Below, piece after piece: positions 1-64,000 of a stretch of 64,000 nt of DNA. Positions within the stretch are counted from its first letter, which is position 1. Every line of letters starts with the position of its first letter. The DNA comes from Hyphococcus luteus (GTDB lineage: Bacteria; Pseudomonadota; Alphaproteobacteria; Caulobacterales; Parvularculaceae): positions 992,001-1,056,000 of the forward strand of contig NZ_PJCH01000005.1 of assembly GCF_002943565.1 (NCBI RefSeq), written 5' to 3'. The notes under the pieces were generated by a model. The model was not told the origin of the DNA and made no database searches. It saw only the letters and a program-made list of their open reading frames with translations. The position numbers were made by a program, and so were the translations under genes.

Positions 1-1
1 T

Positions 2-568
2 GTCATAGAACACATGTTCGAGGACGACGCGGCGTTTTACTTGAGCGAGGTCAAGCGCCTGCTGGAGCCGGGTGGAACCGTGCGGCTCGTCTGCCCGGAC
101 GCCGATCTTTATGTCGGCGCCTATGCGCGCCGGGATTGGCTGTTTTTCTTTCACTATCTGCAGGTGAAGACACAGCGGCTGAAAAAAGACATCATGGCGC
201 TCACCGAACAAGAGAAGAAGCGCGTCTGCGCCAAGTTCTTCCTGGAGTCCTTCAGCCTGCTGACCGCGCCTGGAAACCCGACTTCCCTGAAGCCGGCGCA
301 GTGCGTCGAATTCATCGAACAGTTCGACGATCTTTACGCCTGCCTCACCGAGGCGTCGAAACTCTCCTCGCGCGAAGTCAACGCCAAAGTCGGCGCCCAT
401 GTGAACTGGTTCAACGAGGACAAGCTGCGGCGCGCCATGGAAAAGGCCGGTTTCAAAAACATCCGCCGCTCGGGCTATCTGCAAAGCGCCGCGCCGGTCC
501 TGCGCGATCCGCGCTATTTCGACCGCACCGATTACGAGATGTCGCTTTACATGGAGGCGGACGCGTAA
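2..568 (+). CDS. Class I SAM-dependent methyltransferase, 5' end missing
   Basis: The reading frame is open from the left window edge, so the N-terminal SAM-binding glycine motif lies outside. What remains reads as the second half of a class I methyltransferase of the kind found in glycan loci: an EHMFEDD segment, then LLEPGGTVRLVCPD, which matches the post-motif II strand and helix of the family, and near the end a typical KLRRAMEKAGF segment. About 189 residues are visible. It ends 7 bp before the convergent sulfotransferase gene and sits at the edge of a capsule locus, so a glycan or nucleotide-sugar acceptor is possible, but the substrate cannot be read from the sequence. Confidence 0.75.
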   Translation, partial: VIEHMFEDDAAFYLSEVKRLLEPGGTVRLVCPDADLYVGAYARRDWLFFFHYLQVKTQRLKKDIMALTEQEKKRVCAKFFLESFSLLTAPGNPTSLKPAQCVEFIEQFDDLYACLTEASKLSSREVNAKVGAHVNWFNEDKLRRAMEKAGFKNIRRSGYLQSAAPVLRDPRYFDRTDYEMSLYMEADA

Positions 569-575
569 GGGGCGC

Positions 576-1262
576 TTACTCGTCGAAGGAGTAGCCGAAA
601 AAGCGGATGTCTTCCCCGTATAACTGCGCCACCGTGCGCCGGTCAGCGGCGTTGTAATAAGACATATAGTCTTTTCGCCGCGAGCGGTTCACATGACGGA
701 GTTCGATGTCCTTGTCGTAGCGCTGTTTAACAAGCGCTTTCAATAATTCGAAATCCTCCTCGATGCGTTCGAGGCGCATGATGAAATCCGGCATGAACCG
801 GCCGCGCGGAGAGAAGCATAGTTTCGTCTGCGGCATGACATGCACGTCGCGAATTTCGTCCCAGTTCGAGTCCAGCGCTGCGACATATTCCTCGAACGGC
901 ATCTTGTGGCGAAAGGCCGGGAATTTCTGCAGCCTCTTATGCATGGTCTTGCTCGCCACCTTGTCGGAGTAATGCGAGACGACGCGGTCCCAAGGGTTGC
1001 GGACGATCGTGAAGGTGAAGGTGCGCGGCGTGATCAGCTCGCTCTTGTCATAATTCCGGATGACGTTTGGCAGAAATTTCTTCTGTACGGAATCTTTTTC
1101 CGTAGCATCAGCCTTGCGCAAGTCTTCTTCCGTCAGGAATACCGACAAGGCCGCCAGGATGGAGCTGTTGCCGGCTTTCGGCATGGCGATGAAGACAAGA
1201 TCCGAATTCGGAATGGCGAAAATGGTTGGCTGCACAGTCAACTCGTTCCCTGGGTCATACAA
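576..1262 (-). CDS. Sulfotransferase family 2 protein
   Basis: This 228-residue protein has the two PAPS-binding signatures of carbohydrate sulfotransferases: PKAGNSS at residues 28-34 (5'-phosphosulfate loop) and RNPWDR at about 87-92 (3'-phosphate site). It should transfer sulfate from PAPS to a sugar hydroxyl, most likely in the cytoplasm before export by the adjacent ABC system; the substrate is inferred from context only. The start used is a TTG at 1262, the first possible start after an in-frame TGA; a GTG about nine codons further in is an alternative. It is convergent with the methyltransferase at 2-568 and lies 119 bp downstream of the leftward ABC exporter genes. Confidence 0.8.
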   Translation of the reverse strand: MYDPGNELTVQPTIFAIPNSDLVFIAMPKAGNSSILAALSVFLTEEDLRKADATEKDSVQKKFLPNVIRNYDKSELITPRTFTFTIVRNPWDRVVSHYSDKVASKTMHKRLQKFPAFRHKMPFEEYVAALDSNWDEIRDVHVMPQTKLCFSPRGRFMPDFIMRLERIEEDFELLKALVKQRYDKDIELRHVNRSRRKDYMSYYNAADRRTVAQLYGEDIRFFGYSFDE

Positions 1263-1381
1263 ACGCGCCCGACATCATCGAGCAAACAGCTTCTGCTCAT
1301 GCAATGAATTGGAATGAAGGCCCGGCGCCAACAATTCAGCAATGCAAATCAATGGGATAAAACCTAGGCAGGCGCGCCGGG

Positions 1382-2134
1382 TCAGTCAATGAGCTTGGGT
1401 TCGCGCCGCTCGAGCTTGGCGAGGACCTCTTCAGGCGGTCCCAGCGCGCGGACCCGCCCGCGATTGAGCCACAACACCTTGTTGCATTCGCTCTGGATGA
1501 GTTTGTGATTATGGGTCGCGAGCACGAGAATGCCGGCCTGGTCCACCAATTCGCGCATTCTTTCCCGCGCTTTTCTCCGAAATTCCGTGTCGCCGGCGCC
1601 GAGCCATTCGTCCATCAGCAGGATTTCCGGCGTGAACGCTGTGCCGCAGGCGAATTTCAGCCGCATCGCCATGCCGCTCGAATAGGTGCGCACCGGCAAA
1701 TCGATAAACGGGCCGAGTTCTGCGAAGTCGGCGATCTCGTCGGCCTTCGCGCGGATCTCGCGCAAGGAGCGTCCGGCGGCGAGCCCCATCAGTTCGATAT
1801 TGCGCCGGCCCGTCGCTTCGCGCTGCATGCCGATGCCGACATTGAAGAGCGAGGCGATGTTGCCCGAAACGGAAACCCGGCCGAGCGACGGCTCGTAGAC
1901 GCCCGCCATGACGCGCAGGAGCGTCGACTTGCCTGAGCCGTTGCGCCCCACAAGCCCCAGCCGGTCGCCGTCGCGCAGATCGAGCGACAGATCGGAAAAA
2001 GCGACGACGCTGCTGCGGCCCTTTTGGGTGACGACATTCGATCCGGGCTTGCGCGTGTTGGCCGGCGTTCCGCCGGGCGTGCGGCCCAGCAAAGGATAGG
2101 CGACCGTAACGTTCTCAAGAAGGATGCGCGCCAT
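1382..2134 (-). CDS. kpsT: Polysaccharide ABC exporter, ATP-binding subunit (KpsT/Wzt type)
   Basis: The 250-residue ATPase energises export of a finished polysaccharide across the inner membrane. Walker A is GRNGSGKS at residues 63-70, the ABC signature is YSSGM at 151-155, and Walker B is ILLMDE at 171-176. The stretch MDEWLGAGD is characteristic of the KpsT/RfbB/Wzt group. There is no extra C-terminal carbohydrate-binding domain as in long Wzt proteins, so the short KpsT-like form fits better. It starts 3 bp after the permease stop, so the two are co-translated. The Kdo genes and a KpsC/KpsS-like protein next door suit a group 2/3 capsule exporter. The symbol is by family; the exact glycan is unknown. 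Confidence 0.88.
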   Translation of the reverse strand: MARILLENVTVAYPLLGRTPGGTPANTRKPGSNVVTQKGRSSVVAFSDLSLDLRDGDRLGLVGRNGSGKSTLLRVMAGVYEPSLGRVSVSGNIASLFNVGIGMQREATGRRNIELMGLAAGRSLREIRAKADEIADFAELGPFIDLPVRTYSSGMAMRLKFACGTAFTPEILLMDEWLGAGDTEFRRKARERMRELVDQAGILVLATHNHKLIQSECNKVLWLNRGRVRALGPPEEVLAKLERREPKLID

Positions 2135-2137
2135 TAC

Positions 2138-2953
2138 TCAAACCCAGAAAGCGATTTTGGCGCGCGCATAAGCGAAAAACAGGAACGCCGTCAATGATCC
2201 CGCGGCGGTGATGGCGAGGACGACGGACAGGCTGTCGAACGGAATCGTTCCATAGAGCACCGGATCGCGAAAGATGAACAGGAAGTGGGCGAAGGGATTG
2301 TACATCAGGTACTTGGCCAGTTCGCCCATGCGGTCGGGATGCCAGAAAATCGGCGTCAGGAAAAACATCATCCGCATGATGGTGGAAACAAGGTGACTCA
2401 AATCGCGAAACCGCGCGGAGAGCATCGACAACAGCATCACCGCCCACAGGCCGTTGATGAGAAACAGGAGGCTGGCGGGGAAGAGGAAAAACGCTGCGGG
2501 CGTCAGCCGGACGCCGCTGGCGATCAAGGTTACAATCACCACCAGCGAGTTGAGGAGCGTAATGATGGAAACCCGCGTTACGGTTTTAAAAAAGAAAACA
2601 AAATAGGGGATGCGGCCGCCCTTGATCCAGTTCTGCGCGCCGGTGACGGCCGAACACCCTTCGCCGACGGCTGAGGCGATGAAGCTCCAGGCGAGAAAAC
2701 CGAGCGCCACATAAGGAGCGAAGGACCGCACGTCTCCTCCGCCCAGCGGCAGAAAGATAAGGACCTTGATGCCGAGAAACACGGCGAAGGACACTAGAAC
2801 CCAGACAAGCCCGAGATAAGAGCGCCGGTAAGAATTGCGAATATCCTCGAGCGCCAGCGATATCCATAGATTCGCCTCGGAAACGCTCTGCGAAATATCT
2901 GCGAGCGCAGCCTCGAATTTGTTGCTTTCCGTGCTGAACGCCGTCTGTCTCAT
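2138..2953 (-). CDS. kpsM: Polysaccharide ABC exporter, permease subunit (KpsM/Wzm type)
   Basis: An ABC-2 type membrane protein of 271 residues with about six hydrophobic helices and the N-terminal amphipathic segment ending in NSYRRSYLGLVWVL that is typical of KpsM/Wzm/TagG permeases. It forms the channel half of the exporter with the ATPase immediately downstream (3 bp gap). I chose the ATG at 2953, which has GGAA about 8 bases upstream; a TTG four codons earlier (2965) has no visible ribosome site. The gene is first in a leftward pair, with about 110 bp of non-coding sequence before it. Confidence 0.87.
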   Translation of the reverse strand: MRQTAFSTESNKFEAALADISQSVSEANLWISLALEDIRNSYRRSYLGLVWVLVSFAVFLGIKVLIFLPLGGGDVRSFAPYVALGFLAWSFIASAVGEGCSAVTGAQNWIKGGRIPYFVFFFKTVTRVSIITLLNSLVVIVTLIASGVRLTPAAFFLFPASLLFLINGLWAVMLLSMLSARFRDLSHLVSTIMRMMFFLTPIFWHPDRMGELAKYLMYNPFAHFLFIFRDPVLYGTIPFDSLSVVLAITAAGSLTAFLFFAYARAKIAFWV

Positions 2954-3063
2954 CGTTCGTTCCAATCAAAGGCGCCGGCAGGCGCGGTGAAGCTTATTTA
3001 TCGAATCTGACGGAATGGCAAAGTCCTTATCGACGCGCCGGATTCGTCTCGTGCGGGAGCAGC

Positions 3064-3669
3064 CTAATTTCTGAGGTTCCAGGCGACGACGCGCGCGCCG
3101 CCGCCGGGTCCGATCCGCACGACGCCGTAAGCGGCGGTTTTGAGTTTTTGCGGGAAATCGCCGTCTTTTTCATCGGCCGCGGCGAGCGCGAAACGCGCGA
3201 CGCCATTGGAGGTGACGGCGAGAACCGGTCCCGGCCCGCCCGCGAGCTTTTCGAAAAACGCCCGCCAGCTTCCCGTCAGCGCCGCCGGATCGACCCGCCA
3301 GCCGGGCGGCGGCGCGGCGCTTTCCTCCCATGCGGCCAAAGCGTCGGCGCCGATGCGCGCGACGACCTCTTCCTCGGGCTTGCCTTCGTCCGGTCCGTAA
3401 TGGATTTCGGTGAGGCTTTCTTCCGTCTCGATGGCGGGCGGCGCGTCTTGCGCGGCGCAAACCCGCCTTGCGGTCTCCATGGTGCGCTTCAAAGGCGCGG
3501 CGAAAATGCGGGAGAACCCGCCGAACCGTTCGGCGAGCGCGCGCCCGACCGCGTCCGCCTGCTCGCGTCCCGAGCCAGAGAGCGGCAGGTCCGTGCCCGC
3601 GCCTACGCGCAAGACCGCGTCGCCTTTGTCGAAAGTGTTGCCGTGGCGCAGGATGACGAGGTCAGGCAT
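3064..3669 (-). CDS. Histidine phosphatase family protein coupled to kdsB
   Basis: A 201-residue phosphoglycerate-mutase-like (histidine phosphatase) protein. The catalytic RHG is at residues 8-10, and the characteristic LPLSGSGREQA segment follows. The start at 3669 puts RHG at its usual distance from the N-terminus and makes the gene overlap the kdsB stop codon by 8 bp, so it is almost certainly translated together with kdsB. Longer starts up to 3708 are possible but would lie further inside kdsB. Known members dephosphorylate sugar phosphates or small metabolites. Because no HAD-type kdsC is present beside kdsA and kdsB, it may act on Kdo-8-phosphate; that is inference. Confidence 0.8.
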   Translation of the reverse strand: MPDLVILRHGNTFDKGDAVLRVGAGTDLPLSGSGREQADAVGRALAERFGGFSRIFAAPLKRTMETARRVCAAQDAPPAIETEESLTEIHYGPDEGKPEEEVVARIGADALAAWEESAAPPPGWRVDPAALTGSWRAFFEKLAGGPGPVLAVTSNGVARFALAAADEKDGDFPQKLKTAAYGVVRIGPGGGARVVAWNLRN

Positions 3670-4501
3670 CGGCGAAATACTCCGCATCCGGATCGCCATG
3701 GGCCGCAATCAGCGCTTCGACCCGCGCCAGATCTTCGGCCGTGTCGACGCCGCTCGAAGACACCGCCGGCGCGTCCACAAGCACGCAGCGGATGGTCATG
3801 CCGTTTTCCAGAAGACGCAGTTGCTCCAGGCCCTCGAGTTCTTCGTAGCGCGAAGGGGGAAGCTCCGTGAACTTTTTCAGGGCGGCGTAGCGGAAGCCGT
3901 AAAGGCCGATATGGCGATAGACGGGCGATGTTTCGCTTTGCTCGCGCAGCGCCGCCTCCTTGCGCATCGCCGGCTGGATCGATTTCGAAAACCACAGCGC
4001 GTTCCCGTCCGGCCCGATGAGGCAGGTGGTGCCGCTGAAGGGCGTCGTCTCCTTCGCCTTGCGCAAGGCGTCGAGTCCCCTCCAGTCGAGCTGGATGCAG
4101 GGCGTCGCCGCATCGGCGTCGCTCTCTTCGAGGGCGCGGATCACCGCCGTTATGTGGCCGACCGGCGTGAAGGGGGCGTCGCCCTGTAGATTGACAACGA
4201 TGTCGGGGCGGGTCTGCATCGCATTGGCGGCGGCCAGCGCCCGGTCGGACCCGCTGGCCAGCGCCGGATCGGTCATCACCGCAGGGATGCCGGTTTTGTT
4301 GCAATGATCCATGATGCGTTGATCGTCGGTGGCGACCGCATAGGCCGCCTTGTCGATGCCGGCCTCTTCGATGGCGCAGGCGGCGGCGCGGGCGCGGGCC
4401 GCCACGCGATCCAGCATGGTCCGCCCGGCGATTTTCGCCAGGGGTTTGCCGGGAAAGCGCGTCGAGCCGTATCGCGCGGGCACGACAATAAGAACAGACA
4501 T
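3662..4501 (-). CDS. kdsB: 3-deoxy-manno-octulosonate cytidylyltransferase (CMP-Kdo synthetase)
   Basis: KdsB activates Kdo with CTP to give CMP-Kdo, the donor for lipid A inner core and for Kdo linkers of capsules. The N-terminal nucleotide-binding motif PARYGSTRFPGKPL begins at residue 8, and NLQGDAPF and YRHIGLYGFR, both conserved in KdsB, are present. At 279 residues it is some 30 longer than the E. coli enzyme. It is divergent from kdsA across about 190 bp, and its stop overlaps the start of the histidine phosphatase by 8 bp, so the two form one leftward unit. Confidence 0.93.
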   Translation of the reverse strand: MSVLIVVPARYGSTRFPGKPLAKIAGRTMLDRVAARARAAACAIEEAGIDKAAYAVATDDQRIMDHCNKTGIPAVMTDPALASGSDRALAAANAMQTRPDIVVNLQGDAPFTPVGHITAVIRALEESDADAATPCIQLDWRGLDALRKAKETTPFSGTTCLIGPDGNALWFSKSIQPAMRKEAALREQSETSPVYRHIGLYGFRYAALKKFTELPPSRYEELEGLEQLRLLENGMTIRCVLVDAPAVSSSGVDTAEDLARVEALIAAHGDPDAEYFADA

Positions 4502-4676
4502 CGCGAAATCGTCCTTTGGGAAGCGGCCTCAGCCACTTCCTGTTAGGGGATCGCAGCCCTCATGGCCAGACTTGCGGCGGGCCGCGCCAAATTGATTCCC
4601 CATGGCCAATCAGATAGGTCTCTTGGCAAGCATGGGGCGGCGCCCGCCCGAGCCCCGCAACGCCTCCAATCCTCAC

Positions 4677-4681
4677 AGGAG
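4677..4681 (+). promoter_or_regulatory. Ribosome binding site that sets the kdsA start
   Basis: AGGAG at these bases lies 7 bp ahead of an in-frame TTG at 4689. This decides in favour of a TTG start for kdsA over the upstream ATG at 4602, which has no comparable site and would add 29 residues unlike the KdsA family. Confidence 0.65.
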
Positions 4682-4688
4682 TCCCGTC

Positions 4689-5540
4689 TTGTTGACCTTG
4701 AAAGAATATGGCTGGTCCATCGGCCCCGGCGCGCCGCTCGCGGTGATCGCCGGCATCAATGTGCTCGAAGACCTCGATCTCGCCCTGACGATCGGGAGCG
4801 CGCTCAAAGAAAGCTGCGCCGCGCTCGGCCTGCCTTACATGTTCAAGGCGAGCTTCGACAAGGCGAACCGCTCGTCGATCAAATCCTATCGCGGGCCCGG
4901 CCTCGATCAGGGCCTTGAGCAGCTCGCCGCGGTCAAGGAAAAACTCGGCGTTCCGGTCTGCACCGACATTCACGAACCGGATCAGGCGGCGCGCGTCGCC
5001 GAGATTGCGGACCTAATCCAGATCCCCGCCTTTCTGTGCCGCCAGACAGATCTCGTGCGCGCCGTCGCCGAGGCGGCGGAGGCGAAGGACAAGCTGATCC
5101 AGGTGAAAAAGGCGCAGTTCCTGGCGCCTTGGGATTGCAAAAACATCGTCTCGAAAATCGGCGAGGTGACAAAGACAGAGCGCGTGATCCTGTGCGAGCG
5201 CGGCGCGAGCTTCGGCTACAACAATCTCGTCGTCGACATGCTGGGCATTGGCGAGATGAAAAAGCTGGGGACCCCGGTGACCATCGACGCCACCCATGCG
5301 GTGCAATTGCCCGGCGCCGATCCGCGCACCGCCGGCGCGTCCACCGGTGGGCGGCGCGAGGGCGTGGCGGTGATCGCCAGATCGGCGGTGGCCGCCGGCG
5401 CCGACGGCGTCTTCCTCGAATTCCACACCGATCCCGACAAGGCGCTTTGCGACGGGCCGTCCTGCCTCGCCATCGAGACGGCGAAACCGCTTTTGACGAC
5501 GCTGAAGCAGCTCCACGAGATCACTGCGGCGGCCTCCTGA
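4689..5540 (+). CDS. kdsA: 3-deoxy-8-phosphooctulonate synthase (Kdo-8-P synthase)
   Basis: KdsA condenses arabinose-5-phosphate with phosphoenolpyruvate to give Kdo-8-phosphate. Clear family blocks are KASFDKANRSS, YRGPGL, TDIHEP, QIPAFLCRQTDL, CERGASFGYNNLVVDML and the C-terminal HTDPDKALCDGP. With the TTG start at 4689 the protein has 283 residues, essentially the length of E. coli KdsA (284); starting at the ATG at 4602 would give 312. The gene is divergent from kdsB and is followed after 16 bp by the KpsC/KpsS-like gene, probably in the same transcript. Confidence 0.93.
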   Translation: MLTLKEYGWSIGPGAPLAVIAGINVLEDLDLALTIGSALKESCAALGLPYMFKASFDKANRSSIKSYRGPGLDQGLEQLAAVKEKLGVPVCTDIHEPDQAARVAEIADLIQIPAFLCRQTDLVRAVAEAAEAKDKLIQVKKAQFLAPWDCKNIVSKIGEVTKTERVILCERGASFGYNNLVVDMLGIGEMKKLGTPVTIDATHAVQLPGADPRTAGASTGGRREGVAVIARSAVAAGADGVFLEFHTDPDKALCDGPSCLAIETAKPLLTTLKQLHEITAAAS

Positions 5541-5556
5541 CGGCGGGGCGAAAGGC

Positions 5557-7284
5557 ATGGGCGCCGCATCCCTCTCCCGCTACGCCGACCATCTTTCCGC
5601 CGCGCTTCGGAACCTGCCGGCGATGCTGCGCGTCAAGGCCTCGGGGCTTTTCGACGCCGAAGACTACAAGCGGGTCAATCCCGAATGCGATTTCGGCGCC
5701 TTGCGGTGTCTGTGGCACTGGGTCCGCCACGGTTATCCGGAAGGGCGCATCCCCAGCGAATCGCCGGTGACGAACTGGCTTTTGCCCCATGTGACGAGCG
5801 GCGATATTTCCCTGCGCGCTGCAAAAGACGTGAGTCGCGCCGGGCGCGGCGAGGATTTGCGCGCAGCGAGCGCGGCGGCGGGGCTCGACCTCAGCGAGCT
5901 CGACTATCTCGACAGTTATCTGCATTGCGATTTCGAGGCGGCGGCGCGCCATCTCGAAAAGACAAGCGGCCTTTTCTATCTGCGAGCCGTCCATCAGGCC
6001 CTCAGGGCGATGCCGGCGATCGACAATTTTCGGCCGGCTTACGAAAAGATCCTCGCCGACCCGGCTTGCGCGCCCGAACGGCTCTCCGCGCCGGACATGA
6101 CGCGCCTGCGCAATATCGCCTTCGCCGCCGGCGCGCCCTGGGCGCAGATCGCGCGCTACAACCGGCCAATCGCACAAGCCTCGCCGGCGCCGGCCATCGA
6201 TCCCGGCTGGGAGATTTTTTCCGCCGTCGCCGGCGACAATGCCGTTTCCGCTGAGGCCTTCACCAGCATCACGCTTGAGGGCGAGGCCTTCGCGAAGCGG
6301 CCCGCTATGCCGGACGACGCAATTCTCTTCATGCCGGACGATGCGCTCTGGCGGGCCGCGGGCGAGAATGAAAAGCTGATCCGCGAGGCGTTCAAGCTGA
6401 CGGCCCGGCGCATCCTCGCCAGCGGCGCCGGCGCCGTTGTCCTGCCCGCGCCGTTTACGCGCGATTTGTCGGCGGTCGACCTGCCGCCTTTCCGCGTCGT
6501 TTCCTATCACACCTATGCGGCGGACCGGCCGGAGATGCTGCATTACAAAGAATCGAGCCTGCGCGGCGTCTTTTTCTTCGATGCGAAAGGCTATAGCGGC
6601 GCGTCGGCCGCCGGCGACGCGCGTTTTGCCGATAGGCCGGTCAATCGCGATCTCGTCGCGAGGATGCGCGAGCGCTACCAGTCATCCGACATGACCAAAT
6701 ACAGGCCTGCGCCGTCTGAGGAAACGCAAGGCTTTGACGCGCCCGAAGACTATGTCTTCGTTCCCTTGCAGGTGCTCGACGATTCCTCGCAACGCTGGCA
6801 GGCGCTGCAATCCTGGCGATTGCTGGAGATCGCGGCGGATTATTATGCGGGCTCCGCCACAAAAGTCGTCGCCAAGCGCCACCCTTACGATCGCACGCCG
6901 TTTACCAGGGAGCTGCTCGCTCGCCTGGCTGGCGAGCACAAGATTATCGTTACGGATGAGCCGATCCAAAAGCTGCTTGCCGGGGCGAAGGCAGTTTGTG
7001 TGGCGAATTCCGGCGTTGGTTTTGAGGCGCTTTTGTACGGCAAGCCGGTCGTCAGCACCGGGCGCAGTGAATATCATGCCTGCACTTATTTTTGCGAAGA
7101 CAAGACGCAGGTCGCCGCCGCGCTTGAAGCGATCGGGCGCGCGGACGGCAATCCGAAAGAAGAAGAAACCGTGCGCTATCTGTCGGGGTTTTTCGAAACC
7201 GCCGCCTTCGAGGTCGGCGCGGACGGGAGCGGCCGGCTGGAGGGCGGATTCGGCGCGCTTGACCGGCATCTGCGCCGCTCATGA
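5557..7284 (+). CDS. Capsular polysaccharide synthesis protein, KpsC/KpsS-like Kdo transferase family
   Basis: A 575-residue protein whose C-terminal part has the hallmarks of the Capsule_synth family: FVPLQVLDDSS, a KRHPYD segment, and near residues 478-500 the pattern ANSGVGFEALLYGKPVV, where the NSGVGFEALL..GKPV core is conserved in KpsC and KpsS. Characterised members are beta-Kdo transferases that build the Kdo linker on lysophosphatidylglycerol. The N-terminal ~350 residues are not recognisable to me and may contact the acceptor. It follows kdsA by 16 bp and is convergent with rfbC. The family is clear; the precise linkage made is inferred. Confidence 0.75.
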   Translation: MGAASLSRYADHLSAALRNLPAMLRVKASGLFDAEDYKRVNPECDFGALRCLWHWVRHGYPEGRIPSESPVTNWLLPHVTSGDISLRAAKDVSRAGRGEDLRAASAAAGLDLSELDYLDSYLHCDFEAAARHLEKTSGLFYLRAVHQALRAMPAIDNFRPAYEKILADPACAPERLSAPDMTRLRNIAFAAGAPWAQIARYNRPIAQASPAPAIDPGWEIFSAVAGDNAVSAEAFTSITLEGEAFAKRPAMPDDAILFMPDDALWRAAGENEKLIREAFKLTARRILASGAGAVVLPAPFTRDLSAVDLPPFRVVSYHTYAADRPEMLHYKESSLRGVFFFDAKGYSGASAAGDARFADRPVNRDLVARMRERYQSSDMTKYRPAPSEETQGFDAPEDYVFVPLQVLDDSSQRWQALQSWRLLEIAADYYAGSATKVVAKRHPYDRTPFTRELLARLAGEHKIIVTDEPIQKLLAGAKAVCVANSGVGFEALLYGKPVVSTGRSEYHACTYFCEDKTQVAAALEAIGRADGNPKEEETVRYLSGFFETAAFEVGADGSGRLEGGFGALDRHLRRS

Positions 7285-7303
7285 GGCGCGCCGTTAGCCG
7301 CCT

Positions 7304-7855
7304 TTAAAAAGGCGATGTGAAGTCGGCCCAGCCCGGCGCTCCGGCGTCCTTAGCCGAAAGCGAGACCTCGCTTTCTTCAAAGCCCCAATCGATGGCGAGG
7401 GCCGGATCGTTCCATCTGACCGAGCCGTCGCTGGCGCCGTCGTAAAAGGCGTCGACCTTGTAGGCGACCTCCGTATCGGGCTCGAGCGTGACGAAGCCGT
7501 GGAGGAAGCCTCTGGGCACGAAGATCTGCCTGCCGTTTTCGGCGGAGAGCTCGGCCTTCACCCATTGGCCGAAAGTGGGCGAGGCTTTGCGGGCGTCGAC
7601 GGCGACGTCGATGATCGAGCCGCGCAAGACCCGCACCAGTTTCGACTGGGCGTGGGGCGGCGCCTGGTAATGGAGGCCGCGCAACGTGCCTTTTTGCGCC
7701 GAATAGGAGTGGTTGTCCTGGACGAAATCAACGTCGATCCCGGCCTCTTTGAAGGCGCGGGCGTTGTAGGTCTCGGAAAAGAATCCCCGGTCGTCGGAAA
7801 AGCGCCGTGGCGTGATGACCTTTACTTCAGGAATTTCAAGACTGTGGACGTCCAT
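7304..7855 (-). CDS. rfbC: dTDP-4-dehydrorhamnose 3,5-epimerase
   Basis: An RmlC-type cupin epimerase of 183 residues, the usual length. The catalytic histidine is H62 in RGLHYQ, preceded by the invariant DDRGFFSETYN and QDNHSYS segments and followed by FVPRGFLHGF. It converts dTDP-4-keto-6-deoxyglucose to dTDP-4-keto-rhamnose. The partner genes rfbA, rfbB and rfbD are not in the window, so either they lie elsewhere or the product serves another deoxysugar route. It ends 19 bp from the end of the convergent capsule gene. Confidence 0.93.
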   Translation of the reverse strand: MDVHSLEIPEVKVITPRRFSDDRGFFSETYNARAFKEAGIDVDFVQDNHSYSAQKGTLRGLHYQAPPHAQSKLVRVLRGSIIDVAVDARKASPTFGQWVKAELSAENGRQIFVPRGFLHGFVTLEPDTEVAYKVDAFYDGASDGSVRWNDPALAIDWGFEESEVSLSAKDAGAPGWADFTSPF

Positions 7856-8023
7856 CGGGGCCTCTCTTGCAGATTTTCCCCCATCAAGCCCAGCCCGTTG
7901 GCGATTGCAAGCCGGGCGGAATCGCCCCCGGAATTCCTCTTGAAATCACGCGGTGGAAAATTTCCCCGTGTCGTCCCCAAAACAATCCCCAGCCTTTGGG
8001 GAAGGCTATTTGAAAACAAGAAC

Positions 8024-8039
8024 CCACATCATCTTGCGA
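8024..8039. promoter_or_regulatory. NrdR box 1 (candidate)
   Basis: This 16 bp site matches the NrdR consensus acaCwAtATaTwGtgt at C4, W5, A8, T9, T11, W12 and G13, with a mismatch at A6. It lies exactly 32 bp upstream of a better box at 8056, the three-turn phasing that paired NrdR sites use. NrdR is the ATP-cone repressor of ribonucleotide reductase genes. Confidence 0.6.
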
Positions 8040-8055
8040 TATGCCTCAAAACAAA

Positions 8056-8071
8056 TCACAAGATATAGGCA
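8056..8071. promoter_or_regulatory. NrdR box 2 (candidate)
   Basis: This 16 bp site matches every strongly conserved position of the NrdR consensus (C4, W5, A6, A8, T9, T11, W12, G13). It starts 32 bp after box 1 and ends 41 bp before the preferred nrdB start at 8113. If translation began at 8041 the box would be inside the coding region, which argues for the later start. Confidence 0.68.
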
Positions 8072-8112
8072 ACATCCCGTCCACCCCATGCTCATTGCAG
8101 GACCTTCGAAAA

Positions 8113-9168
8113 ATGGCTGACGCTTCCTCTTCGCCGCATGAAATCTCCGCCGATCTGCCGGGCCTCATGACCCCGTCCTACGCCTACAAGCCGTTCCGCT
8201 ATCCGTGGGCCTACGATTTCTGGAAGAAGCAGCAGCAGGTCCACTGGATGCCCGAAGAGGTGCCTTTGGGCGAGGACTGCAAGGACTGGGCGAACAAGCT
8301 CGACGACGGCGAGCGCAATCTCCTGACGCAGATTTTCCGCTTCTTCACCCAGTCGGACATCGAGGTGAACGACAATTACATGGAGCGCTATTCCCGCGTC
8401 TTCAAACCCACCGAAGTGAAGATGATGCTGTCGGCCTTCTCCAATATGGAGACGATCCATGTGGCCGCTTATGCGCTGCTGCTCGAGACGATCGGCATGC
8501 CGGATTCGGAGTTCACGGCGTTTCTTCAGTACAAGGAAATGGCCGACAAACATGACTATATGCAGCGTTTCGGCGTCGACAGTCACGAAGACATTGCGCG
8601 CACGCTCGCCATGTTCGGCGCCTTCACCGAAGGGCTTCAGCTTTTCGCGTCCTTCGCCATGCTGATGAACTTCCCGCGCTTCAACAAGATGAAAGGCATG
8701 GGCCAGATCGTCACCTGGTCGATTCGCGATGAGTCGCTGCACTGCGAGGGCATGATCAGAATGTATCACGCCTTTGCGCGCGAGACCGGCTGCGTCACGA
8801 AGCAGGTCGCCGACGACATCATCGAATGCTGCGAGACGGTGGTGGGGCTTGAGGACAAGTTCATCGATCTTGCCTTCGAGATGGGCCCGGTGCAGGGCAT
8901 GAATGCGCAGGACATCAAGAACTACATCCGCTATATCGCCGACTGGCGTCTCGGCCAGCTTGAGCTGCCGAAGCTTTACGGCGTCGAGAAGCACCCGTTG
9001 CCCTGGCTGACGGAAATCCTCAACGGCGTCGAGCACGCCAATTTCTTCGAGGCCCGGGCCACGGAATATTCCAAAGCGGCGACCCGCGGCGAATGGCACG
9101 GCGATGACGGCGTGTGGTCGAATTTCGACCAGATGATGGCCCGCCGCAACGAAACGGCTAACGCCTGA
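8113..9168 (+). CDS. nrdB: Class I ribonucleotide-diphosphate reductase, beta subunit
   Basis: NrdB holds the diiron/tyrosyl radical cofactor used with NrdA to make deoxyribonucleotides. Visible metal-ligand regions are FTQSDIEVNDN, METIHVAAY (Glu, His and the radical Tyr in the E-T-I-H-x-x-x-Y spacing), FTEGLQLF and DESLHCEG. With the ATG at 8113 the protein has 351 residues; AGGA lies ten bases before it. An in-frame ATG at 8041 would add 24 residues but has no ribosome site and would swallow a NrdR box. The gene stands alone in the window; nrdA is not present. Confidence 0.9.
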   Translation: MADASSSPHEISADLPGLMTPSYAYKPFRYPWAYDFWKKQQQVHWMPEEVPLGEDCKDWANKLDDGERNLLTQIFRFFTQSDIEVNDNYMERYSRVFKPTEVKMMLSAFSNMETIHVAAYALLLETIGMPDSEFTAFLQYKEMADKHDYMQRFGVDSHEDIARTLAMFGAFTEGLQLFASFAMLMNFPRFNKMKGMGQIVTWSIRDESLHCEGMIRMYHAFARETGCVTKQVADDIIECCETVVGLEDKFIDLAFEMGPVQGMNAQDIKNYIRYIADWRLGQLELPKLYGVEKHPLPWLTEILNGVEHANFFEARATEYSKAATRGEWHGDDGVWSNFDQMMARRNETANA

Positions 9169-9262
9169 GCCTCTGGGCGATGTTCACAAAGCCGGCGGGG
9201 CCCTTTAAGCGGTGTCGCCGAAGGTAAGACACCTGCAAGGTTGCGGGTGCTAAGCTGCGGCG

Positions 9263-10441
9263 GTGATGACCCAGAGCTCGACATCCCGGACGGCGCCGGA
9301 AGCGTCCTTGGCGCGCCTTCGCGACTGGTTCGTGCAGGACGCGCTGCCGCTCTGGGCGGCGGAAGGCTATGACGAGGCGGGCGGCGGATTTTACGAGGCG
9401 CTGCATTTCGACGGGCGTCCCTTTACGGGCCGGCCCCGCCGGGTGCGCACCCAGGCGCGCCAGATCCATACATTCTCGCAAGCGAGTCTTCGCGGCTGGC
9501 GTAACGGCGCCGAAGCGCTGGCGGCGGAAGGCTTCGAGCATTTCCTCTCGCGCGCCTGTCCCGATCACGGCGCGCGCGGCTGCGTCCATCGTCTCGATGA
9601 CGAGGGGGCCGTCATCGACGACCGCCGCGATCTTTACGATCAGGCTTTTCTGCTGCTCGCCTGCGCCTCGCGCTGGGAAGCGGCGCAGGACGAACGCGCA
9701 TTAAAGCTTGCGGACAAGACCATCGCGTTTCTCGACAGCGAACTCGCTGCGCCGCAGGGCGGCTGGCGCGAAAGCGACCAAGGCGAACTGCCGCGCCGGC
9801 AAAACCCGCACATGCATCTGTTCGAGGCGTTCCTGGCGCTTTATCGCGTGACGGGCCGCGAGGAATTCCTCGCCCGCGCCGGACAGATTCGCGAGCTCTT
9901 TGCGCGCGTTTTTTATGGTGCGGAAAAAGGCGTCATCCGCGAATTTTTCGATGAAGACTGGCGTCTTCAGGACAAGGATCAGCCGGTCGAGCCCGGGCAC
10001 ATGCTGGAATGGGTCTGGCTCCTGCGCGCTTATGACCGCGCCCATGATCGGACCCATGACCGGACCGCCGGCGCGGACAGCGGCAGCGTCAGAGAAAAGC
10101 TTTACGCGCGCGCCCTCGCCCTCGGCGCCGATCCGGGCTTTTTCGGTTTCTTCGACAACAAATCGCCGCTGACGGGCGGGGTTCACGGCGCGAAACGGCT
10201 CTGGCCCCAGACCGAAGGCTTTCGCGCCGCGCTTGTTCTCGGCCGGCGCCAAGAGGCCGCCGCGCTCGCCGACAATCTCTTCATGACCTATCTGGCGGTG
10301 GAGACGCCGGGCCTGTGGGTCGACGAATTCGACGCCGAAGGGCGTCCCGTCGCCAAAGACACGCCCGCTAGCATCCTCTATCATCTCTACGAGGCGGTCG
10401 CCGAAGCGGACGCGGTTTTGAGTATGGGAGAGGCGGGATGA
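9263..10441 (+). CDS. AGE family epimerase/isomerase, probable mannose-6-phosphate isomerase role
   Basis: A 392-residue alpha/alpha-barrel protein of the N-acylglucosamine 2-epimerase family. RQIHTFSQAS, DLYDQAFLLLA, NPHMHLFEAFLALY and PGHMLEWVWLL are the family's conserved active-site blocks, including the catalytic histidines. Its stop overlaps the manC start (ATGA at 10438-10441). The manC product here is the short form without an isomerase domain, so this protein plausibly supplies mannose-6-phosphate; some AGE-family proteins do catalyse aldose-ketose isomerisation. The start is GTG at 9263 or the next codon, ATG at 9266. Confidence 0.8.
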   Translation: MMTQSSTSRTAPEASLARLRDWFVQDALPLWAAEGYDEAGGGFYEALHFDGRPFTGRPRRVRTQARQIHTFSQASLRGWRNGAEALAAEGFEHFLSRACPDHGARGCVHRLDDEGAVIDDRRDLYDQAFLLLACASRWEAAQDERALKLADKTIAFLDSELAAPQGGWRESDQGELPRRQNPHMHLFEAFLALYRVTGREEFLARAGQIRELFARVFYGAEKGVIREFFDEDWRLQDKDQPVEPGHMLEWVWLLRAYDRAHDRTHDRTAGADSGSVREKLYARALALGADPGFFGFFDNKSPLTGGVHGAKRLWPQTEGFRAALVLGRRQEAAALADNLFMTYLAVETPGLWVDEFDAEGRPVAKDTPASILYHLYEAVAEADAVLSMGEAG

Positions 10442-11490
10442 AAATCCAGCCGGTGATTATGTCGGGCGGCGCGGGCACGCGGCTCTGGCCGCTTTCGCGC
10501 AAGGCGCGGCCGAAACAGTTCCTCAATCTGGCGGGCGACACGTCGCTGTTTCAGGAAACGGCGCAGCGCCTTTCCGATGACGGGGACGTCTTCGCGCCGC
10601 CGCTGGTGATCGCCGGACGCGGTCACGGAGGGCTCGTTGCGGAGCAGCTGGGCGCCGTCGGGATTGCGCCGGCGCAAACCATTCTCGAGCCTTGTCCGCG
10701 GAATACGGCGGCGGTCGCCGCCGTCGCAGCCCTTTGGACGGCGCGCGCCGCGCCGGATGCGCTGATCCTCCTGGCGCCGGCGGATCATCATATCGAAGAC
10801 GCCGTCGGTTTTCGCCGGGCGGCGGCGCGCGGCGCAAAAGCCGCGGCGGCGGGGCGAATCGTCACCTTCGGCATCAAGCCGACGCACGCTCACACGGGAT
10901 ACGGCTATATTCAGGCTGCGGAGGAAATCGGCGAAGAGGTTTTCCGCGTTCAGGCATTCAAGGAAAAGCCCGATGGAAAAACCGCGCAAACCTATCTCGA
11001 TGCGGGCGGCTATTACTGGAACGCCGGCATTTTCCTGTTCAGTCCGCAGGCGATGATTTCAGCGCTCGAAGCGCATGCGCCGTCCATTCTGAAAGGCGCC
11101 GGCGCGGCGCTTTCCGAGGCTCAGTCGCAGGACGGCGGCCTTCTTCTGGATGAAGAGGTGTTCTCGAAAATTCCGAGCGATTCCATCGACTATGCGGTGA
11201 TGGAAAAAACCGACCAGGCCGCCGTCGTCGCGCCGGTCGATGTGGGCTGGAACGATATCGGCAGCTGGACCGAAGCGGCGTCCGATCCCGACAGCGCGGG
11301 CCACATGTTCGAGGCGTGCCGCAATGTGACGGCGCGCTCCGACGGGCCGGTGATCGGCGCCATAGGCGTCGAGGATCTCATCATCGTGGCGACCGGCGAT
11401 GCGGTGCTGGTGGCGCGCAAGACACATGCCCAGGACGTTAAAAAGCTGGTTGAAGAATTGAAACGCCGCGGCCGGGAGGACCTCCTGTGA
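10438..11490 (+). CDS. manC: Mannose-1-phosphate guanylyltransferase
   Basis: The enzyme makes GDP-mannose from mannose-1-phosphate and GTP. The signature GGAGTRLWP lies at residues 10-18, PKQF at 25-28, and EPCPRNTA, LAPADHHI, TFGIKPTHAHTGYGYI, FKEKPD and GGYYWNAGIFLF are all conserved in the family. At 350 residues it lacks the C-terminal phosphomannose isomerase cupin of the bifunctional form. It overlaps the AGE-family gene upstream and the UDP-glucuronate epimerase downstream by 4 bp each, giving a three-gene translationally coupled set. Confidence 0.93.
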   Translation: MKIQPVIMSGGAGTRLWPLSRKARPKQFLNLAGDTSLFQETAQRLSDDGDVFAPPLVIAGRGHGGLVAEQLGAVGIAPAQTILEPCPRNTAAVAAVAALWTARAAPDALILLAPADHHIEDAVGFRRAAARGAKAAAAGRIVTFGIKPTHAHTGYGYIQAAEEIGEEVFRVQAFKEKPDGKTAQTYLDAGGYYWNAGIFLFSPQAMISALEAHAPSILKGAGAALSEAQSQDGGLLLDEEVFSKIPSDSIDYAVMEKTDQAAVVAPVDVGWNDIGSWTEAASDPDSAGHMFEACRNVTARSDGPVIGAIGVEDLIIVATGDAVLVARKTHAQDVKKLVEELKRRGREDLL

Positions 11491-12476
11491 GCGCGCCGAA
11501 GAAGGTTTTCGTCACCGGCGCGGCGGGCTTTATCGGTTTTTACGTCGCCAAAGCGCTCCTCGAAAAAGGCGTCGAAGTCATCGGCGCCGATAATCTCAAC
11601 GATTATTACGACCCGGTGTTGAAAAAAGCGCGCCTTCAAGAGATCGGCGCCCATCAGGGTTTTCATTTCCATGAAGCCGACATCGCCGATCATGAAGCGC
11701 TGAAGAAAATTCCGGGCGCCATGGGCGCCGATGTTATCATCCATCTCGCGGCGCAGGCGGGCGTTCGCTATTCGCTCGAAAACCCTTTCGCTTACGCATC
11801 GTCCAATCTTACCGGTCATCTTTCGGTATTGGAGCTGGCGCGCCATGCAAACAACCTGCAGCGGCTCGTCTACGCGTCTTCAAGCTCCGTATACGGCGCC
11901 AATGAAAAGACGCCTTTTTCGGAAAGCGATCCTGTCGATCATCCGGTCTCGCTTTATGCGGCGACCAAACGCGCCGACGAGATGATGAGCGAAGCTTATG
12001 CAAGGCTCTATGGCATTCCCCAGATCGGCCTGCGGTTTTTCACCGTCTACGGCCCCTGGGGGCGGCCCGACATGGCCTACTGGTCTTTTTCGGACAAGAT
12101 CATGAGAGGCGAGCCGATCCGGGTTTTCAACCATGGGCGTCTCGAGCGCGATTTCACCTATATCGACGACATCGTCGCCGGCGTCGTTGCAACGGCGCTC
12201 GACCCGATGAAACCGGCGCCAGGCGCGCCGCACAAGCTTTACAATATCGGCAACAACCGGCCGGTGAAACTGGAGCGGTTCATCGAAGTGCTGGAAGACG
12301 CGATCGGCCAAAGGGCCGAGAAAATCTACGAGGATATGGCGCCGGGCGACGTCGCGAGGACCTGTGCGGATATTTCCGCCATCGCCGCCGATTACGGCTT
12401 TGCGCCGACGACGCCGCTTGAAGAAGGCATTCCGAAATTCATCGGCTGGTTCCGCGCCTGGCGGGGAAACGCCTAG
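11487..12476 (+). CDS. UDP-glucuronate 4-epimerase (NAD-dependent epimerase family)
   Basis: An extended short-chain dehydrogenase of 329 residues. The NAD-binding GAAGFIG is at residues 11-17, the catalytic Tyr-Lys pair is in YAATK near 157, and SSSSVYG supplies the catalytic serine. NDYYDPVLKKARL and RFFTVYGPWGRPDMAYW are typical of the CapI/LspL group that interconverts UDP-glucuronate and UDP-galacturonate. It starts with GTG overlapping the manC stop. Its own TAG overlaps by 4 bp with the stop of the convergent subtilase gene. It probably supplies galacturonate for the exported glycan. Confidence 0.87.
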   Translation: MSAPKKVFVTGAAGFIGFYVAKALLEKGVEVIGADNLNDYYDPVLKKARLQEIGAHQGFHFHEADIADHEALKKIPGAMGADVIIHLAAQAGVRYSLENPFAYASSNLTGHLSVLELARHANNLQRLVYASSSSVYGANEKTPFSESDPVDHPVSLYAATKRADEMMSEAYARLYGIPQIGLRFFTVYGPWGRPDMAYWSFSDKIMRGEPIRVFNHGRLERDFTYIDDIVAGVVATALDPMKPAPGAPHKLYNIGNNRPVKLERFIEVLEDAIGQRAEKIYEDMAPGDVARTCADISAIAADYGFAPTTPLEEGIPKFIGWFRAWRGNA

Positions 12477-14824
12477 AAGTCGAACCGGCTGCGGATCAGC
12501 GCCGTCGTTTCGGGGGATAGGCCGTATCCGCCGAAAGTCTGGTGAAGGACATTGATGTCGACGGCGCCCAAAGGCCCGGCGATGAGCCGGTAGCCTGCTT
12601 CGAAATCGAGCCGGCGGCCTTGCGGCGCCAGCGACGCGCTGACCGGCGTGAAGATGAGCGTTTCTGTTTTCTGATCGAAGCCGGTGGGCAGCATCAGCTC
12701 TATGGCGCCCGCCTCGATCTGCAAAGGCTGGCTGACGCCGAGCCACAGCGCGTCTGCATCCGAAAAGAGTTTTGCGCGGCTCACCGCGGCGGAAAACTGG
12801 GTCGTTTTCAGCGTCGGCGCGTCCGCAGCAAAGGCGTCGAAGCCATAGGCGTCCGCGAAGGTGAGCCCGGCGGCGAAACGCCCCTGCAGGCGCCAGAGGG
12901 CGCTGAGCGGCCATGCGCCTTCGATGGCGGCGTAGGCGGTGGCGGCGCCATCGCCATCGCCGAAACGGGCGTTGAAAACCGCGCCCTTTTCCCGGCGCAA
13001 TCCCTGTTCGAAACGTAAAACGCCGCGCCCGAGCGCGAGATTGACGCCGCTGCGCAGGACGAAAATATCCGGCTTGTCGAGGGGAAGCCCCTGTGCAAGC
13101 CGGAGCCTTTCCGCTTGCGAGTCGCGGTCTTGCCCCCGCGTCATCAGAACGTCGATGCTGATCTTTTTCGTCGCCTGAAAGCGCGTCAGCGCGGTGACGG
13201 CGTCGGTTCCGCGCGGCAGGAAGGCGTCCGAAAACGCGCTGTCGCTCAAAAACGGCGTCGCGTGTGTTGGATTGCTCATGCGGTCGACGGCGGCCGCTGA
13301 AAAGCCCTGGGCCGTGAAGAGGCGCGCCCCGGCGATCTCGCCGGAAACGGCGAAACCGAGCGTCCGGTCGTACATGTCGGCGTTCGGGTCGGCGCCTTTC
13401 GCAAAGGCCATCTGGTTGTTGAGAAGCGAGGAAGCGGACCGGTCGCGCGCGGTAAGGCGCATGCGCATGGACCAGCCGTCTCCAAGCGCCATCGATGAGT
13501 AGCGGTGATCGTTGAACGGGCTGTAGCGGCCTTCAAGATCGAACCGCGCCGGTCCTGATCGGCTGACCAGCCCGTCAAGCGAGAGGCGGAAATCGCGGTT
13601 ATAGGAATCGAGCACGACAATGTCGCCAAGGCCGGAAAAGGATGATCCGTATGCGCCTGAAAGCGTTGCGCCGAGCGCCGCCGGATCGACTTCCGATCCC
13701 GTTATGCTGGATGTTGAAACGCCGCCCATAGGACTTACTGCGGCGCCGACATTCAAAAGGCCGCGGCCATAGACCGGGTCCGTGCCCGGCGCGCCGAGAT
13801 CGGTGGCGGACGTCAGGAGAATATCGACCGCTTCTTCGGCGGTGAGATTGGGCCAGAGCGCGCGGATCAGGGCGACCGCGCCGGAAATCACCGGCGTTGA
13901 CGCGCTGGTGCCGGAAAAAACACGGACTTCGTCCGCCGCAGCGCCAGGATAGACGCCGCTCAACAGCTCGCCCGGCGCGACCAGATAGATATCGGCGCCT
14001 TCGCCGGCGCGGTTTGAAAAATCCGAAATGACATTCGAGGAATCGACGGAGCCGGCGATGATCGCCGCCGGCGCGCCGGAAACGTCGAACGCGCCGAGCG
14101 CCGAGTCATCGGGATCGGCGTCGCCGTCATTGCCGGCGGCGAGCACCGTGACGACGTCGTTATCTTTGAGGAAAGCGACGATATTTCGGAAGTCGTCGCG
14201 GGCGCTGGTTTCGTTCGATCCGAAGGACATGTTCACCACGTCGGCGCCGATATTGACCGTGCGGTCCACGGCTTCCGAAATGGCGGCGCCGAGCAGGGAT
14301 AATTCGTCATCGCCTTCGTCGTCGACGCGGAACACAAGGAGCGTCGCTTCCGGCGCGACGCCATGGGCGCCGACATCGTTTTTCGCCGCGCCGATGATGC
14401 TGGCGACGGGCGTGCCGTGATCGTCGTCGTCGTTGAGGTCCGGCCCGCCTGGCCGTTCGTCGCCGGGCGACACCACGCCCGCGATGACGAGATCGGCGCT
14501 TTGCGGATGAATGCGGCCGGCGAATTCCGGATGGTCGGTGTCTATGCCCGTGTCGATAATGGAGACGATGGCGCCGTTGCCGAGCGTTCCTTCTTCATAG
14601 GCGGGGATGACGTTGATCTGCTCCAGCGCGGCCTGGCGCCGGTATTCCGCCGTAATGAAGTTTTCAGTCGTTGTCGTCGGCGTCGGCGGCGTGCTGGCCG
14701 CGGGAGGCTGCATGGGCGAGCTGTCGCTGTTTCCCCCGCTCGAACAGGCGCTGAGCGCAGCGCCCGACAGGGCCGCCAAGACCAGTGAGAAAGCTCTGAA
14801 AAACAACGGCGTAACTCTATACAT
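12473..14824 (-). CDS. Lipidated S8 subtilase with C-terminal outer-membrane barrel (NalP-like layout)
   Basis: A 783-residue secreted protease. The signal peptide ends in a lipobox (LSAC, Cys27), followed by a Ser/Pro/Thr-rich linker. The subtilase domain has Asp91 (DTGID), His136 (DDHGTP), the oxyanion Asn near 232 (AAGND) and Ser307 (SGTSAS). From about residue 370 to the end the sequence alternates polar and hydrophobic residues and finishes in RFDF with terminal Phe, as outer-membrane barrels do. A lipidated autotransporter subtilase is the layout of Neisseria NalP, which releases other surface proteins; the same role here is inference. The last four bases overlap the end of the convergent epimerase gene. 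Confidence 0.8.
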   Translation of the reverse strand: MYRVTPLFFRAFSLVLAALSGAALSACSSGGNSDSSPMQPPAASTPPTPTTTTENFITAEYRRQAALEQINVIPAYEEGTLGNGAIVSIIDTGIDTDHPEFAGRIHPQSADLVIAGVVSPGDERPGGPDLNDDDDHGTPVASIIGAAKNDVGAHGVAPEATLLVFRVDDEGDDELSLLGAAISEAVDRTVNIGADVVNMSFGSNETSARDDFRNIVAFLKDNDVVTVLAAGNDGDADPDDSALGAFDVSGAPAAIIAGSVDSSNVISDFSNRAGEGADIYLVAPGELLSGVYPGAAADEVRVFSGTSASTPVISGAVALIRALWPNLTAEEAVDILLTSATDLGAPGTDPVYGRGLLNVGAAVSPMGGVSTSSITGSEVDPAALGATLSGAYGSSFSGLGDIVVLDSYNRDFRLSLDGLVSRSGPARFDLEGRYSPFNDHRYSSMALGDGWSMRMRLTARDRSASSLLNNQMAFAKGADPNADMYDRTLGFAVSGEIAGARLFTAQGFSAAAVDRMSNPTHATPFLSDSAFSDAFLPRGTDAVTALTRFQATKKISIDVLMTRGQDRDSQAERLRLAQGLPLDKPDIFVLRSGVNLALGRGVLRFEQGLRREKGAVFNARFGDGDGAATAYAAIEGAWPLSALWRLQGRFAAGLTFADAYGFDAFAADAPTLKTTQFSAAVSRAKLFSDADALWLGVSQPLQIEAGAIELMLPTGFDQKTETLIFTPVSASLAPQGRRLDFEAGYRLIAGPLGAVDINVLHQTFGGYGLSPETTALIRSRFDF

Positions 14825-15020
14825 GCGGCTCTCTTGGGGTTGCGCCTGCGGAGCATAAGGCGGCTTTTATGGCAAATCGTAAACGCCAGGGCGCGGGGAA
14901 GTAGGCCTGCCCCTCAATATGGACAACCCCCATTTGGGCGCCCTAGGTTGCGCTGCGCCGCAACAGGTTTATACCCGGCGAAAACAGGCGCTTACAGTTT
15001 ACAAATAATGAAGGTCCGGC

Positions 15021-15233
15021 ATGTCCAACGATCCTGAACGCATCACCATTCTCGCCCGCGAATTCACGGCGGCGGCGCTTGAGTTCCATCGCGGCAAGAT
15101 GGCGGAAAAGGGCTATCGCATGGAAGGCTCGATCACGCCGCGCGTCTTCAAGATGATCGACGGCATGGAAGCGCCCAAGGACATGTTCGAGGGCGAGCCG
15201 CTTTTCGCCGTCACTTTCGTCAAAAAAGACTAG
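15021..15233 (+). CDS. Small hypothetical protein
   Basis: A 70-residue soluble protein starting MSNDPERITILAREF, rich in charged residues, with no signal peptide or membrane segment. AAGG lies about 8 bases before the ATG. It reads as a real gene by codon use (GC-rich third positions), and it sits between the subtilase and the symporter, 60-90 bp from its downstream neighbour. I do not recognise the family. Confidence 0.6.
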   Translation: MSNDPERITILAREFTAAALEFHRGKMAEKGYRMEGSITPRVFKMIDGMEAPKDMFEGEPLFAVTFVKKD

Positions 15234-15319
15234 CGCTCCTGGCGAAATTCGACATTTCGGCCGGTCTTCGTTAGACAGATGTCTTCCGCCTTTTGCTGAA
15301 GACAAGTCCAGCGAGAGAC

Positions 15320-16765
15320 ATGATCGAATGGCTTAACGCCTTGCTCTGGGGCAAGGTCCTGATTTTCGTCCTCATCCCGGTCGGGTTGTGGTTCACCTTT
15401 CGCTCCCGTTTCGTGCAGGCCCGCCATTTCGCGGAAATGTTCGCGATTTTCGGCCAGGCTTTTAAACACAAGACCGATCACCCATCCTCCTTTCAGGCGC
15501 TCGCCCTTTCGGTGGCGGGGCGCGTCGGCGCCGGCAATATCGCGGGGGTTGCGGTCGCAATCACGCTGGGCGGACCCGGCGCCGTTTTCTGGATGTGGCT
15601 TGTGGGGCTGGTGGGCATGGCGACGAGTTTTTTCGAGTGCTCGCTCGCGCAGCTTTTCAAACGCAAGGAGCCGTCCGGCGATTTCCGCGGCGGCCCGGCT
15701 TTTTACATTCAGCACGGATTGAAAAAACGGCTCGGGCCTGTCGCGCCGGTGCTGGCGGGCGTTTATTCGGTCCTGCTCCTTGTCGCTTTCGGTTTCGCCT
15801 TCAACGTATTGCAAAGCTACGCGGTCTCCACCTCGGTGAGCGGCGCCTTCGGCGTTGACGCGCGCATTGTCGGCGTCGTTCTTGCGGTGTTCGTAGGGCT
15901 CGTTATTTTCGGCGGCGTCAAACGCATCACCAGCGTCGTCGAATTTATCGTGCCGGTGATGGCGTTGAGTTACATTCTCCTCGTTCTGTTCATTCTGGCG
16001 ACGCGCATTGCGGACGTGCCGCATGCGCTTTTGACGATTGTCGAAAGCGCTTTCGGTTTTAACGAAGCCGTGGCCGGCGGCGTCGGCGCGGCGCTGACGC
16101 AAGGCATTCGCCGCGGGTTGTTCTCGAACGAAGCCGGACTCGGCTCGGCGCCCAATGTCGCCGCCGTCGCCTATGTGCCCCATCCCGCGCAGCAGGGCGT
16201 GGTGCAGGCGTTTTCGGTCTTTATCGACACGATCATCATTTGCACCTGCACGGCTTCCATCATTCTTTTGTCCGGCGTCGATCTTTCCAATCCGGATGTC
16301 GACGGCGTTATTCTCACCCAGACGGCGCTGGCGGCGCATGTGGGCGGCTGGGCGGACGAGTTCGTGGCGACGGCGCTTTTGCTCTTCGTCTTCTCCTCGA
16401 TCATGTACAATTATTTTCTGGGCGAGAACGCGCTCGACTTTTTCACCCATGAAAGCCGCATGGTCTTCACGGTCTTCCGCATCGCCACGCTCGGTTTCGT
16501 GCTGGTCGGCGCCAATCTCGACTTAAGCGCCGCTTTCGGTTTCGCGGATGCGGCCATGGGGCTCTTGGCGCTCGTCAATCTCTTTGCGCTGGTTCTTCTG
16601 TTCCCCATCGGCCTGCGCGTCATGCGCGACTTCGACGGGCAGCGCAAAAAAGGCCTGACGCCGGTCTTCGATCCGGCGGATTATCCCGATCTCGATATCG
16701 ATGAAGCGGCCTGGAAGCTCGAGCCCGAAGACGCGGCGCGGCTTCAGCAAAAAAGAAACGCCTAA
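15320..16765 (+). CDS. Alanine/glycine:cation symporter family transporter (AGCS)
   Basis: A 481-residue membrane protein with about ten hydrophobic helices and the AGCS blocks ALALSVAGRVGAGNIAGVA (ion and substrate site) and TQGIRRGLFSNEAGLGSAPN, the family signature. It should import alanine or glycine with Na+ or H+. The ATG at 15320 has GAGAGAC just upstream; a TTG nine codons earlier is less likely. The C-terminal 50 residues are hydrophilic and acidic. It ends convergent with the nitrilase-family gene, overlapping its stop by 4 bp. Confidence 0.9.
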   Translation: MIEWLNALLWGKVLIFVLIPVGLWFTFRSRFVQARHFAEMFAIFGQAFKHKTDHPSSFQALALSVAGRVGAGNIAGVAVAITLGGPGAVFWMWLVGLVGMATSFFECSLAQLFKRKEPSGDFRGGPAFYIQHGLKKRLGPVAPVLAGVYSVLLLVAFGFAFNVLQSYAVSTSVSGAFGVDARIVGVVLAVFVGLVIFGGVKRITSVVEFIVPVMALSYILLVLFILATRIADVPHALLTIVESAFGFNEAVAGGVGAALTQGIRRGLFSNEAGLGSAPNVAAVAYVPHPAQQGVVQAFSVFIDTIIICTCTASIILLSGVDLSNPDVDGVILTQTALAAHVGGWADEFVATALLLFVFSSIMYNYFLGENALDFFTHESRMVFTVFRIATLGFVLVGANLDLSAAFGFADAAMGLLALVNLFALVLLFPIGLRVMRDFDGQRKKGLTPVFDPADYPDLDIDEAAWKLEPEDAARLQQKRNA

Positions 16766-17613
16766 CGTCCGCCGGTCAGCCGCCCGTAAAGCTCCGGGCG
16801 GCGGTCGCGGAAAAAGCCCCAGCTCGCGCGATGCTCGTCCATCTCGTCAAGGTCGACCGTCGCCGCCGCAAAACCTTCTTCCTTGCGCGACATGTCGGCC
16901 AGAAAATCGCCGCCATCGTCGACAATGAAAGACGAGCCGTAAAAGATTTGTCCGTCTTCGTCGCCGATGCGGTTCGCCGCGGCGACCGGAACGACATTGG
17001 AAACCGCGTGGCCGGTCATGGCGCGCCGCCAGCGCTCCCGCGTGTCGAGAGACGGGTTCTCCGGCTCCGATCCGATGGCGGTGGGGTAGAACAGAACTTC
17101 CGCGCCCATGAGCATCATCGCGCGCGCGGCTTCAGGAAACCATTGGTCCCAGCAGACGCCGACGCCGAGGCGTCCGAATTTCGTGTTCCAGACTTTGAAG
17201 CCGGTGTCGCCGGGGCGGAAGTAGAATTTCTCTTCGTAACCGGGCCCGTCGGGAATGTGGCTCTTGCGGTAAAGGCCGAGGAGCTCGCCGTCGGCGTCAA
17301 CGGTGACGAGGCTGTTGTAATATTCCTGCCCGTCGCGCTCGAAGATCGACAACGGCAGCACGACGCCGAGCTCTTTCGCCAGCGGCGCCAGCGCCGTCAC
17401 CACCGGGTGTTCGCGCCAAGGATAAGCAGTCTGGAAATGGCCTGTGTCCTCGGTCTTGCAGAAATAAGGTCCCTGAAAGAGTTCCGGCGGCAAAATCACT
17501 TGCGCGCCGTCTTTCGCTGCGTCGCGCGTCAGTTTTTCGACGGTCGCAATGTTCGCGGCCATGTCGTCGCCGAAGGCGGCTTGCAGGACGGCGAGGCGGA
17601 GCGTGCGGGCCAT
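16762..17613 (-). CDS. aguB: Carbon-nitrogen hydrolase, N-carbamoylputrescine amidase-like
   Basis: A nitrilase-superfamily amidase of 283 residues. The Glu-Lys-Cys triad is visible: E44 in PPELFQ, K117 in YRKSHIPD, C154 in GVCWDQWFPE. PPELFQGPYFCK and AIGSEPENPSLDTRERW resemble AguB, which converts N-carbamoylputrescine to putrescine. The frame stays open for another 260 codons upstream, but that stretch is antisense to the gene at 17752-18411. The ATG at 17613 has a good GGAG site and matches the family N-terminus. No agmatine deiminase is in the window, so the substrate is by similarity. Confidence 0.85.
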   Translation of the reverse strand: MARTLRLAVLQAAFGDDMAANIATVEKLTRDAAKDGAQVILPPELFQGPYFCKTEDTGHFQTAYPWREHPVVTALAPLAKELGVVLPLSIFERDGQEYYNSLVTVDADGELLGLYRKSHIPDGPGYEEKFYFRPGDTGFKVWNTKFGRLGVGVCWDQWFPEAARAMMLMGAEVLFYPTAIGSEPENPSLDTRERWRRAMTGHAVSNVVPVAAANRIGDEDGQIFYGSSFIVDDGGDFLADMSRKEEGFAAATVDLDEMDEHRASWGFFRDRRPELYGRLTGGR

Positions 17614-17751
17614 GGTCTTCTCCTGGGTCGTCTCCTGTTCGGAGCGCTTGACGCGATAGCGAGGCGGCGGTGATGGTGCAACGACGCCGGATATAAAACA
17701 GGCGAGCGTAAATAGGCGGCGGAAATAGGCCTGGGGGCGAGGAAATTCAAT

Positions 17752-18411
17752 ATGGCGGTGCTGGATATCTACTGGTCTTTCCGCAGTCCCTATTCCTATC
17801 TCGCGATTGACCGGCTTTGCCATATCGCCGGGACCTACGACATCGAGACGAAGTTCCGCCCGGTGCGCCCGCTCGCCATGCGCGAGCCCGATTTTTTCGA
17901 GCGCGGGCGAAAGCAGTTCGTGCCATATTTGATGCGCGATTTTCCGCGCGAAGCGGAGCGGCTGGGGCTGCCCTTCGGCCTGCCGCAGCCCGACCCCATC
18001 GACATGGACATGGCCACGGGGCGGGTCGCGGCGGACCAGCCCCTGATGGACCGCCTGATGGCGCTCGGGCTTGCGGCGTGTGAAAAAGGCAAGGGGCTCG
18101 ATTTCGCCAAAGCGGTTTCGGCGCGCGTCTGGACCGGCAAGCCATGGTCGGACGATGCGGCGCTCGACGCGGCGGCGGCGCAGGCGGGGCTCGATCTTGC
18201 GGAACTCGAAGCCTTCGCGCGCGCTCGCAAAGATGAAATCGCTGCAACGATAGAGGCGAATGAAACTGGGCAACTTACGCATCATTGGGGTGTTCCCTTG
18301 ATGGTGCTCGACGGCGAGCCGTTTTTCGGGCAAGACCGGCTCGATTCCCTTGTCTGGCGGCTCGACAAGCTTGGGCTGAAGCGCGTGGACGGCGGAACGC
18401 AATCGGACTAG
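17752..18411 (+). CDS. 2-hydroxychromene-2-carboxylate isomerase-like DsbA family protein
   Basis: A 219-residue thioredoxin-fold protein of the HCCA isomerase/kappa GST group. The N-terminal WSFRSPYSYLA places the catalytic Ser at residue 12 in the SPYS motif instead of a CxxC, and the C-terminal GVPLMVLDGEPFFGQDRLDSL is the family ending. HCCA isomerases use glutathione in naphthalene or aromatic degradation, but many homologues have unknown substrates and no degradation genes are nearby. It is divergent from the nitrilase-family gene across 138 bp. Confidence 0.82.
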   Translation: MAVLDIYWSFRSPYSYLAIDRLCHIAGTYDIETKFRPVRPLAMREPDFFERGRKQFVPYLMRDFPREAERLGLPFGLPQPDPIDMDMATGRVAADQPLMDRLMALGLAACEKGKGLDFAKAVSARVWTGKPWSDDAALDAAAAQAGLDLAELEAFARARKDEIAATIEANETGQLTHHWGVPLMVLDGEPFFGQDRLDSLVWRLDKLGLKRVDGGTQSD

Positions 18412-18439
18412 CCTTTTCAGACCTCAAAGGAGGGGAGCC

Positions 18440-18742
18440 ATGAAAAAGATAAGTCTTGTTTTTGCGGCGCTTGGCGTTGCGGCCTGCGCCACCCTGTCGC
18501 CGCGCGTGCGCATCGAAAACCGTTTCGTCGAACTGGGGCTGTCGGAGAACAAGGCCGAGTGCATGGCGCATGAGCTCGACGAACGGCTCGACCGGGACAA
18601 TATGAAAGCGGTCGCGGATTTTGTCGGCGAATTGAATGCGGCCGGAAGCGCTGGCGGCGTTCTCGATGCGATGCTCGGCATCGACAACGCCCGCGCCGCC
18701 GCCGCCATTGCTGCGTCCGGCGTCGCCTGCGCCTTTGAATAG
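18440..18742 (+). CDS. Small predicted lipoprotein, unknown function
   Basis: A 100-residue protein with a short basic start, a hydrophobic core and a lipobox-like VAAC at Cys16, so it is probably a lipoprotein; an ordinary signal peptide is the alternative. The ribosome site AAAGGAGGGG lies just before the ATG. The mature part has two further Cys (residues about 35 and 97) and an Ala-rich C-terminal half. It lies 28 bp after the isomerase gene, possibly in its operon. No family recognised. Confidence 0.6.
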   Translation: MKKISLVFAALGVAACATLSPRVRIENRFVELGLSENKAECMAHELDERLDRDNMKAVADFVGELNAAGSAGGVLDAMLGIDNARAAAAIAASGVACAFE

Positions 18743-18763
18743 TTATCGGGTCCAAAACGTCTC

Positions 18764-19882
18764 ATGAGGTCATCCGGATTTGTAAGAGACGGCTTTTCCG
18801 CCGTCGGCGAAGCGTTCGAGAAGAATTTCGAAGAAGGGCTCGAGCTCGGCGCTTGTTTCGCCGTGGTCATTGACGGGGAAACGGTCGTCGATATTCGTGG
18901 CGGATTTTCCGACAAGGTGAAAGAAACGCCGTGGACGGAGGATACGCTCGCCTGCATCTATTCCAGCGGCAAGGCGGTGCTGAGTTTTTTAATGGCGCGC
19001 GCCGTCTCGGACGGGCTTCTCGATTATGACGCGCCGGTCGCGCAATACTGGTCGGACTTCGCCGCCGAGGGGAAAGAAGACATTACCGTCGCGCAAATGC
19101 TGTCGCATCAGGCGGGCCTTTGCGGCTTTCCCGAAGAAATGTCGCCCGAGACATGGCTCGACTGGGATGCGATCTGCGCCAAGCTTGCGGTCATGGCGCC
19201 GCTCTGGGAGCCGGGGACGGCGAACGGTTATCACCCGCAGACCGTTGGCTTTATGGCAGGCGAATTGTTGCGCCGGGTGACCGGGAAAAGCGTCGGCCAA
19301 CATATCGAGGGATATGAGGCCTCGGATGGGCTGCAAATTTTTTGTGGCATGCGGGCGGACCAAATGGCGCGCGCCGCCTATATGCCGAAACCGCCGAAGG
19401 CCCCGGACCTCGGGACCATAAACGAGTTCAAGCAGGCAGCTTTTCTGAAGCCCTGGTCGGCGCCGGCGAAAGTCGCCCGCGAAGACTGGATGGCGGCGGA
19501 ACTGCCCGCCTCGAACATGCACGCCGATGCTCGCTCGCTGGCGAAAATCGTTCATCCCTTTGCTAATAGCGGGAATTGGACAGACGGCGACCCGTGTCTT
19601 TCAAGAGAGGCGATAGACGCCGCGCTCGCCGAGCGCATTCGCGGCGACGATCTCGTCCTGCCGTTTCATCTGTCGTGGGCGGCGGGCTTAATGCGCAACA
19701 TCAACCGCCATTTCGGGCCTAATGAAAACGCCTTCGGTCATGCCGGTTTCGGCGGTTCCTGCATTGTCGTCGATCCGGAAAACAATCTCACCGCTGCTTA
19801 TGTGATGAATAAAATGTCGCCTTCTCTCGTGGGCGATCCGCGCGCGGTGCGACTGCTCGATGCGGTCTATACTTGTCTTTGA
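18764..19882 (+). CDS. Serine hydrolase, class C beta-lactamase/esterase family
   Basis: A 372-residue beta-lactamase-fold protein. The nucleophile motif SxxK is S67-S-G-K70 in IYSSGKAVLSFLMARAV, and a C-terminal FGHAGFGGS segment takes the place of the KTG box, as in EstB-like esterases (PF00144). No signal peptide is visible, so it is probably a cytoplasmic esterase and not a resistance lactamase. It follows the small lipoprotein by 21 bp and ends one base before the stop of the convergent secreted protein. Confidence 0.86.
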   Translation: MRSSGFVRDGFSAVGEAFEKNFEEGLELGACFAVVIDGETVVDIRGGFSDKVKETPWTEDTLACIYSSGKAVLSFLMARAVSDGLLDYDAPVAQYWSDFAAEGKEDITVAQMLSHQAGLCGFPEEMSPETWLDWDAICAKLAVMAPLWEPGTANGYHPQTVGFMAGELLRRVTGKSVGQHIEGYEASDGLQIFCGMRADQMARAAYMPKPPKAPDLGTINEFKQAAFLKPWSAPAKVAREDWMAAELPASNMHADARSLAKIVHPFANSGNWTDGDPCLSREAIDAALAERIRGDDLVLPFHLSWAAGLMRNINRHFGPNENAFGHAGFGGSCIVVDPENNLTAAYVMNKMSPSLVGDPRAVRLLDAVYTCL

Positions 19883-20170
19883 TTAAAAATTGAGACGAAT
19901 ATCGAGGCTGACGAAAGCCGGCTGGGGATAGCCCGGCATGACTTTCGCCATGGTCGCGCAATTGTCGAGATGGGCCCGCCTGCGGGCCGTGTCGGCGCGG
20001 GCCCGCCGCGTCACGGCGAGCAGCTCTATATTCCGCTCAGCCAGCGTAAAGCTTGTGACGGGTTTGGGTTCGGCCCGGAAAGACGTTTCATGACGGAGCC
20101 GCTCCCCGGCGGCGGCGGGCGTCGCCCAGAACGCCAGACTTACGGCCAGAATCGTCAGAATAAAGCCCAT
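19883..20170 (-). CDS. Small secreted hypothetical protein
   Basis: A 95-residue protein with a clear Sec signal peptide (MGFILTILAVSLAFW...PAAAG) and a basic mature part. It ends in DIRLNF, suggesting a short C-terminal strand. The ATG at 20170 is preceded by GGAGGGA, a strong ribosome site, and is preferred over an ATG 11 codons upstream. The C-terminus (FVSLDIRLNF) resembles the last strand of an outer-membrane barrel, but the protein is too short for a full barrel. No family recognised. Confidence 0.5.
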   Translation of the reverse strand: MGFILTILAVSLAFWATPAAAGERLRHETSFRAEPKPVTSFTLAERNIELLAVTRRARADTARRRAHLDNCATMAKVMPGYPQPAFVSLDIRLNF

Positions 20171-20282
20171 TTTTTCCCTCCGCATCACCTCATCGTGAGG
20201 CAAGCGTGGCAGGCGCGGATGACCGAAAAATTAGACCGACAGTCGGATTTTATCTCAAAGTCCGACGGGAAACTCGCTTAAA

Positions 20283-21248
20283 TTAAATTGAAAAGCGGCG
20301 CATCAGCCAGTCGAGCATGAGCGCGTTCGCCTCTGTCGGTTTCTCCCACATCATCCAGTGGCCGCAGCCCTCGATGATGTGTTTTTCGAGATTGGGAACG
20401 AGCGTCTCCATGCCCTCGGCGCTTTCCGGCGGCAGGAACATGTCGAGCTCGGCGCCGATCCACAAAGACGGCGCGCCGACGGTTTCATCGCGCCCTTCCA
20501 TGGCGCGCCAGTTGGCGTCGATATTGCGGTAAAGATTGATCCCGCCGTGAAAGCCGCTGCGCGTGTAAGTTTCGACATAAACGTCAAGATCGTCTTGTGA
20601 AATCAGCAAGCCTTGTTCCGGCGCAGGCGCGTCGCGAAATCGTCCGGGCAGGTCGTAAATCTGCGGCGTGAGGTCGGGCCAGCGGTCGCGCGGCGCGGGA
20701 CGGCGAAACATCAACCGGAAAAAGCGCTCGGGATCCGTCTCGAAGAGCCGTTCCGGCGTCTCCGGCTCCTGGAACTGGACGATATAATGCTTCGGGCCGA
20801 AGCGCTGCTCGAAAATGGAGAGCGGGGCGGCCGGCGGGCGCGGGCGAAGAGGCGTGCAAAGGCCGATGATCCCCGCAGTTTTGCCGGGATGAAGCTGGCC
20901 CATGGACCAGACCAGGGCGCCGCCCCAGTCATGACCGCAGAATATGGCCTTCTCGATCTCCAGGACGTCCATCAGGGCGCAGAAATCGCCGGTCATGTGA
21001 AGCGCATCGTAAAGGGCCGGATCTTCCGGCGCGTCGGAACGCCCGAAGCCTTTCAGATCCAAGGCGATGGCGCGAAAGCCGGCCTCGGCGAAGGCGCCGA
21101 TCTGGTTTTTCCAGGCATAGGCGATTTCCGGCCAGCCATGAACGAAGAGAACGGGCGGGCGCTTGCGGCCCGGGTCGCCGTCAGCCTCATAGACGGCAAG
21201 GCTCGCATCGCCAGCCTCGATCAGTGTCGGGTCGGGAAAATCCGTCAT
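20283..21248 (-). CDS. Alpha/beta hydrolase, epoxide hydrolase-like
   Basis: A 321-residue alpha/beta-hydrolase. The oxyanion loop HGWPE starts at residue 37, the nucleophile is Asp107 in GHDWGG (Asp, not Ser, as in epoxide hydrolases and haloalkane dehalogenases), and the catalytic His is in EGCGHWMMWEKP near the C-terminus. It should hydrolyse an epoxide through a covalent Asp ester. The ATG at 21248 was chosen because it gives the shortest conserved N-terminus; an ATG nine codons upstream (21275) is equally open and neither has a strong ribosome site. Confidence 0.86.
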   Translation of the reverse strand: MTDFPDPTLIEAGDASLAVYEADGDPGRKRPPVLFVHGWPEIAYAWKNQIGAFAEAGFRAIALDLKGFGRSDAPEDPALYDALHMTGDFCALMDVLEIEKAIFCGHDWGGALVWSMGQLHPGKTAGIIGLCTPLRPRPPAAPLSIFEQRFGPKHYIVQFQEPETPERLFETDPERFFRLMFRRPAPRDRWPDLTPQIYDLPGRFRDAPAPEQGLLISQDDLDVYVETYTRSGFHGGINLYRNIDANWRAMEGRDETVGAPSLWIGAELDMFLPPESAEGMETLVPNLEKHIIEGCGHWMMWEKPTEANALMLDWLMRRFSI

Positions 21249-21347
21249 GGGTTGAGCTTCGCCGCCGTCCGGCATGCGCGCAAGGAGAATTCACAGCGCC
21301 TCTTGCGCGAAAGCGTTTTGCATGGCGGCGCAATCGGCTAAGCAGGG

Positions 21348-21779
21348 ATGATGAGCAAGAGCGAAAACAAACCCGCGAGAAAGGCCGCGCCGGACGGCTG
21401 GACGCTGCAATCCCACAACGAAACGTTCAGCGGCCATGCGGGCCCGTTTTTCTTCCGGGAGGAGGGCGGCGCGCCCGGCGTCGGCTTCTTCTCCGAACCG
21501 CATCACGCCAATCTCGGCGGCATCGTCCATGGCGGCGCGCTTTTAACGCTCGCCGACATGGCGCTGTGGGATATTTGCCGGCGCGAGGTCGGTCTTTTCA
21601 GAGGCGTCACCGTGACGCTGAATGCGGAATTCGTCGGGGCGGGCCCTGTCGGCGAGTTTATCGAGGCGACCGGCGAAATGGTGAAGGCGGGCCGCAAGCT
21701 GATGTTTGCGCGCGGGACCGTCAGCGCCAAGGGGAATGTTCTTATGAGCTTTTCGGGTACGCTGAAGCGGGTGGGGTAG
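21348..21779 (+). CDS. PaaI-family acyl-CoA thioesterase (hotdog fold)
   Basis: A 143-residue hotdog protein with the PaaI/YdiI signature NLGGIVHGGALLTLADMA, where the HGG loop holds the catalytic region and the Asp follows. It should hydrolyse an acyl-CoA; the acyl group is not predictable. Its last 38 bases overlap the 3' end of the convergent rarD gene, so both stops lie inside the other gene's coding region. Confidence 0.85.
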   Translation: MMSKSENKPARKAAPDGWTLQSHNETFSGHAGPFFFREEGGAPGVGFFSEPHHANLGGIVHGGALLTLADMALWDICRREVGLFRGVTVTLNAEFVGAGPVGEFIEATGEMVKAGRKLMFARGTVSAKGNVLMSFSGTLKRVG

Positions 21780-22698
21780 CCGCGGCCGCGCGCCGCAGCT
21801 TCCGGTTCTCCCGTACGGCGTCGAGGCTGAAGACGGCGAGCGCCGTCCAGATGAGCCCGAAACAGACCGCGTGATACGCTGTAAACTCTTCGCCGTAATA
21901 AAGCCCGAGAATGAACTGACCGGTCGGGCCGATATATTGCAGGAACCCCAGGGTCGAAAAACGCAGCCGTCTCGCCGCGAGCGCAAACAGGACGAGCGGC
22001 ACGACCGTGACGGGCCCCGCGAGGATGAGCAGGACATCCATGCCGATGTCGCCCTGGCCGAAAGCGAGGCCGCTGGTTTTCGAAAACCACACGAGAAACA
22101 AAAGCGCGAAGGGCGACAAGAGCGCGGTCTCGATAAAAAGCCCCGGCATGCCCCCGACATCGAGCATCTTGCGCACATAACCGTATGTCGTGAACGAAAT
22201 CGCGAGCAGCAAAGACACCCACGGAAAAACCCCGGCGCCGAAGGTCAAGACCGAAACGCCGACAGCAGCGAGCGCGACGGCGATGCGCTGCGCGCGGTTC
22301 AGTTTTTCCTTGAGAACGATCACGCCCGCCGCGACGAACATTAAGGGATTGATGTAATAGCCGAGGCTCGCCTGCAGGACGCGCTCATGGGCGACGGCCC
22401 AGACATATAAGAGCCAGTTGGCGGCGATGACGGCGGCGGAAAACCCAAGCAGCAGGACAACGCGCGACGAGGCGAAGGCCCTGAACGTTTCGCGCCATTG
22501 CTTGCGCAAGGTGAGAATGAGCGCGCCGAAAGGCACGGACCACAAAATGCGGTGGCCGACGATTTCTATCGGATCGACGCCGCCAAGCGCTTTCAGATAG
22601 ATCGGCAGCATGCCCCATAGACCATAGGCGAAGACGCCGCAGATGAGGCCGAGCCTCACCGCGCTGTCGCCTGCGTTCTGTCCGTTTGCGCCTGACAT
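21742..22698 (-). CDS. rarD: EamA family transporter RarD
   Basis: A 318-residue membrane protein with ten hydrophobic helices in two EamA repeats. FAYGLWGMLPIYLK, HRILWSVPF, ANWLLYVWAV and ASLGYYINPL are diagnostic of RarD. The substrate of RarD proteins is not firmly established. The C-terminal tail is hydrophilic and Ala-rich. It overlaps the convergent thioesterase gene by 38 bp at the 3' end. Confidence 0.9.
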   Translation of the reverse strand: MSGANGQNAGDSAVRLGLICGVFAYGLWGMLPIYLKALGGVDPIEIVGHRILWSVPFGALILTLRKQWRETFRAFASSRVVLLLGFSAAVIAANWLLYVWAVAHERVLQASLGYYINPLMFVAAGVIVLKEKLNRAQRIAVALAAVGVSVLTFGAGVFPWVSLLLAISFTTYGYVRKMLDVGGMPGLFIETALLSPFALLFLVWFSKTSGLAFGQGDIGMDVLLILAGPVTVVPLVLFALAARRLRFSTLGFLQYIGPTGQFILGLYYGEEFTAYHAVCFGLIWTALAVFSLDAVRENRKLRRAAAATPPASAYPKSS

Positions 22699-22843
22699 AA
22701 AAACTCTGAGCTGTTGCGGATGACGGGGGTAGAGGTCTGCGCCGGCCCTGTCCGCCCGGAACTTGCGATCAGCCTATGCGGCGTCATCCCTTGGCATGCA
22801 AGCCCGCGGCTCAGTATTTATCGTATCAGGCGGGATAGGATTT

Positions 22844-23596
22844 CTATTGGGTGACGCCGTCGGCGCGCAGCTTCCGGACGATGCGGTCGAAAGTCGAACC
22901 GTCGCCATTGGCGCGGTAAAGCGCGGTGATGACGATGCGTCCGTCCTTTGTTTGCGCGGCGGAAATATCCTCATAGACGAAGCCTTCGCCCGCAAGCGGC
23001 TGCGGCGCGCGATAGAATTTCGGATTGTCGTTGAGTTTTGCCAGCTCCTGCTCGAGCGCGCGGCGCACGACGAATTCGAGCGGTAAATATTTCGAGAGGC
23101 CCGTCTGTTCGGAAAGATCGAAAACGCCGAGCCGCGCCTGCAGCTTTCCGTTTTCGATGTAAGGGATGAGCGTGACGTCGACGCTGCCGGTTTCCTGGGC
23201 GAGCCGGGTCGGCGCGCCCTGGCCGCGCAGTCCGCAGGACCAGTATTCGATTTCGAGATAGATGCCGAAGCGGATGGCGCTTTCGGGAAAGCCGATGCGC
23301 GGCGGGCCGGACTTCCAGCGTTCTCCGCATGTATTGCGGCGCGCGGCGATCCAGTTTTTGAGATCGTCTTCGGTCTGCGTCACGAATTCGGTGACGTCGG
23401 TGACGAGCGCCAGTTTTAAATCGCCGCGCCGCGTCGCCGCCCTGTCGGCATGGAACGCGATGTCCGCGATGACCGGCCGTCCGGCGAGATTCACCGTCGT
23501 CGGTTCGTCATAGATTTTCTCGTAGCCTGGCGGCGCCTGAGCAGAAGCGGCGCCGGCAAGGAACAAAGCCGCCAAAAAGATTGCGATGAGGCGCAT
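22844..23596 (-). CDS. Secreted protein of unknown function
   Basis: A 250-residue protein with a Sec signal peptide (MRLIAIFLAALFLAGAASA, cut near 19-20). The mature part has two Cys (in NTCGERW and YWSCGLRG) that could form a disulfide, and mixed alpha/beta composition with no repeats or membrane segments. I do not recognise a family. It lies between asd and rarD on the same strand, with gaps of 57 and 145 bp, so it may have its own promoter. Confidence 0.65.
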   Translation of the reverse strand: MRLIAIFLAALFLAGAASAQAPPGYEKIYDEPTTVNLAGRPVIADIAFHADRAATRRGDLKLALVTDVTEFVTQTEDDLKNWIAARRNTCGERWKSGPPRIGFPESAIRFGIYLEIEYWSCGLRGQGAPTRLAQETGSVDVTLIPYIENGKLQARLGVFDLSEQTGLSKYLPLEFVVRRALEQELAKLNDNPKFYRAPQPLAGEGFVYEDISAAQTKDGRIVITALYRANGDGSTFDRIVRKLRADGVTQ

Positions 23597-23653
23597 GGGC
23601 CGAGCCTAGCAGGACGGGCTTTCGCCCGTCCAGTTCGGCGTTTCGCCTGCAGT

Positions 23654-24679
23654 TCAGGCCGCGTCTTGCACGATGCCGCGATTGAGGAGGAGTTCGGCGA
23701 TCTGCACGGCGTTGAGGGCCGCGCCTTTTCTGAGATTGTCGGAGACGCACCAGAAGGCGAGGCCGTTGTCCACCGTCGGATCGACGCGAATGCGGCTGAT
23801 GAAAGTGGCGAAATCCCCGACGCATTCGACCGGCGTCACATAGCCGCCGTCTTCCCGCTTGTCGACGACGAGAATGCCCGGCGCTTCGCGCAGGATCTCG
23901 CGGGCTTCGTCGTCGGAAAGCGGTTTTTCGAACTCCACATTCACCGCCTCGGCATGACCGACGAAAACCGGCACGCGCACGCAGGTCGCCGTGAGCTTGA
24001 TCTTCTTGTCGAGGATCTTTTTGGTCTCCGCCGTCATCTTCCACTCTTCTTTGGTGAAGCCGTCTTCCATGAAGACGTCGATATGCGGGATGACGTTGAA
24101 GGCGATCTGCTTGGTGAATTTCGACGGGGTCGGCTCGTCATTGACGAAAATGCCTTTCGTCTGATTGAAAAGCTCGTCCATGGCCTCCTTGCCGCCGCCC
24201 GAAGTCGACTGATAGGTCGACACGACCACGCGCTTGATGGTCGCCGCGTCGTGCAAAGGCTTCAGCGCCACGACGAGCTGCGCCGTGGAACAGTTCGGAT
24301 TGGCGATGATGTTTTTCTTGCGCGCGCCGGCGACGGCGTCGGCGTTCACTTCGGGCACGATCAGCGGCACGTCCGGGTCCATGCGGAAATGCGACGAGTT
24401 GTCGATGACGATGGCGCCCGCGGCGGCGGCTTTCGGCGCCCATTCCTTGGCGACCGCGCCGCCCGCGGCGAACAGCGCGATGTCGACTTTCGAGAAATCG
24501 AATTGCTCGAGGTCCTGGCACTTCAACGTTCGCTCGCCATAGGAAACCTCGCGGCCAACAGACTGGCGCGAAGCGAGGGCGAAGACTTCCTTCGCCGGAA
24601 ACAGGCGTTCTTCGAGAATGGCCAGCATTTCCTGGCCGACATTGCCGGTGGCGCCGACAACCGCGACGTTGACTTCCAT
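23654..24679 (-). CDS. asd: Aspartate-semialdehyde dehydrogenase
   Basis: Asd reduces aspartyl phosphate to aspartate semialdehyde, the branch point to diaminopimelate, lysine, threonine and methionine. At 341 residues it has the expected length. The NADP loop GATGNVGQEML starts at residue 9, the catalytic thiol is C130 in ANPNCSTAQL, and RVPVFVGHAEAVNVEF holds the active-site His. It is divergent from the MgtC-like gene across 200 bp. Confidence 0.95.
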   Translation of the reverse strand: MEVNVAVVGATGNVGQEMLAILEERLFPAKEVFALASRQSVGREVSYGERTLKCQDLEQFDFSKVDIALFAAGGAVAKEWAPKAAAAGAIVIDNSSHFRMDPDVPLIVPEVNADAVAGARKKNIIANPNCSTAQLVVALKPLHDAATIKRVVVSTYQSTSGGGKEAMDELFNQTKGIFVNDEPTPSKFTKQIAFNVIPHIDVFMEDGFTKEEWKMTAETKKILDKKIKLTATCVRVPVFVGHAEAVNVEFEKPLSDDEAREILREAPGILVVDKREDGGYVTPVECVGDFATFISRIRVDPTVDNGLAFWCVSDNLRKGAALNAVQIAELLLNRGIVQDAA

Positions 24680-24879
24680 TAGAGGTGCTCCAGTTAACGG
24701 GGCGCGAAAAACGATGTTGAGGCGATGATGTCAACCCGTCCGAAGGTCCCGGCCTTTGAGGTGGGTCATTTAAGGCTCGTGGGCTTTTGCGCGGTCCCGG
24801 CCGGGATTTCCAGCGAAAAAATATCGCTGCGGGATCAGTCAGGTTATATTGCGTGTTCCTTGCCCTCAAAGGAGCCGTC

Positions 24880-26148
24880 ATGCCCGACCTCGCCGCCGAC
24901 ATTTCATTGAGCGATCTCATTCATCTCGCGGTTGCGCTGGCCATCGGTTTTCTCATCGGTTTCGAGCGCGAGCACGCCCATCGCATAGAGGCGCGCGAGC
25001 GCAGCTTCGCCGGCGCCCGGACCTTTTCCCTGACTGCGCTCTCGGGCGCTCTTGCCGGGCTGCTTGACGGCAGCCTGCTCCTGCCTTCGGTCCTTCTTGC
25101 GTCGATCGCCGTCCTGACCGCCGTGGCTTATTGGGCGATGGCGCGGGAAAAACCGGGCGCCGGGGGAACCACGGAAATCGCTCTTTTCGTAACCTTTCTT
25201 CTCGGCCTGGCGGCGACGCGCGAGCTTGTTGTCGAGGCGGCGATCGGCGGGGTGGCGACAGCGATCATCCTCAGCATGAAGGCGCGCGTTCAGCGCGTGG
25301 CGTCGGCGCTCAGCGAGGGGGAATTGCACGCGGCTCTGCGTCTGCTGGCGATTTCGGTCATCATTTTGCCGATTCTGCCGGATCAGGATTTCGGCCCTTA
25401 CGGCGCTCTCAATCCGCGCACGATCTGGCTGATGGTGGTGTTCATCAGCGGCCTGTCTTTCCTCGGCTATTGGCTCATCAAGTTTCTTGGCGAAGGCCGG
25501 GGCGTTCTTCTGACGGGGCTCGCCGGGGGCCTCGCTTCGTCCACGGCGACGACGCTTTCCTTGTCGCGTTTCGCCAAGGAAGGGGCGGAGGGGCGCGCTG
25601 TGGCGGCGGGAATCATTGCCGCGAATGTGATGATGCTGATTCGCGTCGGCGTGCTGACGGCGGCGATTTCGAGGGCCGTGCTGGCGACGTTGTGGCCTGC
25701 GCTTCTCGCCGGGGCTGCGGTCGGCGCGGCTGCGGCGCTTTATCTCTGGCGCGGCCGGAACGCATCGAGGGAAGCTGAGACGCCGCTCGAGATCGGCAAC
25801 CCCATGGAGATCCGTCCGGCGCTTGTTTTCGCCGCGCTCCTCGCCGTCATCTCCCTCGCCGCGGGGTTCAGCGCCGATGAGTTCGGCAATGCGGGGCTGG
25901 TCGTTGTGGCGCTCATTTCAGGGCTGGCCGATGTGGACGCGCTCACCCTGACCGCCGGACGGCAGGCCGCGTCCGGGGCTGTCGGCGTTGATCCGGCGGC
26001 GCTTGCGGTAATGGCGGCGGTCGCCTCGAACATTGTCGTCAAAGGCGGCATGGCCTGGGCCATTGGCGGGGCGCGCGCGGGAACCCCCGTCGCGATGGCC
26101 CTTGCGGCGATCATCGCGGCCGGCGGGGTTGTTCTTTTCGTTTTCTAA
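24880..26148 (+). CDS. MgtC/SapB family membrane protein with DUF4010 domain
   Basis: A 422-residue membrane protein. The N-terminal third is MgtC-like, with LAVALAIGFLIGFEREHAHR and the ARTFSLTALSGALAG segment; the rest is a DUF4010 domain with many helices. The function of such fusions is not established. The ATG at 24880 has AAAGGAG six bases upstream and is preferred to earlier in-frame starts from 24787, which fall in non-coding-looking sequence. Its TAA stop directly abuts the left end of a MITE-like element, with the element's first base at 26149. Confidence 0.82.
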   Translation: MPDLAADISLSDLIHLAVALAIGFLIGFEREHAHRIEARERSFAGARTFSLTALSGALAGLLDGSLLLPSVLLASIAVLTAVAYWAMAREKPGAGGTTEIALFVTFLLGLAATRELVVEAAIGGVATAIILSMKARVQRVASALSEGELHAALRLLAISVIILPILPDQDFGPYGALNPRTIWLMVVFISGLSFLGYWLIKFLGEGRGVLLTGLAGGLASSTATTLSLSRFAKEGAEGRAVAAGIIAANVMMLIRVGVLTAAISRAVLATLWPALLAGAAVGAAAALYLWRGRNASREAETPLEIGNPMEIRPALVFAALLAVISLAAGFSADEFGNAGLVVVALISGLADVDALTLTAGRQAASGAVGVDPAALAVMAAVASNIVVKGGMAWAIGGARAGTPVAMALAAIIAAGGVVLFVF

Positions 26149-26332
26149 GAGCCTGACCGAAAATCCAGCAATGGAGCAAAAATTAAGATGACCGGACGTC
26201 AGCCAGCCGCAGCACGATACGCCGTCAGGCTCTTCTTCTTTCATGTGAGAGGCTGAGACGCATCGTTTTCCGGCTGACGAACGTCTGACAAACCCTCGTC
26301 TGCATTGTTTTAGTGAATATTCGTTCGGGCTC
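26149..26332. mobile_element. MITE-like element, copy A
   Basis: This 184 bp sequence has ends that are inverted repeats (GAGCCTGACCGAAAAT on the left; the complement of the right end reads GAGCCCGAACGAATAT, 13 of 16 identical). A second copy is at 30710-30891. The left part has an inner inverted repeat: the first ten bases from 26148, AGAGCCTGAC, are exactly complementary to GTCAGGCTCT at 26224-26233. The flanks are TAA and TAG, so a 3-bp duplication with one change is possible. It carries no gene and fills the whole gap between two convergent stop codons. Confidence 0.65.
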
Positions 26333-27177
26333 TAGGAAACAGGGGCCGCGCCGAAAGGCACGATCTTGTTTTGCCCGTCATGGCCGATATCGGCGCGGCC
26401 GAGATAGGGAACGCCGGCGCGCGCGCACCAGTATTTTATGACCTCTTCTTCGCTTGCGCCGAAGGGCCGGTCGTTTTCGGGAATATCGCTGAGCCGCCCG
26501 AGCATGATCCCTTCCGCGTTATGCACGTTTTTATCGCCCATGATGGAGAACAGCGCCCGGTCGGTGCGATAGAGATATTCGCCCACATCCTCGAGCATGA
26601 CGATGTGGCCGGATAAATCCGGCATCCAGTCCGTGCCGGAAAGATGCGCGAGAATGGTGATGTTGAAGGCCGCGCATTTTTTGCCGGATCTCGCCGTCGG
26701 TTCGACGCCCGACGCGTCGCCTTCGACGAGAAAGGCGAGGGCGCGCGCAATCGCCTCTTCGCCGCCTTCGCGGGGCAAGTCCGCCGGGATGGGGCCATGC
26801 ACAGGGCGGCCGATCCCGTCATTATAGAGACGCGCCAAGAGCATCCCGTTGTCGGAATAGCCGAGATAGGTTTTCTTTCGGGCGTGATCGTTCAGCTTCG
26901 CGAAAAGCGCTTCGTCGAAGCGGCAGGCGCCATAGCCGCCGCGCGCGAACCAAACGGCGTCATAGCGCGGATCGTTGGCGACCTCCAGAAACGCGGCTGA
27001 GCGCTCGGCGTCGCTTCCGGCGAAATGCCCGGCGGCGGAAAAACACTGGTCGTGGAAGTGGAGTTTCACTGAATCGCCAAAGCGCGCCGCGGCGATAGAG
27101 GCGGTCTTTTCCGCCAGCTCGCGCGTCACGGGTCCGCCGGGGCAGACAAGAGCGATATGTTTGGCAGATTTTATCAT
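26332..27177 (-). CDS. ldcA: LD-carboxypeptidase (peptidase S66 family)
   Basis: A 281-residue S66 serine peptidase that removes the terminal D-Ala from murein tetrapeptides during cell-wall recycling. The Ser-Glu-His triad is visible: S108 in YLGYSDNG, E196 in VMLEDVGEY, H266 in ADIGHDG; the RGGYG loop is at 79-83. Its ATG overlaps the stop of the upstream lipoprotein gene (ATGA), so they are co-translated. It is divergent from the Mpl/MurC-like ligase, which uses the tripeptide that this enzyme makes. The TAG stop uses the terminal base of the adjacent element. Confidence 0.87.
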   Translation of the reverse strand: MIKSAKHIALVCPGGPVTRELAEKTASIAAARFGDSVKLHFHDQCFSAAGHFAGSDAERSAAFLEVANDPRYDAVWFARGGYGACRFDEALFAKLNDHARKKTYLGYSDNGMLLARLYNDGIGRPVHGPIPADLPREGGEEAIARALAFLVEGDASGVEPTARSGKKCAAFNITILAHLSGTDWMPDLSGHIVMLEDVGEYLYRTDRALFSIMGDKNVHNAEGIMLGRLSDIPENDRPFGASEEEVIKYWCARAGVPYLGRADIGHDGQNKIVPFGAAPVS

Positions 27178-27872
27178 TCCAATCTCAAAGTAATAAAATC
27201 AGATTGTTTTGTCAGTTGCCCAAAGCTCGCATCTTTCGTCGCGATCCGATTGCCCTCAATCGGTACTAAGCGTCCGCCGCGTGCCGGCTCTAGCCAAGCT
27301 AACCTTTGCGCGATCTTTTCCGTCATCGGTTCATCCACCAATTCAAGCGTAAGGCCCGTCAGTTCAACGCCCGGCCCGAACGCGTCGGCGAAATCGTCCG
27401 GATCGACTTCATACACTGTCGCAGGGTCCGTTTCGTCCTTAAAGGCGGCGATTTTGGGGTATTGTTTGCGCGGCACATCGATGACGCCGGATGCGGCCTG
27501 CAATTTGTCAAACGATGTCTCGTCAACGCTGCCTGCTGAAGGCGCAACGTCGTATCCATTCAGGATGTCGTGAACATAGTCCTTCAGCAGAAAATAGGCG
27601 GTCCGGTCTCGCCCCATATCGAGGATCACCGCTTCGCCTTTCAGCTTCATGCTCATAGCCATGCCGGAAAGGGAATTCGGCGTGCGGCGCAGCTTGATCT
27701 CGAGAACGCTTGAGCCTTCATGAGGTACGCCGTCCGCGAGCGCATGGGCTGTCACCTTCACATTCAGCGTAATCTTATTTTCGCCGGCGGGCGCGCATCC
27801 GGCGAGCATGAGCGCCGCGATGAGCGCGCTAAGCATCGGGGGCAAGGCTGGCCAAAATCCGGTCAATTTCAT
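27174..27872 (-). CDS. Predicted lipoprotein, unknown function
   Basis: A 232-residue protein with a signal peptide ending in the lipobox LMLAGC, so it should be anchored in the envelope. The mature part is polar, begins with a beta-rich segment (KITLNVKVTAHAL) and has no motif I recognise. The ATG at 27872 is used; a GTG three codons upstream is possible. Its stop overlaps the ldcA start by 4 bp, linking it to peptidoglycan recycling by context. Confidence 0.65.
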   Translation of the reverse strand: MKLTGFWPALPPMLSALIAALMLAGCAPAGENKITLNVKVTAHALADGVPHEGSSVLEIKLRRTPNSLSGMAMSMKLKGEAVILDMGRDRTAYFLLKDYVHDILNGYDVAPSAGSVDETSFDKLQAASGVIDVPRKQYPKIAAFKDETDPATVYEVDPDDFADAFGPGVELTGLTLELVDEPMTEKIAQRLAWLEPARGGRLVPIEGNRIATKDASFGQLTKQSDFITLRLE

Positions 27873-27968
27873 GAGGCACACGCTTGATGAAAGAGGGCGA
27901 AACGGGCTTCTTGGCCCAAACTAGCCCATGGCAACTGTTTATTTCTTAATTTTCGCTAGGACGGCCCC

Positions 27969-29360
27969 GTGATGACTGATGCGAAAGACTATTTCTTCTG
28001 CGGAATCGGCGGGTCGGGCATGCTGCCGTTGGCCATGATCGTCGCCGCGCGCGGCACCCATGTGGAGGGCTCTGACCGGGCCCTCGATCAGGGCCGGACC
28101 GGCGCGAAATTCGATTATCTGCGCTCGCTCGGCATCGCGCTCCACCCCCAGGACGGCTCCGGCGTCAACCGGCCCTCGCAGACCCTTGTCGCCTCCGCGG
28201 CGGTGGAGGAGACAGTGCCCGATGTGGTCGCGGCGAAGGCGGCGGGCGCGGCGCGAGTGTCGCGCGCGGAACTGCTGGCGGAACTCTTCAATGAATCCGA
28301 ATGCCCCATCGGCGTCGCCGGCACCAGCGGCAAGTCGACCACGACGGGCATGATCGGTTGGATTCTGCATCACGCCAGGAAATCCCCCACGGTGATGAAC
28401 GGCGCCGTGATGAAGAATTTCGTCAAACCCGATGCGCTCTTTGCGAGCGCGGTGGTAGGCGAGGGCGAGGCTTTCGTCTCGGAGGTCGATGAGAGCGACG
28501 GCTCCATCGCCATGTTTCGCCCAAAGATTGCTGTGCTGAATAATGTTGCGCTCGATCATAAATCCATGGACGAGCTGCGTAAGCTGTTCGGCGATTTCAT
28601 CGGTCATGCGGAGACGGCGGTGCTCAATCTCGACAATGACGAGACGGCGCGGCTCGCCGCCTCACGCGAGGCCGGCGCGCTCACCTATTCGCTTACCGAC
28701 AAAAAGGCGGATTTTTACGCCGACAATATCGAGCCGGAGCCTTTCGGCGTTTCCTTCGATGTTCACGATGAAAACGGCCATGTGCGCGTCGTGCTGAAAA
28801 TGCCCGGTCGGCACAACGTGTCGAACGCGCTGGCGGCCATTGCGGCGTCGCGCGCCTGCGGTCTTTCGCTGACCGAAACCGCCGCCGGGCTTGGAACATT
28901 CGAAGGCGTCAAACGCCGGCTCGAATATGTCGGCGAGGCCAATGGCGTTACACTGATCGACGATTTCGGTCACAACCCGGACAAGATCACGGCGAGCCTG
29001 AAAACCCTGCACGAATTTCCGGGGCGGCTGCTCGTCATGTTCCAGCCCCACGGCTTCGGGCCGTTGCGGCTTATGAAAAAGGAATTCATCGAAACCTTTG
29101 CGTTGCAGCTCGCGCCCGACGATGTTCTGCTGATGCCCGAGCCCGTCTATTTCGGCGGCACCACGGACCGGTCGGTGTCGAGCAAAGACATCGCGGAAGG
29201 CGTCAGCGCCGCGGGGCGGACCGCGCAAGCGCTTGCGACGCGCGAAGATTGCGGCGCGAAACTGTTGAAGCTGGCGGAGCCCGGCGACCGCATCGTCGTC
29301 ATGGGCGCGCGCGACGACACGCTCTCGGTCTTCGCCGCCGATCTTTTAAAGCAGCTCTAG
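27969..29360 (+). CDS. mpl: Mur ligase family protein, Mpl/MurC-like (murein tripeptide recycling)
   Basis: A 463-residue ATP-dependent Mur ligase. The N-terminal IGGSGMLPLA and SDRALDQ fit the MurC/Mpl UDP-sugar domain, GTSGKSTTTGMIGWIL (about residues 118-133) is the ATP loop, and DESDGSIAMFRPKIAVLNNVALDHKSMDEL follows as in Mpl. The C-terminal substrate motif, usually DDYGHHPTEI in MurC or DDFAHHPTAI in Mpl, is DDFGHNPDKI here. Divergence from the LD-carboxypeptidase supports a role in rejoining tripeptide to UDP-MurNAc. MurC proper is the alternative, but cell-division genes are absent. The start is GTG 27969 or ATG 27972. Confidence 0.78.
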   Translation: MMTDAKDYFFCGIGGSGMLPLAMIVAARGTHVEGSDRALDQGRTGAKFDYLRSLGIALHPQDGSGVNRPSQTLVASAAVEETVPDVVAAKAAGAARVSRAELLAELFNESECPIGVAGTSGKSTTTGMIGWILHHARKSPTVMNGAVMKNFVKPDALFASAVVGEGEAFVSEVDESDGSIAMFRPKIAVLNNVALDHKSMDELRKLFGDFIGHAETAVLNLDNDETARLAASREAGALTYSLTDKKADFYADNIEPEPFGVSFDVHDENGHVRVVLKMPGRHNVSNALAAIAASRACGLSLTETAAGLGTFEGVKRRLEYVGEANGVTLIDDFGHNPDKITASLKTLHEFPGRLLVMFQPHGFGPLRLMKKEFIETFALQLAPDDVLLMPEPVYFGGTTDRSVSSKDIAEGVSAAGRTAQALATREDCGAKLLKLAEPGDRIVVMGARDDTLSVFAADLLKQL

Positions 29361-29361
29361 C

Positions 29362-29661
29362 TTAAACTTCTTTCAGCTCGCGTTCGTCGGCGGCCCACAT
29401 GGTGCGGCTGACAAGTCCCGCGCCGGCGAGCGCCGCGCGCCAGGCTTTCAAGTGCGGCTTTTCGAAATGCGCTTCCAGCGTTTCCCAGCTTTCCCATTTT
29501 TCCAGCACCAGAAAAGCGTCAGGGTCTGAAAGGTCAGGGCCGTAATGATATTCGATGCAGCCGGGCTCGGCGCGGCTCGCGGCGAGCATAGCCTGCATGA
29601 CGGGGCGCAGTTTTTTAAGCGCGCCCTCTTTGACGACAATCCGCCCCGAAACGACAATCAT
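29362..29661 (-). CDS. ABM domain protein, putative quinol monooxygenase (tandem copy 1)
   Basis: A 99-residue antibiotic biosynthesis monooxygenase-type ferredoxin-like fold, with the family pattern EPGCIEYHYGPDLSDPDAFLVLEKWESWETLEAHFEKPHLKAW across about residues 35-78. Such proteins act as cofactor-free monooxygenases or stress-linked quinol oxidases. It is 7 bp downstream of a paralogue with the same layout, so the pair arose by tandem duplication. It is convergent with the Mpl-like gene, leaving a single base between stops. Confidence 0.78.
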   Translation of the reverse strand: MIVVSGRIVVKEGALKKLRPVMQAMLAASRAEPGCIEYHYGPDLSDPDAFLVLEKWESWETLEAHFEKPHLKAWRAALAGAGLVSRTMWAADERELKEV

Positions 29662-29668
29662 AAATGCA

Positions 29669-29974
29669 TCAGCCCATCAGGTTGCGTTCTTCGCCCGCTT
29701 CGATGAAACGGATTTCCTGGGAGACGACGCCGATCTCGCCAAGCTTTGCGAACCATGCGCCCATATGGGGCTGCTTCACATGGGCGTCGAGCGCCGCCCA
29801 GTCCTTCCAGTATTCAAGGACGATGAGCGTGTCCGGCTCCATGACGTCCGCGCCGAAGGAATAGCCGATGCAGCCGTCCTCTTGCCGCGTCGCGGTGACG
29901 ACGGTCTCCATCTCCTTTTGCACCTTTGCAAGGCCGCCGGGAGACAATTGGGCCTTGCCGGAAACGATAATCAT
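29669..29974 (-). CDS. ABM domain protein, putative quinol monooxygenase (tandem copy 2)
   Basis: A 101-residue paralogue of the downstream gene, with the same order of features: MIIVSGKAQLSPGGL, DGCIGYSFGADVMEPDTLIVLEYWKDW and HVKQPHMGAW. The ATG at 29974 matches the start of the paralogue (MIVVSG) and has GGAG nearby; the open frame extends 23 codons upstream without a family match. It is divergent from the GNAT gene. Confidence 0.78.
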   Translation of the reverse strand: MIIVSGKAQLSPGGLAKVQKEMETVVTATRQEDGCIGYSFGADVMEPDTLIVLEYWKDWAALDAHVKQPHMGAWFAKLGEIGVVSQEIRFIEAGEERNLMG

Positions 29975-30054
29975 GGGCGATGCTCCTCTTTTTCGCAGCG
30001 AACTATGGGCGCCGCAAAGAGCCGCGTCGATATCAAAACACAACTGATCATGGC

Positions 30055-30717
30055 ATGAATAGCGAACTCGACTGGTCTGAACGGCCGCCGCCGGCGCTGC
30101 CGCAAAGGCGGGGACGCTTTGTCGCGATCGAGCCGGCGATCTTCCCCGAAGCGGCGGAGGCGCTGTTTTCCGTCCTTGGCGGGCCGGGAAATGACGATCT
30201 TTGGACTTACATTCCCTTCGGCCCTTTTAAGAGCACGGCGGCGCTCGGCGCCGCCATGGCCGCCGCCGGGAAAAAGGGCGGCTGGCTGACCCATCTTTTC
30301 CGCGATGCGCAGACCGGCGCGCCGCTCGGCATGGCGAGCTATATGCGCATCCGTCCCGAGGCGGGTTCGGCGGAAGTCGGCTGCGTCGTGTTTTCGAAAA
30401 AGCTGCAGAAAACGCCCGCCGCCACGGAGGCCATGTATCTGATGGCGAAACATGTCTTCGACGATCTTGGTTATCGCCGTTACGAGTGGAAATGCGACAA
30501 CGCCAATGAGGCGTCGAAACGCGCCGCCCGCCGGCTCGGCTTTTCCTTCGAGGGCGTCTTTCGCCAGGACCTGGTGGTGAAGGGGCGCAACAGGGACACG
30601 GCGTGGTTTTCCATCATCGACGGGGAGTGGCCGCAGGCAAAAGCTGCTTTCGAAGTCTGGCTCGCGCCGGAGAATTTCGACGACGAGGGGCGCCAGCGCT
30701 GTCCTCTCAGAGCCTGA
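30055..30717 (+). CDS. GNAT family N-acetyltransferase with element-derived C-terminus
   Basis: A 220-residue acetyltransferase of the RimJ/RimL-like GNAT group. The acetyl-CoA binding region is ANEASKRAARRLGFSFEGVFRQDLVVKGRNRDTAWFSIIDGEW toward the C-terminal half. The ATG at 30055 is preferred to earlier in-frame starts because conserved sequence begins there. The final Arg-Ala codons and the TGA stop are read from the left end of MITE-like copy B, so the element has rewritten the C-terminus. The substrate is unknown. Confidence 0.8.
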   Translation: MNSELDWSERPPPALPQRRGRFVAIEPAIFPEAAEALFSVLGGPGNDDLWTYIPFGPFKSTAALGAAMAAAGKKGGWLTHLFRDAQTGAPLGMASYMRIRPEAGSAEVGCVVFSKKLQKTPAATEAMYLMAKHVFDDLGYRRYEWKCDNANEASKRAARRLGFSFEGVFRQDLVVKGRNRDTAWFSIIDGEWPQAKAAFEVWLAPENFDDEGRQRCPLRA

Positions 30718-30891
30718 GCGAAAATGCATCAAGATCCCGGGAGGGGGCGTAATCAGACGTTCGCTCGCCAGGAACCGATGCGCCTCAGGCTCTTCAGTCT
30801 TAAGAATGAGCGCCTGACGGGCATCGGGTCCGGGCCCGCAGACGTCTGACCATCAGGCAGGAATGCATTTTTTGACTTTTCGGTTGGGCTC
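30710..30891. mobile_element. MITE-like element, copy B
   Basis: This 182 bp copy has the same ends as copy A (left GAGCCTGAGCGAAAAT; complement of the right end GAGCCCAACCGAAAAG) and is flanked by the direct repeat TCA at 30707-30709 and 30892-30894, which looks like a 3-bp target duplication. The inner hairpin is kept: AGAGCCTGAG at 30709-30718 pairs exactly with CTCAGGCTCT at 30784-30793. The tenth base differs from copy A (G instead of C) and its partner has changed to match. Confidence 0.7.
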
Positions 30892-30940
30892 TCAGGGGCA
30901 TCCGCAACGCGCTGTGAACTTTCCCGGGCCCTACGCCATG

Positions 30941-30968
30941 TTGCGTCGCAGAAGCGGCAGGGTATAAG
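30941..30968 (+). promoter_or_regulatory. Candidate sigma-70 promoter for sucC
   Basis: TTGCGT (-35) and TATAAG (-10) are separated by 16 bp, and the -10 box ends 42 bp before the sucC ATG. This is the best promoter-like pair in the gap between copy B of the element and sucC. Confidence 0.45.
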
Positions 30969-31010
30969 GCGGGAGACCGCCATTCCTTCCCCGCTTTTCG
31001 GAGCCGCAAG

Positions 31011-32204
31011 ATGAATATCCACGAATATCAGGCAAAACAGGTCCTTAAAAGCTTCGGCGCGCCCGTCTCCGACGGCCGCGTGGTCACCAGGGCGCAGGAG
31101 GCGGAAGCCGCGGCGAACGCGCTGCCCGGCCCGGTCTATGTGGTGAAGGCTCAGATCCATGCGGGCGGGCGCGGCAAGGGCAAGTTCAAGGAGCCTGAAG
31201 CGGGCGAGGGCGGCGGCGTGCGCCTTGCGAAGTCGCCGGCGGAAGCGGCGAAATTCGCCAAGGAAATGCTCGGCGCGACGCTTGTCACCAAACAAACCGG
31301 CGAGACCGGCAAGCAGGTCAATACGATCTATATCGAGAACGGCTCGGACATCGAGACCGAGCTTTATCTCTCGGCGCTCGTCGACCGCGGCACGGGCCGC
31401 ATCGCGTTCATCGCCTCCACCGAAGGCGGCATGAATATCGAGGAAGTGGCCGAGGAAACGCCGGAGAAGATCGTCACGGTAGGGATCGATCCGGCGACCG
31501 GCTGCATGCCCCATCACGCGCGGCGCATCGCCCAGGCGCTGGGCCTGAAAGGCGCTGCGGCGAAACAATGCGGGCGCCTCATCCCGGCGCTCTACAAGGC
31601 GTTCGTTGAAAAGGATGCGAGCCTTCTCGAGATCAACCCGCTGATCGTCACCAAGGGCGGCGATCTTCTGGTGCTCGACGCCAAGATGGGCTTCGACCCG
31701 AATGCGCTCTTCCGCCATGAAGACATTCTCGAGCTTCGCGACATTTCCGAAGAAGACCCGATGGAAGTGAAGGCTTCCGAATACGATCTTTCCTATGTGA
31801 AGCTCGACGGCAATATCGGCTGCATGGTCAACGGCGCCGGTCTCGCCATGGCGACCATGGACATCATCAAGCATTACGGCGCGGAGCCTGCGAACTTTCT
31901 CGATGTGGGCGGCGGCGCGACCAAGGAGAAAGTCACCGAAGCCTTCAAAATCATCACCACCGATCCCGGCGTCAAAGGCATTCTCGTCAATATTTTCGGC
32001 GGCATCATGCGCTGCGACATCATCGCCGAAGGCATCGTCGCGGCGGTGAAGGAAGTCGGCCTCGAAGACCCGCTGGTCGTGCGCCTTGAAGGCACCAATG
32101 TGGAGAAGGGCAAGGAAATCCTCGCCAATTCCGGCCTCAAGATCACCCCCGCCGACGATCTCGAAGATGCGGCGAAGAAGGTTGTCGAAGCGGTGCAGGG
32201 GTAG
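31011..32204 (+). CDS. sucC: Succinyl-CoA ligase (ADP-forming), beta subunit
   Basis: A 397-residue ATP-grasp protein, the usual length. [56 protein letters not shown] (Mg/nucleotide ligands) and FVNIFGG-like [12 protein letters not shown] near the CoA/phosphate site are diagnostic. With SucD it converts succinyl-CoA to succinate with ATP formation in the TCA cycle. The unusual point is that sucD does not follow: it lies 4 kb downstream, after five unrelated genes. Confidence 0.96.
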
Positions 32205-32206
32205 AT

Positions 32207-32731
32207 ATGAGTAAAGCGCGAAGCTCCACAGCTGATGCGCTAGAACGCTATGAGGGCCAAGCCGCCTTTGGCGAGGCGATAAATCTTTTGGGATGTGCGT
32301 TGCCTCATCCTGAAGGACGTAATTTTCAAGGGCATAGGGGTGCGCATACGCTTTCTACAGCAGTACGATTTGCTGTCCACTGTAGGCGACGGTTGGAGCT
32401 GAAATCAGCGCCAAACGATAATAATTTATGCTGCGCTTTAGAGTTTGAAGGTGACTTTGCTAGGGGAGCTTGTGCCTTAAATCTAAAGCAAGCGCTGCAC
32501 CAACTCATACATAACGATCATGTCCTAATATCGGATGTTCGCGCGACCTTTAAAAACAATTCAAAAGGCGCGGTTCATTTTCAGAAACAATTTTTCGATA
32601 GCCGTAAGAAGGCCTCTGCGGTTGTAATGAAAGTGACCACGCCCGAACGCGATGCTATGATTATTCCTTTGGTGGTTATGCTGGATGCGTATTTTCTCTT
32701 GTTGCCAGGTGGTGAAAGCCTTGAAAAATAG
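32207..32731 (+). CDS. Hypothetical protein, AT-rich, inserted after sucC
   Basis: A 174-residue protein starting [18 protein letters not shown], with several Cys and His and no signal peptide or recognisable domain. Its ATG is two bases after the sucC stop and uses the AGGGG at the end of sucC as ribosome site. Base composition is visibly more AT-rich than its neighbours, with A/T-ending codons common, which suggests recent acquisition. Its 3' end overlaps the next gene by up to 47 bp. Confidence 0.6.
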
Positions 32732-33140
32732 TTTCACCCTCCTCCACCCCTTGCGCGTGCGCTGGGCCGAATGCGACGCGCAGGGCATCGTCTTCAACGT
32801 CAATTATTTTCTCTATTTCGACGTCGCCATGACGGAATGGCTGCGCGCGGCGGGCTTTCAGGGCGACAAGTTCATGGACTTTTTCACCGTCCATGCGGAG
32901 GCCGATTACAAAGGCTCGGCGAAGTTCGACGACATGCTCGAAATCGGCGCGCGCTGCGTGAAACTCGGGCGCACCTCAATGACGGTCGAAACGGCGATTT
33001 TTCGCAACGACGAATTGTTGACGACCGGCAAGCTCGTCTATGTGCACGCCGATCCGAAAAGCCAGGAAAAATCTCCGCTACCGGACGATTTCGTGGAAAA
33101 GGTTCTCGCCTTTGAAAAGACCGCGCCGACGCGCGGCTAG
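32685..33140 (+). CDS. Acyl-CoA thioesterase, YbgC/4-hydroxybenzoyl-CoA thioesterase type
   Basis: A hotdog thioesterase of up to 151 residues. RVRWAECDAQGIVFNVNYFLYFDVAMTEWLR holds the catalytic Asp (in ECDAQGIVFN) and is the YbgC/FcbC signature. The frame begins at ATG 32685 inside the upstream gene; GTG codons at 32709 and 32712, preceded by CCAGG, are equally likely and would remove eight or nine residues that are not part of the fold. Substrate unknown. Confidence 0.83.
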   Translation: MRIFSCCQVVKALKNSFTLLHPLRVRWAECDAQGIVFNVNYFLYFDVAMTEWLRAAGFQGDKFMDFFTVHAEADYKGSAKFDDMLEIGARCVKLGRTSMTVETAIFRNDELLTTGKLVYVHADPKSQEKSPLPDDFVEKVLAFEKTAPTRG

Positions 33141-33268
33141 CTGTGCGGCATTCTAAAAAACTGATCGCCAGCTGGCTTTGGCGGCGCGAGAATCGGTTTG
33201 ACGCAGGTGATTTTCAACTGTCTAAATGGCGCGGGAGAGAGCGCGGTCCGCGCCGCCGGGAGGGCTTG

Positions 33269-35014
33269 GTGAAACTCGAGTTTTTGCACAGACTTCGTAA
33301 GTCGCGATACTTCATTCCGGCGTGTCTGGCGGGACTTGCCATGCTGGCGGGGATTTGCGGTCTCGCTACATTCTATACCGGTTACGCTATCGGCCGGTAT
33401 GAAATCGGTCCCTTCGAAACAGCGCAGAGAGGCGAATACAAACTTTTCGGCGTCCGGTTCGCAAGAGCGGCCGAAGAAGCTGCAAAGCAAGACTGGGCAA
33501 CGTCGCTAAAAAGACTTCCCACGATTTTCTTCGACCTTGATGTCGAGATCGCCTCCGTGCCGGTCGACGATCAGGGCTGGGGAGGCGGCATGACCTCGTT
33601 CGGCGATGCGGCGCTGCTCGTCACGCAGGAGGGAGACATTTTCGTTGTCCGCGGCGCTGACGACATCAAGCCTGCGGCGATTGAAGCGCCTGACAATGGT
33701 TACGCCGCCTACAAGGCCGCCGCCGAAGGGCCGCTCAGCGATTTGCAGCACACCGTTAATTATTTTCGTTTCAACGACATTCTGCATTTTCAATCCCCGG
33801 AAAGGCGGGGGCTGGCGTTATCCTACAGCGAGTGGGACGAGGATAATGCGTGCTACCGCAACGCTGTCGCGGTTCTTGATATTGATCAGTCTGTCCGGTC
33901 GATTGACGAGGTGCGCGCAAGCGCCAGTGATTGGAGTGTTGTTTTCCGCGCGAAGCCCTGCTTGCCGCCGAAAGAAAAGTTCCGCGCCGTCGAAGGCCTT
34001 GTGGCCGGCGGGCGGATCGCCTTTAAGGCGCCGGACATCATCTATCTTGGGAGCGGCGATTATCACTGGGACGGCGTCTATGGGCCTGAAGCCCTCGCGC
34101 AGGATCCCGACAACAATTACGGCAAGATCGTTGAAATCAACCTTTCCTCCGGCGCAGCGAGAAACATGGCGAGCGGCGTGCGCAACCCGCAGGGCGTTCT
34201 TGTCGATAAATCAGGCCGTCTATGGACCGTCGAACACGGCATGCGCGGCGGCGACGAGCTTAATCTTATTGTGGACGGCGGCAATTATGGCTGGCCGCTG
34301 GAAACGCTGGGCACGAAATATTCAGGTCTGCCCTGGCCGCTCACTTCTCATATCGGGCGCCATGATGCGTTCATTCCGCCCGTTTACGCCTGGCTGCCGT
34401 CGGTTGCGATCTCGAGCTTGACGCAGATCGAGAATTTTCATGAGGCGTGGGACGGCGACATGCTGATGGCGAGTCTCAGCAGCGGCAATCTTTACCGCAT
34501 TCACACCAGCGGGGACCATGTCGAGTTTATTGAAATCATTCCTGTGGGCCAGCGCATCCGGTACGCCCTCCAGCATACGGACGGACGCATCATCCTGTGG
34601 ACGGACGATCACTATCTGGTCTTTCTGACGCCTTCCGGAATGGACGCAACGGCGCTGTTTGTGCAGGATTACCTTGCCGAGGCGTCGATGTCGGAAACCT
34701 TGCGCAATAAAGTTTCGGGCGCGCTCGATGCATGCATCACCTGCCATTCCCTGCGCCCTGACGAAAATCGCGCGGGTCCGCCTTTGGGGGCTGTCGCCGG
34801 GGCGAGGCCGGGGGGAACCTCTTGGACGGGATATAGCAGCGCCATGCGCGCCGCCGGGGGCGTTTGGGATGAAAAGCGGCTGGCGGCGTTTATTGACGAT
34901 CCGGATTCTGTCATTCCGGGGTCCACGATGCCCGACCCCGGCATCGAAGATCCTGACGTGCGCGCTGAACTGGTGGAATTGCTGCAGGCGCTGGAGAGGC
35001 GGCATCACAAATAG
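33269..35014 (+). CDS. Membrane-anchored PQQ-type sugar dehydrogenase fused to cytochrome c
   Basis: A 581-residue protein. An N-terminal hydrophobic anchor (FIPACLAGLAMLAGICGLATFYTG) is followed by a six-bladed propeller of the glucose/sorbosone dehydrogenase type, with VRNPQGVLVDKSGRLWTVEHGMRGGDELNLI and NYGWPLETLGTKYSG. At the end there is a class I cytochrome c domain: heme motif CITCH at residues 489-493 and axial Met in GSTMPDPG near 554. It probably oxidises a sugar in the periplasm and passes electrons to its own heme. GTG at 33269, with GGGAGGG upstream, is preferred to an ATG at 33143. Confidence 0.78.
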   Translation: MKLEFLHRLRKSRYFIPACLAGLAMLAGICGLATFYTGYAIGRYEIGPFETAQRGEYKLFGVRFARAAEEAAKQDWATSLKRLPTIFFDLDVEIASVPVDDQGWGGGMTSFGDAALLVTQEGDIFVVRGADDIKPAAIEAPDNGYAAYKAAAEGPLSDLQHTVNYFRFNDILHFQSPERRGLALSYSEWDEDNACYRNAVAVLDIDQSVRSIDEVRASASDWSVVFRAKPCLPPKEKFRAVEGLVAGGRIAFKAPDIIYLGSGDYHWDGVYGPEALAQDPDNNYGKIVEINLSSGAARNMASGVRNPQGVLVDKSGRLWTVEHGMRGGDELNLIVDGGNYGWPLETLGTKYSGLPWPLTSHIGRHDAFIPPVYAWLPSVAISSLTQIENFHEAWDGDMLMASLSSGNLYRIHTSGDHVEFIEIIPVGQRIRYALQHTDGRIILWTDDHYLVFLTPSGMDATALFVQDYLAEASMSETLRNKVSGALDACITCHSLRPDENRAGPPLGAVAGARPGGTSWTGYSSAMRAAGGVWDEKRLAAFIDDPDSVIPGSTMPDPGIEDPDVRAELVELLQALERRHHK

Positions 35015-35080
35015 AACCTGCTTTCGCCGCGTCTAAGCGCCTGCGCCTTAACGTCCGGGGGGCGCCTTCAGGCCCGCCGC

Positions 35081-35443
35081 TTACCAATAGCGTTCGGCCT
35101 TGTAATAGTCATAGGCGGCGTCGCGCGCGCCCAGGCCGTCATTTTCCGTCAGCTCGTGGAGCGAGTCCTTCGGCGCCTGTTCGAGCTGTTCCTTGGTGTA
35201 AGGCACGACATAGCCGCCCTTGTCCTTTTCGAAATTGAGGCTCGCCCAGGGAATCGGGTGATATTTTTCTCCGACGCCGAGAAAGCCGCCGAAACCGACG
35301 ACGCCGAACATGATGTTGTTCGTCGTCTTGTCGAGCATGACGTCTTCCACTTCGCCGATCTGGTCGCCCGCCGTGTTGTAGACAGGCGTGCCGATGACGC
35401 GCGAGGCGCGAATGGCGGTTGTATGTCCGGTTCCTGTCGGCAT
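35081..35443 (-). CDS. PRC-barrel domain protein
   Basis: A 120-residue protein with one PRC barrel: SRVIGTPVYNTAGDQIGEVEDVMLDK, then a GFGGFLGVGEKYHPIPWASL segment typical of stand-alone PRC proteins in alphaproteobacteria. These are thought to bind small molecules or proteins; the function is not known. The ATG at 35443 follows an ideal AAGGAGG site, ruling out an upstream in-frame start at 35518. It is the only leftward gene in the stretch between sucC and sucD. Confidence 0.82.
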   Translation of the reverse strand: MPTGTGHTTAIRASRVIGTPVYNTAGDQIGEVEDVMLDKTTNNIMFGVVGFGGFLGVGEKYHPIPWASLNFEKDKGGYVVPYTKEQLEQAPKDSLHELTENDGLGARDAAYDYYKAERYW

Positions 35444-35554
35444 ACTGATCCTCCTTGATGATGGTGACGTGAAAACAACAGGGGCGGGCGGCCCTTCGTT
35501 CCGGCCGGCTCCGCGCATTTCAGCGACGGTTTATGATCAACTGATGGTGACGCC

Positions 35555-35932
35555 ATGACTGTGAAAAAGATCAATATTCCCGCCGCCTTCGATCGCATCG
35601 ACGAGACGTGGTCGCCGCATATCGCCGCGCGCGTCAACGGACAGGAGGTGCGTCTCGCCAAAATCGACGGCGCGTTCGAGTGGCATCGCCATGACGGCGT
35701 CGAAGAAGCCTTCTTCGTCGTCAAAGGCGGCTTCACCATGCGCTTTCGCGCCAAAGACGAACAATGGGATGTGGCGATGGAGGAGGGGGACTTCATCACC
35801 GTGCCGGCGGGCGTTGAGCACATGCCCGTCGCTGAGGAAGAATGCTGGATCATGCTGATCGAAAGCGCTGGCGCGCTGAACACCGGCGAGCATGTCTCCG
35901 CGCGCACCCGGACCGACCTGCCGGAACTGTGA
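35555..35932 (+). CDS. Cupin domain-containing protein
   Basis: A 125-residue single cupin barrel with the metal-binding motifs EWHRHDGVEEAFFVVKGGFTMRF (motif 1, His-x-His and Glu) and DFITVPAGVEHMPVA (motif 2, His). Such small cupins may be isomerases, dioxygenases or sugar-binding proteins; nothing narrows it. It is divergent from the PRC-barrel gene across 111 bp and is followed by a strong palindrome that could end its transcript. Confidence 0.82.
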   Translation: MTVKKINIPAAFDRIDETWSPHIAARVNGQEVRLAKIDGAFEWHRHDGVEEAFFVVKGGFTMRFRAKDEQWDVAMEEGDFITVPAGVEHMPVAEEECWIMLIESAGALNTGEHVSARTRTDLPEL

Positions 35933-36270
35933 CGGCGCGCGCGGGGAGGGCCTGAAAAGAAAAAAGCCGCGCGGGGGCCCGCGCGGCTTCAAGTTGGGAG
36001 GGGCTATAAAGCATGAGCTTTCAGCGCGCTCTCTTTCGCAGGGGATTGTTGCGCCGGCGCGACCGTTTCATGACAGTTTGGTGGCGAAGGGACCGCTCCC
36101 ATGCGGCAGGCCGCCGCAGCAGGCCAGCCGGCGCCTCCGGCCCGCCGGCGAGCGCCATTGAGCACAATTGAGAACAGGGCTTGCTTTTAAGCGGCCTTTA
36201 CTGTTGCGGTGCGACAAAGGCGCGGTTAAACCCGGCCCGGTTCAAGCCTCAAGAGCTCGCCGGAGCATCC
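35933..36270. other. Non-coding gap before sucD
   Basis: A 338 bp gap between the cupin gene and the sucD start. It holds the GC-rich hairpin at 35964-35989. I see nothing else supportable in the rest: no ORF with coding character on either strand, no good promoter pair, no RNA gene. The sucD promoter must lie somewhere in its right half. Confidence 0.5.
35964..35989. terminator. Hairpin terminator, best read on the minus strand
   Basis: GCCGCGCGGG at 35966-35975 and CCCGCGCGGC at 35978-35987 form a perfect stem, extended by A-T pairs on both sides. On the minus strand the hairpin is followed by a run of T (complement of the A-rich 35955-35965); on the plus strand only TTC follows. It may work in both directions after the cupin gene. 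Confidence 0.65.
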
Positions 36271-37170
36271 ATGTCCATTCTTATCGACAAGAACACCAAG
36301 GTTATCTGCCAGGGCCTCACCGGCAAGACCGGCACCTTCCACACCGAACAGGCGATCGCCTACGGCACCAAAATGGTCGGCGGCGTCACCCCCGGAAAGG
36401 GCGGATCGGTCTGGGAGGCGGGCGAGCCCGCAAAAGGCCAGACCCTGCCGGTGTTCGACACGGTCGCCGAGGCGCGTGAGAAGACCGGGGCCGACGCCTC
36501 GGTGATCTATGTGCCGCCCCCCTTCGCCGCGGATTCGATCCTCGAGGCGATCGCAGCCGAAATCCCCCTCGCCATCTGCATCACCGAGGGCATTCCGGTG
36601 CTCGACATGGTGAAGGTCAAGCGCGCCCTCGACGGCTCGAAGACCCGGCTCGTTGGGCCCAACTGCCCCGGCGTCATCACCCCGGACGAGTGCAAGATCG
36701 GGATCATGCCCGGCCATATCCACCGCAAGGGCCATGTGGGCGTCATTTCCCGCTCCGGCACGCTCACCTATGAGGCCGTGCATCAAACGACCGCCGCCGG
36801 TTTAGGTCAGTCGACCTGCGTCGGCATTGGCGGCGACCCGGTCAAAGGCACGGATTTCATCGAAGTCCTCGATATGTTCCTTCACGATGACGAGACCCAC
36901 TCGATCATCATGATCGGCGAGATCGGCGGCTCGGCGGAGGCCGACGCGGCCAAATTCCTGGCCGGCCACAAGATCAAAAAGCCGACAGTGGGCTTCATCG
37001 CGGGGGTCACGGCGCCGCCGGGCCGGCGCATGGGGCACGCCGGGGCCCTTGTCTCGGGCGCGGACGACACGGCGGCGGCGAAAATCGAGGCGATGAAATC
37101 GGCCGGCGTCGCGGTTTCGCCCACGCCGGCCGCGATGGGCCGGACGCTCCTCGAAGTTCTCAAAAAATAA
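36271..37170 (+). CDS. sucD: Succinyl-CoA ligase, alpha subunit
   Basis: A 299-residue protein. [23 protein letters not shown] is the CoA-binding N-terminus, GPNCPGVI is conserved, and the phosphohistidine is in GHAGALVSG near residue 256. With SucC it forms the TCA-cycle enzyme. The ATG at 36271 has GGAG about 7 bases before it; an in-frame ATG at 36181 adds 30 residues unlike any SucD. It sits 103 bp upstream of sucA but 4 kb from sucC. Confidence 0.95.
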
Positions 37171-37205
37171 ATGATTTTATCGTTAAAGGGCGGGACCGAT
37201 AGAGA

Positions 37206-37233
37206 TTGAAACGCGCGAAAGTTGGCGTATCTA
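37206..37233 (+). promoter_or_regulatory. Weak candidate promoter for sucA-sucB-lpdA
   Basis: TTGAAA and TATCTA are spaced by 16 bp in the 103 bp gap before sucA, and the second box ends 40 bp before the ATG. The -35 is good and the -10 is poor, so the call is tentative. Confidence 0.3.
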
Positions 37234-37273
37234 GGGGAGCTATCGTCACAAAGACGAAAAGACGGATAGGGTC

Positions 37274-40240
37274 ATGGCCAAAGACGGGAACGCTCCCGCA
37301 TCTCCGGCGGCAGGAAAGCCGGAAAATGAAACGGTTCTTTCGGGGTCCAATGCGCAATATCTCGAAGCGCTTTACGCCCGTTACGCTGATAATCCGTCCT
37401 CGGTAAGTCCGGAATGGCGCGCTTTTTTTGAAAGCGAGAACGACGCCGCGCCGGCCTTCGAAGGGCCGAGCTGGGCCCGCAAGGACTGGCCGCCCAAGGT
37501 CAATGGCGAGCTGACGGCGGCGCTCGACAGCGACTGGTCAGCGCTTGAAACCCAGCTAAAGGCGAAAATCGAAGAGCGCGCCCGGGTCAATCCGGCGGCG
37601 GCGCCGGGCGGCGATGTCCATCAGGCCACCAAAGACTCGCTTCGCGCGCTGATGCTGATCCGCGCCTATCGCATTCGCGGCCATCTCATCGCCGATCTCG
37701 ATCCCCTGGGGCTTCAGAACAAGACGGTCCATCCCGAACTCGATCCGGCCTCTCTCGGCTTCACCGACGCCGACATGGACCGGCCGATCTATATCGACTA
37801 CGTCCTCGGCCTTGAAACGGCGACCCTGCGCGAGATCCTCGGCATCCTGCAGCGGACCTATTGCGGCACTTTCGCGGTCGAGTTCATGCACATCACCGAC
37901 CCGGAGCAGAAAGCCTGGCTGCAGCAGCGCATCGAAGGCCCCGACAAGGACATCACTTTCACCAAGCAAGGCAAGCGCGCCATCTACAACAAGCTGGTGG
38001 AGGCGGAAGGCTTCGAGCAGTTCCTGCACACCAAATATACCGGGACCAAGCGTTTCGGGATCGACGGCGGCGAAGCCATGGTCCCGGCGCTTGAGCAGAT
38101 CATCAAACGCGGCGGCGCGCTCGGCGTTAAAGAGATCGTCATCGGCATGCCGCATCGCGGGCGCCTCAATGTTCTCGCGGCGGTGATGGGCAAGCCCTAT
38201 CACCATATTTTCCATGAATTTCAGGGCGGCTCGGTGACGCCGGACGATGTCGCGGGCTCCGGCGACGTCAAATATCACCTCGGCGCCTCCTCCGACCGGG
38301 AGTTCGACGGCAACAAGGTGCACTTGTCGCTCACCGCGAACCCGTCTCACCTCGAGGCGGTGAACCCGGTCGTCCTCGGCAAGGCGCGCTCCAAACAGGA
38401 CCGTATCGAAGCGCCCGATCTCGACCAGCCGCGCACCCATGTGCTGCCGCTTTTGCTGCACGGCGACGCGGCTTTCGCCGGCCAGGGCGTCGTCGCGGAG
38501 TGTTTCGGTCTCTCGGGGCTTCGCGGCTATCGCGCTGGCGGCACCGTTCATTTCATCGTCAACAACCAGATCGGTTTTACGACGAGCCCGAAATTTTCGC
38601 GCTCTTCGCCTTATCCGTCGGATGTGGCGAAAATGGTCGAGGCGCCGATTTTCCATGTGAACGGCGACGATCCGGAGGCGGTGGTCTACGCCGCGAAAGT
38701 CGCGACCGAGTTCCGCCAGAAATTCGCCGCCGACGTCGTCATCGACATGTTCTGCTATCGCCGTTTCGGCCATAATGAAGGCGACGAACCCGGCTTCACC
38801 CAGCCGAAGATGTACAAGAAGATCCGCAAGCTGGAGACGACCCAGGCGGTTTACGCCAAGCGCATGGTCGCCGAAGGCATTCTCAGCGAAGAAGATGTCG
38901 AAGCGGAAAAGACGAAATTCCGGGAATTCCTCGACAGCGAATTCGCCGCCGCGGAAAGCTTCAAGCCGAACAAGGCCGACTGGCTCGACGGGGCCTGGTC
39001 CGGCTTCGTGCCGCCGGTGGACGATGATCGCCGCGGCGATACGGCGATCGAGATCGAAGAGCTGAAAGACATCGGCGCGTCGCTCACCCGCTATCCCAAG
39101 ACTTTCAATATCCACAAGACGCTCGCCCGCATCCTCGACCATAAAAAGAAAATGTTCGACGCCGGCGACGGGATCGACTGGGCGACGGCGGAAGCGCTTG
39201 CCTTCGGCTCGCTCGTCAAAGAAGGCTTTGGCGTGCGCCTGTCCGGTCAGGATTCGCGCCGCGGCACCTTCTCCCAGCGCCATGCGGTCTTCATCGATCA
39301 GGAGACGGAGAAAACCTTCACGCCGCTCAACCATCTCGACGGCGCCGAAGCGACCTTCGAGGCGCATGATTCGAACCTCTCCGAATTTGCGGTGATGGGC
39401 TTCGAATACGGTTATTCGCTGGCCAATCCGAAATTCCTGGTGCTCTGGGAAGGCCAGTTCGGCGACTTCGCTAATGGCGCGCAGGTGATCATCGACCAGT
39501 TCATTTCTTCGGGCGAGCGCAAATGGCTCAGGATGTGCGGGCTCGTGCTTCTATTGCCGCACGGCTATGAAGGTCAGGGCCCGGAGCACTCCTCGGCGCG
39601 GCTCGAGCGCTTCCTGCAGCTTTGTGCGCAAGACAACATGCAGGTCGCGAACTGCACCACCCCGGCGAACTATTTCCATATTCTGCGCCGCCAGATGCGC
39701 CGCAATTTCCGCAAGCCACTCATCCTGATGACGCCGAAATCGCTGCTGCGTCACAAGAAATGCGTCTCTTCGCTCGATGAGATGGGGCCCGGCTCCTCCT
39801 TCCATCGCGTTCTCTGGGACGATGCGGAATACCGGCCGGGCTCGACCGTGAAGCTGGTCGCCGACTCGAAAATCAAGCGCGTCGTCATCTGTTCCGGCAA
39901 GGTCTATTACGACCTTCTCGAAGAGCGCGAAAAGCGCGGGCTGGACAATGTCTATCTTCTGCGCGTGGAGCAGTTCTATCCGTTCCCGGCGATGTCGCTC
40001 ATCAACGAGCTGCAGCGCTTCCGCAACGCCGAGATGGTCTGGTGCCAGGAAGAGCCGAAAAACATGGGCGCCTGGTTCTTCATGGAGCCGAATATCGAAT
40101 GGACGCTCCAGCAGATCGACGCCAAGCACAAACGCCCGCGCTATGCGGGCCGCGCCGCCGCCGCTTCGCCCGCCACGGGCCTGATGATCCGGCACAAGCA
40201 GGAACTCGAAGAATTTTTGAATGACGCGCTGACGCTTTAG
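37274..40240 (+). CDS. sucA: 2-oxoglutarate dehydrogenase, E1 component
   Basis: A 988-residue thiamine-diphosphate enzyme that decarboxylates 2-oxoglutarate. The N-terminal [27 protein letters not shown] is the segment that docks E1o to its partners. [37 protein letters not shown], and the GD..NN thiamine motif around [20 protein letters not shown] are all present. Length is typical for proteobacteria. AGGG precedes the ATG. It is first of sucA-sucB-lpdA. Confidence 0.96.
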
Positions 40241-40257
40241 CGCAGTTGGAGAAAGAC

Positions 40258-41811
40258 ATGGCCACCGAAATCCGCGTTCCGACGCTCGGCGAATCCGTCA
40301 CCGAGGCGACGATTGCGAAATGGATGAAGAACGAAGGCGATGAAGTCTTCGCCGACGAGCCGATTGTCGAGCTTGAAACCGACAAGGTCTCGGTGGAGGT
40401 GCCGGCCCCGGCGGACGGCGTTCTCACGTCGGTCTCCGCGAAAGAGGGCGACACGGTGGAAGTGGACGCGCTTCTCGGCGCCATCGAGGAAGGCGCCGCT
40501 GCGGCGCCGAAAAAGCCGCAGCCAAAAAAGCCGGCGCCGTCTCACGAGGGCGAAGAGGTCGAAGTGAAAGTGCCGGCTTCGGGCGAGAGCGTCAGCGAAG
40601 CCGATGTCGGCGAATGGCTGAAAAAGGAAGGCGACGCCGTCACGCTCGACGAGCCGCTTGTGAGCCTCGAAACCGACAAGGCGGCCATGGACGTGCCGTC
40701 CCCGGCTTCGGGAACTTTGAAGGAAATTCGCGCCCAGGAAGGCGACACGGTCGAAGTCGGCGCCGTTCTCGCGGTGATCGTCACCGGCGAGGCGCCGGCG
40801 AAAGCCAATGGCGGGGGTAATGGCGCAGCGGGCGCCGCCGAAGTTTCAGGCTCGGGCGAAAACCGGCCGAGTCCGCGCGAAGTCGCCGCATCCGGCGAGA
40901 GCGTTATGGAAGGCGACCGCAAACGCGCTTCCGCTGAATTGTCGCCGGCGCCGCGCCGCGTCGTCGCCGAGCGCGGCCTCGACCCTTCCGCGATTGAAGG
41001 CACCGGCAAGGACGGGCGCGTCACCAAGGCCGACGCCTTGAAAGCCAAAGCCAAGCCGCAACAGGCGAAACCCGCTGAGACGCGCGCGCCGCAGACCCCG
41101 CGCGATTTGGGGCCGCGCGAAGAGCGGGTGAAAATGTCCCGCCTGCGCCAGACCATCGCCCGGCGCCTGAAAGAGGCGCAGGACACGGCGGCGATGCTGA
41201 CCACGTTCAACGACGTCGACATGACGGCGGTGATGGAGCTACGCAATCAGTACAAGGATCTTTTCGACAAGAAGCACGGCATCAAGCTCGGTTTCATGTC
41301 CTTCTTCGTAAAAGCTTGCGTCCATGCGCTGAAAGAGGTGCCGGACGTCAACGCCGAGATCGACGGAACCGACATCATCTACAAGAACCATTATGACATC
41401 GGCGTTGCGGTGGGCTCCGACAAGGGCCTCGTCGTGCCGGTGCTGCGCGATGCGGATCTGAAATCCATGGCGGAGATCGAACTTGAGATCGCCGATTATG
41501 GCCGCAAGGCCCGCTCGGGCGATTTGAAGCTCGAAGACATGCAGGGCGGCACCTTCACGATCTCGAATGGCGGGGTTTACGGCTCGCTCCTGTCGACGCC
41601 GATCTTGAACCAGCCGCAATCGGGCATTCTCGGCATGCATCGCATCGAGGAGCGCCCGGTGGCCCGCAACGGCGAGGTTGTCATCCGCCCGATGATGTAT
41701 CTCGCCATGTCCTACGATCACCGCATCGTCGACGGCAAAGGCGCCGTCACCTTCCTCGTGCGCGTCAAGGAAAATCTCGAAGACCCGCAGCGCCTGCTGC
41801 TTGATCTATAA
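40258..41811 (+). CDS. sucB: Dihydrolipoyl succinyltransferase (E2) with two lipoyl domains
   Basis: A 517-residue E2 subunit. Two lipoyl domains in tandem are visible, with lipoyl lysines at K43 (ETDKVS) and K141 (ETDKAA), where most 2-oxoglutarate dehydrogenase E2 proteins have one. Then comes a Pro/Ala/Gly linker, a peripheral-subunit binding domain ([32 protein letters not shown]), a second linker, and the catalytic domain ending with [16 protein letters not shown]. The ATG at 40258 is four codons inside the longest frame and starts with the usual [13 protein letters not shown]. It follows sucA by 17 bp. Confidence 0.94.
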
Positions 41812-41850
41812 CGGCGCGGCGACGCTGCTGCCTGATTTCAAGGAACTCTT

Positions 41851-43257
41851 ATGACTGACACATACGACGTCGTCATCATCGGCGCCGGGCCCGGCGGCTA
41901 TAATGCGGCGATCCGCGCCGGCCAGCTCGGCCTGAAAACCGCGATCATCGAAAAGCGTGACAACAAGAAACTGGGCGGCACCTGCCTCAATGTGGGCTGC
42001 ATCCCTTCGAAAGCGCTGCTCCACGCCTCGCAGCTATATGAGATTGCAGAGAAGGATTTCGACGGGCTCGGCATCAAGGCCACCGGCCTCAAAGTCGATC
42101 TCGTCCAGATGCTGAAACAGAAAGACGACGCCGTTGAAGGCCTCACCAAGGGCGTCGAATTCCTGATGAAAAAGAACAAGGTCGAGGTGTTTTACGGCGC
42201 CGGGGAAATTCTTTCCGCTGGGCGCGTCCTCGTCTCCGGTCCTGACGGCGATAAAGAACTTGATACGAAAAACATCGTCATCGCCACGGGCTCGGAAGTC
42301 ACGCCCCTGCCGGGCGTCGAGATCGACGAAGAGCAGATCGTCTCTTCCACCGGCGCGCTGGCGCTTTCGCCCGTGCCGAAACATCTCGTCGTCATCGGCG
42401 GCGGCGTCATCGGGCTTGAGCTCGGGAGCGTCTGGCGCCGGCTCGGCGCGAAGGTGACCGTGGTCGAGTTCCTCGACAAGATTCTGCCGACCATGGACGG
42501 CGAGGTCTCGAAACAGTTCCAGCGCATCCTCAAAAAGCAGGGCGTCGCGTTCAAACTCTCCTCAAAAGTGACCGGCGCTGAAAAACTGAAGACCAAAGTG
42601 AAACTGTCCGTTGAACCGGCCAAGGGCGGCGAGGCGGAGACGATCGACTGCGATGCGGTGCTGGTCGCCATTGGACGGCGTCCGCACACGGACGGGCTGG
42701 GGCTCGAAACCGTCGGCGTCAAAACCGACAAGCGCGGCTTCATCGAAACCGATCATTTTCAGACCAATGTCAAAGGCATATGGGCCCTCGGCGATTGCAT
42801 CACGGGGCCAATGCTCGCGCACAAGGCCGAGGACGACGGCACGGCCTGCATCGAACTGATCGCCGGCAAGGCGGGGCATGTGAATTACGACACCGTGCCG
42901 AGCGTTGTTTACACCTATCCGGAAGTCGCCGCCGTCGGCAAAACCGAAGAGCAGCTGAAAGAAGCGGGCGTCAAATACAAGACCGGCAAGTTTCCGTTCA
43001 TGGCGAACTCGCGCGCCAAGACCAATCATGAAACCGACGGTTTTGTGAAAGTCCTCGCCGACGCGGAAACCGACAAGGTGCTCGGCGTTCATATCATCGG
43101 CGTCGAGGCGGGCGAGCTCATCGCCGAAGCGGTGAGCGTCATGGAGTTCGGCGGCGCCTCCGAAGACATCGCCCGCACCTGTCACGCCCATCCGACGCGC
43201 TCGGAAGCCGTGCGCCAGGCGGCCATGGGCGTTGAAGGCTGGACCATGCAGGCCTGA
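41851..43257 (+). CDS. lpdA: Dihydrolipoamide dehydrogenase (E3)
   Basis: A 468-residue flavoprotein disulfide reductase. The FAD loop is IIGAGPGGYNAAIRAGQLG, the redox disulfide is in GGTCLNVGCIPSKALLH, the NAD loop is VIGGGVIGLELGSVWRRLG, and the C-terminal HAHPTRSEAV carries the catalytic His-Glu. It reoxidises lipoyl groups of the complex and passes electrons to NAD. It follows sucB by 39 bp and ends the operon. Confidence 0.96.
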   Translation: MTDTYDVVIIGAGPGGYNAAIRAGQLGLKTAIIEKRDNKKLGGTCLNVGCIPSKALLHASQLYEIAEKDFDGLGIKATGLKVDLVQMLKQKDDAVEGLTKGVEFLMKKNKVEVFYGAGEILSAGRVLVSGPDGDKELDTKNIVIATGSEVTPLPGVEIDEEQIVSSTGALALSPVPKHLVVIGGGVIGLELGSVWRRLGAKVTVVEFLDKILPTMDGEVSKQFQRILKKQGVAFKLSSKVTGAEKLKTKVKLSVEPAKGGEAETIDCDAVLVAIGRRPHTDGLGLETVGVKTDKRGFIETDHFQTNVKGIWALGDCITGPMLAHKAEDDGTACIELIAGKAGHVNYDTVPSVVYTYPEVAAVGKTEEQLKEAGVKYKTGKFPFMANSRAKTNHETDGFVKVLADAETDKVLGVHIIGVEAGELIAEAVSVMEFGGASEDIARTCHAHPTRSEAVRQAAMGVEGWTMQA

Positions 43258-43330
43258 CGGGGCGGGCCTTCCCTGTCTCATTGTCTCCGGTCTTGCCGGA
43301 ACGGGCCGGGTCCGCCAGTGTTGGGCTGCT

Positions 43331-43936
43331 ATGTCCGAAACCGCAAAATCCGCTGATATCGGAGACGGCGTCGCGCCGCTGGAAGAGATCATCGACGACG
43401 CCATCGCCCGGTCCGAAGACGGCCGGGTCTCGTTGCGCGCGCTGCTCCTCGCCTGGGGCGACCGCAGCTACGGGCCGCTCTTCATCATTCTTGGGTTTGT
43501 CGGCGGCACGCCGCTCGCCGTCGTGCCCGGGGCCGCGGCGGTCGTCGGCGTCGTCATCGCCATTCTCGCGCTGCAGATGACCTTCGGGCTGAAACACCCC
43601 TGGCTGCCGAACGTTGCATTGAAGCGGTCCGTTTCCGAAGAAAAGCTGCGGGACGTGCGCCAGAAAATGGACAAGCCGCTGCGCTTTCTCGACCATCTCA
43701 TCACCGAGCGCTGGACCTGGGCCGCAAGCGAAGCGATGCGCCGGGCGGCGGCGATCTTCGTCACCGTGCTCGGCGTTTTGATGATTCCCTTTGACGCCGT
43801 CCCCTTCGCGGTCGCGGCGCCGGCCTGGACCGTGGTGCTGTTCGGCGTCGCCATCACCGCCCGCGACGGTCTTGTCATGACGCTCGCCCTGGCGGGGTGT
43901 CTCGGCGTCGGTCTCCTCGCCATGCGCGCATTCTGA
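43331..43936 (+). CDS. exoD: Exopolysaccharide synthesis protein ExoD-like
   Basis: A 201-residue membrane protein of the ExoD family (PF06055), with VSLRALLLAWGDRSYGPLFIILGFVGGTPLAVVPGAA near the N-terminus and several hydrophobic helices. ExoD was linked to exopolysaccharide production and alkali tolerance in rhizobia, but its mechanism is unknown. The ATG at 43331 is chosen because the preceding 33 codons of open frame are GC-rich intergenic sequence without family match. Confidence 0.85.
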   Translation: MSETAKSADIGDGVAPLEEIIDDAIARSEDGRVSLRALLLAWGDRSYGPLFIILGFVGGTPLAVVPGAAAVVGVVIAILALQMTFGLKHPWLPNVALKRSVSEEKLRDVRQKMDKPLRFLDHLITERWTWAASEAMRRAAAIFVTVLGVLMIPFDAVPFAVAAPAWTVVLFGVAITARDGLVMTLALAGCLGVGLLAMRAF

Positions 43937-43978
43937 ACCGGCCTCGCGCTTGCCTGCGGAATACTCTAAACAGGCGCC

Positions 43979-44233
43979 ATGCATTTGACCCTCCCGGATT
44001 TTATCGGCTTCGCTGGCGTCGCGCTTGTCGTCGGCACCTATTTTCTCTCGCAAGTCGGGCGGATGGAGGTGCGCCGTCCGCTCTATCCGGGGCTGAACGG
44101 CCTCGGCTCGCTGCTCATTCTTTATTCCCTGTCGAACACCTTCAACGCGGCTTCCTTCGTCATCGAAATGTTCTGGCTGTTGATTTCCGCCATCGGGCTG
44201 TTTCGCGCCTTCAGGCTGAAGTCGAAGGAATAG
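43979..44233 (+). CDS. Small membrane protein, CBU_0592-like family
   Basis: An 84-residue protein with three hydrophobic segments: FIGFAGVALVVGTYFLSQVG, YPGLNGLGSLLILYSLS and SFVIEMFWLLISAIGLFRAF, ending in a basic tail. This pattern with an N-P/GLNGLGS turn matches the CBU_0592-type small membrane family, whose function is not known. It follows exoD by 42 bp and may be cotranscribed. Confidence 0.7.
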   Translation: MHLTLPDFIGFAGVALVVGTYFLSQVGRMEVRRPLYPGLNGLGSLLILYSLSNTFNAASFVIEMFWLLISAIGLFRAFRLKSKE

Positions 44234-44466
44234 CGGGCGCGCGCCCGGCCCTCGTCAAAACTCGTACGAAAGGCGAACATGGAGGCGCCGCCCTCGCGCA
44301 GCGGATCACGAGCCTGCGCGCATCCGGCTGAAACTCATCCTAAACGCTGGATTCCTTGAGCATTTTCAGCCTAAGGTGCGCGCTAATCGTGCGCGTCCGA
44401 ACTGGGCGCCGGGGGTGAGAATCGAACGCGGCGCCTTGCCGGGTCGCCGCTAGAGGGAGTTCATAT

Positions 44467-46080
44467 ATGTTTTATCTGGTCCTGGGCGGCATCGCGCTTA
44501 TTGGCCTTTTGATGACGCTTTTTCAGATGCGCAATCATCCGAAAGGGCTGTTCATTCTGTTCTTCGCCGAAATGTGGGAGCGCTTTTCCTATTACGGCAT
44601 GCGCGCCCTGCTGGTTCTTTATCTGACCCAGCATTTTCTTTTCGGGGAGCGCGCCGCTTACGGCCTTTACGGCGCCTATACGACGCTCGTTTACATCCTG
44701 CCGGTGATCGGCGGGGTTCTCGCCGACCGCTATCTCGGACAGCGGCGTGCCGTGCAGGTCGGCGCCGTCCTTCTTGTGATGGGGCATCTCGGCATGGCGG
44801 TGGAAGGCGAGCCCGTGGCGCCCGGCGGATCGCCCGATGCGACCATCATCAACATCTTCTATCTCTCGCTCGCGCTCATCATCATGGGCGTCGGTTTCCT
44901 GAAAGCGAATATCTCCACCATTGTCGGCGAACTTTATCCGAAGACCGACACACGCCGCGACGGCGCTTTCACGCTGTTTTACGTTGGCATCAATCTCGGC
45001 GCCGCCTTCGGCGCGCTGCTCGCTGGCTATCTCGGCGAAACCTTCGGCTGGAAATACGGTTTCGGCCTTGCGGGCATCGGCATGCTCGCCGGTCTTGTCG
45101 TCTTCGTCATCGGCAGGCCGCTTCTCAAAGGCGCAGGCGAGTCGCCCGATCTGGAGCTGTTGAAGAAAAAACGGTTTGCAGGCCTTTCCACCGAATGGCT
45201 CATCTATGTCGGCACGCTGGCCATGACGATTTTCGTCTGGTGGGTGGTGCGCGATCAGGACACGGTGAATGTGCTCCTGATGATTGCCGGCGCGCTGACA
45301 GTGGCTTATATTCTGTATCGCTCCGTCTTCACCCTGGAACCCCATGCGCGCGACCGCATTTTCGCCGCCGTTTTCCTGATTTCGATACAGGTTCTTTTCT
45401 GGGCGCTCTTCGAACAGACCGGCTCGTCCTTGAACATCTTCACCCGCGACCAGGTGGACCGCACCATCTTCGGCCAAGAGATCGTGACCTCGGTGTTCCA
45501 GTCGATCAATGCGATCTACATCATTCTGCTCGGTCCGGTCTTCGCCATGTTGTGGGTTTATCTCGGCAAGCGCGGACTTGAACCGACGGCGCCGCAGAAA
45601 TTCGGGCTCGGCGTCATTCAGCTCGGGCTTGGCTTCCTCGTGCTCGTCTGGGGCGCCACCAGCAACGCCGGTCTGACGCCGGTCATCTTCATCTTCCTGA
45701 TTTACCTGTTGCACACCACCGGCGAGCTTTGCCTGTCGCCGGTGGGCCTCTCGGCCATGACGCGGCTTTCCACGCGGTCCATGGTGGGCCTTATCATGGG
45801 GACCTGGTTCCTCGCTTCCGGCGCCGGCAATGCGGTTGCAGCGCTCATCGCCCAGGCGACGGCGGCCGTGGGGCCTGACGGCGAGCCCGTGGTGCTCGAC
45901 GTCTACTCCAATGTGGGCTGGCTCGCCGTCTGGGTCGGCATCGGCCTGATCGTCGTTTCGCCGGCGATCAACTGGCTGATGCATCTGAAGACGCTGAAAG
46001 ACGAAGAACACCCCCTCGCCGGCGAGCGGGAGATCGGCGAGCCCATGGGGCCGGGCGTCCATCCGCCCACAAAAAGCTGA
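44467..46080 (+). CDS. POT-family proton-dependent peptide transporter
   Basis: A 537-residue, 12-14-helix major-facilitator protein that imports di- and tripeptides with protons. The signature FFAEMWERFSYYGMRALLVLYL carries the ExxERFxYY motif of the family, GGVLADRYLGQRRAV is the loop 2-3 motif, and LFEQTGSSLNIF is helix 7. It starts with ATG 44467 after GAGGGAG. A strong intrinsic terminator at 46101-46132 follows. Confidence 0.93.
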   Translation: MFYLVLGGIALIGLLMTLFQMRNHPKGLFILFFAEMWERFSYYGMRALLVLYLTQHFLFGERAAYGLYGAYTTLVYILPVIGGVLADRYLGQRRAVQVGAVLLVMGHLGMAVEGEPVAPGGSPDATIINIFYLSLALIIMGVGFLKANISTIVGELYPKTDTRRDGAFTLFYVGINLGAAFGALLAGYLGETFGWKYGFGLAGIGMLAGLVVFVIGRPLLKGAGESPDLELLKKKRFAGLSTEWLIYVGTLAMTIFVWWVVRDQDTVNVLLMIAGALTVAYILYRSVFTLEPHARDRIFAAVFLISIQVLFWALFEQTGSSLNIFTRDQVDRTIFGQEIVTSVFQSINAIYIILLGPVFAMLWVYLGKRGLEPTAPQKFGLGVIQLGLGFLVLVWGATSNAGLTPVIFIFLIYLLHTTGELCLSPVGLSAMTRLSTRSMVGLIMGTWFLASGAGNAVAALIAQATAAVGPDGEPVVLDVYSNVGWLAVWVGIGLIVVSPAINWLMHLKTLKDEEHPLAGEREIGEPMGPGVHPPTKS

Positions 46081-46100
46081 TTTCATTCCATCTTGTGAAG

Positions 46101-46132
46101 CGCCCGGCGGTCGAACCGCCGGGCGTTTTCTT
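46101..46132 (+). terminator. Intrinsic terminator after the peptide transporter
   Basis: CGCCCGGCGGT (46101-46111) and ACCGCCGGGCG (46115-46125) form an 11 bp perfect stem with a 3-base loop, followed by TTTTCTT. It lies 20 bp after the transporter stop and just before the adenosyltransferase gene. Confidence 0.9.
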
Positions 46133-46146
46133 ATAGGCTGAGACCC

Positions 46147-46707
46147 ATGTCAGACAGGCTCAATAAAATCGTCACCCGCGGCGGCGACAAGGGCGAAACC
46201 TCGCTCGCCGACGGAACCCGCCTTAAAAAGGACGATGCGCGCATCGCATTGATCGGCGAGGTGGACGAACTCAACTCCCATATCGGCGTCGTCATCGCCC
46301 ATCTTGAAAAAGGCGCGCTCGCCGATCTTCTGACCGGGGTGCAGCACGATCTGTTCGATCTCGGCGGAGCGCTGTCCTTTCCGGGCGCGCCGGTTTTGTC
46401 GGACGACCACCTGGCGCGTCTCGAAGAGGCGGCGGCGGCGTTGAACGAAGAGCTGCCGCCGTTGAAAGAGTTCATTCTGCCCGCCGGCGCGCCGGTCATC
46501 GCTTTTGCCCATGTGGCGCGGGCGGTCTGCCGACGGGCGGAGCGGGCCATGGCGGCGTTTCATCGCACGGCGCCGGAAGCCTCGCTCGGACTTCAATATC
46601 TCAATCGCCTGTCGGATGTTCTGTTTATCGCCGCGCGGGCGGAAGCGAAGCGTCAGAACATTCCCGAAGTCTATTGGCGCAAGGAAAAAAGCGCGGGCGC
46701 AAATTAA
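46147..46707 (+). CDS. Cob(I)alamin adenosyltransferase, PduO type
   Basis: A 186-residue ATP:cob(I)alamin adenosyltransferase. The N-terminal TRGGDKGETSLADGTRLKKD is the PduO ATP-binding motif; GEVDELNSHIG, and later RAVCRRAER and YLNRLSDVLFIAAR, complete the family. It makes adenosylcobalamin, the coenzyme form, and so uses the cobalamin imported by the adjacent btu genes. Its TAA stop overlaps by 4 bp with the stop of convergent btuD. Confidence 0.93.
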   Translation: MSDRLNKIVTRGGDKGETSLADGTRLKKDDARIALIGEVDELNSHIGVVIAHLEKGALADLLTGVQHDLFDLGGALSFPGAPVLSDDHLARLEEAAAALNEELPPLKEFILPAGAPVIAFAHVARAVCRRAERAMAAFHRTAPEASLGLQYLNRLSDVLFIAARAEAKRQNIPEVYWRKEKSAGAN

Positions 46708-47465
46708 TTTTCGAGCGCGTGAATGGCGAGGCCGCCTTCCGCATCGAACCGCGCACGGATTCTGAAAACCTGCTGCAACTGATCGTCCGTCAAAACGTCT
46801 TTCGGCGCGCCGTCCGCGGCGACGCCGCCCTCATGCACCATCACGATGCGTGTGCAGTAGCGCGCCGCCAGCGTCAGATCGTGCAGCGCGGCGATGACGG
46901 CTTTGCCTTCTTCCGCCTTGGCGCGCAGCAATTGCATCACCGATAGCTGATGCGCGGGATCGAGCGCGGCGGCGGGTTCGTCGGCGAGAAGCAGCGGCGT
47001 TTCGCCCGCAAGCGCGCGGGCGAGATGCACGCGCGACAGCTCGCCCCCGGAAAGCTCGCTCGCCGGACGGTCGGCGAGATGGCCGGCGCCGCAGGCGGCG
47101 AGCGCGCAGTCCACGGCTTCAGCGTCGCGCGCATCCTCCGTTAGCGGATTGCCCCAGGCGAAACGCCCCAGCGCCACAAGACTGCGCACGGGCATGGCCC
47201 AGTAAAGCGGGCGCGTCTGCGGCAGATAGGAAAGCGCGCGCGCCCGTTCGCGCGGCGAGAGCGTCTCCATCGCCGCGCCGGCGAGCCGCCGCGTTCCGGC
47301 CTCGACCGGCAAAAGCCCGGCGGCGGTTCTAAGCAGCGTCGATTTGCCTGCGCCATTGGGGCCGATAAGGCCGATGAACTCGCCTTCGCGCGCGCTCATG
47401 GAAATATCATTGAGGATGCGCCGGCCTTTGAGGGAGACCGAGATATGATCGAGCTCGAGGATCAT
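46704..47465 (-). CDS. btuD: Vitamin B12 ABC importer, ATP-binding subunit
   Basis: A 253-residue FecE/BtuD-type ATPase. Walker A is GPNGAGKS at residues 35-42, ELSGGELSRVHLARAL is the signature and LLLADEPAAALD is Walker B. The ATG at 47465 overlaps the btuC stop (ATGA). An open frame extends 176 codons upstream, but it is read from inside btuC and has no family match. Riboswitch and TonB receptor context identify the substrate as a cobamide. Confidence 0.9.
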   Translation of the reverse strand: MILELDHISVSLKGRRILNDISMSAREGEFIGLIGPNGAGKSTLLRTAAGLLPVEAGTRRLAGAAMETLSPRERARALSYLPQTRPLYWAMPVRSLVALGRFAWGNPLTEDARDAEAVDCALAACGAGHLADRPASELSGGELSRVHLARALAGETPLLLADEPAAALDPAHQLSVMQLLRAKAEEGKAVIAALHDLTLAARYCTRIVMVHEGGVAADGAPKDVLTDDQLQQVFRIRARFDAEGGLAIHALEN

Positions 47466-48451
47466 GAGGCGATCCTTTTCGTCGTCGCCGCAACCCAGAC
47501 GAAGCCGGGCGCGCCGATCAGCGCCGCCGCGACGCCGAGCTTCAGCTCCTGATCGAAAGGCAGGAGGCGGATGACGATGTCGGCGCCGGCGAGCATGACG
47601 CCGCCCATCAACGCCGATGGCAAAAGCAGCCGCGCCGGGTTCTGTCCGGCGAAGGCGCGTACGAGATGCGGCGCGACAATGCCCACAAAGCCGATGGCGC
47701 CGGCGGTGGCGACGCTGGCGCCTACCAGGAACGCCGCGCCGATAATGACAAGCGCGCGCGTGCGTTTGAGATCGGCGCCGAGACTGTCGGCGGTTTCCTC
47801 GCCCAGCGTCAGGGCGAGAAGGCCCGGCGCCGAGGCGACGATCATGATGAAGCCGAGCAGGGCGAAAGGCGCGGCGAGGGCGAGATCGTGAAAGCTCCGG
47901 TTCGCCACTGTGCCGAACAGCCAGTTGATGAGATCGGAGAGCGCGAAAGGGTTCGGCGAGAGATTCATGGCGAGCGAGATCAGCGCGCCGCAAAACGACG
48001 ACAGCCCGACGCCGATAAGGATGAGCCGTGCAGTGGTGACGCGCCCCGCGCCCAGCGCGTAAAGCGCCGCCGTCGCGCCGAGCGCAAAGAGGATCGCCAT
48101 CATCGGCGCCGCCCAGAAAGCGAGCGCGGCGAGATTGAAATAGATGGCGATGACGGCGCCGAGCGCCGCGGCGGCGGAGACCCCGAGCACGCCCGGATCG
48201 GCCAGCGGGTTGCGCAAAAGCCCTTGGAGGCCCGCCCCCGCCGCGCCGAGACAGGCGCCGGCGAGAAAGGCGGCGAGCGCGCGCGGCAGGCGGATTTCGC
48301 GGATAATCGCGGAGACGGCGCCCTGATCGGTGAAAAGCGCGGCGAGCGCGTCGCCGGGCGCGATCGCCGCCGGGCCGATAAACAGCGACAGGAGGACCAG
48401 CAGCACGCTGGCGCCCGCCAATATGGCGTTGAGGGAAAGCGCGCGCATCAT
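47462..48451 (-). CDS. btuC: Vitamin B12 ABC importer, permease
   Basis: A 329-residue FecCD-family permease with about ten helices. The family motifs are visible: IIREIRLPRALAAFLAGACLGAAGAGLQGLLRNPLADPGVLGVSAAAALG and FVGIVAPHLVRAFAG. The first ATG at 48451 overlaps the btuF stop, and the next codon is also ATG. It is the third gene of btuB-btuF-btuC-btuD. Confidence 0.92.
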   Translation of the reverse strand: MMRALSLNAILAGASVLLVLLSLFIGPAAIAPGDALAALFTDQGAVSAIIREIRLPRALAAFLAGACLGAAGAGLQGLLRNPLADPGVLGVSAAAALGAVIAIYFNLAALAFWAAPMMAILFALGATAALYALGAGRVTTARLILIGVGLSSFCGALISLAMNLSPNPFALSDLINWLFGTVANRSFHDLALAAPFALLGFIMIVASAPGLLALTLGEETADSLGADLKRTRALVIIGAAFLVGASVATAGAIGFVGIVAPHLVRAFAGQNPARLLLPSALMGGVMLAGADIVIRLLPFDQELKLGVAAALIGAPGFVWVAATTKRIAS

Positions 48452-49254
48452 TCAGCGCCTTTCGCGATCATTTCCGCCGCATCGACGGAGAACCAGGCGG
48501 CGCAGCTTACAAGGTCCGCCGGCAATTGCACGGAAGGCGTTTTCTCGAGAAGACGCTTCAAGGCGGGGTGGCGCGCCGCCGACCAGTGATTGATGTCTTC
48601 ATCGCGGGAGACGAAAAACCCGCCGACAATGAAATCCGGCGGCGCCAGCAGAACCTCCTCGGCGGGCAGGGCCGGCCAGTAGGATTCTCCTTCCTCCGCC
48701 GCAACATTGACGAGCCCCGCCGCGCGGATCATTGCGTCGATCATGGTGTGGGCGCCGGCGGTGACGCCGCCGGGCGTCACATAAAGCGCGCGCTTTTTTG
48801 AGTCGGATGTGCGTGCCAGCGCGTCGAGCCGCGCCTCCATTTCGCCGATCAGCGCTTCGCCGCGGGGCTCTTGGCCGAGCGCATCGGCGACAAGACGGAT
48901 ATTGTCTTTGACGCCTTCGAAATCTTCCGGGTAGCCAAGGGAGACGACGCGCGCGCCAAAGGCGGTGAAATTTTTCTCCGCATTGGCGCCGCCGCCCCAC
49001 TGGCGCAGGACAAGATCGGGCGCCAGCGCGAAAACTTCTTCGCGGGACGGACGGATTTGTTTGCGGTTCACCGCCTCGGCTCTGAGATGAGAATAATCCT
49101 TGTCCGCGCCGCGCGAGACGGCGAGGACCTGGTCTTTATCGGCAAGTTTCAAGAGATACTGGTCGGTGCAGTAATCGAGGGAGACGGCGCGGGGCTTCGC
49201 CGCCGCCGGAAAGGCGGCGGCGAGCGCCAGTAGAAGGACCGTCAGCCGGATCAC
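48448..49254 (-). CDS. btuF: Cobalamin-binding periplasmic protein
   Basis: A 268-residue class III substrate-binding protein with a signal peptide (LLLALAAAFPAAA) and the two-lobed pattern of BtuF/FhuD: SLDYCTDQYLLKLAD, then ALAPDLVLRQWGG and a long linker helix around LVADALGQEPRGEALIGEM. It delivers cobalamin to BtuC. Its GTG start overlaps the btuB stop codon (GTGA at 49251-49254), and its stop overlaps btuC. Confidence 0.88.
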   Translation of the reverse strand: MIRLTVLLLALAAAFPAAAKPRAVSLDYCTDQYLLKLADKDQVLAVSRGADKDYSHLRAEAVNRKQIRPSREEVFALAPDLVLRQWGGGANAEKNFTAFGARVVSLGYPEDFEGVKDNIRLVADALGQEPRGEALIGEMEARLDALARTSDSKKRALYVTPGGVTAGAHTMIDAMIRAAGLVNVAAEEGESYWPALPAEEVLLAPPDFIVGGFFVSRDEDINHWSAARHPALKRLLEKTPSVQLPADLVSCAAWFSVDAAEMIAKGAE

Positions 49255-51077
49255 AGCCGCACCCTGACGCCGCCATAGGCGGCAAGCCCCGGCTCGCCAT
49301 AGCCGGAGACATCCTGATACGCCGCATCGGTTGCATTTTCCACGCGGCCGTAAAGCTCCAGCGCATCCGTCAGCTGATAGGCGCCGCGCAGATCGAGACG
49401 GACAAACCCGTCATTCGGCGCCGGGCTGTCGTTTTCGCGGCCATTGACGATGACGCTGGCGGAAAGGGACAGCTTGTCCGCCGGCTTATAGGTGACGACC
49501 GCCGTTCCTTTATGCTTCGGCTGGCGCAGAAGCTGCGCATCCGTTGAAAGATCGACAGCGTCCGTGAAGCTGTAGGTCAGATCGGCGGAAAGGCGCGGGG
49601 ACAGCGCGAAATTTCCCTCGACCTCGACGCCGCGCGCGCGGGTTTTATCGATATTGTAATAGCCATACTGGATGAGATCGAAATCGATCTGGTCTTCAAC
49701 GCGCGTGCGGAAGAAGGTCACCGCAAGGCGCTGGCGCCCGTCATCTCCGAACAGCTTTTCAACGCCGATATCGAAGCCGTTGGCTTTTTCCGGGCGAAGG
49801 TTCGGATTGGGCGTGGCTCCGAACTGATCGTAATTAAGTTCGAACAGGCTTGGCGCGCGGAAGCCCTCGCCCCAGCTTGCGCGCAGGCGCCATGTCTCGT
49901 CGACGCGCCAGACGGCGGAGGCGCGCGCGGTGGTTGCGCCTTTGAAATTCGAGAACTCGTCGCGCCGTCCGCCGACCGAAAGCGTCACGGCCTCGACCGG
50001 TTTTACCTCGACGGCGGCGAAAACGGCGCCGGCTTTCGCGCTTTCATCGACGCCGGAAACCTCGGCGCTTGTGCGTTCCGCCTCGGCGCCGGCGAGGAGG
50101 CGCAGATTGTCGCTCAAGGCGATGTCGGCGAGATAATCGACGGTCAGGCGCCCGCCCTTCGCAGAATAGGTCTCAACGCCGTTATCGGTGTTGCGCCGGT
50201 CGATGGCGTTATAGGCGAGGGTCAGCGCGCCATCGAAATTCGTGAAGGACTGCAAAAGCCTGCCGCTCGCGAGATAATCTTCCGTGCGTTCGATTTCTTC
50301 GGTGTCGCCGAGCGTGTAAGCTGGCGGCGGGAAGCCGTCGATCTTGGCGCGCGAATGGGTGGTGCGCAAGGCAATCTCGCCGCGCCAGTGCTCGGCAAGC
50401 TCCGCGCCGGCGGACAGCGTTGCGGTTCCGGCGCGATAGCCGTCTTTTTCGGTTCCTGCGTCGGCGCGGGAGACGCCGTCCGTGGTGACGCCGCTTAAAG
50501 AGAGGCGGCCATAGAAGTCTTCGTTTTCAAAGCCGGCGGCGAGGCCGGCGCGCGCAGTTCCGAAGGAGCCGCCTTCGAGGAAGCCTTCGGTTCCTTCATG
50601 CTTTGTTGTGACGGAGATGACGCCGCCGATGGCGTCGGCGCCGTAAAGCAGGGATTGGGGGCCTCGCAGAACTTCGATGCGTTCGACTGTCGAAGCGTCG
50701 AGATTGGCGAAGTTGAAGCCCCCTTGCGGCGCCGACGGGTCGTTGGCGACAACGCCGTCAATGACGATTAGCGTCTGGCCGCTCGAGGCGCCGCGAATGC
50801 GCGCGCTCGAAGCGCCGCCGGCGCCGCCGTTTTGCGCAATCGCGACGCCCGCCGCATCGCGCAGCGCGTCGGCGGCGAAGACATATTGCCGGTCGATGAT
50901 CTCTTCGGCGGTTATAACGGATACGGACGATCCGGTTTCCGACAGGGGCGTCGGCGCGCGCAAGACGGAAACGATGATTTCGTCTTCGGCGAGTGCGGGC
51001 GACGTTGCGCAGGCAAGGGCGCTGGCGATTGCGGGCGTGATGGTGTTGCGCAAAGCGCGCGGGGAAAATGCAGTCAT
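49251..51077 (-). CDS. btuB: TonB-dependent vitamin B12 receptor
   Basis: A 608-residue outer-membrane receptor. After a signal peptide the plug begins EDEIIVSVLRAPTPLSETGSSVSVITAEEI, with a TonB-box-like EIIV, then VLRGPQSLLYGADAIGGVISVTTK, the plug hallmark. The barrel carries the usual FRAPSLFELNYDQFG segment and ends in GGVRVRL. AAAGGAG precedes the ATG. It is the first gene after the cobalamin riboswitch, which fixes its substrate as a corrinoid. Confidence 0.92.
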   Translation of the reverse strand: MTAFSPRALRNTITPAIASALACATSPALAEDEIIVSVLRAPTPLSETGSSVSVITAEEIIDRQYVFAADALRDAAGVAIAQNGGAGGASSARIRGASSGQTLIVIDGVVANDPSAPQGGFNFANLDASTVERIEVLRGPQSLLYGADAIGGVISVTTKHEGTEGFLEGGSFGTARAGLAAGFENEDFYGRLSLSGVTTDGVSRADAGTEKDGYRAGTATLSAGAELAEHWRGEIALRTTHSRAKIDGFPPPAYTLGDTEEIERTEDYLASGRLLQSFTNFDGALTLAYNAIDRRNTDNGVETYSAKGGRLTVDYLADIALSDNLRLLAGAEAERTSAEVSGVDESAKAGAVFAAVEVKPVEAVTLSVGGRRDEFSNFKGATTARASAVWRVDETWRLRASWGEGFRAPSLFELNYDQFGATPNPNLRPEKANGFDIGVEKLFGDDGRQRLAVTFFRTRVEDQIDFDLIQYGYYNIDKTRARGVEVEGNFALSPRLSADLTYSFTDAVDLSTDAQLLRQPKHKGTAVVTYKPADKLSLSASVIVNGRENDSPAPNDGFVRLDLRGAYQLTDALELYGRVENATDAAYQDVSGYGEPGLAAYGGVRVRL

Positions 51078-51152
51078 GGCGACTCTCCTTTAAGGTTGGA
51101 TGTCGCCCTGACGGAGGTTCCGCTCGCCATGGCTGATCCCGGCCGGACGAGA

Positions 51153-51325
51153 GACGACGCGGACGGCAGGTCTCCTGGCTTGCGGATGGTCGGCGCCGCC
51201 TGCCTTCCCGGAGCTCAAGAGCTTCCAGTGGCTTCGTAGCGGGCGCCTGGCCGCTTACAGTTGCGGGCACAGCCGCGGATTTACACCGCGTTCCCTATTC
51301 TCTCCCATATGCGGGAGCACCGTCA
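51153..51325 (-). ncRNA. Cobalamin riboswitch controlling btuB
   Basis: On the minus strand the core elements appear in order: GGTGC near 51321, the AACGCGGTG..AATCCGCGGCTG..CCCGCAACTGTAAG core (TTACAGTTGCGGG on the plus strand at 51255-51267), a GAAGCCACTGG segment, and the B12 box AGCCAGGAGACCTGCC (complement at 51165-51180). It ends about 75 bp before the btuB ATG. It should turn off btuBFCD when adenosylcobalamin is plentiful. The ends are approximate. Confidence 0.95.
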
Positions 51326-51341
51326 GCGGCTTTCATAGAAA

Positions 51342-51388
51342 ACGCCCCGGAACAGCGCAACCCATGACGGGGGACTGTTCCGGGGCGT
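51342..51388 (-). terminator. Terminator after the small membrane peptide gene
   Basis: ACGCCCCGGAACAG (51342-51355) and CTGTTCCGGGGCGT (51375-51388) form a perfect 14 bp stem with a 19-base loop. Reading leftward it is followed by TTTTCTAT. It lies 24 bp after the stop of the small gene and just before the riboswitch, so it would insulate the btu operon. Confidence 0.8.
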
Positions 51389-51411
51389 CGGGAAAAAGTT
51401 TTGCGCCGGCC

Positions 51412-51549
51412 TTATTCGGCAGGCGCTTCGGCGGCGGCTTCAGGCGCCACGTCGATCATCGGCACGTCATACCAACCGAAATAATCGACAATCGACGCCA
51501 CGCCGACGACCGCCAGCAGCAAAAGAATAATCCAGAGGATAGCTTTCAT
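51412..51549 (-). CDS. 45-residue membrane peptide
   Basis: A single hydrophobic helix (MKAILWIILLLLAVVGVASI) followed by DYFGWYDVPMIDVAPE and an Ala/Glu tail. GGGGTG lies about 8 bases before the ATG at 51549. A longer frame runs up to 51657, but the extra residues do not look coding. A well-formed terminator after it supports a real transcript. No family recognised. Confidence 0.55.
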   Translation of the reverse strand: MKAILWIILLLLAVVGVASIVDYFGWYDVPMIDVAPEAAAEAPAE

Positions 51550-51740
51550 TGGAACACCCCACGTTTTGAATCGGTTTCCCCGCGGCGAGCCTAACCGAGG
51601 GAAATTCATATGGCCAGAATAAAGATTAACGCCGCCTCGCCGCACAGACACGCGCATTTGCGCGTCTTTCGCAGTTAAGTTGCGCGGATGCGGGGCTTAT
51701 CGCGCAGCCCCGCGCATATTGTGCGCATGCGAAATAATCG

Positions 51741-53099
51741 TCAGTCGCCAAAGCTCCCGGCCGCGCCCGGAAACACCACCGGGCTTTCCGCGCCGTCCTT
51801 CGAAAGCGAGGAGACGCCGAAGAAATAATTGTCGATGACGGTGTTTTCGAGCGTGAACTCTTCGACATCGCCGACGTCGACGCTGTGCGTCCATTGCGGC
51901 GCGTCGGTAAGGCGCCAGTGGATGCGATAGCCTTCGAGATTGCGCGCGGCTTTGCCTTCGGGACGCGTCCATTTCAAGGTTGTCGAGGGTTTGACGGCGC
52001 CTTCGATCTCGACATTCGCCGGGAAAGGCGGCGCGGACGCCATGGCGGCGAGCGCGACCACATTGAGGGATGTCAGCTTGCGCGCGTAATCGAAATTGAC
52101 GCCTTCGATCACGTCGCCATAGGCGATCCCGCCTTCTGTGCGCAAATCCTGATGCTGGCGTGTGTAATTCTCATGGGTCTCCATGATCCTGACGCCCGGG
52201 ATCCCGACCGCGTTAAAGGGTCGGTGATGACCGCCGCGGCCGAAACGGTCGAGGCGATAGACCATCATCACATCGAGATTGGGAATGAAGTCGTCCGCAA
52301 GCTGATCGATATGCCGGGCGAGGTTGCGCGACGGGCTGTCGACTTCGCCGCCGGTGAAGCGCCGGGTCTTCGCCTCTTCCGGCGTTTCCGTCGCGCGCAC
52401 GCCTTCGGAAAAGACGCGGGCGGTGGAATTGTCGATCACCCCGTCGAGACCTTCGATATTGCCGATCATGTCGTTGTTGAGCACCGCCTTGACGCGCCAG
52501 CCATGATCGAGCGCGTAGCGGGCGAGAATCTTGCCGCCGAACAATCCCTGCTCTTCGCCGGAAAGGCCCGCATAGACGATGGTGCCGGCGAATTTCTCCT
52601 TGGAAAGCACCCTTGCGGCCTCGAGAACGCCGGCCAGCCCCGAGGCGTTGTCATTGGCGCCGGGGCTGTCGGAGGTTGCGTCGAGCGGATCGGAGACGCG
52701 GCTGTCGATGTCGCCGCTCATCATTACGATGCGGTCGGGGTCGAGCCGGCCGCGCTGGACCGCCACGACATTCACGACTTCGGTGCGCTCGGGGATGCGC
52801 TCCTCGCCCTCGACGAAATCGCTCACCGTGATGACCTCGAGGCAGCCGCCGCATTCGGACGAGATCTTCTCGAATTCCGACTTGACCCAGCGCCGGGCGG
52901 CGCCGATTCCGCGGGTCTCGGAGTCCGTCACGGACAGCGTATGCCGGGTGCCGAAACCGACAAGACGCTCGATATCGGCTTCAATGCGGTCAGCGGACAC
53001 TTGGCCCTGAAGGCGGGCGAGGCGTGCGGCGTTGTCCCCTTCGGCGGCGGCGAGAGGGCCTGAAATCATTAAGAAAAAGACAGCTATCGGCGCGCGCAT
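51741..53099 (-). CDS. Secreted M28 family zinc aminopeptidase
   Basis: A 452-residue peptidase with a signal peptide. Metal and catalytic residues are visible: Asp in SGDIDSR, Asp in SPGANDNASG, the Glu pair in LSGEEQGLFG, Asp in NNDMIGN, and a His in YTRQHQDL. This order is the M28 (aminopeptidase Y/S) pattern. The C-terminal ~100 residues look like a fibronectin III-type beta domain (TLKWTRPEGKAARNLEGYRIHWR). It should trim peptides in the periplasm or outside the cell. Confidence 0.88.
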   Translation of the reverse strand: MRAPIAVFFLMISGPLAAAEGDNAARLARLQGQVSADRIEADIERLVGFGTRHTLSVTDSETRGIGAARRWVKSEFEKISSECGGCLEVITVSDFVEGEERIPERTEVVNVVAVQRGRLDPDRIVMMSGDIDSRVSDPLDATSDSPGANDNASGLAGVLEAARVLSKEKFAGTIVYAGLSGEEQGLFGGKILARYALDHGWRVKAVLNNDMIGNIEGLDGVIDNSTARVFSEGVRATETPEEAKTRRFTGGEVDSPSRNLARHIDQLADDFIPNLDVMMVYRLDRFGRGGHHRPFNAVGIPGVRIMETHENYTRQHQDLRTEGGIAYGDVIEGVNFDYARKLTSLNVVALAAMASAPPFPANVEIEGAVKPSTTLKWTRPEGKAARNLEGYRIHWRLTDAPQWTHSVDVGDVEEFTLENTVIDNYFFGVSSLSKDGAESPVVFPGAAGSFGD

Positions 53100-53356
53100 G
53101 GACGACTCCGGTTATTTTCAGCCCGTCTTGGAACTTACGCCCCGCGACGGGCGTTAGCCCGCAAATTCGGCCAGCTTGCGGGTGGAGATGCGTTGATGCA
53201 ACAGCGTTAATCCGTTATTAATCCTTTTGGAGAAATTCGTGAGAGTTAGGCTATATTTCGGGCGCTAAACCCGCTACGGAATGCGTGAAATTCACCGAAA
53301 GCCGCCCCGATCTTCGCGGGTGCGGCAATCGTTCTGTCCACCTGAGGAGGGGAACA

Positions 53357-54517
53357 ATGAAACTCAAGACGACTCTGCTAGCGGCTGCCTCGGCCATGGT
53401 CTTCGCGCCGGCCGCGCACGCTTATGAAGGTCTTTACGGCGCGATCGGCGCCGGCCTTAATTACATGGGCTACGAGAACGATGTCAGCAATGACAGCGTC
53501 TTGAACCCCGGGCCGGTCGTCTTTGACAGCTCCGCGGACATGGACCTCGGCATCGGCGTTTACGCCGCGCTCGGTTATGACTATGCCGGCCCGTTCCGTA
53601 CGGAGCTCGAATTCTCTTACCGTTCCAATGACATCGACCAGATCGATCCCCTCGCCCCGAATTTCAGCGGCTGGCCGTCCGGCTCGATAAGCGGCGATTA
53701 CAAAACCATGGCGATCATGGCCAATGGGCTCTTTGATTTCGAAACGCAAAGCGCGTTCACGCCGTATCTGGGCGCCGGCGTCGGCGTCGCTTTCGTGGAT
53801 CCGGACGTGACGGGCTCCGTCAATCCGGGCGCGCCGACCTCGCCGCTGAGCATCTCTTATGGCGGCAGCAAGGGCGCTGTCGCCTATCAGGGCATCGCCG
53901 GCGTTGCGGTGGATCTCGCCGAAGGCCTCGCCCTCGACCTGTCCTATCGTTACTTCGACACGCTCAAGGAAACCTACACCGCGACCATCAACGGCGCGCC
54001 GGCCGGCGTCGACGTCGCCACCCAATCGCATACCCTGTTCGCCGGTCTGCGCTGGAATTTCGGCGCGAGCGAACCGGCCCCGGCGCCGGTCGAATATAAA
54101 GACTGCTGGGACGGCTCCAGCGTGCCGGTCTCTGCGGCGTGTCCGCCGCAGCCGATGGAAGACACCGCGGCCGATCTCGAACCCATCGATTTCACCGTCT
54201 ATTTCGACTATGACAAGTCGAACCTGACGCCGCAGGCCTCGACCCTCGTTCAGGAAGCCGCGGCGCGCGCCCTTGAAAACGACATCGAAACCGTTGTCGT
54301 CGCGGGCAACACCGACACGTCGGGCAGCTCCGCTTACAACCAGGCGCTTTCCGAACGCCGCGCCCGCACGGTGCGCGACGCGCTGATCGCCAACGGCGTT
54401 CCGGCCGACCGCATCACGCTTGAAGCTTACGGCGAAACCAACCTCGCCAAGCCGACGCCGGATGGCGTGCGCGAGCCGCTGAACCGCCGTTCGGACGTTA
54501 CGATCTCCTTCGAGTAA
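53357..54517 (+). CDS. OmpA family outer-membrane protein
   Basis: A 386-residue protein. A signal peptide (MKLKTTLLAAASAMVFAPAAHA) is followed by an eight-stranded OmpA-like barrel (EGLYGAIGAGLNYMGYE to HTLFAGLRWNFG) and a C-terminal peptidoglycan-binding OmpA domain: FDYDKSNLTPQA, GNTDTSGSSAYNQALSERRA and the final LNRRSDVTISFE. GAGGAGGGG precedes the ATG at 53357. A linker with CPPQPM and paired Cys connects the domains. A terminator follows the stop. Confidence 0.92.
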   Translation: MKLKTTLLAAASAMVFAPAAHAYEGLYGAIGAGLNYMGYENDVSNDSVLNPGPVVFDSSADMDLGIGVYAALGYDYAGPFRTELEFSYRSNDIDQIDPLAPNFSGWPSGSISGDYKTMAIMANGLFDFETQSAFTPYLGAGVGVAFVDPDVTGSVNPGAPTSPLSISYGGSKGAVAYQGIAGVAVDLAEGLALDLSYRYFDTLKETYTATINGAPAGVDVATQSHTLFAGLRWNFGASEPAPAPVEYKDCWDGSSVPVSAACPPQPMEDTAADLEPIDFTVYFDYDKSNLTPQASTLVQEAAARALENDIETVVVAGNTDTSGSSAYNQALSERRARTVRDALIANGVPADRITLEAYGETNLAKPTPDGVREPLNRRSDVTISFE

Positions 54518-54551
54518 GCGAAGGCGAAAGGCTTTCAGGTGAATTTCAGAG

Positions 54552-54585
54552 CCGGCGCAGCGTCACGCTGCGCCGGTTTTCTTTT
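54552..54585 (+). terminator. Intrinsic terminator after the OmpA gene
   Basis: CCGGCGCAGCG (54552-54562) and CGCTGCGCCGG (54566-54576) make an 11 bp stem with a TCA loop, followed by TTTTCTTTT. It is 34 bp downstream of the stop codon. Confidence 0.92.
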
Positions 54586-54614
54586 GCGCGAAATTTCAGC
54601 TCTGCAGCGCCGGC

Positions 54615-55241
54615 TTATTCCGGCGCGTAGATTTTCTTGAAGGCTTCGACGCCGTTTTCGATCTGGGCGTCGATGGCGGCGTCGAGATCCGCCGGCGGAT
54701 CGCCAAGCAGGACGCGCGTGTAAAGCGGTTCGGTAATCAGCGCGCCAAGGCGCCAGATCGCGTCCGCCGCGTCATCGATCTTGACGAAGCCGCGCTTTGC
54801 AAGCCGTTCGAGGATGGGCGCGCATTGCGCCACCATCCATTCCGCGCCGCGTTCGAGATACATCTTGCCGATAGCGGGATTGCGCCCCGCTTCGAAGGCG
54901 GCGATCCGGCGCAGCGACAGGGCCTCCGGATCAAGGACGCCTTTTACGAATTGCCGGCTCAAGGCGCGCACCAGGTCGTCCGGCGGCAGGGTGAGCTCGA
55001 TTTCGTCGACATTGACCGGCAGGAACGTCTTGCAGGTTTCGGTGATGGCGGCGCCGAAGAGTTCTTCCTTGGAGCGGAAGCGGTTATAGACCGTGCGCTT
55101 CGAGACCCCGGCGGTGAGCGCGATCTGATCCATGCTCGCGCCGTCGAATCCGAGCGTTAAAAACATCTTGCGCGCCGCCGCGACAATCGCCTCGGTTTTT
55201 TCGTCTGGCCCCGTTTCCACGACCGTCGCCGCTTCCGGCAT
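54615..55241 (-). CDS. TetR/AcrR family transcriptional regulator
   Basis: A 208-residue regulator. The helix-turn-helix at about residues 36-57 reads MDQIALTAGVSKRTVYNRF, followed by the usual KEELF. The C-terminal half is a ligand domain of the AefR-like type, with a LPPDDLVRALSRQFVKGVL segment. The ATG at 55241, with GGGGAC upstream, gives the normal TetR length; an extension to 55364 is basic and unconserved. Target unknown; the divergent penicillin-binding protein gene, about 175 bp away, is the nearest candidate. Confidence 0.85.
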   Translation of the reverse strand: MPEAATVVETGPDEKTEAIVAAARKMFLTLGFDGASMDQIALTAGVSKRTVYNRFRSKEELFGAAITETCKTFLPVNVDEIELTLPPDDLVRALSRQFVKGVLDPEALSLRRIAAFEAGRNPAIGKMYLERGAEWMVAQCAPILERLAKRGFVKIDDAADAIWRLGALITEPLYTRVLLGDPPADLDAAIDAQIENGVEAFKKIYAPE

Positions 55242-55416
55242 AGCTTCGTCCCCGTTTCTTTTCGGCGCGTCCCCGCCCCGCGTTTTCGGCCATTTCCGGC
55301 GGCGCAGCCGCCGGTTCAACAGTATGGCGCCTTTTCTGGGCGAGTGAAATGTCAGGCGCGCCAAGGATTTGCGTCATTTACGCCTCGTTAACCACGAAGT
55401 TCGAAGCATGGAGCTT

Positions 55417-57366
55417 ATGGCCCGCCGCAAGACCACGCGAAAGAAGACCAAGGCCCGCAAGGCCTCCCCGCTGCGCGCCCGCCGTTCCGCGGCGGGCGGG
55501 CGCCGTCGCGCGCGCCGCACGCGCAGGCGGAAGACAAGGGGAGAGGCCTTTGCGCCTTTCGCCCGGGCGGCGTCGGAGCTCGGCGTGTTCGCGCTCACCG
55601 GGCTGATCGGCCTTGCGGCGCTGTTCGCTTATTTCGCCAGCGACTTGCCGGATACGGGGGCGTTGTGGCGCGAGGGCGACGCGCCGCGGATCACGCTGCT
55701 CGCCGCCGACGGCACGCCGATCATGATGCGCGGGAGCGCGCAGGGCGCGCCCGTCAGGCTTTCGGAATTGCCGGATCACGTGCCCGAAGCGGTGCTCGCT
55801 GTCGAGGACAGAAATTTCTATCACCATTTCGGCGCCAATCCGGTGTCAATCGTCCGGGCGCTGATCGTCAACGCGAATGAAGGTGAGGTGCGCCAGGGCG
55901 GCTCCACCATCACCCAGCAGCTTGCCAAGAACGTGTTCCTGTCGAGCGACCGGACCATGAAGCGCAAAATCCAGGAATTGATGCTCGCCTTCTGGCTGGA
56001 GCGCAAATTCCGCAAGGATGAAATTCTGACGCTTTATCTCAATCGGGTTTATTTCGGCGCCGGCGCTTATGGCGTCGATGCGGCGAGCCACCGCTATTTC
56101 GGCAAGTCGGCGCGTCATCTGAATGTGGGCGAGGCGGCGGTGCTGGCGGGGCTTTTGAAGGCGCCGTCGCGGTATGCGCCGACATCGAACCCGGAAGACG
56201 CCGGCAAGCGCGGCCGCCTTGTCGTCGAACAGATGGTCGAAGCCGGCTTCCTGTCCCGCAAAGAAGCCGATCGCGCGATCCGCAAGCCCATCCTGCTCGC
56301 CGCGCCGCGCTTTGAGGCCGCACCCTATTTCGTCGACTATGTGATGAAAGAGATGCGCCCGCTCGCCGCCGGAATCGACGCCGATTTCGTGGTGCGCACG
56401 ACTTTCGACCCGAAAGTGCAGGAAGCGGCGGAGACCGGCCTTGTCGCCGGCTTTGCGCTGGCGGGCGAAGGTCTTTCCGAAACGGAGGCCGCGGCGGTCA
56501 TTCTCGACGGCGAAGGCGCTGTGCGGGCGATGATTGGCGGGCGCGATTATGCAAAGAGCCAATATAACCGCGCGACTCAGGCGCGCCGCCAGCCGGGGTC
56601 GGCCTTCAAGCCTTTCGTCTATCTCGCCGCGCTGGAGCAAGGGCAAACGCCGGACGACAAAGTGCTCGACGCGCCGGTGAAGGTCGGCGACTGGGCCCCC
56701 GGCAACTATCACGACAAGTTTTACGGCGAGGTCACCTTGCGCGAAGCGCTCGCCCGGTCCTTGAACAGCGCCGCGGTGCGCGTGCAGGAAAGAACCGGCC
56801 GCGCCCATGTGCGCGAAACGGCGAAGGCCATGGGCTGGCCTGGCGACCTCAATCTCGGCCCCGCCCTGGCGCTCGGCGTCGATGAAATCTCGCCTATGGA
56901 TCTCGCCGGCGCTTATGCGCCATTTGCTAATGGCGGCTTTCGCGTCGAACCTCATGTGATCGACCGCATCGAAACGACTGACGGCGATCTCGTTTACCGC
57001 CGCAAGGGCTCCATCATAGGCGAAGCCGCGCCGTCATACGCGATTGCGCAGGCGAACGACATGCTGATGAGCGTCGCCGAATGGGGCACGGGCCGCGGCG
57101 CGCGCATTCCCGGCTACCCCGTTGCCGGCAAGACCGGCACCTCGCAGGACAGCCGAGACGCCTGGTTCGCCGGTCACGCCGGGGGCCTCGTGGGTGTCGT
57201 CTGGGTCGGGCGCGACGACAATGCGCCCATGAAAGGCGTCACCGGCGGCCGCGCGCCGGCGGTCATCTGGAAGGAAATGCTGTCGCGCGCCCTGCCGCCG
57301 CCTTATGTCCGCAAGCGCGAAACCGAGGGCGACCCGATCGCCAGTCTGCTCGACGCCAGCGGTTAA
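55417..57366 (+). CDS. Class A penicillin-binding protein (PBP1A family)
   Basis: A 649-residue bifunctional peptidoglycan synthase. It begins with a very basic cytoplasmic tail (ARRKTTRKKTKARKAS) and one membrane helix. The GT51 domain holds VEDRNFYHHFG, GGSTITQQLAKN and YLNRVYFG; the transpeptidase has the SxxK in GSAFKPF, the SLNSAAV box, and KTGTSQDSRDAWF. The ATG at 55417 follows GGAG by 4 bases; ATG 55408 is an alternative. The length is short for mrcA, closer to PBP1A-family proteins lacking the extra OB domain. Confidence 0.92.
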   Translation: MARRKTTRKKTKARKASPLRARRSAAGGRRRARRTRRRKTRGEAFAPFARAASELGVFALTGLIGLAALFAYFASDLPDTGALWREGDAPRITLLAADGTPIMMRGSAQGAPVRLSELPDHVPEAVLAVEDRNFYHHFGANPVSIVRALIVNANEGEVRQGGSTITQQLAKNVFLSSDRTMKRKIQELMLAFWLERKFRKDEILTLYLNRVYFGAGAYGVDAASHRYFGKSARHLNVGEAAVLAGLLKAPSRYAPTSNPEDAGKRGRLVVEQMVEAGFLSRKEADRAIRKPILLAAPRFEAAPYFVDYVMKEMRPLAAGIDADFVVRTTFDPKVQEAAETGLVAGFALAGEGLSETEAAAVILDGEGAVRAMIGGRDYAKSQYNRATQARRQPGSAFKPFVYLAALEQGQTPDDKVLDAPVKVGDWAPGNYHDKFYGEVTLREALARSLNSAAVRVQERTGRAHVRETAKAMGWPGDLNLGPALALGVDEISPMDLAGAYAPFANGGFRVEPHVIDRIETTDGDLVYRRKGSIIGEAAPSYAIAQANDMLMSVAEWGTGRGARIPGYPVAGKTGTSQDSRDAWFAGHAGGLVGVVWVGRDDNAPMKGVTGGRAPAVIWKEMLSRALPPPYVRKRETEGDPIASLLDASG

Positions 57367-57469
57367 AACAGGACTCCTTTTCGCTTGAACAGGACCCTGC
57401 TCCGGAGTCTTGATGGTCGCGTGATCGAACCGGAGAACCGGTTTCTGCTTTTCCTGATCACGCTTCAGT
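57367..57469. repeat. Nested palindromic extragenic repeat
   Basis: The gap between the two convergent genes carries GCGTGATC (57419-57426) and GATCACGC (57456-57463), a perfect 8 bp stem that encloses AACCGG/CCGGTT (57428-57433 and 57438-57443). GGACTCC near 57371 and GGAGTC near 57404 make another stem. The AACCGGTTTC..TTTTCC..GATCACGC theme is of the kind that recurs between genes in many alphaproteobacteria. I see only this copy in the window. Confidence 0.45.
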
Positions 57470-58216
57470 CTATTTTTCTGAAACGACGCCGTAGGTGAAC
57501 AGCGAAGGTCCGTGATCGCCGAGCCAGCGCGCGGCGCCGCGCGCGTCGACGCCAAGCTCGCGCACCACGCGCCAGAACGCCGGCGAATGATCCAGATGGA
57601 TAAGATGCGCGCATTCATGCGCGGCGACATAATTTAGGATTTCCGGCGGCGCCATGATCAGCCGCCAGCAAAACGACATGTCGCCATCCGACGTGCAGGA
57701 GCCCCAGCGCGTTTTGGTGTCGCGAATGCGAATGGCGCGGCGCTTTTTGCCGAGTTCGCTGCAATAATAATCGGCGCGGTCGGTGAGGCGTTTTCTGGCT
57801 TCGCGTTTCAGCCAGTCGGTGACCCGGCGGTTTAAATGTTCCGCGCGGCCGCCGACGCGAATCGCGGGAAAAAGCTCATTATCGAGCCGCGCCGCTGCGC
57901 GCAGATTTTCATCATGGATGATGACATGGTCGGCACCCTGAAATGGAATGGACATGCCCGCCTGAAACGGCTTTCCGCGCAAATCGTCGGCGAGCTGGCT
58001 TGTAATCCAATCGATGCGTTCATGGGCGAAGCGGATGGCTTCGGGCAGGGCGCGTTTCGACGGCGCCGTCACATGAATTTCCCCAGTTACGGCGTCAACC
58101 TTCAAAATCAACCGTTTGGCGCGGCGATTGACGCGCGCGATCAGGGGCGCCGCGCGGGCGCCGATATTGATTTCAGTTCGGGTGATGTGATTTATCGACA
58201 TAAAGGGTACGCTCAC
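57470..58216 (-). CDS. YgjP-like metallopeptidase domain protein
   Basis: A 248-residue zinc peptidase-like protein (DUF45/M48-related). The HExxH motif is HECAH at residues 200-204, with a third His at 210 (HLDHSPAFW), and the family segment TRWGSCTSDGDMSFCWRL at about 169-187. The N-terminal half has RRAKRLILKVDAVTGEIHVTAP, a usual YgjP start. The start is GTG 58216 with AAGGA upstream; ATG 58201 is an alternative. The substrate is unknown. Confidence 0.83.
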   Translation of the reverse strand: MSVPFMSINHITRTEINIGARAAPLIARVNRRAKRLILKVDAVTGEIHVTAPSKRALPEAIRFAHERIDWITSQLADDLRGKPFQAGMSIPFQGADHVIIHDENLRAAARLDNELFPAIRVGGRAEHLNRRVTDWLKREARKRLTDRADYYCSELGKKRRAIRIRDTKTRWGSCTSDGDMSFCWRLIMAPPEILNYVAAHECAHLIHLDHSPAFWRVVRELGVDARGAARWLGDHGPSLFTYGVVSEK

Positions 58217-58348
58217 GAACCGCTCATCCTTACCGTTTTCGCGGAAAGATCAATTCTTAAGTTGCACAAAGGGCGAAAGATTTCCGCCGGACGGCTTATT
58301 GTTTGAAAAAGGACGGCCGGAAAAGAGAACGAAGGGTAACAGCATAGT

Positions 58349-61039
58349 ATGAAAACGGCCGCCCAGCCGACGCCGATGATGATGCAGTATCTCGCCATTA
58401 AAGAACAGGCGGGGGATGCGTTGTTGTTTTATCGCATGGGCGACTTTTACGAGTTGTTTTTCGACGATGCGGTGACGGCGGCGGGCGTTCTCGATATCGC
58501 GCTTACGAAACGCGGCCAGCATGGCGGCGAAGACATTCCCATGTGCGGCGTGCCGTTTCACGCTTATGAATCCTATCTGGCGAGGCTTATTCGCGCCGGT
58601 CATAAAGTCGCCATCTGCGAGCAGATGGAAAAGCCGGAAGAGGCGAAGAAGCGCGGTTCGAAGTCCGTTGTCAAACGCGAAATCATCAGAACGGTGACGC
58701 CGGGCACGATTGTCGAAGATGCGCTGCTCGACGCGCGCTCGAATAATTTTCTCGCCGCGCTCTCTTTATTGCGCGACGGCGCCGAGGCGGCGCTCGCCTG
58801 GGTCGACGTGTCGACGGGCGAATTATCGGTGCGCGAAACGGGTCTCGATCGCATTGCCGCCGATCTCGCCGCGATTGCGCCGAAAGAACTGGTGCTGCCT
58901 GATCTCGATGAAGGAAGCCCGTGGCGCGAGGCGGTGATGGCGCGCGCCAATGCGATGACGCTGACTCCCCAGGCGGCGCATCTGTTCGATTCCGCCGCCG
59001 GCCAGCGGCGCATCATGGAGACCTATGAGGTCGCCTCCCTCGACGGGTTTGGCGCGTTCTCGCGCGCTGAATGCGGGGCGTTGGGCGCGCTTTTAAGCTA
59101 TGTGACCCTGACCCAGGCCGGGCGCCTGCCCGCGCTCGACCCGCCCCGGCGCTCGGCGATTTCCGATGCGATGGTGATCGACGCGGCGACGCGCGCATCG
59201 CTGGAGCTGTTGCAGACGCAAACCGGCGCGCGCAAAGGCTCGCTTCTCTGGGCCGTCGACCGCACGGTGACGGGCGCGGGCGCAAGGGCGCTCGCCGCGC
59301 GCGTGTCTGCGCCGCTCACCGATATCAACGCCATTGCCGCGCGCCATGACGCCGTCGGTTTTTTCGAAAATGAGCGCGATCTTTGCGAAAAAATCCGCGC
59401 AAGCCTGAAAGAAACGCCGGACGCCGCGCGCGCTTTGTCGCGGCTGGCGACAGGCCGTGGGGGCCCGCGCGATCTCGCGAGCCTTCGCGATGCGCTCATC
59501 CGCGCGCGCGAAATTTCAGGGGCTTTAACGGAAGGCGAAGGATTGCCCGACGCCTTGAACCGCGCCGGCGAGGCGCTTGAGGACCGGCGGGGCGAAGGCT
59601 TTTCCGCGCTCATCACCATGTTGCGCGAGGCTTTGGCGCCAGAGCTTCCCATGCTCGCCCGCGACGGCGGCTTCATCGCCAAAGGCTATGACGAAGGGCT
59701 CGATTCTGTCCGTATGCTGAGAGATGAATCGCGCCGCGTCATCGCCGGACTCGAGTCGCAATATAAAGAGCTCGCCGGCGTCAAGACGCTCAAAATCAAA
59801 CACAACAATGTGCTCGGCTATTTCGTCGAGACGCCGCCCTCGCAGGGCGACAAGCTGATGACGGCGCCCCTGAACGAAACCTTCATTCACCGCCAGACCC
59901 TGGCGAGCGCCGTGCGGTTTACGACGACGGAACTTGCCGATCTCGACGCCAAGATCACCCGCGCGCGCGACGAATCGCTTGCCCGCGAGCTTGAGCTGTT
60001 CGATGATTTATGCGCCGCGGTGCTGGGCCGGCGGGACGCCATTGCTGCGGTCGCTGCGGCGCTGGCGGAAATCGACATCGCGGCGGCCGGCGCCGTGCTC
60101 GCCTTAGACCAGCGCTATGTCCGTCCGCATCTCGACGACAGCTTCGCTTTCGACATCAAGGCCGGGCGTCATCCGGTGGTCGAACGCGCGGCGAGCGAGG
60201 CCTTTATCGCCAATGACTGCGATCTCGGCGGCGACGAAGAAACGAAGCTCTGGCTCGTCACCGGCCCCAATATGGCCGGCAAATCGACTTTTCTGCGCCA
60301 GAACGCGCTGATCGCCATTCTCGCCCAGGCGGGGCTCTATGTCCCGGCCGACGCCGCGCGCATCGGCGTCATCGACCGCGTCTTTTCGCGCGTCGGCGCC
60401 TCGGACGATCTCGCCGGCGGCCGCTCGACCTTCATGGTGGAAATGGTCGAAACCGCGGCGATCCTCAATCAGGCGAGCGACCGCTCGCTTGTGGTGCTCG
60501 ATGAAATCGGGCGCGGCACGTCGACCTTCGACGGCATGTCCATCGCCTGGGCGGCGGTCGAACATCTCCATGACGTCAATCGCTGCCGCGGTCTCTTCGC
60601 AACCCATTATCACGAACTGACGGCGCTCGCGGAAAAGCTTGCGCGGCTCGTCAATGTGTCGATGAAGGTGCGCGAGTGGAAAGGCGACGTCGTCTTTTTG
60701 CATGAAGTCGCATCGGGTCCGGCGGACCGGTCCTACGGCGTGGCGGTGGCGCGGCTTGCGGGACTTCCTCCAAAAGCGGTGAAACGCGCCGAAGCGGTTT
60801 TGAAAATGCTCGAAGCGCGCGGAAGCGCGGGCGGCGCCGTCAGCGAATTGCCGCTCTTCGCCGCCGCTCAAGACGCCCCATCGGACAGCGAAGACTGTCA
60901 TGAAAATGTCACGCAAGACGGCGTTCGTCATGAAACTGTCATCGTAAACGCACTGGATGCGCTCGATCCCGATTCCCTTTCGCCAAAAGATGCGCTGGAT
61001 GCGCTTTACCGGTTGAAATCCATGTTGGATGAGCTATAG
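58349..61039 (+). CDS. mutS: DNA mismatch repair protein MutS
   Basis: An 896-residue mismatch sensor. TPMMMQYLAIKEQAGDALLFYRMGDFYELFFDDA is domain I with the mismatch-reading Phe-x-Glu (GDFYELFF), TGPNMAGKSTFLRQNA (about 637-652) is the Walker A, and LDEIGRGTSTFDGMSIAWA is Walker B and signature. TFATHYHELT-like LFATHYHELTAL follows. It works with MutL on mismatched DNA. In many alphaproteobacteria it sits beside glnD, as it does here across one gene. Confidence 0.97.
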   Translation: MKTAAQPTPMMMQYLAIKEQAGDALLFYRMGDFYELFFDDAVTAAGVLDIALTKRGQHGGEDIPMCGVPFHAYESYLARLIRAGHKVAICEQMEKPEEAKKRGSKSVVKREIIRTVTPGTIVEDALLDARSNNFLAALSLLRDGAEAALAWVDVSTGELSVRETGLDRIAADLAAIAPKELVLPDLDEGSPWREAVMARANAMTLTPQAAHLFDSAAGQRRIMETYEVASLDGFGAFSRAECGALGALLSYVTLTQAGRLPALDPPRRSAISDAMVIDAATRASLELLQTQTGARKGSLLWAVDRTVTGAGARALAARVSAPLTDINAIAARHDAVGFFENERDLCEKIRASLKETPDAARALSRLATGRGGPRDLASLRDALIRAREISGALTEGEGLPDALNRAGEALEDRRGEGFSALITMLREALAPELPMLARDGGFIAKGYDEGLDSVRMLRDESRRVIAGLESQYKELAGVKTLKIKHNNVLGYFVETPPSQGDKLMTAPLNETFIHRQTLASAVRFTTTELADLDAKITRARDESLARELELFDDLCAAVLGRRDAIAAVAAALAEIDIAAAGAVLALDQRYVRPHLDDSFAFDIKAGRHPVVERAASEAFIANDCDLGGDEETKLWLVTGPNMAGKSTFLRQNALIAILAQAGLYVPADAARIGVIDRVFSRVGASDDLAGGRSTFMVEMVETAAILNQASDRSLVVLDEIGRGTSTFDGMSIAWAAVEHLHDVNRCRGLFATHYHELTALAEKLARLVNVSMKVREWKGDVVFLHEVASGPADRSYGVAVARLAGLPPKAVKRAEAVLKMLEARGSAGGAVSELPLFAAAQDAPSDSEDCHENVTQDGVRHETVIVNALDALDPDSLSPKDALDALYRLKSMLDEL

Positions 61040-61090
61040 CCCGCGCCAACAAGCGGCGTTCCGCGCCCGCATTTCGGCAAGGGCTTCGGC

Positions 61091-61765
61091 ATGAAAAACC
61101 GGATTTTGGTCAGCTTCGCGGCGGCGCTTTCTCTTGTGTTTGCCGGCGGCGCTTCGGCGCAACCCTCCGCATCCGGACTAACTGACGGGATCGCGGCTTA
61201 CCGCGCCGGCGATGTCGAGACGGCCTGGCCCCTGCTTGCGGCGGCGTCGGAGGACGGCGCGATTAAAGCCAAGCGCTACCTCGCCTATATCATGCTCGAC
61301 GGCGAAACGCCGAAAGGCCGGGAGGCGGACCTCTTCAAGGGCGTTGCGCTGTTGAAAGAGGCGGCCCTCGCCGGCGATTACGCCGCGCTCATCCGGCTAG
61401 AAAATCTCCGCCGCAAACACCTCGCCCACAGCCCCTCGCTTGACGATATGATCGCCATAGAAGAGGCGCGCGCCGAAGAGGGCGATCCGGTCGTCGCCTG
61501 GCGTCTCGCGAAACGCTTCGAAATGGGCGACGGCGTCGAGGTTTCCGAAGCCGGCATGACGAAATGGCTCGAAGTCGCCGCCTCGGCCGAGCCGGCGCGT
61601 TTTCCCAAGGCGGGAGAGGCCGCCTACCGGCTTTGCGAGCTGAATGCGCTCGGGCGCGAGGCCAAAGACCCGGACGCGGCCCGGCGCTGGTGCGCGGTTG
61701 CGGCTGAAAACGGCCATATGGGCGCGGCGATTGTCCTCAAGCGGCTGGCGCAGCTTCAGGGCTGA
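61091..61765 (+). CDS. Periplasmic Sel1-like repeat protein
   Basis: A 224-residue protein with a signal peptide (MKNRILVSFAAALSLVFAGGASA). The rest is helical and resembles Sel1/TPR repeats: AYRAGDVETAWPLLAAASEDGAIKAKRYLAYIML, then GVALLKEAALAGDYAALIRL, and a last ARRWCAVAAENGHMGAAIVLKRLA. Such repeats bind proteins. It lies between mutS and glnD, 51 bp after the former; the partner is unknown. Confidence 0.75.
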   Translation: MKNRILVSFAAALSLVFAGGASAQPSASGLTDGIAAYRAGDVETAWPLLAAASEDGAIKAKRYLAYIMLDGETPKGREADLFKGVALLKEAALAGDYAALIRLENLRRKHLAHSPSLDDMIAIEEARAEEGDPVVAWRLAKRFEMGDGVEVSEAGMTKWLEVAASAEPARFPKAGEAAYRLCELNALGREAKDPDAARRWCAVAAENGHMGAAIVLKRLAQLQG

Positions 61766-61875
61766 CATTTTTAAAATTACGCAAGATTGTCTCAGGCGGG
61801 GCCAGTTGAAATCATGGGCCCGGCGCGCGACAATGCGCACCCTAGCGCAGCCCGGTTCTTTAAGCCCTTTCTCCA

Positions 61876-64000
61876 GTGACAGCAGAGCCAACGCCCCCCG
61901 GCGACACATCCTTTCTCTCCGGCGATTCCCTCGAAGAGCAGATCGCCGCCGCCATGGCGGCCGAACGCGCAGGCCAGGCCCATGGCGCGACCGGCAAGGT
62001 TTTAAAACACGCCTTTGTCGATTTGCGCCGGCGCACCTTGCGCGAAGTTGTGCGCGGCGACCGCATTGCGGCGCGTCTCGCCAAAGGCGTCGACGACATC
62101 GTCCGCACGCTTTTCGCGCTCTCGAAAGAGGGCGTCGGCAAAGACATCGCCGTCTGCGCCGTCGGCGGCTATGGCCGCTCCGAACTGGCCCCCTATTCGG
62201 ATATCGATCTCCTTTTCCTGCACCGCCCGCAGGTCGAAAAGACCCTGCGCGACACGTTGAACCGCCTGCTTTATCCCTTGTGGGATTCCGGCGTGAAGCT
62301 CGGCTATGGCGCGCATACGCCGGCGAGCGCCGTGGAGTTCGCCAAGAGCGACATTGTCGCGCGGACGGCTTATCTCGATGCGCGGTTCCTGTGCGGGGCC
62401 AGGGACGTCTATGACGAATTTCACGCCGGTTTCGACAAGCTGCGGCGCAAGACCGTGCCGGAATTCGTCGCAGCCAAGCTCGAAGAGCAAAATGAGCGTC
62501 AGGCGAAATTTTTCGAAACCCGCTATCTGGTCGAGCCCGACATCAAAGAGGCGAAGGGGGGCCTCCGGGACGTTCAGACGATCCGCTGGATTTACCGCTA
62601 CGCCTATGGCGACATCCTGAACGATGCGAAAGAGGCCGAAAGAATTGTCGGCAAGGCGGAACGCCAGGCGCTTTTGAAAGCTAAGCGGTTTTTGTGGTCG
62701 GTGCGCGTCCATCTGCACGATCTGCGCGGGCGCGCCGACGAAAAACTCACTTTTGACGTGCAGCCGGAAATCGCCGAACGCCTCGGCTATGCCGACCGCA
62801 AGAACATGACCGCCGCCGAACGGCTGATGAAGCATTATTTTGTCAATGCGGTCGAGGTTGGCCGCCTGACGCGCATTCTCTGCGCGCGCCTCGAAGAGGA
62901 GAAGGCCAAGCGCCTGCCGCGCCTGCCGCGCTTCCTGCCGCGCGCGCTGCAGGAGGACGAGGCGCCGGGCAAGCCGAATTTGCGCATCAATAACGGCCGT
63001 CTCGATTTTGAAAGCGCGGCCAAGGCGCGCCGCCAGCCGCGCGATCTTTTCCGGCTTTTCCGGGCTTACGGCAAGCAGCCGAAAATCGACTTCCACCCCG
63101 ATGCGCTCGCCATCGTCACCGAGCAGGTTCCGAACGTCACGACGCCGGTGCGCCGCGACCCGGTCGTCGCCAGGCTTTTCGCCGGCATTCTGACGGACAG
63201 CGAAGACTCGGTGCGGGTCCTGCGCATCATGACCGAGACGGGGCTTTTGGGAAAATACATTCCCGCTTTCGGATCGATTGTCGGGCGCATCGATTACGGG
63301 CTCTATCGCCGCTTCACCATCGACGAACATGTGCTGCGTTGCGTCGGCCTCTTAAGACAAATTCACCGTTGCGAAATCGAGGAAGAGCATCCGATCGCCT
63401 CGGTGATCGTCAGCAATGCGCAAAATCCGCTGCTCTATTATTACGGGGTTCTTCTCCATGAAGCGCGCTGGTCCTTAAAAGAAAGCTCCGTCGACGCCTG
63501 CGAAAAGCTGGTTATTCGCGTGACCAAGCGTCTGGGCCTCAATGATGAAGAGGCGGCGCTCGCCGGCTGGGCGGCGGCCCGCCATCTGATGCTCGTGCGG
63601 ACGGCGGAACGGCGCAACATCACCGAACCCCGTGCGATTTCCGCTTTCGCGCAATCGGTGGGTTCGCGCGCGCGGCTCGACATGATGCTTGTCCTGTCGG
63701 TCTGTCATTTGCGCGTCGTCGGTTTTCAGTCCTGGGACGAGATGACCCGGCTGCGTCTCGCCGAGCTTTATGACGCTGCGGCCCTTTGGTTCGACCATGG
63801 CGAGGAAGCGCTCGGCAAAAGTCTCAATGACCGTGCGAAACATGTGCGCAAGGAGGCGAAGGAACGGCTTTCCGGCTGGAGCGAAAAGGAAAAGACGGCG
63901 TTTTTGGACCGCCTCGACGATTCCATGATGCGCTCGCTCGATCCGGACATCATCGTGCGGTTTGCGACGCTCGCCCGCGCGGCGGAAAAAGACGCGGCGA
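61876..64000 (+). CDS. glnD: PII uridylyltransferase/uridylyl-removing enzyme, 3' end missing
   Basis: The frame is open from GTG 61876 to the window end, giving 708 residues of a protein normally about 900 long. The nucleotidyltransferase motif GGYGRSELAPYSDIDLLFL is at about residues 96-114. The HD domain region follows, with RFTIDEHVLRCVGLLRQIH and YYYGVLLHEARW; the ACT domains lie beyond the edge. In the HD region the usual LLHDIAKG is LLHEARWS, so one metal-binding Asp appears changed. GlnD modifies PII proteins in response to glutamine. GTG is the first start after an in-frame TAA at 61861. Confidence 0.93.
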   Translation, partial: MTAEPTPPGDTSFLSGDSLEEQIAAAMAAERAGQAHGATGKVLKHAFVDLRRRTLREVVRGDRIAARLAKGVDDIVRTLFALSKEGVGKDIAVCAVGGYGRSELAPYSDIDLLFLHRPQVEKTLRDTLNRLLYPLWDSGVKLGYGAHTPASAVEFAKSDIVARTAYLDARFLCGARDVYDEFHAGFDKLRRKTVPEFVAAKLEEQNERQAKFFETRYLVEPDIKEAKGGLRDVQTIRWIYRYAYGDILNDAKEAERIVGKAERQALLKAKRFLWSVRVHLHDLRGRADEKLTFDVQPEIAERLGYADRKNMTAAERLMKHYFVNAVEVGRLTRILCARLEEEKAKRLPRLPRFLPRALQEDEAPGKPNLRINNGRLDFESAAKARRQPRDLFRLFRAYGKQPKIDFHPDALAIVTEQVPNVTTPVRRDPVVARLFAGILTDSEDSVRVLRIMTETGLLGKYIPAFGSIVGRIDYGLYRRFTIDEHVLRCVGLLRQIHRCEIEEEHPIASVIVSNAQNPLLYYYGVLLHEARWSLKESSVDACEKLVIRVTKRLGLNDEEAALAGWAAARHLMLVRTAERRNITEPRAISAFAQSVGSRARLDMMLVLSVCHLRVVGFQSWDEMTRLRLAELYDAAALWFDHGEEALGKSLNDRAKHVRKEAKERLSGWSEKEKTAFLDRLDDSMMRSLDPDIIVRFATLARAAEKDAA

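Follow-up and report, generated by a model that had tools for sequence, protein, structure and literature searches.

A dispersed MITE-like dimer in Hyphococcus luteus and other Parvularculaceae, with module stems that covary at a base of the target site

Results

Two dimeric copies at gene ends

The analysed stretch of Hyphococcus luteus DNA (64,000 nucleotides, hereafter the window) carries a MgtC/DUF4010 gene, an S66 peptidase gene on the opposite strand and, further downstream, a GNAT acetyltransferase reading frame, each of which ends at or within a copy of a short repeated element (Table 1). Copies A and B were both recovered where the original prediction had placed them, with a mutual alignment score of 148 against 36.8 +/- 8.7 for shuffles. 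Two inverted modules of ~85 bp flank a spacer of ~15 bp, which makes the element a dimer. A separate 7-bp stem, X-AGAGCC / GGCTCT-X', closes each module; X is the base lying one position outside the arms and X' its inner counterpart. The inverted ends of 16-17 bp ascribed to the copies do match inversely, but imperfectly, at 13/16 positions in copy A and 12/16 in copy B. The inner hairpins described for them are indeed perfect, the left end AAGAGCCTGAC (26147-26157) pairing with the internal GTCAGGCTCTT (26224-26234) in copy A and AGAGCCTGAG (30709-30718) with CTCAGGCTCT (30784-30793) in copy B; since it is the left end and the internal repeat that close the module, the right helix had been chosen. 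The TCA duplication reported for copy B was found at both of its flanks. At X, one of the two modules is paired in each copy and neither copy is fully matched. A clean inversion of the core between copies A and B, suggested at first, was not clear-cut in the pair-by-pair comparison.

Table 1. Positions of the element copies, their modules and the adjoining stop codons in the window
Feature	Position	Strand	Details
Family end sequence			TNAGAGCC
Copy A, dimer AGAGCC...GGCTCT	26148..26333	+	X bases 26147 (A), 26334 (A)
Copy A, left module	26148..26233	+	AGAGCC 26148-26153 / GGCTCT 26228-26233; X=A26147, X'=T26234
Copy A, right module	26248..26333	-	AGAGGC 26248-26253 (one base off) / GGCTCT 26328-26333; X'=G26247 and X=A26334 unpaired
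Core motif, copy A right module	26281..26288	-	conserved; ACGTCTGA on +, TCAGACGT on -
Copy B, dimer	30709..30892	+	X bases 30708 (C), 30893 (C); TCA either side
Copy B, left module	30709..30793	+	X=C30708, X'=T30794 unpaired
Copy B, right module	30809..30892	-	arms AGCGCC / GGCTCT; X'=G30808 pairs with X=C30893
Core motif TCAGACGT, copy B left module	30753..30760	+	conserved; inverted partner 30842-30849
TAA stop of MgtC/DUF4010 gene (24787-26148)	26146..26148	+	on the insertion target
Stop (TAG on -) of S66 peptidase gene (26332-27177)	26332..26334	-	made of element bases and X
TGA inside copy B	30715..30717	+	terminates GNAT acetyltransferase reading frame (29980-30717)

A mobile family

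The description as a two-copy element proved too narrow: manual merging of 64 overlapping genome matches left 33 places, of which 31 have a best E <= 6.7e-7, and the element is a mobile family. It is present in 8/62 Parvularculaceae genomes, and a pattern scan of named genomes returned 39 stretches with one clear element (L262, in Parvularcula sp. NAT21), the next best having an E of 0.0068. We know the element so far from Parvularculaceae only. At 184-186 bp in the window, the dimer of two ~85-bp modules is too short for a transposase gene and holds none; by its short length, the lack of that gene and its dispersed copies it agrees with a MITE. Tandem multimers joined by one TXA occur as well. 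No paper joining Parvularcula, repeat and MITE was found in our literature search.

The predicted MITE-like mobility is borne out by this copy number and by 3-bp duplications seen against empty sites. For 20/24 queried insertions of the own genome, the joined flanks match genome G024 in one stretch across the join (11/12 and 9/12), including one (L104) where G024 retains ten bases that resemble the right end of the element, possibly a remnant. A TNA that is single when unfilled and double when filled is clear at four insertions, namely L019 (TGA, in 2/3 relatives), L105 (TTA, in 3/3 relatives), L013 (TAA, relative G024) and L108 (TAA, relative G023; G024 has TAG). L109 shows no target duplication, and the target is unreadable at several sites, including that of copy A, where G024 lacks the element and has CTAG. 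X is already present in the empty site at the two insertions with at least two relatives (L019 and L105), and it derives from the target site; the same unfilled sites rule out X as an element-borne base without duplication.

Insertion is also biased in orientation. Equal outer X bases occur in 42 dimers, of which 39 lie so that X can pair with an inner base without an anti-match, 1 lies in reverse and 2 are mixed. The outer bases are unequal in 29/71 simple dimers, which we read as change after insertion, and in 14 of these 29 both modules are still paired. At 32 of the 54 gene-reached edges (163 edges in all), the stop codon of that gene falls on the insertion target or is displaced from it by a single base, a count made without random control and by codon-position G+C, which performs poorly in genome G043.

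Covariation of the stem

Covariation was tested by permutation in scripts on 208 modules (57 from G000, 41 from other own-genus genomes, 52 from G043 and 58 from G048), drawn from nhmmer hits scoring 6 bits or more (236 in 113 fetched loci) after removal of overlaps, of arms more than 2 bases off AGAGCC/GGCTCT or AGTGTC/GACACT and of one duplicated locus. Choosing modules by arm sequence inflates the pairing of the arms and leaves that of X uninflated. The strongest signal lies at X:X', complementary in 147/208 modules against 57.0 expected, with all four Watson-Crick types represented (C:G 22 times, G:C 21 times). Shuffling within sequence clusters raises the expectation to 114.5 (maximum 130 in 4000 shuffles), and in the tightest clusters of the own genus (cut 0.30) the excess is weak (79 against 74.8, P 0.055). 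Arm bases 3 (193 paired, 174.1 expected) and 5 (202, 187.0 expected) covary too, as does arm position 7 when unstratified (104 against 78.4, mainly due to G048 with 36 against 24.8). Paired changes had been rightly predicted for this hairpin, but at the wrong pair: the tenth arm pair, C-G in copy A and G-C in copy B and taken as compensatory, stands at chance (41/208 modules paired, 42.8 +/- 5.2 expected from shuffling), and the equivalent columns of a 54-module alignment pair in 6/53 rows with letters.

We read 49 loci for the partners of each end, excluding from each test ends with an arm more than one base off. Complementarity is found within modules (OL:IL 33/39, expected 13.4; IR:OR 31/38, expected 11.3) and is low end to end (OL:OR 6/39; IL:IR 5/37), which rejects, at X, outer end with outer end and inner arm with inner arm as the covarying helix. 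Pairing at offsets 2-4 yielded nothing in these 49 loci.

The 1456 stem pairs comprise 1328 Watson-Crick, 22 G-T, 34 A-C and 72 other pairs, with 18 G-T and 14 A-C when the X pair is left out. Comparison of nearest-neighbour modules gave 103 pairs, 41 with a difference on one side only and 20 with differences on both (15 of the 20 fully paired), so that matching is a tendency and not a rule. Counting only clusters of at least 5 modules, inner bases that deviate from their cluster type match X in 24/43 cases overall and in 4/13 in G048.

Discussion

The element is best read as an IS-type miniature transposable element. At somewhat better than even odds (about 0.55), we consider it a non-autonomous MITE that inserts at TNA and whose stems stay complementary through a process acting on the DNA itself, probably template switching between inverted repeats. 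A DDE-type transposase acting in trans would move it, as the 3-bp TNA duplication suggests, perhaps one of IS5 type. The IS5 family has groups that duplicate TNA, and the duplication of our element agrees with theirs. PMC5658596 and PMC7031236 do not state this duplication for IS5 groups. As for the enzyme itself, PF13340 gave five hits in 4 of the 8 genomes searched, none with element ends; the listed ends of the G048 end-pattern search pair within ~320 bp, and the single wider pair that we inspected, 2.3 kb over two copies, has enclosed reading frames that look unlike a transposase by eye; and among the matches listed for G000, which include all with at most one mismatch, the end pattern revealed no autonomous partner.

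At insertion, target base and orientation would correlate with the inner base; thereafter, a polymerase switching template between the short inverted arms may copy one arm onto the other, and such copying makes both partners match as Watson-Crick pairs. Compensatory changes produced by template switching are described in the part of PMC8794818 available to us, and homogenisation of arms with inversion of the spacer in that of PMC8604942. The direction of switching in our family is suggested by patterns, no event with a known ancestor having been caught. It had been proposed that the folded form is under selection, as DNA or RNA; Watson-Crick changes dominate with no clear excess of G-T, and non-selective template switching accounts at least equally well for these and for the alteration of either partner once the element has inserted.

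Selection of the stem as DNA is possible but less likely: in a REPIN-like manner, a folded single strand or cruciform would be recognised by the mobilising enzyme, only matched copies would move and mismatches would be selectively compensated. The dimer architecture is consistent with it, as are the folding of copies A and B as DNA, better than shuffles (z -2.8 and -5.4), and pairing that is preserved despite arm change, both in the AGTGTC/GACACT arms and in a GGCGCC arm adjoining tmRNA in genome G022. Left and right modules also alter their arms independently, one module of L137-L139 having AGTGTC/GACACT and the other AGAGCC/GGCTCT. Yet divergence is lowest among the copies in G043 (mean module distance 0.13-0.18), which by that measure moved most recently, and X is paired there in just 24/52. 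Moreover, transposition of a single strand by Y1 enzymes is not known to leave a 3-bp target duplication, unlike that of our element.

Perhaps X' of the terminal hairpin pairs with the central TNA base at insertion and thereby sets both target and orientation, which we think unlikely; if true, a transposon with target duplications would be using a nucleic-acid guide of a single base. Modules of the G048 type with inner T have an outer A in 24/25 cases, and in the G043 type with inner C the outer base is G in 14/26 and C in 2; the overall orientation of 39 to 1 accords with a guide as well. The other G043 type, with inner A, matches in 2/14 only, so that at most one end could be a guide there. 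A protein with an orientation preference at TAA would look like a guide in G048.

Selection of a folded RNA, as terminator, 3'-end protector or processing site, appears very unlikely, since the lack of a clear G-T excess over A-C does not favour an RNA role. Copies do lie at gene 3' ends, with the stop codons counted above, but survival of harmless insertions alone would also place them there. Module-like pieces adjoin tmRNA, SRP RNA and tRNA genes, but Rfam matched none of the elements: over the whole window it returned only a cobalamin riboswitch elsewhere (gathering score), and at nine loci (E <= 1) tmRNA, SRP RNA, tRNA and one weak match, all beside elements. Likewise, the element at L003 sits inside a terminator-like hairpin and copy A holds two overlapping terminator-like sites on the minus strand, but such sites number 7 in the region against 7.3 in shuffles, and no consensus inner structure was found beyond the arms.

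That no pairing process exists, X and X' matching because module types have a common descent and insert at TAA in one fixed orientation, is highly improbable: G048 is nearly uniform, with A:T in one module type and T:A in the other, and cluster stratification removes much of the X:X' excess, but what persists within clusters already strains this reading, and C:G and G:C pairs and the 14 unequal-ended dimers matched on both sides speak against it.

Paired substitutions are the usual evidence for selection on a folded nucleic acid. Here the pairwise signal includes the base of the landing site and therefore cannot all be inherited structure. The family offers many independent insertions, a good part of them with known unfilled sites, and lends itself naturally to testing whether compensatory changes arise by selection, by template switching or by target choice through pairing.

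Comparison with known systems

The element shares with REPINs two inverted hairpin units and a spacer. REPINs, to our knowledge, make no target duplication, and the element is set apart from them by its 3-bp duplication and by its length, with units of ~85 bp instead of REPs of 20-40 bp. In the portions of the sources available to us, REPINs spread as a unit made of such an inverted hairpin pair (PMC3116915), and REP units are 20-40 bp long and tagged by GTAG/CGTC (PMC3733652).

Bacterial MITEs such as RUP, Correia/NEMIS and ERIC, according to the available parts of PMC2229807 and PMC10969869, are alike in being <200 bp long without transposase, in their inverted ends, target duplication and intergenic place, and in folding into long hairpins. 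Our element differs by having two hairpin modules, each with its own covarying stem, by a target base that joins the pairing, by tandem multimers via one TXA and in that no parent IS was found; these dimer-stem, target-base and multimer traits may set it apart from the MITEs known to us. The CIR elements of Caulobacter and Brucella are likewise alphaproteobacterial intergenic repeats of two arms and a linker, of ~110 bp with a conserved GANTC in the available part of PMC2229807, whereas our element has ~184 bp and GANTC in 25/86 dimers, in neither window copy.

Finally, the cases of template switching at inverted repeats (PMC8794818, PMC8604942) resemble our family in that compensatory changes and arm homogenisation arise as a mutational process, and the spacer inversion of PMC8604942 may be compared with the core that seemed inverted between the two window copies. 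As far as the accessible portions of these papers go, those cases concern RNA genes and yeast coding genes, whereas ours is a mobile element with a target base in its arm.

Structure and distribution of the element

Both copies of the repeat, which the original prediction had described as a two-copy MITE-like element, were found where it had placed them (Table). In each, a 14–15 bp spacer separates two inverted modules of 84–86 bp, and the two copies align with a score of 148 as compared to 36.8 ± 8.7 for shuffles. The predicted hairpin is the left end together with its own internal inverted copy (module arms AGAGCC and GGCTCT), and it is perfect across 11 bases in copy A and 10 in copy B.

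Table. Coordinates of the element copies and of other features, in the window or in fetched loci (L)
Feature	Sequence	Position	Strand	Description
Copy A	window	26148–26333		limits AGAGCC...GGCTCT
Copy B	window	30709–30892		limits AGAGCC...GGCTCT
Cobalamin riboswitch	window	51148–51339	−	Rfam RF00174, 136.1 bits
Variant of ~320 bp	L359 (G048)	around 500–825		usual ends; interior of unrelated palindromic DNA
59-bp piece	L206 (G024)	122–181		inverted ends; at the L005 site
IS-like element, 848 bp	L355 (G008)	1412–2259		ends CTAGGCTCAGGAC; encloses DUF4096-type transposase match
Element in loop	L003	around 1500–1683		within terminator-like inverted repeat AAAAACGCCGCCCC / GGGCGGCGTTTTTG
Module-like sequence	L145 (G022)	641–803		directly adjoins tmRNA gene
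Module-like sequence	L150 (G003)	604–859		directly adjoins tmRNA gene
Module-like sequence	L151 (G007)	638–672		directly adjoins tmRNA gene

The suggested genome search did reveal further copies: a sequence-only model, built from a 12-copy alignment, yielded, for the own genome, 64 matches that overlap and merge into 33 places, 31 of them with a best E ≤ 6.7e-7 and three of half size, about one module. Matches at E ≤ 0.01 were obtained in 8 of 28 genomes of the genus; a module model detected the element in 8 of 62 family genomes (3 of 9 genera), and an order-wide search of 398 genomes returned the same 8 carriers under strict filters by which weak matches may be missed. Parvularcula sp. NAT21 is probably one carrier, which would make the family Parvularculaceae. 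Some dimers of the relatives G043 and G048 lie in tandem, joined through a single TXA, the 3-bp target. Tandem multimers of modules or dimers with exactly one TXA at the junction were seen at L320, L328, L335, L339 and L340.

Insertion sites and gene context

Joined flanks of 24 own-genome insertions were compared to the close relative G024 (flank identity 80–96% in the first set), and a single match spanned the join at 20 (11/12 and 9/12 in the two sets). The site of copy A is present there without the element; at L104, one of the 20, ten bases resembling the element's right end are retained, which may be a remnant. The predicted 3-bp target duplication held at four loci, the target being single in unfilled and double in filled sites: TGA at L019 (two of three relatives), TTA at L105 (three of three), TAA at L013, and TAA at L108 according to G023, G024 having TAG. 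L112 is compatible with a TTA target plus later changes, and L109 showed no duplication. Several targets, including that of copy A, are unreadable because they are altered in the relatives.

Copy A fills the gap between the convergent MgtC/DUF4010 and S66 peptidase genes, with both stop codons at its edges, while copy B provides the TGA terminating a GNAT gene and precedes the gene for an ATP-grasp CoA ligase. Among 163 edges examined, 54 were reached by a gene directed at the element; in raw counts, the stop codon fell exactly on TXA at 23 of these and one base further at 9. This coincidence may arise because the element prefers such targets or because harmless insertions are those that survive.

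Relatives carry different small insertions at the same gene ends, namely the L206 piece and, at the site of copy A in G004, a different palindromic repeat (L157). G004 also has a hairpin similar to the terminator-like one around the L003 element, but lacking the element. The module-like sequence beside tmRNA, at which the tmRNA end sequence GGCGCCTGGCAACAGAAGCC is repeated, may be an ancient form of the element, or its founding one; in G022 its arms are GGCGCC in place of AGAGCC. L152 adjoins an SRP RNA gene.

Pairing between the target base and the module interior

The base X outside AGAGCC belongs to the target, as L019 and L105 already contain it in their unfilled state. X is complementary to X', the base following the internal GGCTCT of the same module, in 33 of 39 readable left modules (expected 13.4) and 31 of 38 right modules (expected 11.3), and in one module out of two in copies A and B alike. 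Outer bases were complementary to each other in 6/39 cases and inner bases in 5/37, and offsets 2 to 4 from the arms gave no significant pairing in the same modules. With G043 and G048 added, 147 of 208 modules were paired (expected 57.0): 46/57 in the own genome, 33/41 in other genus members, 24/52 in G043 and 44/58 in G048. Since modules form types with a typical X', shuffling was confined to sequence clusters. The observed 147 exceeded 114.5 at a cut of 0.38 (maximum 130 in 4000 shuffles) and 132.5 at the tightest cut (P 0.00025), where the own genus gave 79 vs 74.8 (P 0.055), G043 24 vs 19.9 (P 0.03) and G048 44 vs 37.9 (P 0.006). Covariation was also seen at arm bases 3 and 5, through an AGTGTC/GACACT variant found in one module while its dimer partner retains AGAGCC/GGCTCT. 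The compensatory change predicted at the tenth hairpin base was not borne out: this base does not covary, being paired in 41 of 208 modules (expected 42.8).

Origin of the matching

Two processes seem to be at work, oriented insertion and pair change after insertion. That insertion is oriented is suggested by the 42 simple dimers whose outer X bases are equal: 39 had one or more matches without any anti-match, 1 showed the reverse and 2 were mixed. Pairs seem to have been altered afterwards, as in 14 of 29 dimers with unequal outer bases both modules are still paired. At L113 an inner C is matched by the present right-flank TGA, for which a relative appears to have TAA, although the left flank aligns poorly. 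Matching is not a rule, and the counts of 103 nearest-neighbour module pairs speak against one: 42 were the same, 25 differed in X alone, 16 in X' alone and 20 in both, 15 of these 20 being paired on both sides. Deviating inner bases match X in 24/43 cases overall, yet in 4/13 in G048. Copies of G043 are the least diverged (mean module distance 0.13–0.18), and are X-paired in 24/52 modules vs 79/98 in the own genus.

Selection on an RNA stem would tolerate G-U pairs; the 1456 stem pairs included 22 G-T and 34 A-C (18 and 14 excluding the X pair), which, although the numbers are small, is unlike such tolerance. The likeliest cause of the later pair changes is template switching between inverted repeats, which, according to passages of two studies, can give Watson-Crick pairs in one step, alter either partner and also invert the segment between the arms (PMC8794818, PMC8604942). 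The switch would end after one base because positions −2/+2 are mostly T/A, letting the strand realign there.

Relation to known mobile repeats

No parent transposon was found by a PF13340 search of 8 genomes, whose five matches were not flanked by element ends, or among end pairs in G048, where pattern-fitting ends have their partner no more than about 320 bp away. Inside a wider G048 pair that was inspected (2.3 kb, spanning two adjacent copies) lie frames that by eye look like peroxiredoxin and malate dehydrogenase rather than a transposase. The ends of the IS-like element of L355 differ from those of the repeat.

The element works like a MITE, showing the MITE features that were tested. 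Its layout is like that of REPINs and of CIR, but it differs from REPINs in unit size and from CIR in the GANTC feature.
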